Assembly: GCF_017368815.1 (NCBI RefSeq)
Contig: NZ_JAFNME010000019.1
Coordinates: 1 to 63,093 of the forward strand
DNA from: Comamonas denitrificans
Lineage (GTDB): Bacteria > Pseudomonadota > Gammaproteobacteria > Burkholderiales > Burkholderiaceae_C
Reading direction: 5' to 3'
Length of the DNA stretch: 63,093 bases
Position numbers and translations under genes: made by a program. The notes beneath the pieces are model-generated. The model was not told the origin of the DNA. It worked only from the letters and a program-made list of their open reading frames with translations, and made no database searches. Of this stretch, positions 1 to 63,093 are shown one piece after another (the stretch's first letter is position 1; the number at the start of each line of letters is the position of its first letter).

Positions 1-2
1 CT

Positions 3-731
3 TCTGCTTCCCCCCAGCCCACAACCACCCCTGCCACCCCAGGCAGGGCACCGGCCCATGTGGCACACCCCCAGACCGTGCGCAGCTTTGTGCGCCGCAC
101 AGGCCGCGTCACCACTGGCCAAGCCAAAGCTTTTGCTGAATTGGGCAGCACCTTTGTTCTGCCCTTCCAAACCGCGCCCTTGGACATGGTGGCGGCCTTT
201 GGCCGCAGTGCCCCAGTAATTTTGGAAATTGGTTTTGGCATGGGCGAAGCCACCGCCCACATTGCCCAAGTGCGCCCGGATGACAACTTTTTATGCTGCG
301 AGGTGCATGAGCCCGGCGTGGGCGCTTTGCTCAAGCGCATTGGTGAGCACAAGCTGGACAACATCCGCATCCTGCAACACGATGCCGTCGAAGTGCTGGC
401 CCATATGCTGCCCGAAGGCAGCCTGCAGGGCATTCATGTTTTCTTTCCTGATCCGTGGCACAAAAAAAAGCACAACAAACGCCGCTTGATTCAAGCGCCT
501 TTTTTAGCGAAGCTGGTCAGCCGGCTGGCCCCAGGGGGCTATATTCACTGCGCGACCGATTGGGAACCCTACGCGCAGCAAATGCTTGAAGTGCTCAGTG
601 CTGAACCCCAATTGCGCAACAGCACCGACGGCTTTGCGCCGCGCCCCAGCTACCGTCCCACCACCAAATTTGAAAAACGCGGCCTGCGCTTGGGCCATGG
701 GGTGTGGGATGTTATTTTTTTAAAACGGTAA
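3..731 (+). CDS. trmB: tRNA (guanine-N7-)-methyltransferase TrmB (5' end uncertain, possibly partial)
   Basis: TrmB uses S-adenosylmethionine to make m7G46 in the tRNA variable loop, in the cytoplasm. The family's N-terminal segment RSFVRRTGR is followed by the SAM-binding motif [15 protein letters not shown] and, mid-protein, by the signature [23 protein letters not shown] lies near the C-terminus. The only start codon in the window is GTG at 60, which would give 223 residues. The frame stays open back to the window edge and encodes a Thr/Pro/Ala-rich stretch of the kind often found as a TrmB N-terminal tail, so the real start may lie outside the window. The next gene, a GGDEF protein, begins 30 bases downstream on the same strand. 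The function is secure; the start is not. Confidence 0.93.
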
Positions 732-761
732 GCCGCCGAGACAACGCGAGTAAAAGCCGCT

Positions 762-1772
762 ATGGATATCCTGCAGAATTTGGTTCACATGACAGGGCAA
801 CGCGACCATTTGCGTTTGGAATTCTCTGTGCTCTCCACCCTGTTACAGCTGCCCCATGTCACCCAGGTACGGGCCCTGGAAATTCATCCCTTTGAAGGCC
901 AGCCCTGGGTACGCCCCCGTACTTGGCTGCAAGATGGGCAGCTGGTCAATACCGATATTGATTTTCTGCATGACCCACAACGCAAGCCTTTGAGCACGTT
1001 GCCCACCTTGAACGCAGGCATGCTGCGCAAGCAAGAGCGCATTGCCATCACCACCGCCGATGGGCTGCACATTCTGTGGCTGCCGGTCTGGATGCGCGAA
1101 CAGGCCCGGGTGTGCATTGAAATTACCCAATCGGCTGAGTTTTCCACGCACGATCTGGATATTTTGCTGGCCATTTTTCAGGTGTACCAAAACTACCAAA
1201 GCCTGCTTGATTACAGCGAGCGCGATGCTTTGACCGGGCTGCTTAACCGCAAAACTTTTGACGAGCATCTGCACCGCTTTTCCAACTCCACCAAGGCTGA
1301 GAACATGACCGAAATCCAGCCCTGGCTGGCGGTGATTGATATTGACCACTTCAAGCAGGTCAATGATCGCTACGGCCATCTGTTTGGTGATGAGGTGCTG
1401 ATCTTGGTGGCCAATTTGCTGCGCTCTAACTTTGGCTCGCAGCACCGGGTGTTTCGCTTTGGCGGGGAAGAGTTTGTGATCTTGCTGCAACCCATGAGCC
1501 TGAGTGCCGTCTCGGAGGCCTTGGAGCATTTTCGCCAAGCTGTGCAGGATTATGAATTTCCGCAAATTGGCAAAATCACCGTCAGCCTGGGCTTTTCCGG
1601 GGCGCACATGCGCTCGCCATCGCCCACCGAGCTGCTCAGCCAGGCCGACGAGGCGCTGTACTACGCCAAGGAAAATGGCCGCAACCGCGTCTGCCACTAC
1701 GAAACACTGCAAGCCTTAGGGGTGCTGAAAAAGCAAGAACAAATCACCCACGACGATGTCGAGTTGTTCTAA
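762..1772 (+). CDS. GGDEF-domain protein, probable diguanylate cyclase
   Basis: A 336-residue protein with an unrecognised N-terminal half (about 1-155) and a C-terminal GGDEF domain (about 160-320). The active-site loop reads FGGEEF, and the metal-binding DIDHFKQVND and the SLGFS and ADEALYYAKENGRNR motifs are present, so condensation of two GTP to cyclic di-GMP is expected. The RxxD inhibitory site normally found just ahead of GGEEF is absent (GSQH instead), so classical product inhibition is unlikely. No membrane segment or signal peptide is visible; the N-terminal half may be a cytosolic GAF-like sensor, but that is a guess. It follows trmB by 30 bases and may be co-transcribed. What it senses cannot be told from the sequence. 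Confidence 0.88.
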   Translation: MDILQNLVHMTGQRDHLRLEFSVLSTLLQLPHVTQVRALEIHPFEGQPWVRPRTWLQDGQLVNTDIDFLHDPQRKPLSTLPTLNAGMLRKQERIAITTADGLHILWLPVWMREQARVCIEITQSAEFSTHDLDILLAIFQVYQNYQSLLDYSERDALTGLLNRKTFDEHLHRFSNSTKAENMTEIQPWLAVIDIDHFKQVNDRYGHLFGDEVLILVANLLRSNFGSQHRVFRFGGEEFVILLQPMSLSAVSEALEHFRQAVQDYEFPQIGKITVSLGFSGAHMRSPSPTELLSQADEALYYAKENGRNRVCHYETLQALGVLKKQEQITHDDVELF

Positions 1773-1801
1773 GCAGGTGTTAAGGCTGGCAGGCTTGGCA
1801 C

Positions 1802-2929
1802 TTACCCTGCCGTGCTGTGCGCCCAGCCGGCATCCACCCACGAAGAGAGCAGCTGCAGCGCATCGTCACTGAGCTGCTGCACTTCGGCCGAGGACAACTG
1901 CCGGGTATCGGCCAGCTGGCGCATCAGTTCGGCATCGCGGCCTGCGGCCAGGTAGCTTTCGCCGTTGATGAAGATGTGCTGCGCGTCGTAAAGCATGCGG
2001 GTGCGCTGGTTCAGGCGCACGTTTTCGATCAGACCAAAGTCGTCGGCCGGCTCAAACCACACGCCGGGTTTGGGGTCGCTCAAGGTTTCGCCCAGGGCAC
2101 GCTCCAGCGCCAAGGGCTCGGCCAGGGCTTTTTCCAGCGCTTGGCGGGCAAAGTCCAGCAAGGCCGCAGGAATTTCGCCCGGGTGGGCCACCGCCGTTTG
2201 CTTGGGGTCTTTGTACACCACATCCTTGGGGCACTCATCGGGCGCATCGGACAGGCGCAGAAACAGTTCACGCGCCAGCTCGTCTTGTTTGGGGGAGCGA
2301 AAACCGACGGAGTACGTCATGCACTCGCCCTCGGCAATGCCGTCGTGCGCCCACATGGGGGGCAGGTAGAGCATGTCGCCGGGCTCCAGCACGTATTCTT
2401 CTTCGGGCTCGAAGTGGGTGAGGATTTTCAGCGGCACATCGGGCTGCAGGCTGAGGTTTTTTTGCCGCCCAATTCGCCAGCGGCGCTTGCCATGGGCTTG
2501 CAGCAAGAACACATCGTAGTTGTCAAAGTGTGGGCCAACGCCGCCTTGGTCGGTGGCAAAGCTGATCATCAGGTCATCAAGCCGTGCATCCGGAATAAAG
2601 CGAAACGGCTGCAGCAACTCGTGCGCGGCCTGCACGTGCAAATCCACGCCTTGCACCAGCACCGTCCAGCCCGGTTGTTTCAGCGCGGGCAAGCGCCGGC
2701 GCGAAAACGGGCCGTGCGCCAGGCTCCACTGCCCGCCGCCTTGCTGTTGCACCAGGCGCGATTCGACACCGTCTTGTCCCGCCAAGTCCAGCAGCTCGGA
2801 GCGGCTGAGCAGCGGCTTGAAACCGGGGATGGCCTGGCGCACCAGCAGGGGCTTTTTATGCCAGTAGGTGCGCATGAATTGGGCGGGGGAGATACCACCA
2901 AGAAGAGCTAGAGGCGTACGTGTATCCAT
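1802..2929 (-). CDS. roxA: Ribosomal protein L16 arginine hydroxylase RoxA (YcfD, cupin/JmjC family)
   Basis: A 375-residue 2-oxoglutarate/Fe(II) oxygenase of the YcfD/RoxA family, which hydroxylates an arginine of ribosomal protein L16. The N-terminus has the family hallmark FMRTYWHKKPLLVRQAIPGF. The iron-binding HxD is in GGVGPHFDNYDVFLLQ, the distal histidine is in MWAHDGIAEGE, and the double-stranded beta-helix core continues with KRRWRIG and TYSVGFRSP. The C-terminal roughly 150 residues match the family's dimerisation and winged-helix part. It converges with the GGDEF gene (29 bases between stops) and is divergent from slyD. Length and motifs are normal for the family. Confidence 0.9.
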   Translation of the reverse strand: MDTRTPLALLGGISPAQFMRTYWHKKPLLVRQAIPGFKPLLSRSELLDLAGQDGVESRLVQQQGGGQWSLAHGPFSRRRLPALKQPGWTVLVQGVDLHVQAAHELLQPFRFIPDARLDDLMISFATDQGGVGPHFDNYDVFLLQAHGKRRWRIGRQKNLSLQPDVPLKILTHFEPEEEYVLEPGDMLYLPPMWAHDGIAEGECMTYSVGFRSPKQDELARELFLRLSDAPDECPKDVVYKDPKQTAVAHPGEIPAALLDFARQALEKALAEPLALERALGETLSDPKPGVWFEPADDFGLIENVRLNQRTRMLYDAQHIFINGESYLAAGRDAELMRQLADTRQLSSAEVQQLSDDALQLLSSWVDAGWAHSTAG

Positions 2930-3048
2930 GATTTAAGCCATTAAAGTATAAAAAACTGTTTATTTAAAAGCGCGAGTAGCTCTTATTTTTAAGAAAATTC
3001 GCCCGAAAGATGCTGCGATTGTGCAACGCCTGCGCACGCCAGCGCTTG

Positions 3049-3110
3049 CGACAGCACAACAAAACCAGCGCTTGCCCCGGCTATCGGGGCTGCTCCTACA
3101 ATCGCAGCCT
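3049..3110. repeat. REP-like GC-rich palindromic sequence upstream of slyD
   Basis: The 207-base gap between roxA and slyD contains two AGCGCTTG words and, near 3070-3090, a CCCCG/CGGGG inverted repeat followed by GGGCTGCTCCTACA. Read on the minus strand this begins TGTAGGAGCAGCCCCG, which resembles the small extragenic palindromes of other proteobacteria. No second full copy was seen in the window, so its status as a repeat rests on shape only. Confidence 0.3.
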
Positions 3111-3136
3111 TTTGCCAGAATGAAAGACTGCCGACC

Positions 3137-3682
3137 ATGCACCCAGCGCACCCCACCGAAGTCAGCGAACAATGTGTTGTTGCCCTGACCTGGACGTTAA
3201 AAGACACTTTGGGCGAGGTGCTGGATGTGCTGGAGACGCCGGTGGAATTTTTGGTGGGCGGCGATGATTTGCTCACCCGCATCGACCAGGCGCTGCAAGG
3301 CCACGCTGTGGGCGATACCCTGCAACTGCACCTGGAGCCGGAAGATGCCTTTGGCGACTATGACGAGCAGCGGGTGTTCCTCTCAGCCCGCAGCGCCTTT
3401 CCGGAGACCTTGGAAGAAGGCATGACTTTTGATGGCCTGGGCCTGCCCGCCAACGCCTGCCCGGATGCACCGCCAGAGCTGCTCTACACCGTTACCGAGA
3501 TTTATCCCGAGCATGTGGTGCTTGACGGCAACCACCCCTTGGCGGGGATTGCGCTGCGCATCGAGCTCAAAATTGAAGCCATTCGCGAAGCGACCGAAGA
3601 AGAAATTGGCCAGGGCAGCGCCGGAACGGGTTTTTTCCGCATCCAGCCGCCCATGGCCCCAGGGTCCAGCACGCTGCACTAA
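3137..3682 (+). CDS. slyD: FKBP-type peptidyl-prolyl cis-trans isomerase (SlyD-like)
   Basis: A 181-residue SlyD-type prolyl isomerase and chaperone, expected in the cytoplasm. The first half has the expected FKBP order, VVALTWTLKD, then PVEFLVGGDDLLTRIDQAL, then GDTLQLHLEPEDAFGDYDEQ, where the EPEDAFGDYD segment marks the insert-in-flap type. The ending DGNHPLAGIALRIELKIEAIREAT matches the DFNHPLAGK-type segment that closes the FKBP fold. The metal-binding histidine-rich tail of E. coli SlyD is missing; the C-terminus is short and ends SSTLH. It stands alone between roxA (divergent) and the ferric-reductase-like gene (convergent). Confidence 0.88.
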   Translation: MHPAHPTEVSEQCVVALTWTLKDTLGEVLDVLETPVEFLVGGDDLLTRIDQALQGHAVGDTLQLHLEPEDAFGDYDEQRVFLSARSAFPETLEEGMTFDGLGLPANACPDAPPELLYTVTEIYPEHVVLDGNHPLAGIALRIELKIEAIREATEEEIGQGSAGTGFFRIQPPMAPGSSTLH

Positions 3683-3724
3683 GCACCTGTGTACCCTCTC
3701 GGTGCGGGTGGGCAGCAAGGCCGC

Positions 3725-5101
3725 TCACCGCAACTGAAATGCCTCTTGGTGCAGGTGCCACCCCGCTTCGCGCTGGGCTTGTTCGCGCACGGCCTGGCCC
3801 AGCCCGGCGGGGCCGCACAGCCAAATGTCCAGGGCTTTGCCGTGGCGCAGCAGATCTTGCGGACGGAAATACTCGTTTTTTTCAGCGTCGTGCACGATCA
3901 ATTCCACCGGCGGCTGGGCACTGGCCGCCAGCGCTTGAATGCGTGGCAGCACACCATCCTTCGCGGCGGCGCGGGTGCAGTAATGCAGCACGGCCGGGGC
4001 CGCCCCGGCCTGCGCTGCAGGGGCACCGGGCTGGCGGGCTTCCAGCAAGGCGATGAACGGGGTCACGCCCACCCCACCGGCGATCCACACTTGTTGGCGC
4101 TCTTGCACGCCCTGGCCGTCAAAGCGGCCGTAAGGCCCTTCAATGCGCACGCTGTGGCCCACGTGCAATTGCTGGTGCAGCTGCTGGGTGTAGTCGCCCA
4201 GGGGTTTGATCACCAGGCGCAGGCGCTCTGCGCCATCGGCCGCCTGGCCACAGGCCCCAGGAGCGCTGGCGATGGTGAAGGGGTGGGGGCCTTCGGCCCC
4301 ATCAAACTGCACAAACACAAACTGCCCGGCGTGGTGTCCTGGCCAATCGGACGGCAGGGCGCACAGCACCTCCAGCGGGTCTTGGCCTGCGTGTTGGCCC
4401 AGCAGCTGCACACTGTCAATGCGTGCGCTGTATTGGCGGGCTTGGCCAATTTTGCCCAGCAGCGACCACAGGGCCGCGCCACTGCCGACGGCCAGCAACG
4501 CCCCCATCAGCACGCCCATGGGGGCCGCCCACAGGCTCAAAGGCATCAGCGCCACCGTATGGAACACGGCCGCCAGGTACAGCACGGGCATGACGCGGTG
4601 CAGTTTGCGCCACGGTTTGTAAGGCAGCAGTTTTTGCCAGAGGGTGAGCACAATCAGCGCCAGCAGGGCGTACATGGCCCACTCGCCCACATCTTTGCCC
4701 AGGCCGCGCCAATCGGTGGCAAAGCTGAGTACGGCATCGCGGGCCGGTTTGCCTGCACGGCCAAAGGTGGCTTTGAGCCCATCGCCCAAAAATTCCTTGA
4801 AGCCCCAGTAGTGCAGCGCCATGGCGACGGCGGCGGCAATCCCGGCCCATTTGTGCAGGCGATAGACCTGATCCAGACCGCCTACCAGCCGCTCTTGCCA
4901 CGGCTGGCGCAGGGCCAGCAGCATGATCAAACTCATCATGCCCACGCTCCACACCCCGGTTAAATACAAGCCGTGGTGGCGCAACTGCCACCACCAAGTG
5001 CCGGGCACATCCTTGGGGGGCTGCCAGCCCAGCCAGGTCGTGAGCGCCCAGGCCAGGGTGAGTAGAGCGAGAAAGGCCCAAAAAACTTTTTTCATTCGCA
5101 T
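3725..5101 (-). CDS. Ferric reductase-like transmembrane flavoprotein (FAD/NAD(P)H-dependent)
   Basis: A 458-residue membrane protein. The N-terminal half (about 1-215) carries six or so hydrophobic segments of the ferric reductase-like type, with histidines in YRLHKWAG, ALHYWGF and KLHRVMPVLYLAAVFH placed to bind haem. The C-terminal half is a ferredoxin-reductase fold: FAD-binding HPFTIASAPG, then the NAD(P)-binding WIAGGVGVTPFIALLEA, and a terminal WLCGPAGL. It is expected to pass electrons from a cytosolic nicotinamide across the membrane, perhaps to ferric iron. An upstream in-frame start at 5134 exists, but an AAAGGAAC ribosome-binding site sits just before the ATG at 5101, which I chose. 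It is divergent from the PepSY-regulator-kinase cluster, with 184 bases between. Confidence 0.85.
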   Translation of the reverse strand: MRMKKVFWAFLALLTLAWALTTWLGWQPPKDVPGTWWWQLRHHGLYLTGVWSVGMMSLIMLLALRQPWQERLVGGLDQVYRLHKWAGIAAAVAMALHYWGFKEFLGDGLKATFGRAGKPARDAVLSFATDWRGLGKDVGEWAMYALLALIVLTLWQKLLPYKPWRKLHRVMPVLYLAAVFHTVALMPLSLWAAPMGVLMGALLAVGSGAALWSLLGKIGQARQYSARIDSVQLLGQHAGQDPLEVLCALPSDWPGHHAGQFVFVQFDGAEGPHPFTIASAPGACGQAADGAERLRLVIKPLGDYTQQLHQQLHVGHSVRIEGPYGRFDGQGVQERQQVWIAGGVGVTPFIALLEARQPGAPAAQAGAAPAVLHYCTRAAAKDGVLPRIQALAASAQPPVELIVHDAEKNEYFRPQDLLRHGKALDIWLCGPAGLGQAVREQAQREAGWHLHQEAFQLR

Positions 5102-5132
5102 GATCGTGTTCCTTTGCATGCAGCAACAAATC

Positions 5133-5146
5133 AAGGGTAAACCCTT
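5133..5146. promoter_or_regulatory. GGGTTTACCC-type motif, possible operator upstream of the ferric-reductase-like gene
   Basis: AAGGGTAAACCCTT is a 14-base near-palindrome in the divergent control region between the reductase (start 5101) and the PepSY gene (start 5286). A closely related word, AGGGTTTACCCCT, occurs at about 11038 between dctP and fapA. The recurrence suggests a regulator site, but no regulator can be assigned. Confidence 0.25.
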
Positions 5147-5285
5147 TTATCTATGGCGGTGCTGCCAGCATGCCAAAAAACGACTGAACCGATGCTGAAA
5201 GCACTGTTCAGGCTGTATTCAGCGGCCCCAGCGTACAACCGAGGTGCTGCTGGTAGATGCAGCCACCTGAAGAAAGGAAACCGCT

Positions 5286-5618
5286 ATGAATACCCGCACC
5301 CTGACTTTAGCCCTGGGCAGCGCCTGCCTGGGTTTGGCCCTGTGGGCCAGTGCCTTGCCCGTCGGTCACGCCGACAGCAGCGACCATGAGCTGGCCCGCC
5401 AAGCTCTGCAGCAAGGCAAGGTGCTGCCCCTGCGCACCGTACTGGACAAGGTGGAAAAAGAGTATTCTGGCCAAGTGGTTGAGCTGGAGTTTGAAGCCGA
5501 GCACGGCGAGTTTGTCTATGAGATCCGCCTGCTGCAGGCCAATGGCACGCTGCTGAAAATCAAAATGAACGCCGTCGATGGCTCCGTCATTTCTGTCAAA
5601 CAACGCAATCAACACTAA
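5286..5618 (+). CDS. PepSY domain-containing periplasmic protein
   Basis: A 110-residue exported protein with an N-terminal signal peptide (LTLALGSACLGLALWASALPVGHA, cleavage probably after HADS or nearby) and one PepSY domain covering residues 35-110. The domain reads LPLRTVLDKVEKEYSGQVVELEFE, then FVYEIRLLQANGTLLKIKMNAVDG, the usual PepSY pattern. Its start has the ribosome-binding site GAAAGGAAA. It lies 13 bases upstream of an OmpR-type regulator gene and its kinase and is surely in the same transcript. PepSY proteins in this position commonly accompany two-component systems that respond to metals or envelope stress. The ligand is not visible here. Confidence 0.85.
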   Translation: MNTRTLTLALGSACLGLALWASALPVGHADSSDHELARQALQQGKVLPLRTVLDKVEKEYSGQVVELEFEAEHGEFVYEIRLLQANGTLLKIKMNAVDGSVISVKQRNQH

Positions 5619-5631
5619 GGCTTGCATCCCC

Positions 5632-6315
5632 ATGCGCATTTTGGTCGTAGAAGACGAGCCCACCTTGCTCGCCCAACTGGTCGCCGCCATTACCGCTGCT
5701 GGTCATACCGTGGAAATGGCCCGCGATGGCCAAGAAGCGGCTTACCTGGGCGAGGTGGAAGATTTTGATGCGGTCGTGCTGGACCTGGGCCTGCCCATCG
5801 TCGATGGCCTGAGCGTATTGCGCGGCTGGCGCCGCCAAGGGCGCAGCATGCCGGTGCTGATTTTGACGGCGCGCAGCAGCTGGCACGAAAAAGTCACCGG
5901 CATGGATGCCGGGGCCGATGATTACCTGGCCAAACCCTTTCACATGGAAGAGCTGCTGGCCCGCCTGCGCGCCTTGCTGCGGCGGCTTTCGCCGCACAGC
6001 AGCGCCCTGTGGCACTGCGGGCCCATCAGTCTGGATACGCGCCAGGCCAGCGCCTGGGTACACCAGGTGCCCATCAACCTCACCAGCCACGAGTTCAAAT
6101 TGCTGCAGCTGCTCATGCAGCAACCCGGCCACGTGCTCACCCGCACCCAGCTGGCCGAGCACATCTACCCCCAGGACAGCGAGCGCGACTCCAACACCAT
6201 CGAGGTGTTTGTGGGCCGCCTGCGCAAAAAGCTCCCCCCCGGCAGCATCGAAACCGTGCGCGGCCTGGGCTACCGCCTGGTGGAAGTGGCCAATCACCAC
6301 GCCAATCCCTTATGA
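5632..6315 (+). CDS. Two-component response regulator, OmpR/PhoB family
   Basis: A 227-residue regulator. Residues 1-115 are a receiver domain with the acidic pair in VVEDEP, the phosphoacceptor aspartate in VVLDLGLP, the threonine in LILTARS and the lysine in YLAKPFHMEELLARLRALLRR. Residues about 125-220 are an OmpR-type winged helix (INLTSHEFKLLQLLMQQPG, then RDSNTIEVFVGRLRKKL, then VRGLGYRLV). An upstream start at 5578 would run through the PepSY stop region; ATG at 5632 begins exactly at the receiver domain. The stop overlaps the kinase start (ATGA), so the two are translationally coupled. Together with the PepSY gene it forms a three-gene operon divergent from the ferric-reductase-like gene. 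Confidence 0.93.
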   Translation: MRILVVEDEPTLLAQLVAAITAAGHTVEMARDGQEAAYLGEVEDFDAVVLDLGLPIVDGLSVLRGWRRQGRSMPVLILTARSSWHEKVTGMDAGADDYLAKPFHMEELLARLRALLRRLSPHSSALWHCGPISLDTRQASAWVHQVPINLTSHEFKLLQLLMQQPGHVLTRTQLAEHIYPQDSERDSNTIEVFVGRLRKKLPPGSIETVRGLGYRLVEVANHHANPL

Positions 6316-7742
6316 GCGCTCCCGCCCGCCCCGCTGCCCAGGCGCAGCCCACTTACTCTTTGCGCCGCCGCCTGCTGCTGGGCACCCTGGGCTGGGTCTT
6401 GCTGGCGGTATTGACTGCGGGCTGGGGACTGCGTGATTTATTTCAAAGCCATATCCAGGCGCAATTGCAAGACCAATTGCTCATGCAACTCAACCAATTG
6501 AGCGGTGCGGTGCGCAGCGATGCCCAAGGGCAACTGCACGTGCCGCCGCTGGCCACCGACCCGCGCTGGAGCACGCCCCTGTCGGGCCTGTACTGGCAAA
6601 TCGACAGCCAAGCCCAAGGCCAAGCGCCCCGCATGGCCGCCGCCCGCTCGCGCTCACTGTGGGACCAGGTGCTGCCCCTGCCAGCCCAGGCCGAGTGGGA
6701 TGCGCACGCCCCCGAGGGCCATAGCGTGTGGACGCTGCACCAAGAGGGGCAACGCCTGCTGGCCGTCAGCCACCACATCCACCTGCCCGAAGAGGGTGCC
6801 CCCACCCTGCGCATCACCGTCGCTGCCGATGAGCGCCTGCTGGCCGAGCCCCTGGGGCGCTTTACCACCATGCTGCTCATCGCCCTGGGCACCTTGGCCG
6901 CCGGGCTGCTGATGGCCGCTGCCGTGCAAATGCAGTGGCTGCTGCGCCCTTTGCAGCAATTGCGCCAGCACCTGGGAGCGGTGCAAGCGGGCGATGCGGC
7001 GCAACTGCAAGGCCACTACCCGCAGGAGCTGACCCCGCTGGTCACCACCTTGAACCATGTGCTGGCCAGCAATGCCGAGATGGTGCAACGCGCCCGCACC
7101 CAGGCGGGCAACCTGGCGCATGCGCTCAATACCCCGCTGTCCATCCTCACCAACGCCGCTGCCCAAGACCCCAGCGCCCTGGGCCAGTTGGTGCAAGAGC
7201 AAGTGGCCCACGCCCGCCGCCATGTCGATTACCACCTGGCCCGCGCCCGCGCTGGTGCAGCCGTGCGGGCCACCGGCCTGGCCAGCCCGGTGCAGCCCAC
7301 CACTCAGGCGCTGCTGCGCACCATGGCCCGCTTGTATCCAGCGGTGGACTTTGGCCTGAACGCCCCGGCCGCGCCGCTGCACTTCAAGGGCGAAGTGCAA
7401 GACCTGTTTGAAATGCTGGGCAACCTGCTGGACAACGCGGGCAAATGGGCGCACCGGCAGGTCAGCGTTACCCTGGCCCCGGCCACCGCGCCGGGCATGC
7501 TGCTGATTACCGTGGATGACGACGGCCCCGGCATTGCCGATGCAGCGCAGCGCCAGCAGATTTTTCAGCGCGGTGAGCGCTTGGATGAAAACCGCCCCGG
7601 CGCTGGCCTGGGCCTGAACATTGTGCAAGTGCTGGCCCAGACCTATGGCGGCGATGTGCGGGCCGAGCCCTCGGCGCTGGGCGGCTTGCAGCTGCAATTG
7701 CAGCTGCCATTGAGCGCCACCCCTGCCGCCGCCGCAGCATGA
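6312..7742 (+). CDS. Two-component sensor histidine kinase (PhoQ-like)
   Basis: A 476-residue membrane kinase. The first membrane segment (about 25-45, LLLGTLGWVLLAVLTAGW) is followed by a roughly 135-residue periplasmic sensor, a second membrane segment (about 180-200, MLLIALGTLAAGLLMAAA), a HAMP-like linker, a dimerisation domain with the histidine in LAHALNTPLSILTNAA, and a C-terminal ATPase domain with LLDNAGKWA, VDDDGPGIAD and GAGLGLNIV. HALNTP instead of HELRTP is the form seen in PhoQ-type kinases. It starts within the stop of the regulator gene. A start at 6009 in the same frame runs through the regulator gene and is rejected. The signal is unknown; PepSY and the nearby reductase suggest metal or redox stress. 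Confidence 0.92.
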   Translation: MSAPARPAAQAQPTYSLRRRLLLGTLGWVLLAVLTAGWGLRDLFQSHIQAQLQDQLLMQLNQLSGAVRSDAQGQLHVPPLATDPRWSTPLSGLYWQIDSQAQGQAPRMAAARSRSLWDQVLPLPAQAEWDAHAPEGHSVWTLHQEGQRLLAVSHHIHLPEEGAPTLRITVAADERLLAEPLGRFTTMLLIALGTLAAGLLMAAAVQMQWLLRPLQQLRQHLGAVQAGDAAQLQGHYPQELTPLVTTLNHVLASNAEMVQRARTQAGNLAHALNTPLSILTNAAAQDPSALGQLVQEQVAHARRHVDYHLARARAGAAVRATGLASPVQPTTQALLRTMARLYPAVDFGLNAPAAPLHFKGEVQDLFEMLGNLLDNAGKWAHRQVSVTLAPATAPGMLLITVDDDGPGIADAAQRQQIFQRGERLDENRPGAGLGLNIVQVLAQTYGGDVRAEPSALGGLQLQLQLPLSATPAAAAA

Positions 7743-7782
7743 CGACGGCCCCCTGGCCCAGGCCTGCCACACCAATAAGATG

Positions 7783-7858
7783 AGCTGGTAGCGCTGAATA
7801 AAAAAGGACTTCATGCTGATTTAGCCATGAAGTCCTTTAAATTGAAGCGCAAACAGCT
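7783..7858. terminator. Nested palindrome acting as a bidirectional terminator between kinase and dctM
   Basis: A strong inner hairpin (AAAGGACTTCATG at 7803-7815 with its complement at 7826-7838) lies inside an outer pair of arms, AGCTGGTAGCGCT (7783-7795) and AGCGCAAACAGCT (7846-7858). It is flanked by A and T runs and separates two convergent genes. The outer arms belong to a repeat family found about ten times in this window; the inner hairpin sequence is different in each member. Confidence 0.8.
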
Positions 7859-7865
7859 ATGCTAT

Positions 7866-9149
7866 TTAAAGCATACCCAGCGTACGCGGCAGCCACAGCG
7901 ACAGGTTGGGCCAGTAGGTCACCAGCACCAAAAAGCCCAGCATCGACAGCAGCCACGGCCAGACGGCCACCGTCAGCTCGGTAATGCCCATTTTGGTAAT
8001 GCCCGAGGCCACGTACAGGTTCAGCCCCACCGGCGGGTGGCACATGCCCACTTCCATATTCACCACCATCAAAATGCCCAGGTGAATCGGGTCAATGCCC
8101 AGCTGCATGGCAATCGGAAACAGGATGGGCGCAAAAATCAGCATGATCGACGAGGGCTCCATAAAGTTGCCCGCCAGCAGCAAGATGACGTTTACCGCCA
8201 GCAAGAAGCTGATCACGCCCAGGCCGTTGCCCAGCATCCAGTCGGCCATGGCCTGGGGGATGTTCTCGTTGGTCATGATGAAGCTGAACAACGCCGCGTT
8301 GGTAATGATGTACAGCAGCATGGCGCTCATGTTGGCTGAGCTGAGCAGCACCCTGGAGACATCTTTCAGGCCCATGTCCTTATAGACGAACACCGCCACG
8401 ATGAAGGCGTACACCGCGCTCATGGCCGCCGCCTCGGTCGGGGTGAAGATGCCGGAGTAGATCCCGCCCATCACCACCACGATCAGGAACAGCCCCCAAA
8501 AGGATTTGCGAAACGCCACCCAGCGCTCACCCCAGGTGGCCTTGGGCAGGCGCGGGTAATTGTTCTTGCGGGCGCGCCACCAGGTCACACCGCCCAGCAC
8601 CATGGCCAGCAGCAGGCCCGGCACCACCCCGGCCATGAACAAAGCGCCCACCGAGGTATTGGTCGCCACGGCGTACATCACCATCACGATGGACGGGGGG
8701 ATCAAAATCCCCAGCGCCCCCGAAGTGGCAATCACCCCAGCACCAAAGCGCTTGGGAAACCCGGCTTTGGCCATGGCCGGCAGCAAGATCGAGCCAATGG
8801 CCACCACCGTGGCCGGGCTGGAGCCCGAGACCGCCGCAAACAGGGCGCACGCCACCACCCCGCCCAGGCCCAGGCCACCATACCAGTGGCCGACCATGGC
8901 GGTGGCAAAGTTGATCATGCGCCGCGCCACCCCGCCGTGGGTCAGAAAGTTGCCCGCCAAAATGAAGAACGGGATGGCCATGATCTCGAACTTCTCGATG
9001 CCGGTGAACAATTTCAGCGCCACCGACTCCAGCGGCACATCGGTAAAGCCGAACAAAAACGACAACACCGTCAGGCCCAGGGCAATCGACACCGGCATGC
9101 CGGTGACCATCAGGGCCGTGAGGATCAGAAAAATAATGGCTGCGTTCAT
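7866..9149 (-). CDS. dctM: TRAP transporter large membrane subunit DctM
   Basis: A 427-residue, strongly hydrophobic permease of the DctM family, with about 12 membrane segments. It starts MNAAIIFLILTALMVTG and contains the family motifs GIEKFEIMAIPFFILAG, GSSPATVVAIGSILLPAM and HPPVGLNLYVA. With DctQ and DctP it imports an organic acid, probably a C4-dicarboxylate or another carboxylate, using the sodium or proton gradient. Its start codon directly follows the dctQ stop (TAAATG), so the two are translationally coupled. It is the last gene of dctPQM. Confidence 0.95.
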   Translation of the reverse strand: MNAAIIFLILTALMVTGMPVSIALGLTVLSFLFGFTDVPLESVALKLFTGIEKFEIMAIPFFILAGNFLTHGGVARRMINFATAMVGHWYGGLGLGGVVACALFAAVSGSSPATVVAIGSILLPAMAKAGFPKRFGAGVIATSGALGILIPPSIVMVMYAVATNTSVGALFMAGVVPGLLLAMVLGGVTWWRARKNNYPRLPKATWGERWVAFRKSFWGLFLIVVVMGGIYSGIFTPTEAAAMSAVYAFIVAVFVYKDMGLKDVSRVLLSSANMSAMLLYIITNAALFSFIMTNENIPQAMADWMLGNGLGVISFLLAVNVILLLAGNFMEPSSIMLIFAPILFPIAMQLGIDPIHLGILMVVNMEVGMCHPPVGLNLYVASGITKMGITELTVAVWPWLLSMLGFLVLVTYWPNLSLWLPRTLGML

Positions 9150-9845
9150 TTACTGGCCCGCCTTCTTGTTGGTCTGCTGATCGGCCTGCGCATTGGGGTG
9201 CAGGTTGTCGTGCATGTTCAAGGGATTGATGTTTTGTGCGGCGTTCTCCGCTTCGTCTTCCTCCAGACCATCGACGTGGCCATGGTCGTGGTGGGGCAGC
9301 TCGCCGGTGCGGATAAAGGCCACCAGCACCTGCAAAAAGCGAAAACACATCAAGCCACTGCCCAGGGGAATGGCGCTATAGACCATCCAGGTGGGCCACT
9401 CCAGGTCGGGGGTGGTGGGGCCTTCAATCAGCTCATCCACATTCCGGCCCAGCAACTCAAAAATGCCATAGTGCGCCCCGTTGTCCCAGACAAAGGTGGC
9501 ACCCATGATGCCGATGATGCCGGTAAACAAGGCACCGGCCGCCAGGCCAAAAATAATGAATTTGCGCCGCGTGGCACCGCCCATGCGGTTGATCAGCACA
9601 TCCACGCCCACGTGGATGCCCGTGCGCACCCCGTAGGCCGCGCCAAACTTGGCCATCCACACAAACATGATGATGGTCAGCTCTTGCGCCCAGGTCATGT
9701 TGATGGAAAGCAGCCAGTCTTGCAGGCCCGGAATGGCGTAACCCGCCATGTAACGGTGCAACACTGCTATAAAAACAATGAGCGTGGCAGCGCCCATCAG
9801 CAAGGCGATGATCCACTCTTCCAGTCGGTCCAAAATTTTCATCAT
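9150..9845 (-). CDS. dctQ: TRAP transporter small membrane subunit DctQ
   Basis: A 231-residue DctQ subunit with four membrane segments (EEWIIALLMGAATLIVFIAVLHRY, then WAQELTIIMFVWMAKFGAAYG, then RKFIIFGLAAGALFTGIIG, then WMVYSAIPLGSGLMCFRFLQ) and the characteristic GVRTGIHVGVDVL. The C-terminus is a histidine- and acid-rich tail (HHDHGHVDGLEEDEAE) longer than in many DctQ proteins. The start at 9845 follows a GAGAGA ribosome-binding site; a start at 9884 is possible but lacks one. It lies between dctP (95 bases upstream) and dctM (adjacent). Confidence 0.93.
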   Translation of the reverse strand: MMKILDRLEEWIIALLMGAATLIVFIAVLHRYMAGYAIPGLQDWLLSINMTWAQELTIIMFVWMAKFGAAYGVRTGIHVGVDVLINRMGGATRRKFIIFGLAAGALFTGIIGIMGATFVWDNGAHYGIFELLGRNVDELIEGPTTPDLEWPTWMVYSAIPLGSGLMCFRFLQVLVAFIRTGELPHHDHGHVDGLEEDEAENAAQNINPLNMHDNLHPNAQADQQTNKKAGQ

Positions 9846-9940
9846 GGGGTTCTCTCTCCCGCTGAACCTGCCCGCCCAAGGCAACGGGCACCACAGCCTG
9901 GCCGGGTGCCCGTGTGCACAAAGCGCAGCAGCGCCAAGAA

Positions 9941-10945
9941 TTACAGCTTGCTGGGGTCAAAGCCAGTGGCTTGGTACACGTCCTGAATGGTTTCCTTGCC
10001 AATGCGGCTTTCCATCTGTTTGTGCACGGGCACCAGGGCTTTTTTCAGGGCGGTGCGCTCCTCGGCCGTGGGGGTGTAAATGGTGGTTTTGCCACTTTTC
10101 TTCACCGCTTCCAGGGCCTGGTCGTTTTCGTCCTGGGCGATTTGGTTGGCGTAGGCGGTGGCCTGCTTCATGGCATCTTCCAACTGGCCGCGCACGGTGG
10201 CATCCAGGCCATCCCAGAATTTCTTGTTCACGATGACGGCATAGCCTAGGTAACCGTGGTTGGTCATGGAGGCGTACTTTTGCACCTCGTGCATCTTCTG
10301 GGTGTAGAAGTTGGAAGGCGGGTTCTCGGTGGCATCGACCACACCGGTTTGCAGCGCCTGGTAGGTTTCACCAAAAGCAATCACCTGCGGAATGCCGCCC
10401 AGAGCGCGGATTTCCGCTTCCAGCACTTTGGACGATTGGATGCGGTATTTTTGCCCCTTGTAGTCAGCCACTTGGTGGATCGGCTTGTTCGACGAGAAAA
10501 TTTTGAAACCGTTGTCCCAATACGCCAGGCCGGTAATGCCGCGTTTTTGCAGCTTGTCCAGCAGCTTTTGCCCCACAGGGCCGGTGGTCACTTTGTGCAG
10601 GTCATCGCGGTTGTCAAAGATGAAAGGCAGGTCAAACACCTCAAACTCTTTCACGCCCAAGGGGCCAAACTTGGCCAGCGAAGGGGCCAGCATCTGCACC
10701 GAACCGAGCTGCAGCGCCTCCATCTCTTCTTTGTCTTTGTACAAGGCGCTGTTGGCGTACACCTCCACCTTGACCTTGCCGCCGGTCAGCTCTTCGGCCT
10801 TTTTGGCGAAAAATTCTGCGGCCTTGCCTTTGGGGGTGTCTTGCGCCACCACGTGGCTGAACTTGATCACGGTTTGCGCATGGGCCACCGTGGCACCAAC
10901 GGCCAGCAAAGCGCAAGCCAGAACGTGTTTCACAGGAAATTGCAT
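9941..10945 (-). CDS. dctP: TRAP transporter periplasmic solute-binding protein DctP
   Basis: A 334-residue DctP-family binding protein that captures the solute in the periplasm and gives it to DctQM. A signal peptide (HVLACALLAVGATVAHA) is followed by the mature start QTVIKFSHVVAQDTPKGKAAEFF. Family motifs include EMEALQLGSVQMLAPS, the ligand-arginine region KYRIQSSKVLEAE, and VVDATENPPSNFYTQ. The ATG at 10945 has a good ribosome-binding site (AAGGAGA). It is the first gene of dctPQM and is divergent from fapA. A paralogue lies 1.8 kb away. The substrate cannot be read from the sequence; C4-dicarboxylates are the usual ligands for this subgroup. Confidence 0.93.
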   Translation of the reverse strand: MQFPVKHVLACALLAVGATVAHAQTVIKFSHVVAQDTPKGKAAEFFAKKAEELTGGKVKVEVYANSALYKDKEEMEALQLGSVQMLAPSLAKFGPLGVKEFEVFDLPFIFDNRDDLHKVTTGPVGQKLLDKLQKRGITGLAYWDNGFKIFSSNKPIHQVADYKGQKYRIQSSKVLEAEIRALGGIPQVIAFGETYQALQTGVVDATENPPSNFYTQKMHEVQKYASMTNHGYLGYAVIVNKKFWDGLDATVRGQLEDAMKQATAYANQIAQDENDQALEAVKKSGKTTIYTPTAEERTALKKALVPVHKQMESRIGKETIQDVYQATGFDPSKL

Positions 10946-11019
10946 ATTCGGGGTCTCCTTGGCGAATCTGAAGGTTGTCACACGCCCCGAAATGTAGAAA
11001 AGCTGCCCTGCCTTGGTAA

Positions 11020-11035
11020 CTGTGGCGTTCCACAG
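11020..11035. promoter_or_regulatory. CTGTGG-N4-CCACAG palindrome, candidate operator between dctP and fapA
   Basis: A perfect 6-base inverted repeat with a 4-base spacer lies in the 204-base divergent control region of dctPQM and fapA, followed at once by AGGGTTTACCCCT. The position fits an operator for dctPQM. The protein that binds it is unknown; the FixJ-type regulator encoded at 16086-16706 is one candidate. Confidence 0.35.
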
Positions 11036-11149
11036 CTAGGGTTTACCCCTGATGTTTTGCATTCTTTCCAAACTACGCGAAACCCCTTATTCGGACTTGT
11101 AGCTTTTTGCAACAGTGGCGGTTATAAGTTTGCCCACAGGAGGACAACC

Positions 11150-12745
11150 ATGACCATTCCAGGAATGGAACTGAGCGAAACCGATGGCCACATTTTCTTG
11201 ACCATTACCCCCACGGCAGCGCCCAGCCCGACCGACGAAGCCAGCGTCATCCAATGGCTGCAAGCACAGGGGTATGGCACCTGCCAGCTCGACCAAGACG
11301 CCATCGCACAGGCTGTGCAAAGCCACCGCACGGCCGATGCCCAGATGGTGTTTGAAATCGGGCAGCGCCTGGATGCGCTGATCAGCGTCGAAGTGGCCAG
11401 CGATGCCATGAGCGCCACCCTGCACATCACCCCCGCGCAAGGCGGCACGGCTGCCCGCCCCGAGCAGGTGCTGCAGGCCCTGGCGCAGGCACGTGTACGC
11501 AAAGGGATTGATCTGTCGGCCATCGCCTTGGCCTTGGCACAGCCCCACACGGTGGTCATTGCCCGGGGCCAGCCACCAGAACATGGGCAAGATGCCCAAT
11601 TTGAAGCGCTGGTGACTCTGACCGCCCAGCGCACCCCCCAGGTCAATGGGGAAGGGCGCATTGATTACCGCGAAGTGGATAACATCACCATGGTGTCCGC
11701 CGGTGCCCCGCTGCTGCGGCGCATCCCACCGACGCCGGGCATTCCCGGCTACACCGTTCGTGGCGACCTGGTGCCCGCACAACCGGGCACCGACATTCCC
11801 TTTGCCAGCGAATGCGAAGGCGTCCAGATCAGCGCGGCCGACCCCAACTTCCTGGAATCGGCCATTGCCGGTCAGCCGGTGGCCATTCCCTATGGCATGC
11901 AGGTCGATCCCGTGCTGGTGCTGCCCGGTGTGGATATCAGCACAGGCAACATCCGCTTTACCGGCTCCATCCAGATCGACGGCGATATCGGCCAGCAAAT
12001 GACGGTGCAAGCCGATGGCGACATCATCGTGCGCGGCACGATTGATGGGGGGCTGGTGCAAGCTGGCGGGCAAATTCAGGTTACCGGCGGGGTGATTGGC
12101 CACGCCCAAGTCCAGGCCCAGGGCGATATCCAGGCCAAATTTGCCGAAGCCTCGGTGTTGAAGTCTGGTGCGGCCCTGGACATCCGCACCTATGCCATGG
12201 ACTGCACCCTGCAAGCGCTGCAGACCATCACCATTGGCCAGGCGGCACCGCGCAATGGTCGGCTGATCGGTGGCAGCGCCACCGCCCTGCTGATGCTCAC
12301 CACCCCCATTTTGGGTTCCGATGCCGCCAGCTTGACCCACCTGTGCGTTGGCACACACCCTGAGTTTGAAGAGCGCTGCAGCGCCTTGCAGCAAACGCTG
12401 CAAAAGCATGAGACCACCTTGAGCAGCCTGCGCAAAATTTTGGCCAACCTGACCGAAGAAGGTGACCCCAAAGGCCTGCTGCCCAAGGTACAGACCTCCT
12501 TGGCCCAGGCCCAGGAGGCGCACGCCAGCTTGGTGGCGCAGCGCGAAGCCCTGGAAGCACAACGCGCCCTGGCGCGCCAGGCCTACGTCCAAGTCGGCGT
12601 GGGGGTACACGGTGCGGTCGATTTATGGCTGTGCCGCCGACGTCTGTCCTTGCACCAAGACTTTGCCAACGGGCGTTTTGAAATCAACGGCGAAGGCATT
12701 CCCGTCTTTATTGACCGCCGTGGCTACGCCGACGTGTTGGCCTAG
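11150..12745 (+). CDS. FapA (DUF342) family protein
   Basis: A 531-residue protein of the DUF342/FapA family, first linked to flagellar assembly in Vibrio but widespread and of unclear role. The core is the glycine-rich right-handed beta-helix typical of the family (STGNIRFTGSIQIDGDI, then VQADGDIIVRGTIDGGLVQ, then VQAQGDIQAKFAEAS, residues about 265-345). A coiled coil follows (about 410-485) and the protein ends GEGIPVFIDRRG. The ATG at 11150 has a clear AGGAGGA site; longer in-frame starts have no support. No flagellar gene is near. Its stop codon overlaps that of the convergent dctP paralogue in CTAG. Confidence 0.82.
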   Translation: MTIPGMELSETDGHIFLTITPTAAPSPTDEASVIQWLQAQGYGTCQLDQDAIAQAVQSHRTADAQMVFEIGQRLDALISVEVASDAMSATLHITPAQGGTAARPEQVLQALAQARVRKGIDLSAIALALAQPHTVVIARGQPPEHGQDAQFEALVTLTAQRTPQVNGEGRIDYREVDNITMVSAGAPLLRRIPPTPGIPGYTVRGDLVPAQPGTDIPFASECEGVQISAADPNFLESAIAGQPVAIPYGMQVDPVLVLPGVDISTGNIRFTGSIQIDGDIGQQMTVQADGDIIVRGTIDGGLVQAGGQIQVTGGVIGHAQVQAQGDIQAKFAEASVLKSGAALDIRTYAMDCTLQALQTITIGQAAPRNGRLIGGSATALLMLTTPILGSDAASLTHLCVGTHPEFEERCSALQQTLQKHETTLSSLRKILANLTEEGDPKGLLPKVQTSLAQAQEAHASLVAQREALEAQRALARQAYVQVGVGVHGAVDLWLCRRRLSLHQDFANGRFEINGEGIPVFIDRRGYADVLA

Positions 12746-13755
12746 GCGGCGGCGCGCTCTTTTTCCAACTGCACCAGCCACTGGGGGCCAATGCGCTGCG
12801 CCAATCCCTGGTACACCGGCTCCAGGGCCTGGCGCAGCCGCTGGCGTTGGGCGGCATGAATGGTATGCAGGCGGCAATGGCCACTGGCACGCAGGGCCTG
12901 CAAATCCTCGGTATTGCGCTGCTGCGCCTGAACGTTGCCCCAGGCCAGCGCCCCCTGCAACGCTTGCTCCACCCACGCGCGCTGCAGGGGCGATAGATAC
13001 TGCCAAAAACGCTGGTGTACGACGATGCAATAACCCAGGTAACCATGGCTGGTCAGGCTGACATCGGTTTGCGCTTCGTGCATGCGCTGCGTCCAGAAAT
13101 TAGAGATCGGGTTTTCCGTGCCATCCACCACCCCCATGGCCAAGGCACGCCGCGTTTGACCAAAATCAAGCACCACCGGCTGCGCCCCCAGCGCCCGCAT
13201 TTGATGGGCAATCACCCGCGAGCTTTGTACCCGCAGCCGCTGGCCCACAAAGTCCTGTGGCTCCAGCAAGGCGCGGTTGGCACTCATGTGCTTAAAGCCG
13301 TTGTCCAAATACCCCAACCCCACCAACCGCTGACGCTGCAACCCGGCCAGCAACGCCTGCCCCACCCGGCCTTGCATCACGCGGTGTACCTGGGCCGCAT
13401 CCTGGAACAAAAACGGCAGGTCAAACAGTTCAAACTCCGGAAAACCCAAACGGCCAAACTTCGACAGCGACGGGGCCAGCATATCGACGGCCCCCAATTG
13501 CAGGGCCTGCATCTCATCGTCATCGCTCAATAGCTGCGAATTGGCGTAAATCTGCACCTGCATCTTCCCAGCGCTGATGGCGGCCAATTCCTGGGCAAAC
13601 CGCTGCAGCGCCAATCCCTTGGGCGTATGCTGGGCCACCACGTGCGATAACCGCAGCACCACAGGCGCACCAGCCCGCACGGCCTGCCAAGGCAGGCAGG
13701 CACTCCCGAGCAGTCCTTGCAGGCAACGCCGACGCAATACATTCACAGCACTCAT
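12742..13755 (-). CDS. Orphan DctP-family TRAP solute-binding protein
   Basis: A 337-residue periplasmic binding protein, paralogous to the DctP at 9941-10945: both share the EM-ALQLG-V-MLAPSL-KFG, DLPF-F and TENP-SNF signatures. An arginine-rich N-terminus and hydrophobic stretch (LRRRCLQGLLGSACLPW) serve as the export signal. The ligand region RLRVQSSRVIAHQ keeps the conserved arginine. It has no dctQ or dctM partner of its own and is divergent from a PAS histidine kinase/FixJ-type regulator pair. It could share the DctQM encoded nearby, or act as a ligand sensor for the kinase. ATG at 13755 is chosen; longer starts run into the MITE-like repeat 24 bases upstream. Confidence 0.88.
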   Translation of the reverse strand: MSAVNVLRRRCLQGLLGSACLPWQAVRAGAPVVLRLSHVVAQHTPKGLALQRFAQELAAISAGKMQVQIYANSQLLSDDDEMQALQLGAVDMLAPSLSKFGRLGFPEFELFDLPFLFQDAAQVHRVMQGRVGQALLAGLQRQRLVGLGYLDNGFKHMSANRALLEPQDFVGQRLRVQSSRVIAHQMRALGAQPVVLDFGQTRRALAMGVVDGTENPISNFWTQRMHEAQTDVSLTSHGYLGYCIVVHQRFWQYLSPLQRAWVEQALQGALAWGNVQAQQRNTEDLQALRASGHCRLHTIHAAQRQRLRQALEPVYQGLAQRIGPQWLVQLEKERAAA

Positions 13756-13778
13756 GCCCGGTATTATTGCCACCCCTA

Positions 13779-13940
13779 AGAACGTGTTCATGATCTCGAA
13801 TGAAGGTGTGGGGGATGCGGTTGGGGATGGGTTGCGAGGCGCAAACCACAGCAATAGCTTGGCTATTGCGAGGATTTGCAACGACGCAGACCGCCCGAAG
13901 CCGCGCCCGCACACCCATGAGGAGATCGTGAACACGTTCT
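13779..13940. mobile_element. 162-bp palindromic MITE-like element, copy 1
   Basis: The ends are inverted repeats of about 19 bases (AGAACGTGTTCATGATCTC at the left, the complement of GAGATCGTGAACACGTTCT at the right). Inside, the left and right halves pair imperfectly almost to the centre (GCAATAGCTTGGCTATTGC), so the whole element can fold back. A second copy at 27750-27911 differs at one base. No coding capacity is visible, so it would need a transposase from elsewhere. It occupies most of the shared control region of the orphan dctP and the sensor kinase. A further partial end (AGAACGTGTTGGCGATC) follows directly at 13942-13958. Confidence 0.85.
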
Positions 13941-13995
13941 AAGAACGTGTTGGCGATCCCCATCCACGTGCGCCACCACGGCCCTTTGTTCCTCC

Positions 13996-16089
13996 ATGCT
14001 TTTCCCCACGGCTGTGCCCTCCCATCCCAATGCCCCAGGCGACCTCGGCGACCACAACCTCCCTCCTGCGCACAGCAGCAGCGCCCCCGAGTACTTCCTG
14101 CACGCCACGCAGCGCCTGAACGAACGCAGCCGCTGGGCCATGGTCTGGATGGTCGGTTTTGCCATGCTGGTCATTGCCACCGTGGTGGCACTGGCCTGGT
14201 ACCTGGACCATTTCGAGCAAGAAGAAGAACTGCGCCGCCGGGGTGCCGATGCCCAGTGGCTGGAGCAAAGCGTGCTGTTTCACTTTCGCCGCTTGGAAGA
14301 CGACGTGGCCCGCCTGAGCCAACAAGCTGCACTGGGCCACGCCCCCACCCTCGCCCAACCCGGCAAGGGCCTGCACGACCCCCAGCCCAATGGCCTGCTC
14401 TGGCGCACCCCCGGCACCATCCTGACGCACACTTGGCTGACCGCGCATGCGGGCCACAACGCCGATCTGCCGTTGTGGCGCGAACACCTGCAGGCCCACC
14501 CCAGCAACCGCCAGGCCTTGGATACCTTGCTGGACATCACCACCGGCCTGCGCCGCTCCAGCTACGCCGGGCCGATGCGCGATTCCAGCGGCATCCCGGG
14601 CGACACCCTGTGGCTGGCCGTGCCCTACTTTGACGGTAGCCGCCTGCTGGGCAACTACCTGGTGGCGATTTCGATCCAACAAACCCTGAACACCTTGCTG
14701 CCACCATGGTTCAGTGCCCAGCAAAGCGTGCGCTTGGTGGTCGATGGCCTGCCCGATACCCCCCAGCCTGCGCCTGCCCAGGTGCCCGATAGCTACAACA
14801 CCGCCATCAGCCTGCCGGGTGCCGACATGCTGCTGGAAGTCAGCCCCCTGGGGCCGCGCAGCTCCACCGTACCCCGGGTGTTTTTTATGGTGGCGCTGCT
14901 GTTTTTACTGGGCATGCTGGCCAGCTTGCTGGCGCTGCGCCAAGACTTGCGCAAACGCCGCCAGGTGCAGTTGCGTTTGCAGGCCGAAATATCTTTACGC
15001 ACCGCCATGGAGCAATCGGCCAGCGTGGGCATGCGGGCGTGGGATTTGCAGGGGCGGGTGCTGTATGTAAACCCCGCTTTTTGTAGCATGGTCGGCTATA
15101 CAGCAAAGGATTTGATAGGACAAAAAGCCCCATTTCCATACTGGCCAGCGGAACATGCTACTCATATCTTTGCCGAGCACCAACGCATCATGCGCGAAGG
15201 CACCCAGCCGCAAGGCATCGAAGTGCAGTTCCAGCACCGCAACGGCCAGCGCGTGGACGTGCTGATCCACGAAGCGCCCCTGCGCAACAGCGACGGCACG
15301 CACCTGGGCTGGATGAGCTCGATCATCGACATCAGCGAACGCAAACGCGCCCAGCACCTGGCCCAGGTGCAGCAGGAAAAACTCGAAGCCTCTGAGCGCC
15401 TGGTCGCCGTGGGCGAAGTTGCCTCCACCCTGGCGCACGAGCTCAACCAGCCCCTGGGGGCACTGTCCAGCTTTGCCAACGGCCTGGTCAACCGCTTGAA
15501 CAGCGCCAGCATCAACCTGGCCGAAATGCAGCCCGTGGTGCAACGCATGGCCCAACTGGCCGAACGCGCCGGCAGCGTGCTGCAGCGCGTCAATGCCTTT
15601 GCCCGCCGCCGCGAACTCAAGGTGGAGCGTGTGGACTTCACCACCTTGGTGCAGCGCACCTGCGCCAGCGCCCAAGAAGGCCAGCCCCTGAAAATCCAAA
15701 CCATACTGCCCGCCACCGCCTTGTGGCTGCAGGGCGATGCCTTGCTCGCCGAGCACTTGCTGGCCAATTTGTGCAGCAACGCCCTGGCCTGGGCCGCCCA
15801 AGGCAGCGCCCGCCAACCGGCCGTGCACGTGCGCCTATCCCTGCACAGCGCCAACTTAATTCTGGAAGTGGCCGACACCGGCCCCGGCGTGCCCCCGGAA
15901 GCACGCGGGCGTATTTTTGATGCTTTTTTCAGCACCCAAACCAACGGCATGGGCATGGGCCTGGCCATCTGCCGCTCCATCGTCGAGGCCCACCATGGCA
16001 GCATCACCGTCGGGCACGATGCTGTTTTGGGCGGCGCTTTGTTTACCGTCACCCTTCCGGCCAGCCCCACCCCGCCACTATCACCATGA
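13996..16089 (+). CDS. PAS-domain sensor histidine kinase (DctB/FixL-like)
   Basis: A 697-residue membrane kinase. A first membrane segment (about 47-70, MVWMVGFAMLVIATVVALAW) and a second (about 294-315, VFFMVALLFLLGMLASLLAL) frame a roughly 225-residue periplasmic sensor region. A PAS domain follows (about 330-445, with YVNPAFCSMVGYTAKDLIG), then the phosphoacceptor box GEVASTLAHELNQPLGALSSF and the ATPase domain (LLANLCSNALAW, then DTGPGVPPEARGRIFDAFFST, then GMGMGLAICRSIVEAHHG). HELNQPL is the DctB/FixL type. Its stop overlaps the regulator start (ATGA). The 5' leader is filled by the MITE-like element. The neighbouring DctP paralogue suggests an organic-acid signal. Confidence 0.92.
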   Translation: MLFPTAVPSHPNAPGDLGDHNLPPAHSSSAPEYFLHATQRLNERSRWAMVWMVGFAMLVIATVVALAWYLDHFEQEEELRRRGADAQWLEQSVLFHFRRLEDDVARLSQQAALGHAPTLAQPGKGLHDPQPNGLLWRTPGTILTHTWLTAHAGHNADLPLWREHLQAHPSNRQALDTLLDITTGLRRSSYAGPMRDSSGIPGDTLWLAVPYFDGSRLLGNYLVAISIQQTLNTLLPPWFSAQQSVRLVVDGLPDTPQPAPAQVPDSYNTAISLPGADMLLEVSPLGPRSSTVPRVFFMVALLFLLGMLASLLALRQDLRKRRQVQLRLQAEISLRTAMEQSASVGMRAWDLQGRVLYVNPAFCSMVGYTAKDLIGQKAPFPYWPAEHATHIFAEHQRIMREGTQPQGIEVQFQHRNGQRVDVLIHEAPLRNSDGTHLGWMSSIIDISERKRAQHLAQVQQEKLEASERLVAVGEVASTLAHELNQPLGALSSFANGLVNRLNSASINLAEMQPVVQRMAQLAERAGSVLQRVNAFARRRELKVERVDFTTLVQRTCASAQEGQPLKIQTILPATALWLQGDALLAEHLLANLCSNALAWAAQGSARQPAVHVRLSLHSANLILEVADTGPGVPPEARGRIFDAFFSTQTNGMGMGLAICRSIVEAHHGSITVGHDAVLGGALFTVTLPASPTPPLSP

Positions 16090-16706
16090 CCCCTTCCCCA
16101 CACATTCACATCGTGGACGATGACCCAGACATTCGCGACGGCCTGGCCTGGCTGTTTGACTCGCGCGGCTGGCGCAGCTGCGCCTGGGACAGTGGCCCGG
16201 CTTTTATCACCGGCATTGCCGGGCAGGCCCCAGACTGGGGCGAAGCCGTGGTGCTGCTCGATGTGCGCATGCAGCCGTGGTCTGGCCTGGTCACTTTTGA
16301 GCATTTCCAGCGCCTGGACTGCCCTTGGCCCGTATTGTTTTTAACTGGCCACGGCGATGTCAGCACCGCCGTGCAAGCCGTAAAAAACGGCGCTTGGGAT
16401 TTTTTAGAAAAACCGTTTCAGGACAACCAGCTGGTGGACCGCGTCGCCCAAGCCTTGCACGCTGCCGCTGCGCAGCGCCAAAACCAGCGCCACAGCCAGC
16501 GCCTGCGCCAGGCGCTGGCCAGCCTCAGCCCCCGCGAGCGGGAAGTGCTCGATGAGCTGCTGCGCGGTCACTACAACAAAAATATTGCCGAGCACCTGGG
16601 CATCACCCAGCGCACCGTGGAATTTCACCGGGCCAATATTTTTGAAAAAATGGGGGTGGAATCCGCGATTGAGCTGGCGCACCAGCTAGGCAAGCTGCAG
16701 CACTGA
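16086..16706 (+). CDS. FixJ/NarL-type response regulator with LuxR helix-turn-helix
   Basis: A 206-residue regulator. The receiver domain (1-120) has the acidic pair in VDDDPDIRDGL, the phosphoacceptor aspartate in VVLLDVRMQ, FLTGHGDVSTAV and the lysine in FLEKPFQDNQLVD. The C-terminal LuxR-type DNA-binding domain (about 140-200) reads LSPREREVLDELLRGHYNKN, then HLGITQRTVEFHRANIFEKM. It overlaps the kinase gene by four bases. The pair is the likely regulator of an organic-acid uptake system, most simply dctPQM and/or the orphan dctP, since all three transcription units lie within 9 kb. Confidence 0.93.
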   Translation: MTPSPHIHIVDDDPDIRDGLAWLFDSRGWRSCAWDSGPAFITGIAGQAPDWGEAVVLLDVRMQPWSGLVTFEHFQRLDCPWPVLFLTGHGDVSTAVQAVKNGAWDFLEKPFQDNQLVDRVAQALHAAAAQRQNQRHSQRLRQALASLSPREREVLDELLRGHYNKNIAEHLGITQRTVEFHRANIFEKMGVESAIELAHQLGKLQH

Positions 16707-16750
16707 AACCGTGCTGCCCGCCCCCGCTTGCCCTGCGCGGATGAAGCCTT

Positions 16751-16768
16751 AGAACGTGTTCACGTTCT
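16751..16768. repeat. Solo 18-bp palindrome, ends of the MITE-like element
   Basis: AGAACGTGTTCACGTTCT is a perfect palindrome of the MITE end sequence without the interior. Its last base is part of the stop codon of the Bax-inhibitor-1 gene (TAA read on the minus strand at 16768-16770). Confidence 0.7.
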
Positions 16769-17460
16769 TAGTCGCGCTCGCCGCCAAAGATGCCCAGCAG
16801 GGCCAGCAGACTTTGGAACACGTTGTACACGTCCAAGTACAGTGCCAACGTCGCGCTGATGTAGTTGGTCTCGCCGCCATCAATGATTTGCTTGATGTCG
16901 TAGAGCATGTAGGCGCTGAAGATGCCAATGGCGGCGGTCGAGATCGCCAGCATGCCGGCGGTCGAACCCACAAAAATATTGATCACCGAGCCCAAGAGCA
17001 GCACCAGCACGCCCATGAACAGCCATTTACCCATGCCCGACAAATCGCGTTTGATCACCGTCGCCAGGCTGGCCATCACGACAAATACACCGGCTGTGCC
17101 GGCAAAGGCCGTCATGATCAGCTCCGAGCCATTTTTAAAGCCCAGCACCATCCCAATCAAGCGCGAGAGCATCAGCCCCATAAAGAAGGTGAATGCCAGC
17201 AGCACTACCACCCCCATGGCAGAGTGCTTGGTCTTTTCAATGGCGAACATAAAGCCAAAGGCCCCCGCCATAAACACAATAAAACCCACGCCACCGTTCA
17301 GCCCGGCCGTGATGCCCGTGCTCACACCAATCCAAGCCCCCAAAACGGTGGGCAACAAGCTCAGGGCCAAGAGCCAATAGGTATTGCGCAGCACCTTTTG
17401 GCGTTGCTGGGCGACCAAATCAAGACCTGCGTGGTCCAGCGTCGGAAATGAATGTTGCAT
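16768..17460 (-). CDS. Bax inhibitor-1 family membrane protein (YccA/YbhL-like)
   Basis: A 230-residue protein with seven membrane segments and the BI-1 family ending LYLDVYNVFQSLLALLGIFGG. An AYMLYDIKQIIDGGE motif carries the conserved acidic residues of the UPF0005 pore. Bacterial members are inner-membrane proteins, of which YccA interacts with the FtsH protease. The start at 17460 (MQHSFPTLDHAG) is supported by a GGAG site; the much longer in-frame extension upstream runs over the GlcG-like gene and is rejected. The stop codon lies in a solo copy of the MITE end palindrome, so the last codon may have been set by that insertion. Confidence 0.9.
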   Translation of the reverse strand: MQHSFPTLDHAGLDLVAQQRQKVLRNTYWLLALSLLPTVLGAWIGVSTGITAGLNGGVGFIVFMAGAFGFMFAIEKTKHSAMGVVVLLAFTFFMGLMLSRLIGMVLGFKNGSELIMTAFAGTAGVFVVMASLATVIKRDLSGMGKWLFMGVLVLLLGSVINIFVGSTAGMLAISTAAIGIFSAYMLYDIKQIIDGGETNYISATLALYLDVYNVFQSLLALLGIFGGERD

Positions 17461-17498
17461 TGAACGAAAGCTCCATAAATAAAAATTTGCTGCCCCTA

Positions 17499-17532
17499 AG
17501 AACGTGTCGGCAGCACCGAAGGTGCATTCTAG
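17499..17532. repeat. Decayed solo copy of the MITE end
   Basis: AGAACGTGTCGGCAGC, closed by GGTGCATTCT, looks like a mutated end pair of the 162-bp element. It lies in the 252-base divergent gap between the BI-1 gene and the GlcG-like gene; nothing else recognisable was seen in that gap. Confidence 0.45.
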
Positions 17533-17712
17533 GAGCAAATGCACTGGTAACAAGTTCCTAAAAAACCTGAAAAATCGGCCCGCAAGCCACCAGAAAATGG
17601 GGGTGTTTGCGCCTGTTTTGCGCACAAATGGTTTACAAAAAACACCCTGTCCGGCTACCAGCGCTTGCACTACAGTCAAGCCTTGGCACGAAACTCCACA
17701 GGATTGCACCTT

Positions 17713-18126
17713 ATGAAAAACAAACCCCAACTTGAACTGGCAGATGTCAAAAAAATTGCCGCTGCGGCCGAAGCCGAAGCGCTCAAGCACCAGTGGCCCG
17801 TGAGCATTGCCATCGTGGACGATGGCGGCCACCTGCTGTGGCTGCAGCGCTTGGATGGGGCCGCGGCCATTTCGGCCCACATTGCCCCGGCCAAGGCCCA
17901 TGCCGCAGCGCTGGGCCGGCGCGACACCAAAGGCTATGAAGACATGATCAACACGGGGCGCAGTGCGTTCCTGAGCGTCACCGCCATTGCACCGGGCGGT
18001 TTGCTCGAAGGCGGGGTGGCCATCATGCACAACGGGCAATGCCTGGGCGCGGTTGGCGTTTCTGGCGTCAAGGCCCCGGAAGATGCCCAGGTGGCCAAGG
18101 CAGGGATAGCTGCACTCGCTTTATAA
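17713..18126 (+). CDS. GlcG/HbpS family (DUF336) protein
   Basis: A 137-residue protein of the GlcG/HbpS family, small proteins some of which bind haem or corrinoids. Characteristic segments are PVSIAIVDDGGHLLWLQRLDGA, APAKAHAAALGRRDT, and the closing GGVAIMHNGQCLGAVGVSG, EDAQVAKAGIAAL. No signal peptide is seen, unlike some exported HbpS proteins. ATG at 17713 begins at the domain edge; an earlier in-frame ATG at 17665 gives an unlikely leader. It is a single-gene unit ended by a strong terminator. The function in this organism is unknown. Confidence 0.83.
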   Translation: MKNKPQLELADVKKIAAAAEAEALKHQWPVSIAIVDDGGHLLWLQRLDGAAAISAHIAPAKAHAAALGRRDTKGYEDMINTGRSAFLSVTAIAPGGLLEGGVAIMHNGQCLGAVGVSGVKAPEDAQVAKAGIAALAL

Positions 18127-18148
18127 ACAAGCATTTCAATTAAAAAAC

Positions 18149-18192
18149 AGCTTCTAACGCTTTATTGACAAGCGTTAGAAGCTATTTTTTTA
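18149..18192 (+). terminator. Rho-independent terminator after the GlcG-like gene
   Basis: Perfect 14-base arms AGCTTCTAACGCTT (18149-18162) and AAGCGTTAGAAGCT (18170-18183) are followed by a T run. The arms are the cleanest version of the AGCT...AGCGCTT repeat family of this window. Confidence 0.9.
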
Positions 18193-18327
18193 TTCTTTTT
18201 ACCGGCTGCAGCGCGCGGTTTCATATACCCCAATTCAAGCTGGTTTTAAGCAAAATTTGCTTTTATTTTTAAGGTTTTAGCAAGGCTAGAATGCCCCATT
18301 CCTTTTTTTCTATCCAGCGATTGACGT

Positions 18328-18858
18328 ATGCCACTCCTAGAAAATAACGACTGGAAATTGCTCAAACACCTGCACCAGCAAATCGCCGATCGCCAGGCGC
18401 AAGGCATCGAGCAAGGGAAAAAAGTCACTCCCAATGCCTACCTCATCAGCCCGCCCGCAGCGCCCCAGGCACCCGCCCAATTGGCCGAAGTGGCGCAGGA
18501 CTTTATCGCCCACTTGCTGCAGCAGGCCGATGGCGAGCACCTGCTGGCGAAGTACCTCGCCGATGCGGTGCAACCGGGCAGCGAAGTCCACCAACGCATT
18601 GCCCAAGAACACGGCTTTGATGCCCAATTTACCCTGAGCTGCCAGGAGGCGATGCTGCCTCAAGCCAATGGCTCGCTGCAGCCCGTGCTGATGGTGCTTT
18701 TGCACGGCCAAGGTTTTGCCATGCCCATTTTTCATAGCATTGACCGCACAGCCACCGGACGTTTGTGCCAGTTGCGGCCTTTTCCAGATTTGGAAGAATT
18801 TCAAGCCGTGCAAGCCCTGCTGGAACAACGCATTCAGCAAAACATGACGCGCCATTGA
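18328..18858 (+). CDS. Hypothetical protein, 176 residues
   Basis: I do not recognise a family. It is a soluble-looking protein with no signal peptide or membrane segment. The N-terminal 35 residues are basic and helical (NDWKLLKHLHQQIADRQAQGIEQGKK), followed by a proline/alanine linker (SPPAAPQAPAQ) and a helical stretch (VAQDFIAHLLQQADGEHLLAKYLADA). The C-terminal half looks like alternating strands (QPVLMVLLHGQGFAMPIFHS). Base composition and codon use match the neighbours. A strong bidirectional terminator follows. It stands alone, convergent with the large unknown gene downstream. Confidence 0.65.
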   Translation: MPLLENNDWKLLKHLHQQIADRQAQGIEQGKKVTPNAYLISPPAAPQAPAQLAEVAQDFIAHLLQQADGEHLLAKYLADAVQPGSEVHQRIAQEHGFDAQFTLSCQEAMLPQANGSLQPVLMVLLHGQGFAMPIFHSIDRTATGRLCQLRPFPDLEEFQAVQALLEQRIQQNMTRH

Positions 18859-18887
18859 GTCCGCACCCAGCGCTGCGCACACGGCAT

Positions 18888-18926
18888 AAAAAAACCTCCT
18901 CAACACGGGTTGAAGGAGGTTTTTTT
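18888..18926. terminator. Bidirectional terminator
   Basis: AAAAAACCTCCT and AGGAGGTTTTTT frame a CAACACGGGTTG hairpin top, with an A run on the left and a T run on the right, between two convergent genes. Confidence 0.9.
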
Positions 18927-18954
18927 ATGGGGCTTACTTTTTCCAGTCTCTGGC

Positions 18955-21213
18955 TTATTTGATCAGGGCCTCCCAAGGCCAATCGCGGTGTTTGCGGATG
19001 GCTTCGGCAAACAGCATGTCTTCCTTACGCAGCCACAGGCCGTAAGGCCCTTGCTTCAAGTCTTGTACTTCGGCACGTTGCCACAGGGTTGGATCAATGG
19101 TTTGCGTCAGCGGGCGCTGGGCCGGGGCTTCAGGCTGCCCTTCCTCGGCAGAGGCTGCGTGGGGAACATCTTCGCGCCAGTAAATGCCTTGGTTGTCCCA
19201 GCCTTCAATCAGTGGCATGGCCGCCTGAATGATCAAATTGCGCACCAAACGCCGCTGGGGCTGCAGCCAATACAAGGTCCAGGTGGTCACGCCGCCGTAG
19301 GCGGGGCGCTCAGGCGGCTCCAGCAGCAGCCATCCGTCGCCGTTCGGATTGGGGTAGGCCGCTGGCCCGGTGCCACACAGCACAGCACCACTGCGCGTGA
19401 CGCTGATGCCATGGCAGCGCGGCACCAAGGCATCGTCTTGCGGCTGCTCAGGGGTGTATTGGCGCATGCCACCAAACCACCACAGCTCATCTTTGACATC
19501 GCCGGCCCAAAAATAATCCCCGTCGGCGCACGGGTGCTGGGTGGTCGCAATCGTGCGCCAACTGGGCAGCAGGCGCCACACGCCTTGGTTGTCCGGCACG
19601 ATGTCGCGCACCTCGTACAGCGGGGTGTATTCGGTTTTTTCCAACCGCTCCCAGGTAAAGGGCTCTTGGTACCAGCGCCAAGTGGGCTTGCGCAAATCGG
19701 CATCGCTCTCCTTCATCACCCCAACCATGGCCAACACACGCACCCGCAGCGATTTGGGCGCGCGCGCACTGGGGGTGGGGGTGATGCGGGCCACAGGCCA
19801 GGGCAAATCCAGGGGCAGCAGTTCCTTGCCATCCCAAATACAGACTTGGGCCTCTCCCTCTTTGCCGTCCTGGCCATCGTTTTGCAGGTAGCGCAGCAGC
19901 ACCGCCCAGGTGCGCTGCACGATGACGTGCTCCAGCTCCCACAGCCCCGGAATGACCACTTCCCCCCAGCGCAACCGGTAGGCGGCCCGCTCGCCCGAGG
20001 TGGCGCTGGCGGGCAGCTCCAGCGTCCAGGACAGTGACTTGCCGGCCACCGGCTCGCTGCGGGCCAGCCACCGATCGGGGTGCTGCAGTTGCCGCTCCCA
20101 CAGCAAACTGGTGATGGGGGCGGGGCGCAGCTCCAACCGCCCATCCTCTTGGTGGCCGGCCGGCACCAGCACCTCATCGGTGTGGTATTCAATGTGCGAG
20201 CCGTGGCGAAAGCGTTGCAGCACCGGAGTGTCGATGCGCACCCGTTGCAAAAAGCGGTCTTTCATCCAGCGAAACGCTGGCTGCCCCGGCTCTTCGGGGG
20301 CGGGCGACAGTTCCCAGGGTTTGCGGTCGGGGGGTTGCTGCTCAGCCCATTTTTGCCAGCCGCGCTCCGACTCCCACACCGCCAGCGCCACGCGCTGCTG
20401 GCGGTTGCCTTGCGCGACGGAATACGCGTACATGGCCAGGGCGTTGCCGTCCTCGCGCCAGCTAAAGGGCAGGTCGGTGGCCACCACCCACGGCTGGGGC
20501 TGGCCATCAAACAGCAGCTGCCACTGGGGCTTGGTGAACAACTCCAGCGGCTGGCGCTCCGTGCGCAAAGACTCGGGCCAATAGCGCTGCACCCCCACCA
20601 GCCGCCCACCACTGGGAGGCAGGGGGATATCCGGTGGAACTTCTTCTTTTTGCGATGGCATCGCATCCCATGGCACCCACAAATCACGCAGGGCCGCCAT
20701 GGGCATGGCACTGTTGGCCACATTCGAGGCCAACCAGGCGGCAAATTGCCCCTCCGTCATGGGGGCTTGGGCCTCGTTGTGCATGGCACCGACAGACACC
20801 GTTTCACCACTCCAGCGGGGCAAGCGCCAGTGAATTTCTTCCAGGGCGCTGGCCTCTTCGGCGCTGAGCGTCCAGGTGCAGCGCTTTTTTCGATCCACCA
20901 AATACGGGCTGGCCTGGCCGTAGCCGGAAATGCGCAGCCAGCGGCCATCCATGGACGTGGCAAAGCCCGACTCCCATAAACGCGGCAAGTACACGCCATC
21001 AGCGCACATGATGTCGCCGTATGGGGTGTTGCTCACACCCGCTTCGCCGTGTTTGCGAAAGATGATTTCTTTGAGCTTTTGGTTTTGCTCTTGCTTTAAG
21101 GCCAGCTCCCGCTCGCGGGCCAGCTTGAGCGCACGGTCGGCAGCGTCAGCGCGGTACCACAGCACCAAAGGAAGTGCAATTACCACCACCACTGCCAAGA
21201 TCCACCACATCAT
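18955..21213 (-). CDS. Large membrane-anchored protein of unknown function, 752 residues
   Basis: I do not recognise a family. One N-terminal membrane segment (residues 3-19, WWILAVVVVIALPLVLW) is followed by a short charged coiled coil (about 25-55) and about 690 residues very rich in tryptophan, proline and glutamate. Repeated short Trp-containing strands (PLFTKPQWQLLF-like, TWRWYQEPFTWERL, ELWWFGGMRQ, WTLYWLQPQRR) suggest a beta-propeller or other beta-rich fold, though no repeat is regular enough to name. If the anchor is uncleaved, the bulk is probably outside the cytoplasmic membrane. Only a few cysteines are present. The gene is alone on its strand between two terminators. Codon use is normal for the window. 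Confidence 0.6.
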   Translation of the reverse strand: MMWWILAVVVVIALPLVLWYRADAADRALKLARERELALKQEQNQKLKEIIFRKHGEAGVSNTPYGDIMCADGVYLPRLWESGFATSMDGRWLRISGYGQASPYLVDRKKRCTWTLSAEEASALEEIHWRLPRWSGETVSVGAMHNEAQAPMTEGQFAAWLASNVANSAMPMAALRDLWVPWDAMPSQKEEVPPDIPLPPSGGRLVGVQRYWPESLRTERQPLELFTKPQWQLLFDGQPQPWVVATDLPFSWREDGNALAMYAYSVAQGNRQQRVALAVWESERGWQKWAEQQPPDRKPWELSPAPEEPGQPAFRWMKDRFLQRVRIDTPVLQRFRHGSHIEYHTDEVLVPAGHQEDGRLELRPAPITSLLWERQLQHPDRWLARSEPVAGKSLSWTLELPASATSGERAAYRLRWGEVVIPGLWELEHVIVQRTWAVLLRYLQNDGQDGKEGEAQVCIWDGKELLPLDLPWPVARITPTPSARAPKSLRVRVLAMVGVMKESDADLRKPTWRWYQEPFTWERLEKTEYTPLYEVRDIVPDNQGVWRLLPSWRTIATTQHPCADGDYFWAGDVKDELWWFGGMRQYTPEQPQDDALVPRCHGISVTRSGAVLCGTGPAAYPNPNGDGWLLLEPPERPAYGGVTTWTLYWLQPQRRLVRNLIIQAAMPLIEGWDNQGIYWREDVPHAASAEEGQPEAPAQRPLTQTIDPTLWQRAEVQDLKQGPYGLWLRKEDMLFAEAIRKHRDWPWEALIK

Positions 21214-21232
21214 GCTTTGCTGCCTTTGTGCT

Positions 21233-21272
21233 TTAAAAAAATAGCGCCTGCTTCAGAACAAAGCAGGCGCTG
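21233..21272 (-). terminator. Terminator after ddh
   Basis: The arms GCGCCTGCTT and AAGCAGGCGC enclose a 6-7 base loop, and the minus-strand side ends in a run of T. It follows the ddh stop and precedes the start of the 752-residue gene. Confidence 0.75.
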
Positions 21273-21290
21273 GGGATTATGGCGGGAAAT

Positions 21291-22289
21291 TTACAGGGCT
21301 TCTTGGCGCAATTGCGCTGGGGATTTGGCACTAATCCACCCAGGTGCCACATCGAATACCGTTTTGGCCCCATGCAAGCCCATCTGGGCCATGCGGTGCA
21401 CAGCGCGGGCATACGCCACCAAGACGCTGGCGGTAAATTCCGGGTTGCTATCGAGCTGCAGGCGGTATTCCACCACTTGGTTGGTGCCTGCACTGGTGCG
21501 CCCACTGCGAATCACAAAACCACCGTGCGGCATGGTGCTGTGCTCGCGGGCAAATTCTTCGGCGCTGATGAAGTTCACCGTGGTGTCGTACTCATCAAAA
21601 TAGTGCGGCATGGTGACGATGGTGTGGCGCACCACTTCAGCCTCAGCCCCTTCGGCCAGCACCACGTAGCAATGGCGCTCGTGCTTTTCGCGGGTGGACA
21701 GCGTGGGGCAACTGCCACTGCGCACGGCATCCACCGCCGCCTGCACCGGGATGGTGTACTGCACCCCTTGGGCCACACCCGGCACGCGGCGAATGGCATC
21801 CGAGTGGCCCTGGCTCAAGCCCTTGCCCCAAAAGGTGTAAGTGGCCCCTTGCGGCAGCAGGGCCTCGCCCATGATGCGGTTGATCGAGAACATGCCCGGG
21901 TCCCAACCGGCGGAAATCAACGCCGTGGTTTTACCGCCCTGCGCCGCAGCATCCACGGCCGCAAAGTGCTCAGGAATGCGGGCGTGGGTATCAAAACTGT
22001 CAATCACATTGAACTTGGCCGCCAGCGCCGGGGTTTGCACGGGCAGATCGTCTTTGGAGCCGCCACACAAAATCAACACATCGACCTGGCCATGGTGGGC
22101 ATCCAAATCGTCCAAACGGTACACCGGGGTTTGCGCATGGGCCGGCTTTAACTGGGCGGGATCGCGGCGGGTGTAAATGCCGGTGATCTGCAGATCCGGG
22201 TTCAGCGCCACGGCGGCTTCGACCCCGCGCCCTAAGTTGCCATAGCCCACCACACCAATGCGGATGGGATTTGCTTGTGTGTTTTCCAC
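21291..22289 (-). CDS. ddh: meso-Diaminopimelate D-dehydrogenase
   Basis: A 332-residue NADP-dependent dehydrogenase that makes meso-diaminopimelate directly from tetrahydrodipicolinate and ammonia, a one-step bypass of the longer succinylase lysine/peptidoglycan route. The N-terminal Rossmann fold reads IGVVGYGNLGRGVEAA. The family segments DVLILCGGSKDDL, VIDSFDTHARIPEHF, SAGWDPGMFSINR and YTFWGKGLSQGHSDAIRR match the substrate-binding residues of characterised Ddh enzymes. Start and length are normal. It lies 36 bases downstream of a same-strand permease and is followed by a terminator. Confidence 0.92.
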   Translation of the reverse strand: MENTQANPIRIGVVGYGNLGRGVEAAVALNPDLQITGIYTRRDPAQLKPAHAQTPVYRLDDLDAHHGQVDVLILCGGSKDDLPVQTPALAAKFNVIDSFDTHARIPEHFAAVDAAAQGGKTTALISAGWDPGMFSINRIMGEALLPQGATYTFWGKGLSQGHSDAIRRVPGVAQGVQYTIPVQAAVDAVRSGSCPTLSTREKHERHCYVVLAEGAEAEVVRHTIVTMPHYFDEYDTTVNFISAEEFAREHSTMPHGGFVIRSGRTSAGTNQVVEYRLQLDSNPEFTASVLVAYARAVHRMAQMGLHGAKTVFDVAPGWISAKSPAQLRQEAL

Positions 22290-22325
22290 GGTGATTTCCT
22301 TTGTGTGTTGAAAAGAATGAAGCGG

Positions 22326-23231
22326 CTAGCTCGCTCCTGGCTTATTTCGCAGCTGCATTAAACCCTCAAATGCCATAACAACAACGGCAGCAGCTATCAA
22401 GAAATACATTACTTCCTGCCCTGGCTGGATGCGCTCGCCCAAGAGCATGGCCGCCAGCAACAGCAAAATCGGCTCGACATACGACAACAGGCCAAAGAGC
22501 CCCAGCGGCAGCAGCCGGTGCGCAGTCATGTACAGCGCCAGCGCTATGCCACTGACCACGCCCAGCAGGGGAATAAAAATATGCAGTTTGGGCGTTTGCA
22601 CCACCGCCAGCCAGCCGCTCAAGGCATTGACGGGCTCCACCGGCGTGACCACCACAAACCACAGGCACACGGGCAGCAAAATCAGCACATCCAGCCAATG
22701 CCCGGCCAAAGAATCGGTACGCATCAAACGGCGCAGCACAAAGTAAGCGGTATAGCCAATGGCCACCAGCCACGTCGGCCAATCCAGGCCCGCGCCGCGC
22801 AACAGCTCCCAGGCCACCCCAGCGCTGGCCAACGCGGTTGCCACTTGCTGCAGGCGGCTTAAGCGCTCGTTAAACACCAGCCGCCCGGCCAGCACCATCA
22901 CCAGCGGCAGCAAAAAATACCCCAGGGAAGTGGGCAGGGCCAGGCCATTGAGCGGGGCCCATAAAAACAGCCACAGCTGCACGCCAAACAAAGCGGCACT
23001 GAGCAGCAGCAAAGCCCCCAGCCGCCAATACCGCTGCACCCGGCGCACGATGGCCAGCACCTGGCGCGATTGGCCGCTATAGATAAGCAGCAAAGTAGTG
23101 AAAGGCAGGGTGGCCACCATGCGCCAGCCGAAGATTTGCTCGCCAGCCAGCGGCGCGAGGAAAGGTGCAAAGTAGTACATCCCCCCGAATAAAAAAGAAC
23201 CAACCACTGAAGCGAGAACTCCGCGCACCAT
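22326..23231 (-). CDS. EamA/RarD-type drug/metabolite permease
   Basis: A 301-residue inner-membrane protein with about ten membrane segments in two EamA halves (GVLASVVGSFLFGGMYYFAP near the start, GLFGLLSYVEPILLLLAAML near the end). RarD-like members have this length and the opening GxxxxxxSxxFGxxxYF. The longer reading frame upstream (to 23873) lies over truC and is rejected. ATG at 23231 sits 109 bases from the divergent truC start. It reads toward ddh with 36 bases between, so the two may share a transcript. The substrate is unknown. Confidence 0.85.
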   Translation of the reverse strand: MVRGVLASVVGSFLFGGMYYFAPFLAPLAGEQIFGWRMVATLPFTTLLLIYSGQSRQVLAIVRRVQRYWRLGALLLLSAALFGVQLWLFLWAPLNGLALPTSLGYFLLPLVMVLAGRLVFNERLSRLQQVATALASAGVAWELLRGAGLDWPTWLVAIGYTAYFVLRRLMRTDSLAGHWLDVLILLPVCLWFVVVTPVEPVNALSGWLAVVQTPKLHIFIPLLGVVSGIALALYMTAHRLLPLGLFGLLSYVEPILLLLAAMLLGERIQPGQEVMYFLIAAAVVVMAFEGLMQLRNKPGAS

Positions 23232-23339
23232 CTCGTCACCAACCCCTTGCCAATAAATAACCCACAACAGGGGCAACCGGGCATTGTGCTGGATTTTGTC
23301 CGCCCGACTACACTGCCGGACTTTAGCCCGAATGACCTT

Positions 23340-24146
23340 ATGGACACTGCCGCTGCGCCCGCTGCATCGTCCGGCGTGGACTTCTCCACGCCGCTGACCA
23401 TCCTCTACCACGATGCCGACTTGGTTGCCGTCTATAAACCGGCCGGCTGGCTGGTACACCGCAGTGCCATTGCACGCCACGAAAAGCGCTTTGTCCTGCA
23501 GCGCCTGCGCGACCAGATTGGCCAGCATGTGTGGCCCGTGCACCGCCTCGACCAAGGCACTTGCGGCCTGCTGGTGTTTGCGCTGAACAAAGAAAGCTGC
23601 CAGCAACTGGCCCGGGCCTTTGCCGAGCAGCGGGTGCAAAAAACTTACTTGGCCCTGGTGCGCGGCTGGCTGCCGCAGCAGGTTGAGGTGGACTACGCCC
23701 TGCGCCCCGAAGACAGCGCCCCCGATGCCCCACCCCAATCGGCCCAAACCACGCTGCGCTGCCTGGCCACGCTGGACTGGCCGCAAAGCTACGACCCGCG
23801 CCACCCCAGCACCCGCGCCAGCCTGGTGCTGGCCCAGCCGCACACGGGCCGCCGCCACCAAATTCGCCGCCATTTAAAGCATGTGGCCCACCCCATCCTA
23901 GGTGATGCCACCCATGGCAAAGGGGCGCTCAACCGCTGGTGGGCGCAGCGCCTGGGCGGCCAGCGCCTGTGGCTGCACGCCCATGCGTTGCAGCTGCGGC
24001 ACCCGCGCACAGGGGAAGCCCTGGCCCTGACGGCCGATTGGCACGCCCTGCCCCAGGTGCCCGAGGTGCAGCAATGGCAGCACATGCTGCAGCTGCCAGG
24101 CTGGCAAACCGTGGCACCTTGGCCGGGCAGTTGCTCCGTTATTTAA
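23340..24146 (+). CDS. truC: tRNA pseudouridine(65) synthase TruC
   Basis: A 268-residue RluA-family pseudouridine synthase. It lacks an S4 domain and opens with LTILYHDADLVAVYKPAGWLVHRS. The catalytic aspartate is in PVHRLDQGTCGLLVFAL, and ARHEKRFVLQRLRDQIGQ just before it is typical of TruC, which modifies U65 of some tRNAs. QKTYLALVRGWLP and HTGRRHQIRRHLKHVAHPILGD complete the family pattern. ATG at 23340 is chosen; the start at 23247 would add 31 unrelated residues. It ends inside the left arm of a nested palindrome shared with the convergent gene. Confidence 0.9.
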   Translation: MDTAAAPAASSGVDFSTPLTILYHDADLVAVYKPAGWLVHRSAIARHEKRFVLQRLRDQIGQHVWPVHRLDQGTCGLLVFALNKESCQQLARAFAEQRVQKTYLALVRGWLPQQVEVDYALRPEDSAPDAPPQSAQTTLRCLATLDWPQSYDPRHPSTRASLVLAQPHTGRRHQIRRHLKHVAHPILGDATHGKGALNRWWAQRLGGQRLWLHAHALQLRHPRTGEALALTADWHALPQVPEVQQWQHMLQLPGWQTVAPWPGSCSVI

Positions 24147-24228
24147 TAGCGCCTTGCGCTTGTATATGGGCATTTCAAGGCTTTATTGCCCTGAAATGCT
24201 TTGTCAATCAGCGGTACAAGCTTTTATT
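24145..24228. terminator. Nested palindrome, bidirectional terminator between truC and the DHH gene
   Basis: Outer arms (AATAGCGCCTTGCGCTTGTA at 24145-24164 and TACAAGCTTTTA at 24215-24226) enclose an inner hairpin (GGGCATTTCA with TGAAATGC). It belongs to the AGCGCTT repeat family. The truC stop and the DHH-gene stop both fall at its edges. Confidence 0.7.
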
Positions 24229-25228
24229 TTTGGTGAATGGCGCGAACCAGTTGGCCCTGTGCATTGCGCACCAAGGCCGGCGAAGTGATTTCGGCGTACT
24301 GCGCCAACGGATCGGCCCGAAAGTCCCCACTGAGCAACTCTGCCAGTCGCGCGTGGGGCATCTTGCAGCCGCAGGCCTGGGCATGGCCACCGCCGCCCAG
24401 GCTCTCGGCCAGAGGGATGCAATCAAACCCGGTGCGTGAACGCATTCCAATTTTTACGCCCTGCTCATTGGCGTTCCACATCAGGGCAAACGTGCCCGAT
24501 TCGCGCGCCAAAATATCGCCCACTTGGCTGTGGAACATGCCTGGGCAATTCACCATCAGCCCCTGCACGCCGTTGAAAACAATGGCGTGGGCACCATCGG
24601 CAATATCCGCACAGAGTTTTTGGTATTTCTCATCCATCGCGCCACCCCGGGCCATAAAGGCGGCCTCTTGCTCAGGGCTGAACGCGGCAATCTCGGCCCA
24701 GCGCAGCAAGTCACGCGGCTCCATCTCCAGGGCCGCCAAAAAGGCCGCGCTTTCGGCAAATTCCCACTTCCAGATATCGCGGTCTTCGATGTAGCGAATC
24801 AGCGCGGGAACGGGTTTTTCGGGATGAAAAAACTCCCACGCCAGCCGTGCGCCCGAATGGTGCATATCAAAATGCACCACGCCACCACAGCGACACTGAA
24901 AACCGGTCAGCTTTTCTGCCGCGCTTTTATGGTGATCCAGCACCACCAACTTGGCCGCACGCTCATCGAGTGCGGCCGTCAGCTCAGGGCCAAACGCAAA
25001 ATCAAGCATGTACACCGTGCGCCCGCGCACCTCGCCCAGGTCATCAATGCTTTGAATTTCGCCATGGTCCAGGCCGCGCATTTCGACCTCGGGGCCATAA
25101 AACAACCAGGCCGCCAAGGCGGCACCAAAGCCATCGGAGCAATTGCGCCCGTGGTAAAGAATCAGGGGGCGGGGGTCATCCACAGAAGGACGCACCAAGA
25201 ACGACGGGGGAAAAATACTGGATTTCAT
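24224..25228 (-). CDS. DHH-family phosphoesterase
   Basis: A 334-residue DHH/DHHA1 phosphoesterase. The metal-binding motifs appear in order: YHGRNCSDGFGAALAAW (first aspartate), YMLDFAFG, the DHH signature in VVLDHHKSAAEK, and D in YIEDRDIWKW. The C-terminal DHHA1 domain ends with the substrate-binding GGGGHAQACGC. Relatives include NrnA-type nanoRNases and other nucleotide phosphoesterases; which substrate is used here is not clear. ATG at 25228 is chosen; a reading frame extending to 25984 overlaps the divergent amidohydrolase gene. It is divergent from that gene by 93 bases. Confidence 0.87.
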   Translation of the reverse strand: MKSSIFPPSFLVRPSVDDPRPLILYHGRNCSDGFGAALAAWLFYGPEVEMRGLDHGEIQSIDDLGEVRGRTVYMLDFAFGPELTAALDERAAKLVVLDHHKSAAEKLTGFQCRCGGVVHFDMHHSGARLAWEFFHPEKPVPALIRYIEDRDIWKWEFAESAAFLAALEMEPRDLLRWAEIAAFSPEQEAAFMARGGAMDEKYQKLCADIADGAHAIVFNGVQGLMVNCPGMFHSQVGDILARESGTFALMWNANEQGVKIGMRSRTGFDCIPLAESLGGGGHAQACGCKMPHARLAELLSGDFRADPLAQYAEITSPALVRNAQGQLVRAIHQK

Positions 25229-25321
25229 AGGGGGTGCATTTTGACCGCATTTGCCCTTACCGCGTTGTTGCCTGATTCGCACCCATAATGGTTTCTTTGC
25301 TGACTGCCCGGATTTTTTGTG

Positions 25322-26509
25322 ATGTCTGCCGCCCTCGCCCCCCACCTGTCCGCCCTGGTGCAACTGCGCCGCGATTTGCACAGCCACCCGGAATTGAGCT
25401 ACCAAGAAAAGCGCACCGCCAGCCAAGTGGCCGCCTACCTGCACGCCTTGGGGCTGCCCGTACACCAAGGGCTGGGCACCACCGGCCTGGTCGCCAGCAT
25501 CCACGGCCAGGGTTTTAGCGCCGCGCACCCCGGCCCCAGCGTGGGCCTGCGGGCCGACATGGATGCCCTGCCCCTTGCCGAAGCCACCGGCCTGCCCTAC
25601 GCCAGCCGCCACCCCGGCAAGATGCACGCCTGCGGCCACGACGGCCACACCGCCATGCTGCTGGGCGCGGCGCACCTGCTGAGCCAACAGCGCAACTTTG
25701 CCGGCACCGTGCATTTGATTTTTCAGCCTGCCGAAGAAGGCGGCGCTGGGGCCAAGGCGATGATGGAGGATGGCCTGTTCCAGCGCTTTGCCTGCCAGGC
25801 CGTCTTTGCCCTGCACAACTGGCCCGACCTGCCCCAAGGGCAAATGGCCGTGCGCGTTGGCCCCATCATGGCCGCCAACATCCGCTTTGAAATCCGCGTG
25901 CGCGGCAAGGGCGGGCACGCCGCACTGCCGCACACCACGCGCGACCCGGTCCCCGTGGCCTGTGCCATCGTCACGCAGTTGCAAACCCTGGTGTCGCGCA
26001 CCCTCGACCCGGTCGATAGCGCGGTGCTGACCATCGGCAAAATCGAAGCGGGCACGGTAGAAAACATCATCCCCAACGAGGCCGTGCTCTACGGCACCCT
26101 GCGCACCCTGCGCGACGACACCCAGGCCACCTTAGTCGCAGGCATCGAGCGCATCGCCCAGCACACCGCCGCAGCGCATGAATGCCAGGCGCTTTACATC
26201 CACAAACCCGGCTACCCCAACACCACCAACAGCGCCGCCGAGGCCGCCTTGATGGCGCAGGTGATGGCAGAGGTGGTCGGCCCAGAGAACACCCACCCCA
26301 ACATCGACCCGGCCATGACCAGCGAGGACTTTGGCTTCATGCTGCAGCAGGTGCCCGGCGCTTATGGCTGGATTGGCAATGGCAAAAATGGCCAGCGCGG
26401 CACCAGCCTGCACCATCCGGGCTACGACTTCAACGACGACAACATCGCCCTGGGCGCACGCTTTTGGGACACCCTGGCACGCCGCTGGCTGGAGCAGTCC
26501 AGCGCCTGA
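25322..26509 (+). CDS. M20 family amidohydrolase (hippurate hydrolase/N-acyl amino acid hydrolase type)
   Basis: A 395-residue M20D metallopeptidase-like amidohydrolase, probably cytoplasmic, that would cleave N-acyl amino acids. Two-metal ligands are visible in LRADMDALPLAEATGLPYAS, KMHACGHDGHTAMLLGAAHLL, FQPAEEGGAGAKAMMEDGLF, and near the end HHPGYDFND. The dimerisation domain begins with FEIRVRGKGGHAALPH. A GTG at 25319 directly precedes the chosen ATG at 25322. The gene ends at the left edge of a large inverted repeat, which may serve as its terminator. Confidence 0.92.
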   Translation: MSAALAPHLSALVQLRRDLHSHPELSYQEKRTASQVAAYLHALGLPVHQGLGTTGLVASIHGQGFSAAHPGPSVGLRADMDALPLAEATGLPYASRHPGKMHACGHDGHTAMLLGAAHLLSQQRNFAGTVHLIFQPAEEGGAGAKAMMEDGLFQRFACQAVFALHNWPDLPQGQMAVRVGPIMAANIRFEIRVRGKGGHAALPHTTRDPVPVACAIVTQLQTLVSRTLDPVDSAVLTIGKIEAGTVENIIPNEAVLYGTLRTLRDDTQATLVAGIERIAQHTAAAHECQALYIHKPGYPNTTNSAAEAALMAQVMAEVVGPENTHPNIDPAMTSEDFGFMLQQVPGAYGWIGNGKNGQRGTSLHHPGYDFNDDNIALGARFWDTLARRWLEQSSA

Positions 26510-27119
26510 AGCGGCGCAGCAAGCAAAACAGCCCCAACAGCGCATCCGTCAGAGCGTAGCCCCACGAACAGGCAAGCCGCCTCCCGTCTGACTCACCGCA
26601 GTTGTTTGAGCGCAGCGCCCCCAGGGCGCGTAGCGAGTTCTGCGGTGCCAAGCTGCGCAGCACGCCTTCTTTGCGTCCTTTCTTGCGCGGGCAAGAAAGG
26701 ATGTCGCCTGCCGGGGCGAGACCCGGCCAACGAACAAAAAATCAAACAAGAAAGCAGCTACCGAACGCCAAGCTTGAATACCAAAGAAAAATCACAAAGA
26801 AACCCCGAAAATTCAAGCAGTAACAACTATTGAAAAAATAGCATTTAGCCTCTGGCTGCTTCTTTAAATGCTTGCCAATTTTGCTTTCCGTTGGCCGGGT
26901 CTCGCCCCGGCAGGCGACTAACTTTCTTGTTCGCACAAGAAAGTCAGCAAAGAAAGCGTGCTGCGCAGCCTGGCACCGCAGAACTCGCTACGCGCCCTAG
27001 GGGCGCTGCGCTCAAACAACTGCGGTGAGTCAGACGGGAGGGGGCTTGCCTGTTCGTGGGGCTGCGCTCTGACGGATGCGCTGTTGGGGGGGAATGGCTG
27101 CTTCGCTGGCTGCGCCGCA
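26509..27119. repeat. Large inverted repeat, arms of about 210-230 bp
   Basis: The left arm (about 26509-26732) and right arm (about 26889-27119) are inverted copies with small differences; shared words include ACAGCGCATCCGTCAGAGCG, AGTTGTTTGAGCGCAGCGCC and GGGGCGAGACCCGGCCAACG. The central 155 bases (26733-26888) are AT-rich and carry no gene. No long ORF is believable. The left edge coincides with the amidohydrolase stop and the right edge with the stop of the ABC-like gene. This 610-base stretch has no other content I can support. Similar words are familiar from Comamonadaceae intergenic regions, which I recall but cannot check. Confidence 0.85.
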
Positions 27120-27734
27120 TCAGCAGTTGGTGTCGGTGGGCAGCTGCACCACCTCGTCCCACTGCACCCCGGGCAAAGTGTCGTGGTGCGCCACCAGTAT
27201 CCAGCGGGGACGTTCAGCCTGGGCGATCTGATCGGCCAAGGCATCCAAGGCTTGCCCCAAATATTCAATAGAAGCGCGGTCCAGCCCCGCATCGGGCGCG
27301 TCGATCAAAGTGATAGCCGCCCCGCTGGCCAAGGCCGCCGCCTGCCAAAACTTGCGCTGCGTGCCGGTGGAAAGCTGCCACCAGGCTTTTTCCAAATGCG
27401 GCTCCAGCGCAAACCCTGCCACGTGCTGCTGCCACGCCGTGCCATCCCAATCGGGCCAGCGTTGCTGCAGGGCAGTGAGCCAATCGGCGACGGGTTGCTG
27501 GGGATCGCAATCGGTCAGTGGCACGGCCATGGCCTGCGCCCGGTAGGCCTGGGTGCCGCCTTGCCAATCCCCACACTGCACCTGCCCCGGTGCGGGAGGA
27601 TTTTGCACCCCGGCCAGCCACGGCAGCAGGCGATGCTTGGCGCTATCGCCCTCGTCCAACAGCAAATGCAGGCCGGGCAGCAAGCGGGTATCGGGGGCCA
27701 CATCAGGGGGCAAGTGGTGCCAGATCAATTCCAT
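27120..27734 (-). CDS. ABC-type ATPase-like protein with degenerate Walker A
   Basis: A 204-residue protein with the order of an ABC ATPase domain. The Walker A position reads LLLDEGDSAKHRLLPWLAG, which lacks the glycines of GxxGxGKS/T. The signature motif LSTGTQRKFW, the Walker B AITLIDAPDAGLD (aspartate then alanine where a catalytic glutamate is usual) and the switch histidine in ILVAHHD are recognisable. ATP hydrolysis is therefore doubtful. There is no membrane partner nearby. It ends at the edge of the large inverted repeat, and a MITE-like element lies 15 bases upstream of its start. It may be a decaying or repurposed transporter subunit. Confidence 0.65.
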   Translation of the reverse strand: MELIWHHLPPDVAPDTRLLPGLHLLLDEGDSAKHRLLPWLAGVQNPPAPGQVQCGDWQGGTQAYRAQAMAVPLTDCDPQQPVADWLTALQQRWPDWDGTAWQQHVAGFALEPHLEKAWWQLSTGTQRKFWQAAALASGAAITLIDAPDAGLDRASIEYLGQALDALADQIAQAERPRWILVAHHDTLPGVQWDEVVQLPTDTNC

Positions 27735-27749
27735 AACACTCCTTTTATA

Positions 27750-27911
27750 AGAACGTGTTCATGATCTCGAATGAAGGTGTGGGGGATGCGGTTCGGGATG
27801 GGTTGCGAGGCGCAAACCACAGCAATAGCTTGGCTATTGCGAGGATTTGCAACGACGCAGACCGCCCGAAGCCGCGCCCGCACACCCATGAGGAGATCGT
27901 GAACACGTTCT
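27750..27911. mobile_element. 162-bp palindromic MITE-like element, copy 2
   Basis: Identical to the copy at 13779-13940 except at one base in the left half, where this copy (GGTTCGGG) matches the opposite arm of the palindrome and so looks ancestral. It sits immediately upstream of the ABC-like gene. The remaining gap to parC (27912-28007) is AT-rich and holds no gene. Confidence 0.85.
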
Positions 27912-28007
27912 AAGAGCTGTTACCGCTTTATTTACCTTGTTTTATGGCGTTTTTTATTAAAAAAACCATTAAATTAAAGCGGATCAAGCTCTTGCTATGC
28001 ATAGTAT

Positions 28008-30347
<2,340 letters not shown>

Positions 30348-30354
30348 AGTTCAA

Positions 30355-30412
30355 CAAAAAAATAGCTGCTAGCGCTTGTTGCATAAGGGCTAGATGCCAA
30401 AAACGTTCAAAT
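30355..30412. repeat. AGCTGCTAGCGCTT repeat, copy flanking the DUF1016 gene on the parC side
   Basis: AAAAAATAGCTGCTAGCGCT, a spacer, then AAGGGCTAGATGCCAAAAAC. The copy on the parE side (31050-31092) is in the same orientation and shares both the left part and the GTTAGATGCCAAAAAC-type right part. Confidence 0.75.
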
Positions 30413-31039
30413 ATTCGATAAAGAAGAAGGGTGCGCTGCCTCGTCCAGCCCTTGCAACTCGGCTTCAATTTGCTCGATGCTGGGCAGGCTGGTTTGCAAA
30501 CCGTGGCGCTGGTGCGCGGCAGTCTCAATCTGCATCAGCAAAATATTGCGGCTCCAGCCATGCTCCAGCGCAGCCTGCATATACCAGCGGCGCGTGGCGT
30601 GGTCTTTGACCTTGGCCATCAGGACGGCGTGATGCGTCCAGGGCAAGGCCAGAATCAGCTCAGCCGAAAAAAGTGCCACAGCCTGTGGCATTTTTTGCTC
30701 GGCCTCTATTTGTGCAGCAGGCTGCTGCACAAATGGCAGTTGCGCGTACTCCCGATAAAACGCCAGCATTTGCTTGATGTTGCGCTCGGAAAACCCCTTC
30801 TCCTCCGGCAACTCGTTGTGCAAATCCCGCACCAGCCGGGGAATCACACCCGCACCCCAGCCCTCTTGCTGCTGGCGCTCATGAATGGTCTGGCCGATCC
30901 CCCAATACAGGCGGATCAGCTCGGCATTGACCGACAGCATGGCCCGCACCTGGGCTTGGCGCACGCGCTGCTTGATGTCGGCCAGCAGCGAGGCGTAGCC
31001 CTGGGATGGGGGTGTGAAGGAAGCGGGTGGATGAGTCAT
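30407..31039 (-). CDS. DUF1016 N-terminal domain protein (YhcG-like, lacking the nuclease domain)
   Basis: A 210-residue protein matching the N-terminal domain of YhcG/DUF1016 proteins: YASLLADIKQRVRQAQVRAM, LIRLYWGIGQTIHERQQQEGW, RLVRDLHNELPEEKGFSERN and MLAFYREYAQ. It continues to LPWTHHAVLMAKVKDHATRRW and EHGWSRNILLMQIE and then stops after about 210 residues, whereas full family members are roughly 340-370 residues with a C-terminal PDDEXK nuclease. The missing part and a stop inside repeat sequence indicate truncation. It separates parE from parC, an unusual place, and is bordered by same-orientation copies of a dispersed repeat. The protein may be non-functional. Confidence 0.75.
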   Translation of the reverse strand: MTHPPASFTPPSQGYASLLADIKQRVRQAQVRAMLSVNAELIRLYWGIGQTIHERQQQEGWGAGVIPRLVRDLHNELPEEKGFSERNIKQMLAFYREYAQLPFVQQPAAQIEAEQKMPQAVALFSAELILALPWTHHAVLMAKVKDHATRRWYMQAALEHGWSRNILLMQIETAAHQRHGLQTSLPSIEQIEAELQGLDEAAHPSSLSNI

Positions 31040-31049
31040 ATTTCAAAAA

Positions 31050-31092
31050 CAATAGCTACTCACGCTTTCCTGAAAAGCGTTAGATGCCAAAA
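31050..31092. repeat. AGCTACTCACGCTTT repeat, copy flanking the DUF1016 gene on the parE side
   Basis: AACAATAGCTACTCACGCTT, a short spacer, then AAAGCGTTAGATGCCAAAAA, in the same orientation as the copy at 30355-30412. Confidence 0.72.
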
Positions 31093-31103
31093 ACACTAAA
31101 AAT

Positions 31104-33089
31104 TTACACATCCACCGCTACCGCATCGCCATGCAGCTCCATCAGCTCGCGGCGGGCGGCGGCTTCGCCTTTGCCCATGAGCTGGGTCATGACGTTGGCG
31201 GTGGCGGCAAAGTCCAGTGCGCCCAGTTGCACTTGTTGCAGGCGGCGGGTGTCGGGGTTGAGGGTGGTGTCCCACAGCTGTTCGGCGTTCATCTCGCCCA
31301 GGCCTTTGAAGCGGCTGATTTGGCATTTTTCGCGCGCCACGCCTTCTTTGGCGGCTTTGTCCAGGATGGCTTGCAGCTCGCCCTCGTCCAGGGCGTAGAG
31401 TTTGGCGGCGGGCTTTTTGCCACGGGCGGGAATATCGACGCGAAACAGCGGTGGGCGGGCGACGTAGATGTGCCCGGCATCGACCAGCTTGGGGAAGTGG
31501 CGGAAGAACAAGGTGAGCAGCAGCACCTGGATGTGGGCCCCGTCCACGTCGGCATCGCTCAGGATGCAGACTTTGCCGTAGCGCAGGCCGGACAAATCGG
31601 GGCTGTCGTTCGGGCCGTGGGGATCAACGCCAATGGCCACCGAGATGTCATGCACTTCATTGTTTTTAAATAAAAAGTCGCGCTCTACCTCCCAGGTGTT
31701 GAGCACTTTGCCGCGCAGGGGCAGGATGGCCTGGGTTTCTTTGTCGCGGCCCATTTTGGCGCTGCCACCGGCGCTGTCGCCCTCGACCAGAAAGACTTCG
31801 TTGTGGGCGATGTCGCGGCTTTCGCAGTCGGTTAGCTTGCCGGGCAGCACGGCTACGCCGCTGCCTTTGCGCTTTTCCACCTTTTGGCCCGCTTTTTGGC
31901 GCTGCTGGGCGGCTTTGATGGCCAGTTCGGCCAGCTTTTTGCCGTGTTCGATGTTGGCGTTGAGCCACAGCTCCAGCGTCGGTTTGACAAAGCTGGAGAC
32001 CAGGCGCACGGCATCGCGGCTGTTGAGTTTTTCTTTGACCTGGCCCTGAAATTGCGGGTCAAGCACCTTGGCCGAGAGCACAAAGCTGGCGCGGGCAAAC
32101 ACATCGTCGGGCATGAGCTTGACCCCCTTGGGCAGCAGGCTGTGCAGTTCGATGAAGTTTTTCACGGCCTGGAACAAGCCATCGCGCAGGCCGCTTTCGT
32201 GCGTGCCACCGGCCACGGTGGGGATCAGATTGACATAGCTTTCGCGCAGCACGGCCCCCTGTTCAGTAAAGGCCAGGCACCACGCCGCGCCTTCGCCCTG
32301 GGCGAAGCTGTCGTCCTGGGCATCGGCAAAGCCTGCGCCTTCGAGCAGGGGCAGCAGGGGGTCGGTGGCCAGCGATTGTTCTAAATAGTCTTTCAGGCCG
32401 CCCTTGTATTGCCAGGTTTGGGTGTCACGGGTTTTTTCATTGGCCAGGGTGACGCTTACGCCCGGCATGAGCACGGCCTTGGAGCGCAGCAGGTGGACCA
32501 GCTCGCCCAGCGGCAGGTGGGGGCTGTCAAAGTAGCGCGCATCGGGCCAGGCGCGCACTGTTGTTCCCTGTTTGCGCTCGCCACTTTGCAGGGGTCGGCG
32601 CTGCAGGGGCTGCACCACATCGCCACCGGCAAAGACCAAATGGGCGGCTTCGCCCTCGCGGTACACGGTCACTTCCAGGCGGGTGGAGAGCGCATTGGTC
32701 ACGCTCACGCCCACGCCGTGCAGGCCGCCGGAGAAGCTGTATGCGCCGCCGCTGCCTTTGTCGAACTTGCCGCCCGCGTGCAGGCGGGTGAAGACCAGCT
32801 CGACGACGGGGGCGTTTTCTTCCGGGTGCAGGCCAAAGGGGATGCCGCGCCCGTCATCCTCGACGCTGACCGAGCCATCGTCGTGCAAGGTGACGCGGAT
32901 TTTTTTGCCAAATCCGGCCAGGGCTTCGTCGGCGGCGTTGTCGATCACCTCCTGCACGATGTGCAGCGGGTTGTCGGTGCGGGTGTACATGCCCGGGCGC
33001 TGCTTGACGGGCTCAAGCCCTTTGAGCACGCGGATGGAGCGTTCGGAATAAGCGGAAGAAGACGACAAAGTGGGGGTGGTATCAGCCAT
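31104..33089 (-). CDS. parE: DNA topoisomerase IV subunit B
   Basis: A 661-residue ParE subunit, the ATPase half of topoisomerase IV. The GHKL ATP site is in QEVIDNAADEALAGFG, VEDDGRGIPFGLHPEE and GGLHGVGVSVTNALS. The transducer domain and the TOPRIM domain follow (EVFLVEGDSAGGSAKMGRD, then CILSDADVDGAHIQVLLLT), and the protein ends RRELMELHGD. ATG at 33089 (MADTTPTLSS) is chosen; the frame is open to 33206 but that extension has no family similarity. It heads the parE-DUF1016-parC segment and is divergent from the MFS gene by 164 bases. Confidence 0.95.
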   Translation of the reverse strand: MADTTPTLSSSSAYSERSIRVLKGLEPVKQRPGMYTRTDNPLHIVQEVIDNAADEALAGFGKKIRVTLHDDGSVSVEDDGRGIPFGLHPEENAPVVELVFTRLHAGGKFDKGSGGAYSFSGGLHGVGVSVTNALSTRLEVTVYREGEAAHLVFAGGDVVQPLQRRPLQSGERKQGTTVRAWPDARYFDSPHLPLGELVHLLRSKAVLMPGVSVTLANEKTRDTQTWQYKGGLKDYLEQSLATDPLLPLLEGAGFADAQDDSFAQGEGAAWCLAFTEQGAVLRESYVNLIPTVAGGTHESGLRDGLFQAVKNFIELHSLLPKGVKLMPDDVFARASFVLSAKVLDPQFQGQVKEKLNSRDAVRLVSSFVKPTLELWLNANIEHGKKLAELAIKAAQQRQKAGQKVEKRKGSGVAVLPGKLTDCESRDIAHNEVFLVEGDSAGGSAKMGRDKETQAILPLRGKVLNTWEVERDFLFKNNEVHDISVAIGVDPHGPNDSPDLSGLRYGKVCILSDADVDGAHIQVLLLTLFFRHFPKLVDAGHIYVARPPLFRVDIPARGKKPAAKLYALDEGELQAILDKAAKEGVAREKCQISRFKGLGEMNAEQLWDTTLNPDTRRLQQVQLGALDFAATANVMTQLMGKGEAAARRELMELHGDAVAVDV

Positions 33090-33253
33090 AGCGGCGCAAA
33101 TTGTAGTGGCCGCACGGCAGTCGCCCGAAAAGACTGTATGAAAAAACAGTTTCAAACAAGATGCGAGGCTTGCCACTTTACGTTTAGGTAAATTAAGGGA
33201 AAGCAACCTCGGTGACTGCTGTGCCGCGTGGTTTTCGCTACATTCCCAGCCTT

Positions 33254-34516
33254 ATGCAAAAAAGCAATATAGATACTTCTTCCGCCTCCGCGTCCGCCGT
33301 TCAGCGACTGCCCATGCTGCAGGTGCTGTTGTGTGCGGGCATGGTGGTGACGCTGTCCATGGGCATTCGCCACGGTTTTGGCCTGTGGCTGCAGCCCATT
33401 ACCCAAGACATGGGCTGGAGCCGCGAATCCTTCTCCCTGGCGATTGCAGTGCAAAACATGGCCTGGGGCATTTTGGGGATTTTTGTTGGCATCTTGGCCG
33501 ACCGCTGGGGTGCATTCAAAATTTTGATAGCTGGAGCCGCGCTCTACGCCTTGGGTTTGGCCGGAATGGCCTTGGCACCCACCACTTGGTTGTTTATTTT
33601 GAGCACGGGCCTGGTCATTGGCGCGGCGCAATCGGGCACGACCTATGCCGTGGTGTATGGCGTGCTGGGCCGGCAAATCCCCGCCGCGCGGCGCAGCTGG
33701 GCCATGGGCCTGACGGCGGCGGCAGGCTCTTTCGGGCAATTTTTTATGGTGCCGGTAGAAGGGGCGCTGATTGCCCAGCTGGGCTGGAGCAATGCCTTGC
33801 TGGCCCTGGCCCTGGTGGTCTTGCTGATCGGCGTGTTGGCCTTTGGCCTGCGCGAGCCGGGCTTTGGCAAAGGGCAAGCACTGGCACCGCGCACCCAATC
33901 GGTGCGCGAGGCGCTGAAAGAGGCCCTGGGCCATTCCAGCTTTGTGTTTTTGACGCTGGGTTACTTTGTCTGCGGCTTTCAGGTCATGTTCATTGGCGTA
34001 CACATGCCCAGCTATTTGAAAGACTTTGGCATGGCCCCGCAGGTGGCCAGTTACAGCCTGGCGTTGATTGGGCTGTTCAATATCTTTGGCACCTATATCG
34101 CCGGTAACCTGGGCCAGCAACTGCCTAAACAGTATTTGCTGTCGGGCATTTACGGGCTGCGGGCGCTGGCCACGGTGCTGTTTTTGCTGGCCCCGCTGTC
34201 GCCGTGGTCGGTGTACGCCTATGCGGCGGTGATGGGGTTTTTATGGCTTTCGACTGTGCCGCTGACCAACGGCATCTTGGCGCAGATTTTTGGCGTGCAG
34301 CATTTGTCCATGCTGGGCGGCATCACCTTCTTTAGCCACCAGCTGGGCAGCTTTATGGGCATTTGGTTGGGCGGCTACCTGTACGACAGCCAAGGCAATT
34401 ACGACATGCTTTGGTACCTGATGATTGTGCTGGGCGTGGCCGGTGCCTTGATTAATTTACCGGTGCGCGAAACGGCCATTGCCCGCCCCGCACTGGCAAC
34501 CACCCCAAAGGCATGA
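33254..34516 (+). CDS. Major facilitator superfamily transporter (OFA/monocarboxylate type)
   Basis: A 420-residue carrier with twelve membrane segments. The opening GMVVTLSMGIRHGFGLWLQPIT and the FVGILADRWGAFKILIAGAAL loop are typical of oxalate-formate antiporter and monocarboxylate-like MFS proteins; TGLVIGAAQSGTTYAVVYGVLGRQIP and HQLGSFMGIWLGGYLYD follow. ATG at 33254 is preferred to GTG/ATG at 33212 because it begins the charged pre-membrane stretch MQKSNIDTSS. The gene ends in an ATGA overlap with a small membrane protein gene. The substrate is unknown; a small organic acid is likely. Confidence 0.87.
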   Translation: MQKSNIDTSSASASAVQRLPMLQVLLCAGMVVTLSMGIRHGFGLWLQPITQDMGWSRESFSLAIAVQNMAWGILGIFVGILADRWGAFKILIAGAALYALGLAGMALAPTTWLFILSTGLVIGAAQSGTTYAVVYGVLGRQIPAARRSWAMGLTAAAGSFGQFFMVPVEGALIAQLGWSNALLALALVVLLIGVLAFGLREPGFGKGQALAPRTQSVREALKEALGHSSFVFLTLGYFVCGFQVMFIGVHMPSYLKDFGMAPQVASYSLALIGLFNIFGTYIAGNLGQQLPKQYLLSGIYGLRALATVLFLLAPLSPWSVYAYAAVMGFLWLSTVPLTNGILAQIFGVQHLSMLGGITFFSHQLGSFMGIWLGGYLYDSQGNYDMLWYLMIVLGVAGALINLPVRETAIARPALATTPKA

Positions 34517-34680
34517 CGACCGAACCCACCACCCCCACATCTGCGCCCCAGCGCCGCCCGATTTGGCAGCGGGCCTTGGCATGGCTGGTGGTTGCGCTGG
34601 TCTTGCTGGCCGTGTTTGGCCTGTACTTGGACCCCGATTTCATGCTCACCATCGCCGAGCAAACTTGGGCCTGTTTTTAA
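34513..34680 (+). CDS. Small membrane protein, 55 residues
   Basis: A short ORF beginning in the stop codon of the MFS gene (ATGA). It encodes a proline/threonine-rich, arginine-containing head (TPTSAPQRRPIWQR), a single membrane segment (ALAWLVVALVLLAVFGLYL) and a tail ending EQTWACF. The overlap, matching base composition and sensible membrane topology support translation. Its function is unknown; similar short proteins of this kind follow other genes in Comamonadaceae, as I recall. A nested-palindrome terminator follows 10 bases after the stop. Confidence 0.7.
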   Translation: MTTEPTTPTSAPQRRPIWQRALAWLVVALVLLAVFGLYLDPDFMLTIAEQTWACF

Positions 34681-34689
34681 ACCATTGCA

Positions 34690-34771
34690 AATAGCTGCAC
34701 CCGCTGAAAAACAAAAGGATTTCGATTAGATTCAACCGAAATCCTTTGTAAATAAAGCGCAAGACGCTATT
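34690..34771. terminator. Nested palindrome, bidirectional terminator before lolA
   Basis: The inner hairpin ACAAAAGGATTTCG/CGAAATCCTTTGT (34711-34749) lies within the outer arms AATAGCTGCACCCGCT and AGCGCAAGACGCTATT. It separates the convergent MFS/small-protein unit and lolA. Confidence 0.85.
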
Positions 34772-34772
34772 T

Positions 34773-35438
34773 TTATTGATCCAGCACACTCACCCCCGCC
34801 GGGGTTTGAAAGTGAAAACTGCCCGCTGGCAAACCAGGGGACAGCGCCATCTGGGTAAAGCGCAGCAGCGATTGCTGGCCAAAGCTGTCGTTAATCTGCA
34901 GCGCGGCCAATGCCCCTTCCGGGGTGAAACCTACGCGCAGCTGCTGAATCTGGCCATCCTGGTTTTTCGGCGTGGCTTGCACCCATTGCAGGCCCTCGGG
35001 GTCGGGCTGGGCACTGGCCTGCGCAGCCAAATCAAAATCTTTGCGCAAAGCGGCCATGTCTTGCACGCTGGTCAGCAATGCCGCTGGGGTGCCAGCCAGG
35101 GCATCGCCTTGTGGGCGGCGGGTGACTTGCTCTAAATCTTCGTCGTACAACCACAGTGTTTGTCCATCGGCAACGATGGTTTGGGCAAAGGGCTGGGTAT
35201 AGACAAACTTGAACTGCCCCGGCCGCTGAAAGCTAAAGCTGCCGCTGCTGGACTGCACACGCGGTGCTTGGCCAGCTTTGGCGGGGCTGGTCACCGTTTG
35301 GGTGAATTGGGCGGTGCCGGCTTTGGCCTGGCGCACAAATGCCTCTAGGCTGGCCAAGCCATCGGCCCATGCAGGCGCTGCCAGGCCAGGGGTGGCCAAC
35401 AGGGCCAGCACGGCCCATTTTCGGATATGTTGTTGCAT
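34773..35438 (-). CDS. lolA: Outer-membrane lipoprotein carrier protein LolA
   Basis: A 221-residue periplasmic chaperone that ferries lipoproteins from LolCDE to LolB. The signal peptide (WAVLALLATPGLAAPAWA) is followed by the LolA fold: LEAFVRQAKAGTAQFTQTV, SSGSFSFQRPGQFKFVYTQPF, QTIVADGQTLWLYDEDLEQVT and the C-terminal GSFHFQTPAGVSVLDQ. ATG at 35438 has the ribosome-binding site AAAGGTGAT; a TTG one codon earlier is ignored. The gene starts 9 bases after the ftsK stop, so it is co-transcribed with ftsK, the common arrangement in beta- and gammaproteobacteria. Confidence 0.93.
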   Translation of the reverse strand: MQQHIRKWAVLALLATPGLAAPAWADGLASLEAFVRQAKAGTAQFTQTVTSPAKAGQAPRVQSSSGSFSFQRPGQFKFVYTQPFAQTIVADGQTLWLYDEDLEQVTRRPQGDALAGTPAALLTSVQDMAALRKDFDLAAQASAQPDPEGLQWVQATPKNQDGQIQQLRVGFTPEGALAALQINDSFGQQSLLRFTQMALSPGLPAGSFHFQTPAGVSVLDQ

Positions 35439-35447
35439 CAATCACCT

Positions 35448-38844
<3,397 letters not shown>

Positions 38845-38864
38845 AACCAACTACGCCGGAAGCA

Positions 38865-38876
38865 ATATACGTATAT
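38865..38876. promoter_or_regulatory. ATATACGTATAT palindrome, candidate brnTA operator
   Basis: A perfect 12-base palindrome lies 16 bases upstream of brnT. BrnA antitoxins are DNA-binding and repress their own promoters in characterised systems, so this is a plausible operator. It is an inference from position and symmetry. Confidence 0.45.
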
Positions 38877-38892
38877 ACAATATCCACCAACC

Positions 38893-39186
38893 ATGATCTA
38901 TGAATGGGACGAGGCCAAGCGCCTTGCCAATCTAAAAAAGCACGGTATTGATTTTCTAGATGCCGACTTGGTCATGGAAAGTGAATTTGTCTGGATCGTG
39001 GACAGTTCACGCAATAGCGAGCCACGCTATCAGGCGCTGGCCTATGTTTTTGACGTACTGATGGTGCTCTCAGTGGCCTTCGTCGAGCGCGATACCCAAT
39101 GCCGCATCATCAGCTTCCGGCCTGCACACGCAGAAGAAAGGAGTGCTTACTATGACTGGCTTGAAAACGACTACCCTGACCAGTGA
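38893..39186 (+). CDS. brnT: Type II toxin BrnT
   Basis: A 97-residue BrnT toxin, a RelE-fold ribonuclease that slows translation. The family pattern is clear: YEWDEAKRLANLKKHGIDFLDA at the start, then VFDVLMVLSVAFVERDTQCRIISFRPAHAEERSAYY-type C-terminal half, with the terminal arginine and tyrosine of the family. It precedes and overlaps brnA, the usual toxin-first order. An ATATACGTATAT palindrome lies just upstream. It sits between trxB and rpmB, apparently as an insertion in a housekeeping region. Confidence 0.9.
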   Translation: MIYEWDEAKRLANLKKHGIDFLDADLVMESEFVWIVDSSRNSEPRYQALAYVFDVLMVLSVAFVERDTQCRIISFRPAHAEERSAYYDWLENDYPDQ

Positions 39187-39469
39187 GCAAATCCACCAGG
39201 CTCGGGCACAGGGCCAATCGGCAAGCAATTGGCAGCAAGTGCGTCAAGCGCTGCATAGCCAAGACCCACAAGCCGAAGCACAAACCCAAGCCATTGCTCA
39301 GCTGATCGAACGCAAACGTGGCCGCCCCGTCCAGGGCGAGCCCAAAACAGCGATCTCCCTGCGTGTTCCCAACTCTGTCCTGGCTGCATTCAAGCAAACC
39401 GGCCCTGGTTGGCAAACACGCATGACAGATGCATTGCAAGAGTGGCTACGCACCCACCAGCTCACATAA
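39152..39469 (+). CDS. brnA: Type II antitoxin BrnA
   Basis: A 105-residue BrnA antitoxin. The C-terminal ribbon-helix-helix DNA-binding domain reads KTAISLRVPNSVLAAFKQTGPGWQTRMTDAL-type residues (about 68-100) and ends EWLRTHQLT. The N-terminal part (about 1-60) would wrap BrnT. ATG at 39152 has the ribosome-binding site AAAGGAG and overlaps brnT by 35 bases; GTG at 39143 is a weaker choice because it lies inside that site. Translational coupling and self-repression of the pair are expected. Confidence 0.88.
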   Translation: MTGLKTTTLTSEQIHQARAQGQSASNWQQVRQALHSQDPQAEAQTQAIAQLIERKRGRPVQGEPKTAISLRVPNSVLAAFKQTGPGWQTRMTDALQEWLRTHQLT

Positions 39470-39502
39470 GCACCTGAATCAAACTCCCCGCCAATAGAAA
39501 CC

Positions 39503-39528
39503 AAAGCCGCGCTATAATGCGCGGCTTT
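39503..39528. promoter_or_regulatory. Perfect inverted repeat centred on TATAAT, rpmB promoter or brnTA terminator
   Basis: AAAGCCGCGC, then TATAAT, then GCGCGGCTTT: ten-base arms that meet exactly at a consensus -10 hexamer (39513-39518). It could be the rpmB promoter, a hairpin terminator of brnTA, or both. No good -35 hexamer is visible at the usual distance. The roughly 120-base leader from here to rpmB holds no gene and may be regulatory. Confidence 0.55.
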
Positions 39529-39647
39529 GCTGCTTTTGCCCCAAGCTTGGGCAGCATGGGTTTACCGCCACCCAGAACCACAATGGCGAGGTGAGGCAGT
39601 CAGCACCCTATGCTGGCCGCTGTAAAACTTGAATCGGAGTGTCCTCA

Positions 39648-39881
39648 ATGGCACGCGTATGCGAAGTAACAGGCAAAAAGCCTGCGGTGGGTCACAAAGT
39701 TTCCCACTCCAACATCAAAACCAAACGCCGCTTTCTGCCCAACCTGCAGTACAAGCGCTTCTGGGTCGAAAGCGAAAACCGCTGGGTGCGTCTGCGCGTC
39801 TCCAGCGCCGCCCTGCGTCTGATCGACAAGAACGGCATCGACACCGTTCTGGCCGACATGCGTGCCCGTGGCCAAGCTTAA
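39648..39881 (+). CDS. rpmB: 50S ribosomal protein L28
   Basis: A 77-residue L28 protein of the large ribosomal subunit. The sequence [20 protein letters not shown] and [20 protein letters not shown] is typical of the family, and the protein ends at normal length. The start follows a GGAGTG ribosome-binding site. rpmG follows after 29 bases, the standard rpmB-rpmG pair. Confidence 0.97.
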
Positions 39882-39910
39882 TTTCTAGCTAATCTCAAGG
39901 AGAAATACTC

Positions 39911-40081
39911 ATGGCTACCAAAGGCGGACGCGAAAAAATCAAACTGGTCTCCACTGCTGACACCGGTCACTTCTACACCACCACCAAGAACAAAAAGACA
40001 ATGCCTGAAAAGATGTTGATCATGAAGTTCGACCCCAAAGCTCGCAAACACGTCGAGTACAAAGAAGCCAAGATCAAGTAA
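39911..40081 (+). CDS. rpmG: 50S ribosomal protein L33
   Basis: A 56-residue L33 protein: [20 protein letters not shown], then [20 protein letters not shown], ending EAKIK. The start has the ribosome-binding site AAGGAGAAA. There are no cysteines, so it is the zinc-independent form. It is co-transcribed with rpmB and ends at a strong terminator. Confidence 0.97.
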
Positions 40082-40104
40082 GCAATTACCGATCAACACC
40101 TTCA

Positions 40105-40141
40105 AAAAAACCGCCACGGTGCAAACCATGGCGGTTTTTCT
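40105..40141 (+). terminator. Rho-independent terminator of rpmB-rpmG
   Basis: AAAACCGCCACGG, a six-base loop, then CCATGGCGGTTTTTC: a stable hairpin followed by T residues, 24 bases after the rpmG stop. Confidence 0.9.
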
Positions 40142-40242
40142 TTTGTCGCGTTTAAACGTCTCCTTGCCACTCATCCCGCACCACTCACCGCTCATCCTGC
40201 CCCAGCAACCACCGCGGCAACAGCCCCCTACATTCAACCCAA

Positions 40243-40776
40243 ATGTTGAAATACCCTGTGCTCCCTCTCAAACAACATGGCTTCACCCTCATTGAACTGA
40301 TGGTGACTGTCTCCATTCTGGCCGTCATTGCCATGATTGCCGCCCCCAGCTTCACCCCTTTAATAGAACGCTGGCGCGTGCGCAGCGCAGCCGAAGCGCT
40401 GCAATCAACCATCTACTACGCCCGCTCTGAAGCCATCAAACGTGGCGGCGGCATCACCATTAGTGCCATCGACGATGACTGGGCCAACGGCTGGGAAGTC
40501 CATGGCATTGATGCCGATGGCGACGATGAACTGCTGCAAACCAGCGGCGCATCCACCAGCCTGGCCATCAGCGAAGAAAGCGATGCCACCGAACTGGCAC
40601 TGGACCGCTGGGGCACCATCACCCCGGTCACCGATTTTTTGCTGACTCCCGCCAACAAGGATGAAAACGCTGCCAGCGCTACCCGTGTCTGCATTAGCGG
40701 CAGTGGACTTATCCGGCACTTACCGGGCAGCGAGGAGTGCAACCCATCTACCCCCGATCCCGATCCTGACCCCTAA
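40243..40776 (+). CDS. fimT: Type IV pilus minor pilin, GspH/FimT family (first copy)
   Basis: A 177-residue prepilin. The leader KQHGFTLIELMVTVSILAVIAM has the prepilin-peptidase cleavage after glycine with phenylalanine +1 and glutamate +5. The conserved FimT/GspH segment APSFTPLIERWRVRSAAEAL and ARSEAIKRGGGITI follow. The C-terminus is unusual: a proline/aspartate tail ending PDPDPDP after a cysteine pair. It opens a seven-gene operon of minor pilins. A second FimT-type gene follows after 10 bases. Confidence 0.9.
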   Translation: MLKYPVLPLKQHGFTLIELMVTVSILAVIAMIAAPSFTPLIERWRVRSAAEALQSTIYYARSEAIKRGGGITISAIDDDWANGWEVHGIDADGDDELLQTSGASTSLAISEESDATELALDRWGTITPVTDFLLTPANKDENAASATRVCISGSGLIRHLPGSEECNPSTPDPDPDP

Positions 40777-40786
40777 AGGACACGCC

Positions 40787-41353
40787 ATGCACCGCATCCA
40801 GCACCTCCATCCACGCCATAGTTTGGGTTTTACCTTGATTGAACTCATGGTCGCCGTGAGCGTGCTGGGGGTGCTGCTGGCGATTGCGCTGCCCAGCTTT
40901 CAGCCACTGATAGAGCGCTGGCGGGTGCGACAGGTGGAAAGCAACCTGGAAGCCAGCCTGCAATTTGCCCGCTCTGAAGCCATCAAACGCGGTGGCCACA
41001 TCATCATGCAAAAAATCACCACCAACACCAACGGCTGCACCGCTCCCAGCGCCCAGCGCGAATGGGACTGTGGCTGGTTCATCTGCGCCGACACCAACCG
41101 CAACAACAGCTGCGCCGCCAGCGAACCGGTGCTGCTGCGTTACGACAGCCCCAACCGCACCCAGATTTCACGCACCGGGGGCAACAACCGCATCATTTTC
41201 AACCGCTATGGCCTGGTAGCGGGCACTTACGTCGGCTTCAACCTCGTCCCACACAACCAAAGCATCAGCCACCCCGCCACACGCGGACTGTGCATGAGCT
41301 CTGGGGGGCGCATACGCACTGTTAAATCAGAGGAAGTTCCATGCAAAGGATAA
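40787..41353 (+). CDS. Type IV pilus minor pilin, GspH/FimT family (second copy, FimU-like)
   Basis: A 188-residue prepilin with leader LGFTLIELMVAVSVLGVLLA and the same LPSFQPLIERWRVRQVESNL and FARSEAIKRGGHIIM segments as the first copy. Six cysteines in the pilin body (such as NGCTAPS, DCGWFICAD, NSCAAS) suggest disulfide bonds. ATG at 40787 has an AAAGGA site; a start at 40661 falls inside the first gene. Minor pilins of this type form the tip complex that primes pilus assembly. It overlaps pilV by 13 bases. Confidence 0.9.
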   Translation: MHRIQHLHPRHSLGFTLIELMVAVSVLGVLLAIALPSFQPLIERWRVRQVESNLEASLQFARSEAIKRGGHIIMQKITTNTNGCTAPSAQREWDCGWFICADTNRNNSCAASEPVLLRYDSPNRTQISRTGGNNRIIFNRYGLVAGTYVGFNLVPHNQSISHPATRGLCMSSGGRIRTVKSEEVPCKG

Positions 41354-42024
41354 ACCGCCCACACCCCACCACCACGCACCGCCGGCAACGCGGCATTACC
41401 TTGATTGAATCGCTGGTGGCCTTGGTCATTTCGGTGCTCGGCATCATCGGCATTCTGGGCATGCAAATGCGCACCCTGGTCGATTCTCAAACCGCCACGC
41501 GTCGCGCCCAGGCCGTTCGCCTGATTGAAGACTTCAGCGAACGGCTGCGCGTACAGCCCAACGCTTTGGTCAGCCTGGGCAACTACATCGACCTATTAAG
41601 TGACGATATCGTCTCTGACTTCGACGATGAACCAGACCCCGATGGCTGCACTGATAGCAACAGCCCTTGCACCCCCGCTGCCTTGTTCACCCGCGACCTA
41701 GGGGTGTGGAAACAAAACGTTGCCAACACCCTGCCCTTGGGCCAAGCCAGCATTTTTGTTGCGCCCTGGGACGCTGGTAGTACTGCGGCCAGCCAAATCG
41801 GCATCATGGTCAGTTGGCGGGCCAATGAAGCAGAAGGTCTAGACACTGACGATATTGATGCAACCCAAGTCCGTGCCGCCGATGGGACTTTCTCCGCTGG
41901 CACCGACACAGACGTTGCCGTCTGCCCCGATGGGCGCATCTGCCACCTGCAATACATCACGGTAGCCGCCCGCTGTGTTCGCAGCCAAGACGACAGCAAA
42001 ATTTACTGCCCAGGGAGCAAATAA
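41341..42024 (+). CDS. pilV: Type IV pilus modification/minor pilin PilV
   Basis: A 227-residue prepilin with leader RRQRGITLIESLVALVISVL (isoleucine at +1, glutamate at +5). The body contains four-to-six cysteines (DGCTDSNSPC, AVCPDGRICHL, ARCVRS). PilV is one of the minor pilins that prime pilus assembly with FimU, PilW, PilX and PilE. The start overlaps the preceding gene and the stop overlaps the pilW start (TAATG), so translation is coupled along the operon. Confidence 0.9.
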   Translation: MQRINRPHPTTTHRRQRGITLIESLVALVISVLGIIGILGMQMRTLVDSQTATRRAQAVRLIEDFSERLRVQPNALVSLGNYIDLLSDDIVSDFDDEPDPDGCTDSNSPCTPAALFTRDLGVWKQNVANTLPLGQASIFVAPWDAGSTAASQIGIMVSWRANEAEGLDTDDIDATQVRAADGTFSAGTDTDVAVCPDGRICHLQYITVAARCVRSQDDSKIYCPGSK

Positions 42025-42875
42025 TGGCATTGCACACACACCGCTATATAAAAAAAATAGCTACTAGCGCTTACCCAACAAGGGATAAAGAGCAAAAACA
42101 CTTGAAATTCCAGGCCGGCCTGACACTGATTGAGCTCATGATTGGCCTTGCCGTTGGTCTGCTTGTGGTCGCCGTGGCCACGGTCTCGCTGCTGGGCTCG
42201 CGCAGCGTGACCGGGGCCGTCAGCGATATCAGTGGCATCCAGCAGCAAGCCGCCTACGTTATGCGCACCTTTGGCACCCAATTGCGCCAGGCTGGCTCGC
42301 TCTACCTTGATTTGGGCCTGGATGCTGACGGTGATGGCGAGATCACCTCCGCCACTGCCTTCCAGCTGCGTGGCAGCACCGACACAGCCATCGCCGAAAA
42401 CAATGGCAGCGTCACCATTCGTTTCACCGGCTACGAAGAACCCACTTTTGCCAATGCTGGCCCCATCTCCCGCAACTGTCTGGGCGCTCCTGGAAGCATC
42501 CCTGCCGGAACGACTACCTCTATCGAGAGCATCTTTACCCTCAATGGCACAGATTTGCGCTGCAACGACCAACCCATTGCCCAAAACGTCGCTGCTTTCC
42601 AAGTGCGCTACCTGCTACAAGGCACCGATCAAGATGACCCCACCATGCTCTACACCAACAGTGCAGGCGTAGCAGACTGGAACCGGGTTCAAGGTGTAGA
42701 AGTCTGCCTGGTGCTGTTTGGCACCGAACGTATCGACCTGCCCGAAGGTGCCAGCTACACCGGCTGCGACGGCAGCACCGCTGTGAACATCACCACCCTG
42801 GCCGCTCCACGCACCAACCGGATGCACTACGTGTTTCGCAATGTCTTCCAACTGCGCAGCCAAGGGCTGATTTAA
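42024..42875 (+). CDS. pilW: Type IV pilus assembly protein PilW
   Basis: A 283-residue minor pilin. The cleavage site is in FQAGLTLIELMIGLAVGLLV, with leucine at +1 and glutamate at +5. The PilW-type body has SDISGIQQQAAYVMRTFGTQLRQAG and the ending NVFQLRSQG. The leader before the cleavage site is unusually long (about 30 residues instead of 5-20), and residues 8-22 or so are encoded by sequence that matches a dispersed palindromic repeat (see the repeat at 42049-42102). The ATG at 42024 overlaps the pilV stop. An alternative start further in, with a normal leader, is not visible. Confidence 0.9.
   Translation: MALHTHRYIKKIATSAYPTRDKEQKHLKFQAGLTLIELMIGLAVGLLVVAVATVSLLGSRSVTGAVSDISGIQQQAAYVMRTFGTQLRQAGSLYLDLGLDADGDGEITSATAFQLRGSTDTAIAENNGSVTIRFTGYEEPTFANAGPISRNCLGAPGSIPAGTTTSIESIFTLNGTDLRCNDQPIAQNVAAFQVRYLLQGTDQDDPTMLYTNSAGVADWNRVQGVEVCLVLFGTERIDLPEGASYTGCDGSTAVNITTLAAPRTNRMHYVFRNVFQLRSQGLI
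42049..42102 (+). repeat. AGCTACTAGCGCTT repeat inside the pilW leader
   Basis: AAAATAGCTACTAGCGCTTA, then AAGGGATAAAGAGCAAAAAC, resembles the intergenic copies near 30360 and 31055 along most of its length. It is in frame and extends the PilW leader. Confidence 0.65.
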
Positions 42876-42892
42876 AGGTGAAAGGCTCCCCC

Positions 42893-43684
42893 ATGCACAC
42901 CCCCTCTTCCACCACCCGCCCTGCTGCCCCCCACCGCGAACGCGGCATTGCCTTGTTTGTGGTGATTGTGTTTGTCATGCTCTCCATGCTGCTGGCGCTG
43001 TGGGCATCGCGCACCGCCATCTTCAATGAAATGGTGGTGGGCAACGATGCCGATTACCAACGCGCTTTTGAAGCCGCGCAAAGCCTGATTCAAGATGCTG
43101 AATTAGATATTCAGCAATTCGACACCACAGGCTATCGCGCTGATGACAATGCCGCGCTGACCGCTGTGTACGATAACAATATCGTCGGTTTTTCGAACCA
43201 CCGCAGTACCTCGCCGTTCTGCGAAAACGGGCTGTGCGTCAAGCGCCGAGGTCGGCAGGACTTTTGGAACAACCACACAGACACCACAGAGGCTGACGAC
43301 CCCGAAGTCTCTTTCGAGCAAATGACCAGGGCTAACAACGCAGGCAAACGCGGCGGTGCACGCTATGGACAATTTACTGGAGCCCTATCTAAAAACGCTT
43401 CAGATGACGATGCCCCGCACAACGCCATCCTGGCCGAGCGCGACGCCGACGACCGTGGTGGCTGGTACTGGATTGAAGTGTTGAGCTACGCCGACCCCGA
43501 TGCCGTCGGCGGTGCAGGCCTCATTGTGAATGACGCCCCCAATGCAGCAGCACCAACAGACCTCCTGGATTTGCGTCTGAAACCCAGCGTGGTGTACCGC
43601 ATCACCGCCTGGGCCAGGGGCTTGAAGCCCAACAGCACTGCCGTGATCCAGGAAACCTACGCCCGCACGCGTCTGCAGGACTGA
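42893..43684 (+). CDS. pilX: Type IV pilus assembly protein PilX
   Basis: A 263-residue minor pilin. Basic leader HRERGIALFVVIVFVMLSML (the glutamate at +5 is absent, as is common in PilX) and LWASRTAIFNEMVVGNDADYQRAFEAAQ follow the usual PilX pattern. The ending VYRITAWARGLKPNSTAVIQE and YARTR is characteristic. ATG at 42893 has an AAAGG site; a GTG at 42878 is an alternative. It lies between pilW and pilY1 in the operon. Parts of the central region (about 43120-43400) are a little more AT-rich than the flanks. Confidence 0.88.
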   Translation: MHTPSSTTRPAAPHRERGIALFVVIVFVMLSMLLALWASRTAIFNEMVVGNDADYQRAFEAAQSLIQDAELDIQQFDTTGYRADDNAALTAVYDNNIVGFSNHRSTSPFCENGLCVKRRGRQDFWNNHTDTTEADDPEVSFEQMTRANNAGKRGGARYGQFTGALSKNASDDDAPHNAILAERDADDRGGWYWIEVLSYADPDAVGGAGLIVNDAPNAAAPTDLLDLRLKPSVVYRITAWARGLKPNSTAVIQETYARTRLQD

Positions 43685-43745
43685 CACCATCTCAAGCCCG
43701 TTGATTTTTTCTTTCTGTTCTTTCGTGCCGCCCCAGGAGTTCACC

Positions 43746-46700
43746 ATGCCCCGACGCACCACACCCCAAAAATTTCGCCGCCGCCTGATTGCAATTGCTG
43801 CCAGCGCTGCCTTGGCTCCTGCCAGCGCCTGGGCACTGGACTTGGCCAATTCGCCCCCCGGCACGGTAGAGCCGTATGTGGCACCCAACGTGATCTTGTC
43901 GCTGGATGATTCTGGAAGTATGGATGAGAAAGACATGCTTAACGGAACCAAGTCCCGTGCAGCCGTGCTACAAGATGCCTTAAAAGCGGTTTTCGAGGAT
44001 CGATCATTACTCCCAGAGGGCAAGATACGCTTAGCATGGCAAACCTTGGGCAATTGCACCAAGGTTAATGGTGAAAAATGGGCACCAAAGCTTAATGCAG
44101 CAGCAGCCAGTAGTAACAATATCAACGTGATGCGCTCATTGGAAGGCACCCATCGAGATAATTTTTTACTATACGCAAAAAATTTCAATACCTGCGCATG
44201 GACTCCCACGCATTTTATGATGAAACGGGCTGATGAATATATGCGTGCCCCTCTGCATAAAAATGGTCCTTGGGCCAGCAAGCCTGGAGAAACCCTGAAT
44301 AGGCCCAATGAAAAACCTTTGGGCTGCCGACGTAATTACCACATCGTTCTAACGGATGGCGCATGGAATGGGTATTACTATGGCCCTGAAAGTACTTACT
44401 TCGATAATAATGATGAAATACAAACAAATAAAAATTCAGACCAAGAAGATATCAATACCAATCCCATCAACTTTGATAATCAGGACTCAGAAACAAACAG
44501 CAACGGCAAGCTTGGCCCCAACTACCCAGTAGAGACCACTGACGCATTCTTTCTACCTGATGGAACAGCATATAAGCGTAGTGACCCGCAAACTTGGATA
44601 TACCGCGATATCGACTACCCCACGTGGAGCAGCTTCCACCTAGGCTATCGACCATGCAGTGAAACCAAAAAAAGTGGAAAAGAATGCAGCGACCGCTGGG
44701 GCGGTTATATGAGTACACTCTCCGACTGGGCTTTTCAAAGCTGGGCAAAACCTTTGCAAGCAAAAGAAAACCTTGATGGAAGTGTTTCCCCACTCCCTGA
44801 ATACATCAAAGCTCCTGAAGAAGAAACTTTCACTAATAGAGTTTCAGGAAGAAAAGCCACACTCAAAAAATATTGGAACCCACGCTACAATCCAGCCACT
44901 TGGCCGCATATGACTACGTTCACTATCGGATTTAGCAAAGATTCTCTTCCTGAAAATCAATATAGACCTATAGGATATGAAGAGAACTCAAAATCCCCAT
45001 CATGGAAAAGCAATATTGGAAATTATTCCACCCGAAGGAAAGGCTCACAACCAGGGACAACCATTGACACCACTAACGGAAATAATGGAAAGCTAATACC
45101 TCCAACCAATACATTACCTTATGGCTATGATGGCAGCTTTGCAGATTACGCATCTGGTTGGGCACAATGGCATGCAATTGCAAAACAAGAACAGGACGAT
45201 ATGTGGCACGCCGCCATCAATGGCCGGGGCCAGTTCTACGCCGTAGAAAAGGGCGAAGATTTGAAAAAAGCATTCGAGCAAATTATTCGCACCATTAACA
45301 CCGAGGTCAGCCCCAGCATTACTTCTACCGCTTTGAGCGGCTCGAATATTTCGCGCAGCGGTGTCAGCAAATTCACCGGCAACTACGAGCCACAAAGCGG
45401 CTGGAAAGGCTTTGTGATTGCAGAAACAGTCGATACCGATGGCGGTGTAACCCTTGCGTGGGGCGGAGAGAACACGGCCAACAAGCTTGATGCCCTGGCC
45501 TCGCACGAATCGCGCGTTATTCTGAGCTGGAGCGATCAATGGGTGAATGCTGCACCCAAGGGAGGGGTGCCTTTTGTTTGGGCGGCCGACCAATCCAACC
45601 TGAGCACCTCCCAAAAACTGGCATTGCAAAAAGCCACCAATGGCACCGACGAGGGTGAAGCCGCAGGCCAAGATCGGCTCAACTACATTCGCGGCGATCG
45701 CAGCAAAGAGGGCACCAACCCCTCCAACTACACGGAAAGCAAACCCTATCGCCAACGCCAAAGCCGCCAAGGCGATATTGTGAATTCTGAAGTGTGGTAC
45801 ACCGCCGCCCCTGCACGCAGCTATGCCTTTAATGGGTATAGCAAATTTATTACTGACTACAAAGACCGCACCCCCATGATTTACGTGGGCGGCAACGATG
45901 GCATGCTGCATGGTTTCTCTGCTGAAGATGGCACCGAAAAAATCGCCTACGTGCCCCAAGGCGTGATTCCCAGCCTCACCCGACTGACGGCACCGGCCTA
46001 CGACCAGCAGCACCGCTACTTTGTCGATGGTTCGCCCATGACAGGCGATGCCAATACCAGCACTGACCCCAATTCCCCTGACTGGCGCACCCTGCTGGTG
46101 GGCACGCTGGGGGCCGGCGGCCGGGGTTACTTTGTGCTGGACGTGACCAACCCCAGCAATTTTTCCGCTGATAACGCCAGTAGCCTGGTTGTGCTGGATC
46201 GCACCCGCAGCACCGAAGTCAGCCCACCAGACTGCACCCTTGAGAGCGACAGCACGATTCAAGCTGCATGCACTACCACCGTTACGGAAGACCGCGATAT
46301 TGGCCACATTACCGCCGCACCGGTCACCAACAGCACCAGCCTTTTGCATGCCTCGCAAATCACCATGCTGAACAACAACCGCTGGGCCGTGGTGCTGGGC
46401 AATGGCTACAACAGCGCCAACCAGCGCCCGGTTTTGCTGGTGCAATACCTGGATGGCAATAAAGAGCTGCTGACGATTCCCACCACCGTGGACGTGCCCG
46501 GCACTGGCAAGGCCAATGACAATGGCCTGAGCGCCCCCCGCCTGGTCGATTTGAACGGCGATGACCGCCCGGACATTGCCTACGCTGGCGACAACCAGGG
46601 CAATATGTGGAAGTTTGACCTGACCAATTACGATGCCAGCAAATGGAAAGTGGCTTTTAACGGTGCTCCCCTGTTCACCGCACAGCGTCCTGCCGTGTAT

Positions 46701-47582
46701 GGCAACAGTGGCACAGAACTGCCCCAGCCGATCACGGTGGCGCCAACAACACGGGCCAATGACCGCAAAAAATGCGAACTGGATAGCGCCACCAATGAAT
46801 GCAAAGCCAACACGAGCACTCCCGTGGGCGGCATGATGGTCGCCTTTGGCACCGGGCGCAATGTGGCACGCAACGACCCAGAAAGTACCAATGTACACAC
46901 CCTGTACTCGGTGCTGGACAACACCCGCTATCGCTACATTAAAGATAGCAATCCAAAACGTTTGGAGATTCACCCTGGCAAAACCTGCCAAACCAGTGAT
47001 GGCCCGAAGTGCATCAACGTACCCGCACCTGCGCCACTGGGGGCAGGGGTGGATGCGGCCAAGCTGAAAAAACAAACCACGACAGTGGTTTCTGGCAGCC
47101 AGCAAGCCACCTTGGGGCAAGACCCGCTCAAACCCACCAACTGGGGCAGCTATAACGGTTGGTATCTAGACCTCCCCAGCACAGGCGAGCGCTTGCTCAA
47201 ACCACTGGATTTTTATGATGGCACTAACATCCTGACCGTTTATTCGCAAGTCCCCGCCAAAGGCAGCAATGTGTTTGATGCCAGCATCGAAAGCTGCGAA
47301 ACCGGTTCGGTGGACGATGAACGCCAATACCGCACCTTTATCAACATCATGGACGGCGCCACCCCCAGCATCCAACTCATGGCCGTGGCCGATGGCATTG
47401 ACGACATCATGGTGCGCCGCCAAGTGCGCAAGGGCGCACATGCCATGGTGACTTCAAAAGATAAAAACACCGACCTCTCTTCGTGCGTGGGTGACAAATG
47501 TGACGCAACGCTGCTCGAAAAAGAAGAGTTAAACCGCATGCCCGAAACCACATCACGCCCCAGCTGGCGTCAAATGCAATAA
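43746..47582 (+). CDS. pilY1: Type IV pilus tip adhesin/biogenesis factor PilY1
   Basis: A 1278-residue exported protein that acts at the pilus tip in adhesion and in opposing retraction. A signal peptide (LIAIAASAALAPASAWA) is followed by a von Willebrand A domain with the MIDAS start DDSGS (about residues 54-58). The C-terminal half (about 690-1180) is the PilY1 beta-propeller (MIYVGGNDGMLHGFSAEDGT), with a calcium-binding DLNGDDRPD loop near 935. The first third is unusual: bases about 43910-45190 are clearly AT-rich with different codon use, while the rest matches the chromosome. ATG at 43746 is preferred to 43701 because it begins the signal peptide. pilE follows after 12 bases. Confidence 0.93.
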   Translation: MPRRTTPQKFRRRLIAIAASAALAPASAWALDLANSPPGTVEPYVAPNVILSLDDSGSMDEKDMLNGTKSRAAVLQDALKAVFEDRSLLPEGKIRLAWQTLGNCTKVNGEKWAPKLNAAAASSNNINVMRSLEGTHRDNFLLYAKNFNTCAWTPTHFMMKRADEYMRAPLHKNGPWASKPGETLNRPNEKPLGCRRNYHIVLTDGAWNGYYYGPESTYFDNNDEIQTNKNSDQEDINTNPINFDNQDSETNSNGKLGPNYPVETTDAFFLPDGTAYKRSDPQTWIYRDIDYPTWSSFHLGYRPCSETKKSGKECSDRWGGYMSTLSDWAFQSWAKPLQAKENLDGSVSPLPEYIKAPEEETFTNRVSGRKATLKKYWNPRYNPATWPHMTTFTIGFSKDSLPENQYRPIGYEENSKSPSWKSNIGNYSTRRKGSQPGTTIDTTNGNNGKLIPPTNTLPYGYDGSFADYASGWAQWHAIAKQEQDDMWHAAINGRGQFYAVEKGEDLKKAFEQIIRTINTEVSPSITSTALSGSNISRSGVSKFTGNYEPQSGWKGFVIAETVDTDGGVTLAWGGENTANKLDALASHESRVILSWSDQWVNAAPKGGVPFVWAADQSNLSTSQKLALQKATNGTDEGEAAGQDRLNYIRGDRSKEGTNPSNYTESKPYRQRQSRQGDIVNSEVWYTAAPARSYAFNGYSKFITDYKDRTPMIYVGGNDGMLHGFSAEDGTEKIAYVPQGVIPSLTRLTAPAYDQQHRYFVDGSPMTGDANTSTDPNSPDWRTLLVGTLGAGGRGYFVLDVTNPSNFSADNASSLVVLDRTRSTEVSPPDCTLESDSTIQAACTTTVTEDRDIGHITAAPVTNSTSLLHASQITMLNNNRWAVVLGNGYNSANQRPVLLVQYLDGNKELLTIPTTVDVPGTGKANDNGLSAPRLVDLNGDDRPDIAYAGDNQGNMWKFDLTNYDASKWKVAFNGAPLFTAQRPAVYGNSGTELPQPITVAPTTRANDRKKCELDSATNECKANTSTPVGGMMVAFGTGRNVARNDPESTNVHTLYSVLDNTRYRYIKDSNPKRLEIHPGKTCQTSDGPKCINVPAPAPLGAGVDAAKLKKQTTTVVSGSQQATLGQDPLKPTNWGSYNGWYLDLPSTGERLLKPLDFYDGTNILTVYSQVPAKGSNVFDASIESCETGSVDDERQYRTFINIMDGATPSIQLMAVADGIDDIMVRRQVRKGAHAMVTSKDKNTDLSSCVGDKCDATLLEKEELNRMPETTSRPSWRQMQ

Positions 47583-47594
47583 GGGAACATTGCT

Positions 47595-48026
47595 ATGAAA
47601 AAAAACTACCTCTCCCACATGCCATACCCGTCCCGCCAAACCGGCTTCACCCTGATTGAGGTCATGATCGTGGTGGCGATCATTGGCATCTTGAGCTCCA
47701 TCGCCTACCCCAGCTACACCGAATACGTGCGCAAGGGCCACCGCGCCAACGCCATGGCAGGGTTGCTGGAAGCGGCACGGTGGATGGAGCGGGCCGCCAC
47801 GGCTACGGGGACGTATCCCGTGACGGCCAACTTCCCTGCCAACTTAAAAACTGTGGAAGGTGACCGCTACGATATTGCTGCAGTGTCTGACGGTGCCACT
47901 TTTACTCTGACGGCTACCCCAAAAGGAGCGCAATCCGGTGATAAATGCGGTAATTTCACCCTGACCAATACCGGTGCAAAGGATGTGAGCGTCAGCGGCA
48001 AAAAGGCCGAATGCTGGGGGAAATAA
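47595..48026 (+). CDS. pilE: Type IV pilin PilE (minor pilin at the end of the operon)
   Basis: A 143-residue prepilin with leader [21 protein letters not shown] (phenylalanine +1, glutamate +5) and [20 protein letters not shown]. The C-terminal pair of cysteines (GDKCGNF and KKAECWGK) forms the expected disulfide. As the last gene after pilY1 it is the PilE that belongs to the minor-pilin priming complex rather than the major pilin. ATG at 47595 has an AAGGGA site. Its last codon and stop codon are the first bases of a 93-bp duplicated sequence that also contains the beginning of ribD. Confidence 0.92.
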
Positions 48027-48113
48027 TGCTCTAGCATTCACGGCATGACTGACCATGCTATTTACATGCAAGAAGCGCTTGGGCTGGCCGCCCAGGCGCT
48101 TTTTTTATCCAAT
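48021..48113 (+). pseudogene. Duplicated pilE-ribD junction, left copy (truncated ribD head)
   Basis: These 93 bases match 48773-48865 at all but one position. The repeat begins with the final AAA-TAA of pilE, includes the intergenic bases, and ends 23 codons into a ribD reading frame beginning ATG at 48045. After base 48113 the frame diverges from ribD, so this is a dead ribD head. The toxin-antitoxin module lies between the two copies. Confidence 0.9.
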
Positions 48114-48119
48114 TGCAAA

Positions 48120-48141
48120 ATCGTGAACGAACGATTACGAT
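48120..48141. promoter_or_regulatory. ATCGT...ACGAT repeats, candidate operator of the toxin-antitoxin pair
   Basis: ATCGTGAACGAACGATTACG contains an inverted pair ATCGT/ACGAT and a second ACGAT, between the duplicated ribD head and the toxin start. The position suits autoregulation by the antitoxin; this is inference. Confidence 0.35.
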
Positions 48142-48147
48142 TGGGCC

Positions 48148-48447
48148 ATGTATATAGTCAAGCAACTGCCGGAGTTTTCCCTCTGGCTGTCCAGCCTGCG
48201 TGACGGCATGACACGCCGCCGCCTTGCACGACGGCTGGAAAAGGTGCAACGCGGCCTTCTGGGGGATGTGCAGCCCGTGGGAGAAGGCGTATATGAGATG
48301 CGTGAGTTCTTTGGCCCTGGCTGGCGCATGTATTACGTACAGCGCGGTGACGTGCTGATTGTCATGTTGGCCGGTGGCGACAAATCCACCCAGCAGGCCG
48401 ATATCACCCACGCAATCGCTCTGGCCCAAACTATCGAAGGAGTATGA
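48148..48447 (+). CDS. RelE/ParE-superfamily toxin (HigB-like addiction module killer)
   Basis: A 99-residue toxin of the RelE/ParE type, in the subgroup often called addiction-module killer protein: LPEFSLWLSSLRDGMTRRRL, then RLEKVQRGLLGDVQPVGEGVYE, then FFGPGWRMYYVQRGDVLIVM, LLAGGDKSTQQADI-like. The conserved arginine-tyrosine in WRMYYVQ is probably catalytic or structural. It precedes its antitoxin, with an ATGA overlap. The pair lies in 660 bases inserted between pilE and ribD, bounded by a 93-bp direct repeat. Confidence 0.88.
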   Translation: MYIVKQLPEFSLWLSSLRDGMTRRRLARRLEKVQRGLLGDVQPVGEGVYEMREFFGPGWRMYYVQRGDVLIVMLAGGDKSTQQADITHAIALAQTIEGV

Positions 48448-48758
48448 GCATGACCAAGAAGATGAACGTCGCCGATCTGCCTGAGTTCGATATGGCCGAA
48501 CACCTGGACAGTGACCTGGCGATTGCCGAATACCTCAGCATCGTTCTGGAAGAAAACGATCCTGCCGAGCTGACCCACGCACTGGGAACCATTGCCCGCG
48601 CCCGTGGAATGACCGAGGTGGCCCGCGCCAGCGGCCTGACGCGCGAGGCGTTGTACAAGGCCCTGCGTCCTACATCCCAACCGCGCTTTGACACCATCAT
48701 GAAGGTGCTGCAGGCAATGGGATTGCAATTCAGTGTGCAAGCTGTTAAGCAATCTTGA
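48444..48758 (+). CDS. HigA-like antitoxin with XRE-type helix-turn-helix
   Basis: A 104-residue antitoxin paired with the preceding toxin. The C-terminal helix-turn-helix reads GTIARARGMTEVARASGLTR, followed by EALYKALRPTSQPRFDTIMK, typical of the putative addiction-module antidote family. The N-terminal FDMAEHLDSDLAIAEYLSIVL is the toxin-binding arm. The ATG at 48444 overlaps the toxin stop; an alternative start at 48450 is possible. It is expected to repress its own operon. Confidence 0.88.
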   Translation: MSMTKKMNVADLPEFDMAEHLDSDLAIAEYLSIVLEENDPAELTHALGTIARARGMTEVARASGLTREALYKALRPTSQPRFDTIMKVLQAMGLQFSVQAVKQS

Positions 48759-48772
48759 GCCGCATGGCGCAC

Positions 48773-48865
48773 AAATAATGCTCTAGCATTCACAGCATGA
48801 CTGACCATGCTATTTACATGCAAGAAGCGCTTGGGCTGGCCGCCCAGGCGCTTTTTTTATCCAAT
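48773..48865 (+). repeat. Duplicated pilE-ribD junction, right copy (functional ribD head)
   Basis: This copy includes the real ribD start at 48797. It starts with AAATAATG, the bases that at 48021 form the end of pilE. The single difference from the left copy is G/A in CATTCACRGC. The two copies bracket 659 bases containing only the toxin-antitoxin pair. Confidence 0.92.
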
Positions 48866-49930
48866 CCCAATCCACGTGTCGGCTGCGTGCTGGTGGGCCG
48901 CAGCGGCGCGGTCATTGGCCGGGGTTTTACCCAACAGGCCGGAGGGCCGCATGCCGAAGTGATGGCGCTGCGCGATGCCGCCGCACAGGGGCACAGCACC
49001 CAGGGGGCCACGGCGTATGTGACGCTGGAGCCCTGCGCCCACCACGGGCGCACCGGGCCATGCTGCGAGGCGCTGATTGCCGCCGGGGTGGCCCAGGTGG
49101 TAGGGGCGCTGACCGACCCCAATCCCCAGGTGGCGGGCCAGGGTTTTGCCCGGCTGCAGGCGGCAGGGGTGGCCGTTGAAGTGGGGCCAGGGGCGGCGGC
49201 TTCGCGGGCGCTGAATATTGGTTTTTTTAGCCGCATGGAGCGGGGCCGCCCGTGGGTGCGGCTGAAGGCCGCTACGTCGCTGGACGGGGCCACCGCCCTG
49301 GGCAATGGGGCCAGCCAATGGATTACCAGCCCAGCGGCACGGGCCGATGGCCACCACTGGCGGGCGCGGGCCTGTGCGGTGCTGACGGGGATTGGCACGA
49401 TTTTGGCGGACGACCCGCAGCTGAACGTTCGCGCCGTGGCCACGCCGCGCCAGCCGCAGGTGGTGGTGGTCGATAGCCAGTTGCGCATACCGCTGGATGC
49501 TAAGGTTTTAAGAGCTGGTAGCGCTTGTATTATCTATACTTCAGTATTAAATATACAAAAAACCAAACAATTACAAGCGCTAGGCGCTACTGTTATTCAT
49601 CTACCCAGTGCCCAAGGGCAAGTGGATTTGGCGGCGATGCTGGCCGATTTAGGGCAGCGCTCGATCAATGAGTTGCATGTTGAGGCGGGAGCCATCCTCA
49701 ACGGTGCTTTGCTGGCGCAGGGGCTGGTCGATGAGTTGTTGCTGTATTTGGCCCCCACGCTGTTGGGCCAGGGCTGCAAAGGCATGGCGGCACTGGGGCC
49801 ACTGCAAGATTTAGGCCAAGCGCTGCCCTGGCAGTTTCACGAGGTCACCCCTATTGGCCCAGATTTGCGGGTGCTGGCACGCCAGCCGACATCGGCTGTT
49901 GGCAGCGCTGCAGGGCCAACCACTGGGTAA
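48797..49930 (+). CDS. ribD: Bifunctional diaminohydroxyphosphoribosylaminopyrimidine deaminase/5-amino-6-(5-phosphoribosylamino)uracil reductase RibD
   Basis: A 377-residue enzyme for steps two and three of riboflavin synthesis. The deaminase domain (1-145) has the zinc ligands in GGPHAEVMALRDA and PCAHHGRTGPCCEAL. The reductase domain follows (GRPWVRLKAATSLDGATAL, ITSPAARADGHHWRARA, NELHVEAGAILNGALL). Bases 49503-49597 are AT-rich and include inverted GGTAGCGCTTGTA/TACAAGCGCTAGG words of the window's repeat family, read in frame between the reductase strands. The C-terminus overlaps the convergent dusC by 80 bases and its last 15 residues are not conserved in type. Its head is duplicated upstream at 48021. 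Confidence 0.93.
   Translation: MTDHAIYMQEALGLAAQALFLSNPNPRVGCVLVGRSGAVIGRGFTQQAGGPHAEVMALRDAAAQGHSTQGATAYVTLEPCAHHGRTGPCCEALIAAGVAQVVGALTDPNPQVAGQGFARLQAAGVAVEVGPGAAASRALNIGFFSRMERGRPWVRLKAATSLDGATALGNGASQWITSPAARADGHHWRARACAVLTGIGTILADDPQLNVRAVATPRQPQVVVVDSQLRIPLDAKVLRAGSACIIYTSVLNIQKTKQLQALGATVIHLPSAQGQVDLAAMLADLGQRSINELHVEAGAILNGALLAQGLVDELLLYLAPTLLGQGCKGMAALGPLQDLGQALPWQFHEVTPIGPDLRVLARQPTSAVGSAAGPTTG
49503..49600 (+). repeat. AGCGCTTGTA palindrome inside ribD
   Basis: AGAGCTGGTAGCGCTTGTA (from 49511) and TACAAGCGCTAGGCGCTAC (near 49574-49592) are inverted and enclose an AT-rich core. The stretch keeps the ribD frame (AGSACIIYTSVLNIQKTKQL). Confidence 0.6.
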
Positions 49931-50885
49931 TGAGTGTTTGGTCGGTCATCACCCGCACTTGTTGGTAGGCGGTTTCCGCCTCGGGGTAGCGGCGGCGCAG
50001 CAGGTTAAGCCATTGCTTTAGCCGCCCAGCCCGCTGGTTGGGGGTGAGGCGCTGACAAACCCAATCCCAAAACTGCTGCATGTGCGGCAAGAGTGCCGCC
50101 CACGGCACCGCCGCTGGCTGAATGGGCGCAACGCTATCGGCAGCAGGGACACCGTGAACGACAGCAGCGCGAATGGCCAGGGCCAAGCCGGGGTCGGCCA
50201 CGCTGCCTCGGCCCAGCATCAAATCGGTGCAGCCGGATTGCTCGCGGCAGCGCAAAGCGTCTTGCACGGTCCAGATTTCACCATTGGCGATGATGCGAAT
50301 CTGCGGGCCAACGGCTGCGCGGATCAGCGGGATTTGCTCCCAGTAGGCGGGCGGGCGGTAGCCATCGGCCTTGGTGCGGGCGTGAACGACCAGCTCACAC
50401 GCGCCGTTTTCTACCATGGCCTGGGCGCATTCGCGCATCAGGCCCCGGTCGTCAAAACCCAGGCGCATTTTGGCCGATACCGGCAAATGCGCTGGCACGG
50501 CACGGCGCACGGCTGCCACCAGGCGGGCGATGTTTTCAGGGTCTTGCAGCATGGAGGCACCGCCACCGTGGCGGTTCACAGTGCGGGCCGGGCAGCCAAA
50601 ATTCAGGTCAATCCCCTCCGGCCCCAAGGTGGCGAGGAAGGCGGCGTTTTCAGCCATGCTGACGGGGTCTGAGCCCAGCAATTGCGCCCGCACTGGCACA
50701 CCCGCCAGGGTGCGGCTGCCATGGGCCAACTCGGGCATGTAACGCAAAAAAACACGCTCCGGCAAGAGCGTGCCACTGATGCGGATAAATTCAGAAACGC
50801 AGCGATCGGCCCCGCCAATGCGGGTGAGGACATCGCGCAGCACAAAGTCGAGCAACCCCTCCATCGGGGCAAGAAGCAATTGCAT
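49851..50885 (-). CDS. dusC: tRNA-dihydrouridine(16) synthase DusC
   Basis: A 344-residue flavoenzyme that reduces a uridine of tRNA to dihydrouridine. The start MQLLLAPMEGLLDFVLRDVL is typical of DusC, the subfamily that modifies U16. The catalytic cysteine is in IDLNFGCPARTVNRHGGGAS, and FMN-binding residues are in HARTKADGYRPPAYW, IIANGEIWTVQDAL and LMLGRGSVADPGLA. The C-terminal helical domain (about 260-330) is present. The last 27 codons overlap the end of ribD on the other strand. A decayed copy of the dusC head is found beyond the carbonic anhydrase gene. Confidence 0.9.
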   Translation of the reverse strand: MQLLLAPMEGLLDFVLRDVLTRIGGADRCVSEFIRISGTLLPERVFLRYMPELAHGSRTLAGVPVRAQLLGSDPVSMAENAAFLATLGPEGIDLNFGCPARTVNRHGGGASMLQDPENIARLVAAVRRAVPAHLPVSAKMRLGFDDRGLMRECAQAMVENGACELVVHARTKADGYRPPAYWEQIPLIRAAVGPQIRIIANGEIWTVQDALRCREQSGCTDLMLGRGSVADPGLALAIRAAVVHGVPAADSVAPIQPAAVPWAALLPHMQQFWDWVCQRLTPNQRAGRLKQWLNLLRRRYPEAETAYQQVRVMTDQTLITQWLALQRCQQPMSAGVPAPANLGQ

Positions 50886-50951
50886 GGCAGGTGGGTGGTA
50901 AATCTATTCAACGCGCAGCAGAAAGAGGCATCACGCGATTGCCATAGTGAG

Positions 50952-50978
50952 TTTTATATTCGCGTTTTGAATATAAAA
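50952..50978. terminator. AT-rich hairpin between dusC and carbonic anhydrase genes
   Basis: TTTTATATTC and GAATATAAAA, perfect ten-base arms with a seven-base loop, 65 bases beyond the dusC start. It may terminate the carbonic anhydrase transcript or act as an operator; position alone does not decide. Confidence 0.5.
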
Positions 50979-51049
50979 ATCTTCTCAGTAAAAATCAGCA
51001 ATTATTGAAGTTGCCAGCGCACAAACAGCAACGCCCCTCTGTTCGCTCG

Positions 51050-51799
51050 CTACGCAACAATTTCCACACGCCCTGTCTCAAGGTGGTACAGGCCACCAAG
51101 GACTTTCAATTTTTGAGCCTGCACCGCCTTGCTCAGTACGGGCGTAGCTTCTTGCAGTCGCTGAACGTTTTGCTTGATATTGACGATGGTTGCTGCTTGC
51201 GCCAAAGAGCCTTCGTGGGGCTCGGCTGCAGCGGCACGCACCGCTGGCATCAGCGCTGTGACGATGCTTTGAATGTGACCGGGAAATTCTGCCTGCTTTT
51301 CCAGTGCATTGACCGTTGCGCTCACAGCACCGCAACTGGTGTGGCCCAGCACCAAAATAACCGGGGAATGAAGGGCGGCCACGCCATATTCAAGGCTTGC
51401 CAAAATATCCGGCGTGACATAGTTGCCGGCCACGCGCGTCACGAAAAGATCGCCTCTTTCCTCGTCAAAACACAGCTCGGGACTGACGCGTGAATCCGCA
51501 CAACTCAAAACGCAGGCGTATGGATTTTGTCCGCCCACCAGTGCCGCACGCGTCACGCTGAATTTTCGAACCTCGGTCTTGCCAGAGGTATAGCGCTTGT
51601 TACCTTCCAGCAAGCGCTGGATGGCCTGATCCGGAGACAGTACGTTAGCGGGTTTGGGTGGTGATTTTGCGTGAGATATTCCAGACATTGCTGAAAGACC
51701 CAACAGGGAGAACGCCCCCATCGCACCAAGAACAGCCCGTCTGGAGGGAGGCACAACCGCTTTGGTCAAGGTATTGCCCGCTAGGCACAAATTGCACAT
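51050..51799 (-). CDS. Exported beta-class carbonic anhydrase
   Basis: A 249-residue enzyme that interconverts carbon dioxide and bicarbonate. The zinc ligands are visible: Cys and Asp-Arg dyad in CVLSCADSRVSPE, then His and Cys in LGHTSCGAVSAT. The N-terminus has a twin-arginine-like export signal (PPSRRAVLGAMGAFSLLGLSA), so it is probably periplasmic or at the membrane. GNYVTPDILASLEYGVAALHSP is typical of this exported bacterial subgroup. The gene lies alone between dusC and a decayed duplicate of the dusC head, and looks like an insertion. Codon use is slightly more AT-rich than that of dusC. Confidence 0.9.
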   Translation of the reverse strand: MCNLCLAGNTLTKAVVPPSRRAVLGAMGAFSLLGLSAMSGISHAKSPPKPANVLSPDQAIQRLLEGNKRYTSGKTEVRKFSVTRAALVGGQNPYACVLSCADSRVSPELCFDEERGDLFVTRVAGNYVTPDILASLEYGVAALHSPVILVLGHTSCGAVSATVNALEKQAEFPGHIQSIVTALMPAVRAAAAEPHEGSLAQAATIVNIKQNVQRLQEATPVLSKAVQAQKLKVLGGLYHLETGRVEIVA

Positions 51800-51839
51800 T
51801 TCTTCACTCCTTAATACAGCCTACAGCCGGTTTTGCAGA

Positions 51840-51985
51840 CTACACGCCGAAAGCGGTTTGAGCAACACCGCGTATTTTTTCAGCTGCCCCTCCAGCAGAG
51901 ACAAAAAACAATTGCATGGCAGGTGGGGTGGCGAATCTGTGCAACGTGCCGCACCGCGAGGGGTCACGCGCTTGTCATAAAGGGG
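51840..51985 (-). pseudogene. Decayed duplicate of the dusC head and upstream sequence
   Basis: From 51918 leftwards, the minus strand reads an ATGCAATTG start followed by about 55 bases that match the dusC head imperfectly (frame MQLFFVSAGG against MQLLLAPMEG), ending in an early stop. To the right, GGCAGGTGGGGTGGCGAATC and a CACGCG-TTG-CATA string match the bases just upstream of the real dusC start at 50886-50946. Drift is far greater than in the ribD duplicate. The rest of this 236-base gap (51800-52035) shows no gene. Confidence 0.7.
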
Positions 51986-52035
51986 GGGTGCAATAGCGGC
52001 TATCTCAACACGCTCTGGGACGGACCGGATACTTC

Positions 52036-52560
52036 ATGATTTTGCAGAAAACCGCCAAAGCCTTGGACGAACTTCAGCCCGGTTCCCGAAAGTTGCCCCA
52101 GCGGGCACGAACGGTGCTATTGCTGGCAGACGGCAAGACGTTGGCGCAACTGCACGCTTTGCTGGGCGGCGATCATGCCGCAGTCGCCCAGACGTTGGTA
52201 GCACAAGGGTATCTGCAACTGGAAAATGGCTCGGAGGTCTCTCCATCGGCCTTTTCACCAACCCAGCAAACCACTGCGCAGACCCCTCAGCCGGGGGCTG
52301 CAGCAGCCAGCCTGTCCATGGCCGGCACCCGCATGTATTTGTTTGACCTGTGCGAGCGCCTGTTTGCCAATCGCCATGAAATGCTGGCCCAGTCACTGCG
52401 GGCCCAGCTGCGCGAGGCCCGCGATCTGGCGGCGCTGCGCTGCGCAGGACTGGCCCTGCTGCAGGCCGTGCAATCCCATGCCGGAGAGGAACGGGCCGCG
52501 ACACTGCGCGAACAACTAAGAGGTTTGCTGGACGAGGCCCCCCAAGCGCAGCCGGCCTAA
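52036..52560 (+). CDS. Hypothetical protein, 174 residues
   Basis: I do not recognise a family. A basic N-terminal third looks like a small winged-helix (LPQRARTVLLLADGKTLAQLHALLG, then AAVAQTLVAQGYLQLE), then a Gln/Thr/Pro linker (about 70-95) leads to a helical C-terminal half rich in Ala, Leu and Arg (LCERLFANRHEMLAQSLRAQ, DLAALRCAGLALLQAVQSHA). No signal or membrane segment. A role in regulation is possible but not shown. Its stop codon TAA is the beginning of a solo copy of the MITE end palindrome, which may have set the present C-terminus (ending AQPA). Confidence 0.65.
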   Translation: MILQKTAKALDELQPGSRKLPQRARTVLLLADGKTLAQLHALLGGDHAAVAQTLVAQGYLQLENGSEVSPSAFSPTQQTTAQTPQPGAAAASLSMAGTRMYLFDLCERLFANRHEMLAQSLRAQLREARDLAALRCAGLALLQAVQSHAGEERAATLREQLRGLLDEAPQAQPA

Positions 52561-52577
52561 GAACGTGTTCACGATCT
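52560..52577. repeat. Solo MITE end palindrome overlapping a stop codon
   Basis: AGAACGTGTTCACGATCT, nearly palindromic, starts on the last base of the stop codon of the 174-residue gene. It is the second solo copy that coincides with a stop codon; the other is at 16751-16768. Confidence 0.7.
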
Positions 52578-52603
52578 AAGCCACGCGCAGGGACTGCCTC
52601 AAG

Positions 52604-53797
52604 CTACACCGCCAGCCGCCACAGGGACGTGACCTCTGCCGCGCGGGCGCTGTGCAGCGGGTCGCTGGCGTTCTGGGCTTTGCGATGGTGCGGGCGAATG
52701 TCCAATCGGCCAACCACGCGCAGGCCAGCGGCTTCGGTCCACGCCAATAGATCGGCGCGGCTGCGCAGGCCAAGGTGCTCGGCCAAGTCAGACAAAATCA
52801 GCCAGCCCTCGCCCCCTGGGCGCAGGTGGGCCGCCAGCCCGGCCAAAAAACCACGCAGCATGCGGCTATCGGGGTCGTACACGGCTTGCTCCAGGCTGGT
52901 TGTGGCCCGCACGGGCAACCATGGCGGGTTGCAAACAATCAAGTCGGCGTGGCCTGGGGGGAATAAATCAACATTGCACAGCTGCACTTGCGCGGCTACG
53001 CCCAGGCGCTGCACGTTGTCCTGCGCACAGGCCAGCGCCCGCGCGGCATTGTCGGTGGCAATCACCTGGGGCACGCCCCGGCGGGCCAGCACGGCGGCCA
53101 GCACGCCGGTGCCGGTGCCAATGTCCCACGCCACGGCCGCTGTTTGCGTGGCGGTTGCAGGCAGCGGGGCCTGGGCAACCAGATCAACGTATTCCCCACG
53201 CACGGGAGAGAACACGCCGTAATGCGGGTGGATGCGGTCGTAGCCACCCAAGGTTTGCAAGGCTGGAATTTGCACGCCGTTTTTGCGCCACTCGTAGGCG
53301 CTGACAATGCCTTGCAGCTCACGCAGCGCGATCACCCGTGCCGTGCCATCGGCAGGGCCCCAGGCTTGGGTGCAAGCGGCCTGCACATCGGGAGCGCGGC
53401 GCAGGGGAATGCGGTAATCCCCATTCAAAGGAATAAGGATGCTGCCCAAGATATGGGCCCGCCGCGCCTGCACTTGGCGTTGCTGGTGAAAGGCCAAGGC
53501 TGGGGTGGCGGCAGGCGCAGGAGGGTGCGCCGGCTTGGCGTTCTTTTGCGCTTTGCCACGCAGCTTGGGTTTATCCAGGCGGCGCTTGAGCGCCTCCATT
53601 AAATGGCGGGCATTAAAAAAATCACCCTGCCAAAGCAGGGTGCTACCTTCACAAATCAGGTGGTAAGCGGCATCGGCGGCCAAGCGGTCGTCGGCCACCT
53701 GCATGCGCGCGGGCGCAGGCCGCCCGGCTTCGCTGTGCCAAGCCGCGTGCTGCGGCTGGCCGTTTACGTCATCCCATTGCAGCGTGGCATTGGTCAC
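52604..53797 (-). CDS. Class I SAM-dependent methyltransferase with NPPW motif (RsmC/PrmC-like)
   Basis: A 397-residue methyltransferase. The N-terminal part (about 1-150) is accessory; the catalytic domain has the SAM motif VAWDIGTGTGVLAAVLARRG, an acidic end of strand two in VIATDNAARAL, and the catalytic loop LIVCNPPWLPV, which marks methylation of an exocyclic amino group or a glutamine side chain, as in RsmC or PrmC. The target is not clear. GTG at 53797 starts the conserved opening (MTNATLQWDD); a TTG at 53809 that overlaps the upstream acetyltransferase stop is the other option. It is downstream of the acetyltransferase gene and likely co-transcribed with it. Confidence 0.83.
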   Translation of the reverse strand: MTNATLQWDDVNGQPQHAAWHSEAGRPAPARMQVADDRLAADAAYHLICEGSTLLWQGDFFNARHLMEALKRRLDKPKLRGKAQKNAKPAHPPAPAATPALAFHQQRQVQARRAHILGSILIPLNGDYRIPLRRAPDVQAACTQAWGPADGTARVIALRELQGIVSAYEWRKNGVQIPALQTLGGYDRIHPHYGVFSPVRGEYVDLVAQAPLPATATQTAAVAWDIGTGTGVLAAVLARRGVPQVIATDNAARALACAQDNVQRLGVAAQVQLCNVDLFPPGHADLIVCNPPWLPVRATTSLEQAVYDPDSRMLRGFLAGLAAHLRPGGEGWLILSDLAEHLGLRSRADLLAWTEAAGLRVVGRLDIRPHHRKAQNASDPLHSARAAEVTSLWRLAV

Positions 53798-53809
53798 AGC
53801 AGCAGCCAA

Positions 53810-54337
53810 TCAGCCGTTCAAAGTGCGCTGCAGGCGCACTTCTTCAATTTTGATGGGGCCAACCTGGGCGGTTTTGGCGGTGGTCATTTCGCGCTTGAAA
53901 CCGGCCATTTCATGAAAGCGCAGGGCGCGTTCGTTGCGCAGCGGCACCCAGCAGGTCACGTTGGTGCAGCCTTCTTCAAGCAGGCCTTCACGGGCCGCAT
54001 CCCACAGGGTGATGCCCACGCCTTTGTTCCAGTGGGAGGGGGTGGCGTAGATCGCCCAAATTTCACCGGTGGTTTGGCGCGATTTAGGGTCGCGCGAGCG
54101 GTCAAAGCCCACAAAGCCGACGATCTTGTCGCCATCAATGGCAACTTGGACCTGGGGCTCACAAAACTCAATGGCTTCGCGCCAATAGGCCTGGCGCTTT
54201 TCGACGGACGACATGGCTTTGAGTTGATCGTCCGGCACGATGCCTCGGTAAGCCTCAAGTGCAGCAGCAGTATGGATTTGCGCAATGGCCTTGGCATCAC
54301 GAAGCGTAGCGGGGCGAACCTGGTAGTGAGTGGACAT
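53810..54337 (-). CDS. GNAT family N-acetyltransferase
   Basis: A 175-residue GNAT acetyltransferase. The N-terminus YQVRPATLRDAKAIAQIHTAA is typical, and the acetyl-CoA region is in GEIWAIYATPSHWNKGVGITLWDAA, followed by CTNVTCWVPLRNERALRFHEMAGFKRE. The conserved Q/RxxGxG/A signature is replaced by HWNKGVG. The substrate is unknown. ATG at 54337 (MSTHYQV) is chosen; ATG at 54349 would add four residues. The 271-base gap upstream holds a terminator/repeat and no other gene. Confidence 0.87.
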   Translation of the reverse strand: MSTHYQVRPATLRDAKAIAQIHTAAALEAYRGIVPDDQLKAMSSVEKRQAYWREAIEFCEPQVQVAIDGDKIVGFVGFDRSRDPKSRQTTGEIWAIYATPSHWNKGVGITLWDAAREGLLEEGCTNVTCWVPLRNERALRFHEMAGFKREMTTAKTAQVGPIKIEEVRLQRTLNG

Positions 54338-54506
54338 GGGAGCAGACAAAAAATAATAGTTAGGGAAAACGAAAGAACGCGATTGTCTAAGAATTCATTT
54401 TTTTTGCCAGTTTTTGGTGTAGGAATCCATAAACTGAAGTACGGCTGTTGGCCGTTTCTTGCCCTTGTGCAATGGATATGCTAATGCAGAAGGAAAAAAA
54501 TTTTAG

Positions 54507-54590
54507 GAGCTGTCAGCGCTTTGCTGGTAAGCGTTAGAGGGCTAAAACAATGAAAAAATCCTCCCTCTACCAAGAGGGAGGATTGTCAGC
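54507..54590. terminator. Repeat-family palindrome followed by a strong terminator
   Basis: AGCTGTCAGCGCTTTGC with AAGCGTTAGAGGGCT is another member of the AGCGCTT family. Next to it, AATCCTCCCTCT and AGAGGGAGGATT form a stable hairpin whose minus-strand side ends in a T run, serving the membrane-protein gene at 54621. Confidence 0.8.
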
Positions 54591-54620
54591 TGCAGGCAGA
54601 AAACTGCCAGCGATCCAGGT

Positions 54621-54947
54621 TTAGTGCACTTCGCGGGCTTGCACGTCGGTGACCTCGGTGGCCACCTGGGGCAGCACGCCGCTGCGTTTGCTGGGGGCTG
54701 CCTGGCGGGTTTGGGCCGCAAAGCCACCGGCTTTTTTGCGCATGCTCGACCAGGTGGCCGCTGCCTGAGTAGGCAGCACCCAGGCCATTACGGGGCGGCC
54801 CGTCAGCTTGGCCCACAGCGCCCGCAAGCCCCAGACCAAAGCCAACACCATGCCAGCGGCCAGCACGCTCATAAAAAACACAACACCGGCCAAGAGCAGC
54901 ACGACGCGGACAAGAAAACGGCTCAAGTCTGAGACAAATGCGTTCAC
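54621..54947 (-). CDS. Small membrane protein, 108 residues, unknown function
   Basis: Two adjacent membrane segments (FLVRVVLLLAGVVFFMSVLA and AGMVLALVWGLRALWA) occupy residues 10-45, followed by a basic Ala/Gln/Thr-rich cytoplasmic-type tail with AATWSSMRKKAGGFAAQ. GTG at 54947 has an AAGGAAG site eight bases upstream; an ATG at 54983 with no such site would add twelve residues. It directly follows clpB on the same strand (38 bases) and could be co-transcribed. I do not recognise a family. Confidence 0.7.
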   Translation of the reverse strand: MNAFVSDLSRFLVRVVLLLAGVVFFMSVLAAGMVLALVWGLRALWAKLTGRPVMAWVLPTQAAATWSSMRKKAGGFAAQTRQAAPSKRSGVLPQVATEVTDVQAREVH

Positions 54948-54985
54948 AAAAGCTTCCTTTTCCAAATAAACCCTGGTGGGCAAGT

Positions 54986-57583
<2,598 letters not shown>

Positions 57584-57624
57584 GAAATTTTTTCCTTTAC
57601 AACCAACAAAAGAGTTGTTGCAAA

Positions 57625-57651
57625 GGTAGCGGCATTCTTTGAAATTTCAAG
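57625..57651 (-). promoter_or_regulatory. Candidate sigma-32 heat-shock promoter of clpB
   Basis: Read on the minus strand, CTTGAAA (57645-57651) and CCGCTACC (57625-57632) are separated by 12 bases. This resembles the sigma-32 pattern CTTGAAA-N12-14-CCCCATNT in spacing and in the -35 part; the -10 match is partial. The expected start of transcription lies about 35 bases before the clpB ATG. Confidence 0.5.
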
Positions 57652-57692
57652 GCCCTACAAGGCATGCCACCCAGGGTTGGCCCCCACGCCAT

Positions 57693-58610
57693 TCACTGCG
57701 TTTTTTCCAATGCTTCCAGCGCCGTTTCGCTGCCCTCGGGCAGTATTTCCAGGGTGGCGTGCAGGCCGGGAACGGCGGCCATCAGCTCCTCCTCAACCAG
57801 GCGGCGCAGGCGGGCGGCTTTGCCCAATGTCCAGTGGGCGGGCACATGCATGTGGACTTGGGCAAAGCTGCGCTGGCCGGCGCTGCGCGTGGCCAGGGAG
57901 TCGAAATAGACGTGCTCGTTCGTGTGGCGCTGCAGCACGTTTTCTACCGCCTGCAGGTGCTCAGGATCAATGGCTTCATCCATCAACCCTTGGGAGGAGT
58001 GCCAGACCAGGTGCCCGCCTTCTTTCAAAATATTCAGCGCCACGACAATGGCAATGCCACCATCGAGCCACTGCCAGCCCGTCAGGGGCACGGCAATCAA
58101 GGCACCGACCACCCCCACCGAGGTCCAGACATCGGTGAGCAAATGGCGGGCATCGGCCCGCAGCGCCATCGAGTTGTGGACTTTGGCCGAGCGCAGCATG
58201 ACGGCGGCCAGCACGCCGTTAAACACCGAGCTGATGACCGACAACGCAATGCCCCAGCCCAGCGCCTGCAGCGGCACGGGGTGCAGCAGCCGGTCGATGG
58301 CCGCCCAAATGATGGCCAGGGCGGCACCGATAATCAAAATGCCTTCAAAGCCGGACGAAAAATACTCCGCCTTGCTGTGGCCAAAGGGGTGATCGGCATC
58401 GGCCGGGCGCTGGGCGATGGTGACCATGAGCAAGGCAAACATGGCCCCGGCCAGGTTCACAAACGACTCCAGCGCATCCGACAGCAAGCCCACCGAGTCG
58501 GTCAGCCACCAGGCCCCCATCTTCAACACAATGGTCAGCAGCGCCACCACCACCGAGGCCCGCAGCAAGACCACCGGAGAAAGGCTTTGCCAGATATCGG
58601 TTACTTTCAT
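57693..58610 (-). CDS. Cation diffusion facilitator family metal efflux protein
   Basis: A 305-residue CDF transporter that exports divalent cations in exchange for protons, with six membrane segments. The metal site residues are visible in the second segment (LLSDALESFVNLAGA), and the loop HPFGHSKAEYFSSGFEG and the fifth segment ALRADARHLLTDVWTSVGV are family hallmarks. The C-terminal cytoplasmic domain ends EVHA-like HMHVPAHWTLGKAAR. The ATG at 58610 overlaps the moaE stop (ATGA). Which metal it exports is unknown. Confidence 0.9.
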   Translation of the reverse strand: MKVTDIWQSLSPVVLLRASVVVALLTIVLKMGAWWLTDSVGLLSDALESFVNLAGAMFALLMVTIAQRPADADHPFGHSKAEYFSSGFEGILIIGAALAIIWAAIDRLLHPVPLQALGWGIALSVISSVFNGVLAAVMLRSAKVHNSMALRADARHLLTDVWTSVGVVGALIAVPLTGWQWLDGGIAIVVALNILKEGGHLVWHSSQGLMDEAIDPEHLQAVENVLQRHTNEHVYFDSLATRSAGQRSFAQVHMHVPAHWTLGKAARLRRLVEEELMAAVPGLHATLEILPEGSETALEALEKTQ

Positions 58611-59065
58611 AGCTGTTCCCACCGTTTTAACGCCATTTCATCGCTTACTCTGGCATCAACCCAGCGTGTGCCTTGCGGAGTTAGCTCCTTTTTCCAGAAC
58701 GGGGCCTCGGATTTCAAATAATCCATGATGAATTCGCAGGCGGCAAAGCTGGCCCCCCGGTGGGCGCTGGTGACGGCCACCAGCACGATTTGATCGAGCG
58801 GCTGCAGCAGCCCGACGCGGTGAATCACCCGCGCGGCGGCAATGCCAAAGCGCTGGCGGGCGCGTTCGATGATGGCGGCAATGCTTTTCTCGGTCATGCC
58901 GGGGTAATGCTCCAGCTCCATGCTGGCCACGGCCGCGCCTTCGTTGCGGTCGCGCACCAGGCCGACAAAAAAGCACGCGGCCCCCACCTGGGCATTGCTG
59001 GCGTGCAGGCGGGCCAGCTCGGTGGAGACATCAAAATCTTGGGGTTGTATGCAGACGCTGAACAT
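58607..59065 (-). CDS. moaE: Molybdopterin synthase catalytic subunit MoaE
   Basis: A 152-residue MoaE subunit, which transfers sulfur from MoaD to cyclic pyranopterin in molybdenum cofactor synthesis. FSVCIQPQDFDVSTELARLH at the start, FFVGLVRDRNEG, LEHYPGMTEKSI, HRVGLLQPLDQIVLVAVTSAHRGASFAACEF and the active-site lysines in KSEAPFWKKE match the family. ATG at 59065 is preferred to an earlier start at 59098. No moaD is adjacent here; it must be elsewhere. It overlaps the CDF gene by four bases. Confidence 0.93.
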   Translation of the reverse strand: MFSVCIQPQDFDVSTELARLHASNAQVGAACFFVGLVRDRNEGAAVASMELEHYPGMTEKSIAAIIERARQRFGIAAARVIHRVGLLQPLDQIVLVAVTSAHRGASFAACEFIMDYLKSEAPFWKKELTPQGTRWVDARVSDEMALKRWEQL

Positions 59066-59166
59066 GCGGCCAATTGTCGCAGCCCACACCAAGCCCAAGG
59101 CAAAGTCTGGACAATGCGCCCCCTGCCCTACCCTTCCATCAAAAAAAAGCTGCCGCCCTTTTGACC

Positions 59167-59421
59167 ATGGCCACCCCCACCATTGACACCCCGGATTACC
59201 TGCTCTACCCCAGCCCGCGCAATGAGCACCGCGTGGTGTTTGCCTTTACCCACTTTGTGCCCCACCCCTATGCGGTGATTTATTTGCCTGATTTTGATTT
59301 CATCGGCAAAGCCACGCTGTTCAGCGCCCAGCGCAAAAGCGATGGCCGCATGGGCCAGGTAGTGAGTTGCGAATTGGCGGTGGATTTGGAGCGCTTTATC
59401 ACCCGGTTTACCCCGGACTAA
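59167..59421 (+). CDS. Conserved hypothetical protein, 84 residues
   Basis: A small soluble protein with no signal peptide. The sequence is balanced and aromatic-rich (TPDYLLYPSPRNEHRVVFAF, THFVPHPYAVIYLPDFDF, LERFITRFTPD), suggesting a compact strand-rich fold. ATG at 59167 is chosen; upstream ATGs in the same frame (from 59074) would run through the moaE promoter. The next gene starts 9 bases downstream and is surely co-transcribed. I do not recognise a family. Confidence 0.65.
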   Translation: MATPTIDTPDYLLYPSPRNEHRVVFAFTHFVPHPYAVIYLPDFDFIGKATLFSAQRKSDGRMGQVVSCELAVDLERFITRFTPD

Positions 59422-59430
59422 AGGCCCGCC

Positions 59431-59742
59431 ATGAGCAATCAAATTGAGATTCCGCCCAGTTTTAGCCAGCTGTTTCGCAGCCCTGCCGGGCGTTTGACCG
59501 CGCCCGCCACCACGGTGCTGGAGCGCTATGAGCTGTGTGAGGACTTGGCCTGCGCCCTGGTCGAGCAGGCACAAAGCATCTACCACCGTGGCCACAGTGA
59601 TGAAGAGGCCGTATTGCTGGGCTTGCACAGCGCCATTGGCAGCCCTGCGGCGGGATTGTCCCCCGCCGAGGGGCAATGGGTGATTCTGCGCTTGGCCGAA
59701 TTGCTGCAATGGCGGGCCCCACAGCTGCCCGCCGAAGCCTAA
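59431..59742 (+). CDS. Conserved hypothetical protein, 103 residues
   Basis: A small helical protein (IPPSFSQLFRSPAGRLTAPAT, then VLERYELCEDLACALVEQAQ, then GLSPAEGQWVILRLAELLQW). No signal or membrane segment. It follows the 84-residue gene after 9 bases; the pair is convergent with the EF-hand gene downstream. The function is unknown. Confidence 0.68.
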   Translation: MSNQIEIPPSFSQLFRSPAGRLTAPATTVLERYELCEDLACALVEQAQSIYHRGHSDEEAVLLGLHSAIGSPAAGLSPAEGQWVILRLAELLQWRAPQLPAEA

Positions 59743-59789
59743 AAACCAGCCCTTAAGGGATTGGTCTCAAGGCGTTGGTCTCAACGCAT

Positions 59790-62015
59790 TTACTGTGTGG
59801 CTGCTTCGATGGCGGCTGCAGCTGGGGTGGCAACTTCTGACGTTGCAGTGGTGGCTGCGGTGCCCGCGTCAGCTGCTGGCTGCCAGCGCTGCGGCAGCCA
59901 GGGATTGAGCCCGCCTTGGCTCCACACCGCGCCCAGCACCAACAGCACGGCGACCAAGGCCAACCACCATGGAGCGCTGGATTTTTGCGCATACGGGTCG
60001 CGCAGACTGCGCTCGGCATTGCTGGGCACCTGGGCTTGTTGCGACAAGGAGCGGCCCAGGGGCAGGTTGATTTTCATGCGCCCGTTAATCGCCCAGCCGC
60101 TGGCATCCAGAATGGGGCCCAGGCTGCGCTCGCGCAACTTCATCCAGGCAATCAACACGCTGGGGCCTGAAATGGCCAGCATCACCCCCAGCAAGGCCAG
60201 CGGTATCCACGGCCCCAGCTCCAATACCTTGCTCAGTACGGCGACCGCCACCGTGCTCAGTGAGCCCAGCGCCACACCAATCGCAGCGACCGTGCCCACA
60301 TCGGTTTTACTGGGGGCGGGGGCCTCAGCGGGGGTGGGCGCAGCCCCCCCTGCCAAATGGGCGGCTTTGGCTTGCAGGCCTTCGGTCACCGCCGCGTCTT
60401 TGCTGGCGGCGCGTTGGGCCACTTGCGCTTCAACAAAACGCAGAAATTTTTTGTAGGGCGAGAAAAACGCCTGGCCAATGCTGGTGGGGTTGTCGATCAA
60501 GGTGGTGATGGTGGCATCCCAGTCCTGCCCCTGGCGGTCGTAAAAAATCCCTTTGCGCCCCACAAATAAAAAGTCCACATCGCCCGCCGTAAACGCCGCA
60601 ACGATAGTGCGCACCTTGTCCCCTCGGCGGCATTCACAGTAAGCCAAAAAGGTTTTGGCCAAGCCAGCCAGCGCGGCGTGGGAGCCGGGGTCTTGCACGT
60701 CCACTGTCAGCTCGCAGCTGCGGCCATCCAAATACAAGGTACCGGCTTGGAAGATGCCGCCTTGGCGACGGTAAAAGCTGGAAAACGAGACAAAGTTATT
60801 CAAAAGCAAGAGCAGGTCGCGCTGAAGGAGTATGAGTTTTTCAAGGTTTTTAGCCTCTTTTTGGCGACTGGCTTCCGCGCTATCCTGCTCCATCAAGTCG
60901 AGCAAGCGCTGCTGATCGCCACTGGCCAGCAAGGCGTGCGCTTCGTCCACGGGCATGGTGGCCACCGGTGTGCTGGGCTGGGCGGCCAGCCAGGCTTGGC
61001 AGGGGGCCAGGGTGGCGCACAGCTGCTGCCATTGGGGCCAGCTCAATTGCGTTTGCGCCCCCAGCAGGGGCGTGACCACCTGGGCCTGAAAGACGGCCAT
61101 GGCATCCACCCACGCGGGATTGAGGCCTTGGGCCAAAGGCAGCAGCGCATCCGCACGGATGGCCGCCAAGGGCAGTGCAGCAACGGCACAATCGCCGGCG
61201 TGCAAAGCTTCTTTCCCCAAGAGGGCATAGCCTTCTGCGCTGGGGCTTAAGGGCTGCAGGGCGGTGGCATCAAACGCGGCCAAACGGCAGCGGGCAAAAA
61301 AGTCTTCCACCTTGGCCTGCACCGCCATCAGGGCCTGGGCCGCAGCCAAGGCGTGCGCAGGCGAGGCCAGCCCACACGACTGGGCGGGGGCCTGCCCATG
61401 CCAATCGGCCACGGCTTGCACATCGGCAAAAAACTGCGCCAACGCCGACGGGCTCACGCCGGGCTCGCCATCGCAGCCCATGCTGGCACCGTAGCCGTCC
61501 ATGATGCGCTGGGCCAGGGCGTGCAGACCAGGGGCATCGGCCAAGAGCTTGGCGGGGTTAAGGATGCCATCGCCATTCAAGGGCATGGCGTGCAAATCGG
61601 TCAGCCTAGCCTGCACTTGCCCCAGGCTGATCGTGCCGCTGTGCGCCTGCCCAGCCAACGCCAGAATGCGCTGGGCTTCGGCGTGCATGGCGGCACCCGT
61701 TTCGTTATCGACGTTGATGCTGGCCAGCGCCAGCACGTCTGTTCCGCTGGTGAGAACCTCGGGGTCGCGCACATGGGCAACCGCCCATTGGCACGCGGCC
61801 AGCAACTCGGGGGCACGGATGCGGCCATCGCCGTTGTCATCAATGACATCGAGGGTGGCGGGGTCAAACTCCACGCCACGTGTGGGGCAGGCCAAGGCCA
61901 CCCACAGCTTTTGGTCCAGCTGCGCCAAGTGGGCAATATCGGCCCCGGTGCGAATCACGACCTGGTCCACGCCCCCGGCACGAACAAACTGCCATCGGTG
62001 TTGTTGTGTATGCAT
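59790..62015 (-). CDS. Large membrane protein with an N-terminal EF-hand, 741 residues
   Basis: I do not recognise the whole protein. Residues 59-70 form a canonical EF-hand loop (DDNGDGRIRAPE, ligands at 59, 61, 63 and 70), and a half-loop LNGDGI follows near residue 135. A long helical region (about 150-440) and a stretch with LDGRSCELTVDVQDPGSHAAL and VDFLFVGRKGIFYDRQGQDWDA (about 460-540) come next. Two membrane segments lie at about 575-620 (ALGSLSTVAVAVLSKVLE, PWIPLALLGVMLAISGP), and a third near 690-710 (PWWLALVAVLLVLGAVW), followed by an Ala/Thr tail. The C-terminal part looks like an inner-membrane anchor. ATG at 62015 is chosen. It is divergent from the DUF2628-like gene. Confidence 0.65.
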   Translation of the reverse strand: MHTQQHRWQFVRAGGVDQVVIRTGADIAHLAQLDQKLWVALACPTRGVEFDPATLDVIDDNGDGRIRAPELLAACQWAVAHVRDPEVLTSGTDVLALASINVDNETGAAMHAEAQRILALAGQAHSGTISLGQVQARLTDLHAMPLNGDGILNPAKLLADAPGLHALAQRIMDGYGASMGCDGEPGVSPSALAQFFADVQAVADWHGQAPAQSCGLASPAHALAAAQALMAVQAKVEDFFARCRLAAFDATALQPLSPSAEGYALLGKEALHAGDCAVAALPLAAIRADALLPLAQGLNPAWVDAMAVFQAQVVTPLLGAQTQLSWPQWQQLCATLAPCQAWLAAQPSTPVATMPVDEAHALLASGDQQRLLDLMEQDSAEASRQKEAKNLEKLILLQRDLLLLLNNFVSFSSFYRRQGGIFQAGTLYLDGRSCELTVDVQDPGSHAALAGLAKTFLAYCECRRGDKVRTIVAAFTAGDVDFLFVGRKGIFYDRQGQDWDATITTLIDNPTSIGQAFFSPYKKFLRFVEAQVAQRAASKDAAVTEGLQAKAAHLAGGAAPTPAEAPAPSKTDVGTVAAIGVALGSLSTVAVAVLSKVLELGPWIPLALLGVMLAISGPSVLIAWMKLRERSLGPILDASGWAINGRMKINLPLGRSLSQQAQVPSNAERSLRDPYAQKSSAPWWLALVAVLLVLGAVWSQGGLNPWLPQRWQPAADAGTAATTATSEVATPAAAAIEAATQ

Positions 62016-62170
62016 AGTGCTGTTCAGCCCCTGTGTCCTGTTGCCCCCTGTTGTCCCGCTGCAGCGGCGCACAGCGGTGGGGAAAATTGAAAAAACGCCA
62101 GTGTAAAAGTGAAGCGCCCCTGCCAACACCACACCGCAGCATTGCAGCACCAGGGTATTGGATCGGCACG

Positions 62171-63093
62171 ATGCTGAACATGCCACAATTTGCCCCCATG
62201 TCTGTGCCGATTTCCCAGAACAATTCCTCTGCCGCCACCACCGGGCTTTTGCCCCAGTTGTATCTGCACGCCGTCGGCCCGGTCGGCACAGCGTATTACG
62301 AGCGTGTCTTTACCCGGTTTGAAACCCTGGGACGCACCCCGCCAACCTGGAACCATGCCGCTGCCTTTTGCACCCTGGGCTGGTGCTTGCTGCGCGGGCT
62401 GTGGCGGCCAGCTGCGGTGTGGAGCAGCATGGCCCTGCTTTTGGCCGTACTGATGTGGGCGGGGGCATTCAGCGCCCTGCCCCGGCAAGCACAAGTCAGC
62501 GTGGCCTTGCTCGGTGCCATCGTGCTGTGCGGCGTGCCCGGTTTTTTTGGCAATGGCTGGTACTACCGCTTGGTACACCAGCAAACCATGCACGCTTTGG
62601 AAGAGTCTCCCTCTCTGGCCCAGGCCCAAGCACGGCTCGCACAGCAAGCCAGCAGCCCAAAGCAATGGCGGCTGGCTGCGGTGGGGCAGGTGGCCTTGTG
62701 GGCGCTGCTGGGGGTTTTTGCCTGGCATAGCGCAGACTCGGCCCCAGAGCCAGCGCCAGAACGCACGGTGGGGCCGCCGCAGTTGAATTTCCCCGAACCC
62801 ACCACCATCGCCCCGGCAGAGGATGTTGCGCCACCAGGCGCGGCCGCCCCCCTGGCCCCGCCAGAGCCCACACTGGCCATGGCACCCAGCAGTGCCATGA
62901 CAGAGACCACAGCCACCGCTGCGCCCCCAGGCATTCTGCCCATCACCATGGCAGAAGCTATTCCAGCACCGGCAGCACCGGCACCAATGCCTGCGCCCAA
63001 GGTGGCGGCCCCCCCTGCTGCGCCCAAAGCGGCCCCAGCACCCAAAGCGGCGGCGGCCCCAGCGCCCAAGCCAGCGGCACCGGTGGCTAAAAC
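62171..63093 (+). CDS. DUF2628-like membrane protein with Ala/Pro/Lys-rich tail (partial, cut by window end)
   Basis: The frame is open from ATG at 62171 to the window edge (more than 300 residues). After a short head, YYERVFTRFETLGRTPPTWNHAA and LGWCLLRGLW match the DUF2628 layout (short helix, Trp-rich amphipathic loop, then membrane segments). Membrane segments are at about 75-95 and 100-125, with another near 175-190 (AVGQVALWALLGVFAW). The rest is a low-complexity Ala/Pro/Lys region with PAPKAAAAPAPKP-like repeats, as in TonB-like or periplasm-spanning linkers; what lies beyond is outside the window. ATG at 62198 is an alternative start. It may act with the divergent EF-hand protein. Confidence 0.68.
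   Translation, partial: MLNMPQFAPMSVPISQNNSSAATTGLLPQLYLHAVGPVGTAYYERVFTRFETLGRTPPTWNHAAAFCTLGWCLLRGLWRPAAVWSSMALLLAVLMWAGAFSALPRQAQVSVALLGAIVLCGVPGFFGNGWYYRLVHQQTMHALEESPSLAQAQARLAQQASSPKQWRLAAVGQVALWALLGVFAWHSADSAPEPAPERTVGPPQLNFPEPTTIAPAEDVAPPGAAAPLAPPEPTLAMAPSSAMTETTATAAPPGILPITMAEAIPAPAAPAPMPAPKVAAPPAAPKAAPAPKAAAAPAPKPAAPVAK

Follow-up and report, generated by a model that had tools for sequence, protein, structure and literature searches.

A toxin-antitoxin unit bracketed by a 93-bp duplication of the pilE-ribD junction in Comamonas: probable insertion with long target duplication and lateral passage

Introduction

How can a toxin-antitoxin (TA) unit settle between two host genes, bracketed by two copies of their junction, and leave both genes intact? 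This question is raised by a locus of Comamonas denitrificans on contig NZ_JAFNME010000019.1, of which the whole stretch of 63,093 nucleotides (hereafter the window) was analysed. A preliminary description, made from the sequence alone, had noticed the repeats and had interpreted them as the trace of an inserted addiction module. Here, the locus is compared with the corresponding junctions of relatives in the same genus (G numbers; G000 is the window's own genome) and with other TA loci (L numbers, which are also given to ribD loci of the genus), and the competing explanations are weighed.

A duplicated stretch between two intact genes

The unit is bracketed by direct repeats at 48021..48113 and 48773..48865 of the forward strand. 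Comparison within the window gives 92 identical positions out of 93, the same figure as counted before, and a start-to-start spacing of 752; the single mismatch is a G at 48042 against an A at 48794, and the extended repeat comprises 98 nt at 97%. As the preliminary description had it, the stretch runs from the last codon of pilE into the start of ribD, with its 5' edge at AAA TAA (48021-48026) and its 3' edge at ribD codon 23. The left copy holds the end of pilE, a hairpin (see below) and a ribD head that had rightly been called dead: a 52-aa ORF (48045..48203, forward strand) matches RibD residues 1-24 at 96%, its similarity to ribD stops at the end of the repeat, and a Pfam search gave no match for it. 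With 93 bp, 92 of them identical, the repeats around the unit exceed transposon target duplications in length.

The upstream gene, pilE (47595..48026, forward strand; PF16732 ComP_DUS, PF07963), encodes a minor type IV pilin and is intact, its last codon and stop lying inside the left copy. Downstream, ribD (48797..49930, forward strand) is also intact, with 377 aa and a TIGR00326 score of 345 bits against a cut-off of 156. Judging from the full-length RibD and the retained pilE stop codon, both flanking genes would stay functional, as had been proposed. The additional suggestion that the unit settled between essential genes applies at most to ribD; pilE, which encodes a ComP_DUS-type minor pilin, is not known as an essential gene. 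Within ribD, an A+T-rich segment at 49500-49600 carries AGCGCTT and AAGCGCT near its ends and resembles, by eye, a dispersed repeat of ~56 nt found elsewhere in the window (30356-30411, 31046-31101, 42051-42106 and 54500-54555; 61-73% identical to the reference copy, with a common AGCGCTT core and an A-rich end); a copy of the repeat may have entered the RibD reading frame here without breaking it. The window also contains a 168-nt direct repeat at 99% identity, the copies of which (13777-13944 and 27748-27915) lie 14 kb apart.

Between the two copies of the junction lies a unit of ~650 bp. The toxin gene comes first (48148..48447, forward strand; 99 aa) and its product belongs to the RelE/ParE family (TIGR02683, HI1419-like; 115.6 bits against a cut-off of 62.85, with a Gp49 match), and it is followed by an adjacent antitoxin gene (48444..48758, forward strand; 104 aa; TIGR02684/PF21716; 120.2 bits against 53.7), the ORF of which overlaps the toxin stop. 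Both score over the curated cut-offs. This agrees with the earlier count of exactly one TA pair, as no other recognisable gene lies between the copies; specifically, an ORF, profile and Pfam search of that interval detected neither a transposase nor an integrase. On the opposite strand, ORFs of 64-139 aa run across the TA genes; four of these were compared with Pfam (E<=0.01) and gave no match, and we regard the reverse-strand ORFs as shadow ORFs. Nothing unusual was seen in the TA proteins themselves, and a sequence search of PDB chains at E<=0.01 gave no match for either toxin or antitoxin.

Empty and occupied junctions among relatives

If the unit was inserted, a site without it should hold the stretch once, a check that the preliminary description had named. 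A survey of 30 ribD loci of the genus, including the window's own, found 15 empty junctions, in which the pilE match ends 22-69 bp before the ribD match with no toxin in between, and in the nearest empty relative (G005) the end of pilE is followed by the stretch, present once, and by ribD. Two of the 30 loci are occupied (G000 and G012), and the remaining 13 have a different upstream arrangement or lack a full-length pilE match. Seven loci with another upstream arrangement were inspected by eye: other pilin-like ORFs are present in L010, L018, L019, L020 and L030, a broken-up pilin region lies upstream of ribD in L007, there is no pilin at that place in L005, and no TA cargo was recognised upstream of ribD in any of the seven.

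The second occupied junction is found in an uncultured Comamonas sp. (isolate ISORED-1, contig CABIIJ010000030.1; G012). There, the unit stands at the same pilE-ribD junction, flanked by both repeat copies (97 bp at 93%), and its toxin shares 98% amino-acid identity with that of G000. An assembly artefact is unlikely, since this separate assembly shows the same arrangement. Additionally, 53 genomes of the genus were searched with the right copy plus 125 bp, the best 15 candidates being scored per genome. The query matched in 51 of them and, among the matches listed, a second match over most of the repeat part occurs only in G000 and G012, the one additional match in G030 being short (46 bases) and situated elsewhere. 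No relative with two repeat copies and no TA was found among these 53 genomes and 30 ribD loci. Two situations had been named in advance as contrary to an insertion, namely a TA module that lacks the repeat and an empty site that lacks the sequence; instead, the occupied G012 has the repeat and the empty G005 has the sequence.

The two occupied sites differ at the left edge of the insert. In G012, the left copy is separated from the insert by a gap of 37 bases that is edged by ATCCAA on either side, and the arrangement in the window may be read as a small deletion between these ATCCAA microrepeats. By the same token, the left copy in the window may end in ~7 bases that stem from the edge of the insert rather than from the target, and the original duplication may have measured ~86-103 bp.

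Passage of the unit between species

The unit diverges far less than its surroundings. Between G000 and G012, the flanking blocks nearest the unit are 77-90% identical (84% pooled), whereas the toxin and antitoxin genes reach 94-99% per block. At fourfold sites, 8 of 106 differ in the TA genes against 70 of 179 in ribD (p=1e-9) and 31 of 66 in pilE, i.e., 39-47% in the host genes. The RibD tree has the form (G000,(G012,G005)), with a support of 100/99 for the grouping of G012 with G005 and of 99/96 for the other node; therefore, occupancy does not follow the tree. Moreover, ribD differs between G012 and G005 at 34 of 202 fourfold sites, which exceeds the TA divergence between G000 and G012 (p=0.02). 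The low divergence of the TA genes relative to host genes, together with the grouping of G012 with the empty G005, shows that the unit moved sideways: it was transferred horizontally between species, into an identical position. In the simplest history, it crossed between the lineages of G000 and G012, or both obtained it from a third, and the crossing took place after G012 and G005 had parted. As for a carrier of a close copy, no phage match was found and all 34 plasmid records are at 60-80% identity, and neither phage nor plasmid carriage is favoured.

The pilE gene behaves differently from ribD. Its fourfold divergence between G012 and G005 (24/60) is no less than that between G000 and G012 or between G000 and G005 (20/58), so that pilE does not show the sister relation of G012 and G005; the gene may itself have recombined, or it may evolve fast on its own.

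Did the repeats arise afresh in each species or did they travel with the unit? Counted over 93 positions, the two copies differ at 1 in G000 and at 8 in G012, and the copies of G012 differ from those of G000 at 5-9 (the G000 left copy at 5 from the G012 right copy and at 8 from the G012 left copy). The single copy of G005 differs from the four occupied-site copies at 14-17 positions (14 and 17 for those of G012). Given the flank divergence of 16%, and treating sites as binomial with this one pairwise rate, the probability of at most 8 differences in 93 is 0.025 and that of at most 6 is 0.004. The repeat copies are closer than the flank divergence predicts, and thus the transfer probably brought the repeat sequence along; the same distances speak against insertions that were wholly independent in the two species. 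Since the same unit occupies the same site in a second lineage and was transferred horizontally, the repeats of G000, of G012 or of both may be imports, or may have served as homology for recombination, and need not be a fresh duplication. At columns 39 and 45, both G000 copies have states in common that are absent from the other copies compared, and the copies of G012 share other states with G000. These informative sites are too few to separate a fresh duplication per lineage from import with gene conversion: a fresh duplication in one lineage followed by conversion and an import followed by conversion both fit.

A hairpin within the duplicated stretch

Folding places a terminator-like hairpin in the left copy (48074..48100, forward strand), with an 11-bp stem, a loop of 5 and a run of six T, and alignment comparison finds the same hairpin within the living ribD, at codons 10-19 (48826..48852, forward strand). 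The left copy with five more bases folds at -37 kcal/mol (z -4.2). A consensus scan of 47950-48900 returned no terminator and no promoter and did not list the hairpin, an omission that we ascribe to the possible extension of the stem into the run of T; Rfam gave one match only, far below its gathering score. Across the genus, in a comparison of loci among L002-L031 and L062-L091 (60 loci scanned, 37 distinct sequences), 88% of the cells are paired against 32-47% when the hairpin is slid, and compensatory exchanges (A-T/G-C and G-C/C-G) are seen at pairs 9 and 10. The hairpin is present in most of the genus and is missing from several more distant rows; with its T run, it is embedded in the reading frame at the very start of ribD, and it also occurs in L005 and L006, which have no upstream pilE. 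In its place within ribD, the hairpin could be a translation-sensitive attenuator of this gene. The left hairpin now separates pilE from the TA unit, so that transcripts from pilE may be kept out of the latter.

Repeat-bracketed TA units at other loci

A search for other TA pairs bracketed by direct repeats, which had been suggested from the window, was fruitful in part: it yielded a few candidate footprints of the same kind (L133, L167 and L399), but a test on held-out loci failed to reach significance (see below). At L167 (Acidovorax sp. NO-1), a putative footprint consists of two sharp-edged copies of a 459-bp repeat at 94%, the right one comprising the 3' part of an intact hydroxyisobutyrate-dehydrogenase-like gene (PF14833) and 47 bp past it, and the left one a dead tail. 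At L133 (Desulfuromonadales; 2041-3614), the candidate repeat measures 144-152 bp at 91%, the left copy being a dead head and the right copy the start of a sigma-54 response regulator; the unit at this locus holds two TA pairs together, one of the TIGR02683 type and one ParE/Phd-YefM. At the BrnT locus L399, the end of an aldehyde dehydrogenase gene lies in the right copy of a candidate 140-bp repeat at 92% and a dead tail in the left. Further candidate repeats with sharp edges were noted at L128 (85 bp), L132 (57 bp), L135 (109 bp), L166 (56 bp) and L259 (40 bp); for the latter, no empty site was found and there is no close relative among 11 genomes. Altogether, the repeats kept at other TA loci span 40 to 459 bp and are unrelated in sequence, and those of L128, L136, L166 and L167 contain a hairpin read by eye as a terminator. 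At L125, the TA is bracketed by a 45-bp duplicated piece that was read by eye as a tRNA end, and at L243 by an integron-like attC repeat. As a separate observation, a CRISPR-like array at L118 (6729-8122; 21 exact copies of a 36-base unit at a spacing of 67-71 bases) begins ~200 bp downstream of a close relative of the pilE-ribD TA pair.

Is such bracketing more than chance? A first test required a repeat of at least 40 bp at 85% identity or more, with copy 1 at most 800 bp upstream of the toxin and copy 2 at a downstream distance of 200-1300 bp. Of 101 toxin loci, 12 were positive, against 1 of 300 shifted placements (10/99 without G000 and G012; p=5e-6), these thresholds having been chosen after an exploratory look at the same loci. 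Applied to held-out loci, of which 10 out of 86 were skipped for short flanks, the same test found 6/76 against 6/161, which is not significant (p=0.21). A tighter test, set after both results were known (at most 250 bp to copy 1, and 200-450 bp from the toxin to copy 2), gave 7/107 in the first set and 3/79 in the second against 0/3909 and 7/2285 placements, respectively. Pooled, this amounts to 10 of 186 TA loci, a count that takes in G000 and G012, and to 7 positives among 6194 background placements; the placements overlap and are non-independent. The strict positives include the attC-like L243, the multi-copy L217 and the overlapping sub-repeats of L048; setting L243 and L217 aside leaves L259 as the only one of the three in the second set.

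Among BrnT toxins, 4 of 84 loci (90 fetched) passed the tight test, as did 5 of 926 placements; of these four loci, L319 and L368 are multi-copy. In the acetyltransferase family, for which no placements were possible, none of 29 loci (30 fetched) passed. These numbers do not show the footprint to be peculiar to one TA family. The footprint exists at several TA loci and is rare; on account of the held-out result, no general rate is claimed, nor any excess over other genes. The window itself contains a second TA pair (38902-39470), in which a BrnT gene (PF04365), following a gene read as thioredoxin reductase, is joined by a downstream antitoxin-like ORF recognised by eye; no repeat family has copies on both sides of this pair within 2 kb.

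Origin, spread and persistence of the unit

We consider it probable that a TA unit of the HI1419/HI1420 type entered the pilE-ribD junction and duplicated ~90-100 bp of its target, the end of pilE and the start of ribD being kept. An insertion of this kind, with long target duplication and an addiction module as cargo, was what the preliminary description had put forward, and the empty sites and the occupied G012 with its repeats argue in its favour. Given that neither a transposase nor an integrase gene was detected in the unit, the insertion itself would have made the repeats, incoming DNA having been joined illegitimately or exchanged unequally. The unit would then have passed between lineages by homologous recombination through the repeats or the flanks. 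This recombination mechanism is one that we infer, none of its steps having been directly observed. Duplications are reported to arise during transformation when repeated fragments are exchanged unequally (PMC3784515); these duplications, of about 100-900 kb, are far larger than ~93 bp, and they serve as an analogy only. Once established, the pair could persist although its repeats are prone to recombine: a precise excision would take the antitoxin gene away, and the more stable toxin would then kill or arrest the cell. Whether type II TA pairs at large are mobile by themselves, with long target duplication and neither transposase nor carrier, guard their own repeats and are aided by these in their passage across species, is a broader idea that we put forward tentatively and with more doubt than conviction.

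The spread of the unit could also have taken another route, in which the repeats of another genome recombined and released a circle made of the unit and one target copy, and a single crossover between this circle and the resident copy led to Campbell-type integration. Such an event would yield exactly the geometry observed and explain why the high identity between G000 and G012 is limited to repeat-TA-repeat, with adjoining flanks at ~84%; the two copies of G012 can likewise be read as a mosaic. Such a route, for which the informative sites are too few to map crossovers, accounts for the spread but not for the first insertion, and it is compatible with the origin preferred here; we rate it as possible, though unlikely. 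The use of the same site in two lineages and the restoration of an intact gene on one side are also what would be expected if the 93-bp copies were att-like sites and a small cassette had been placed at the start of ribD by a site-specific recombinase encoded elsewhere, and the TAs of L125 and L243, bracketed by a tRNA-end-like duplicate and an attC-like repeat, add to this picture. However, no recombinase gene was found between the copies, the varied lengths and unrelated sequences of the repeats at other TA loci are unlike the att sites of one enzyme, and the attC signature is absent from the pilE-ribD repeat (no GTTRRRY/RYYYAAC pair in the left copy and 15 bases on either side), which makes this account improbable.

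Coincidence would require either that an old tandem duplication of the junction was later hit by a TA or that a larger element was lost and left the TA behind. Long direct repeats do bracket non-TA positions too, as seen in both the strict (7/6194) and the looser (6/161) placements, but the genus survey holds no relative with the duplication and without the TA, and no other recognisable gene is left between the copies; we give this explanation little credence. Insertion of the TA unit with duplication of its target remains the reading that we favour for the origin of the locus.

Relation to known systems

The pilE-ribD locus provides a polarised example, with an empty site, an occupied site, a second occupied species and a footprint that points to a process described for restriction-modification (RM) units. 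The locus opens the question to tests by genome comparison and offers a reason why repeats of this kind might be maintained, though they are expected to recombine away. The unit itself resembles other members of the TIGR02683/TIGR02684 (HI1419/HI1420-like) family in having the toxin first, an overlapping antitoxin and both scores over the cut-offs.

Chromosomal integrons carry TA cassettes bracketed by direct repeats, and L243 looks like such a case. The pilE-ribD unit differs from these cassettes in that its 93-bp repeat consists of host gene ends without an attC core pair, and in that it is a single unit and not part of an array. Another TA pair in an intergenic gap is ccdAB, which lies between folA and apaH in E. 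coli, the gap being without a TA in other strains (PMC7232551; PMC7167474); the accessible text of these papers mentions no long flanking duplication. Likewise, the literature searched, in which subscription journals are mostly not covered, yielded no report of a long target duplication for a type II TA pair.

The closest parallel lies with RM units, whose insertion with long target duplication was reportedly described by Nobusato et al. in 2000 and by Furuta et al. in 2010. In the accessible text of more recent papers, some RM systems are described as inserting with long and variable target duplications on the order of 100 bp (PMC3874152), and a long target duplication is likewise given for RM units in PMC3031569. 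As far as these texts go, the likeness consists of a small addiction-type unit without a transposase of its own and of long direct repeats that are revealed by comparison of related genomes. The pilE-ribD locus differs from them in its cargo, a type II TA pair, and in that one site is occupied in two species, with horizontal transfer of the unit.
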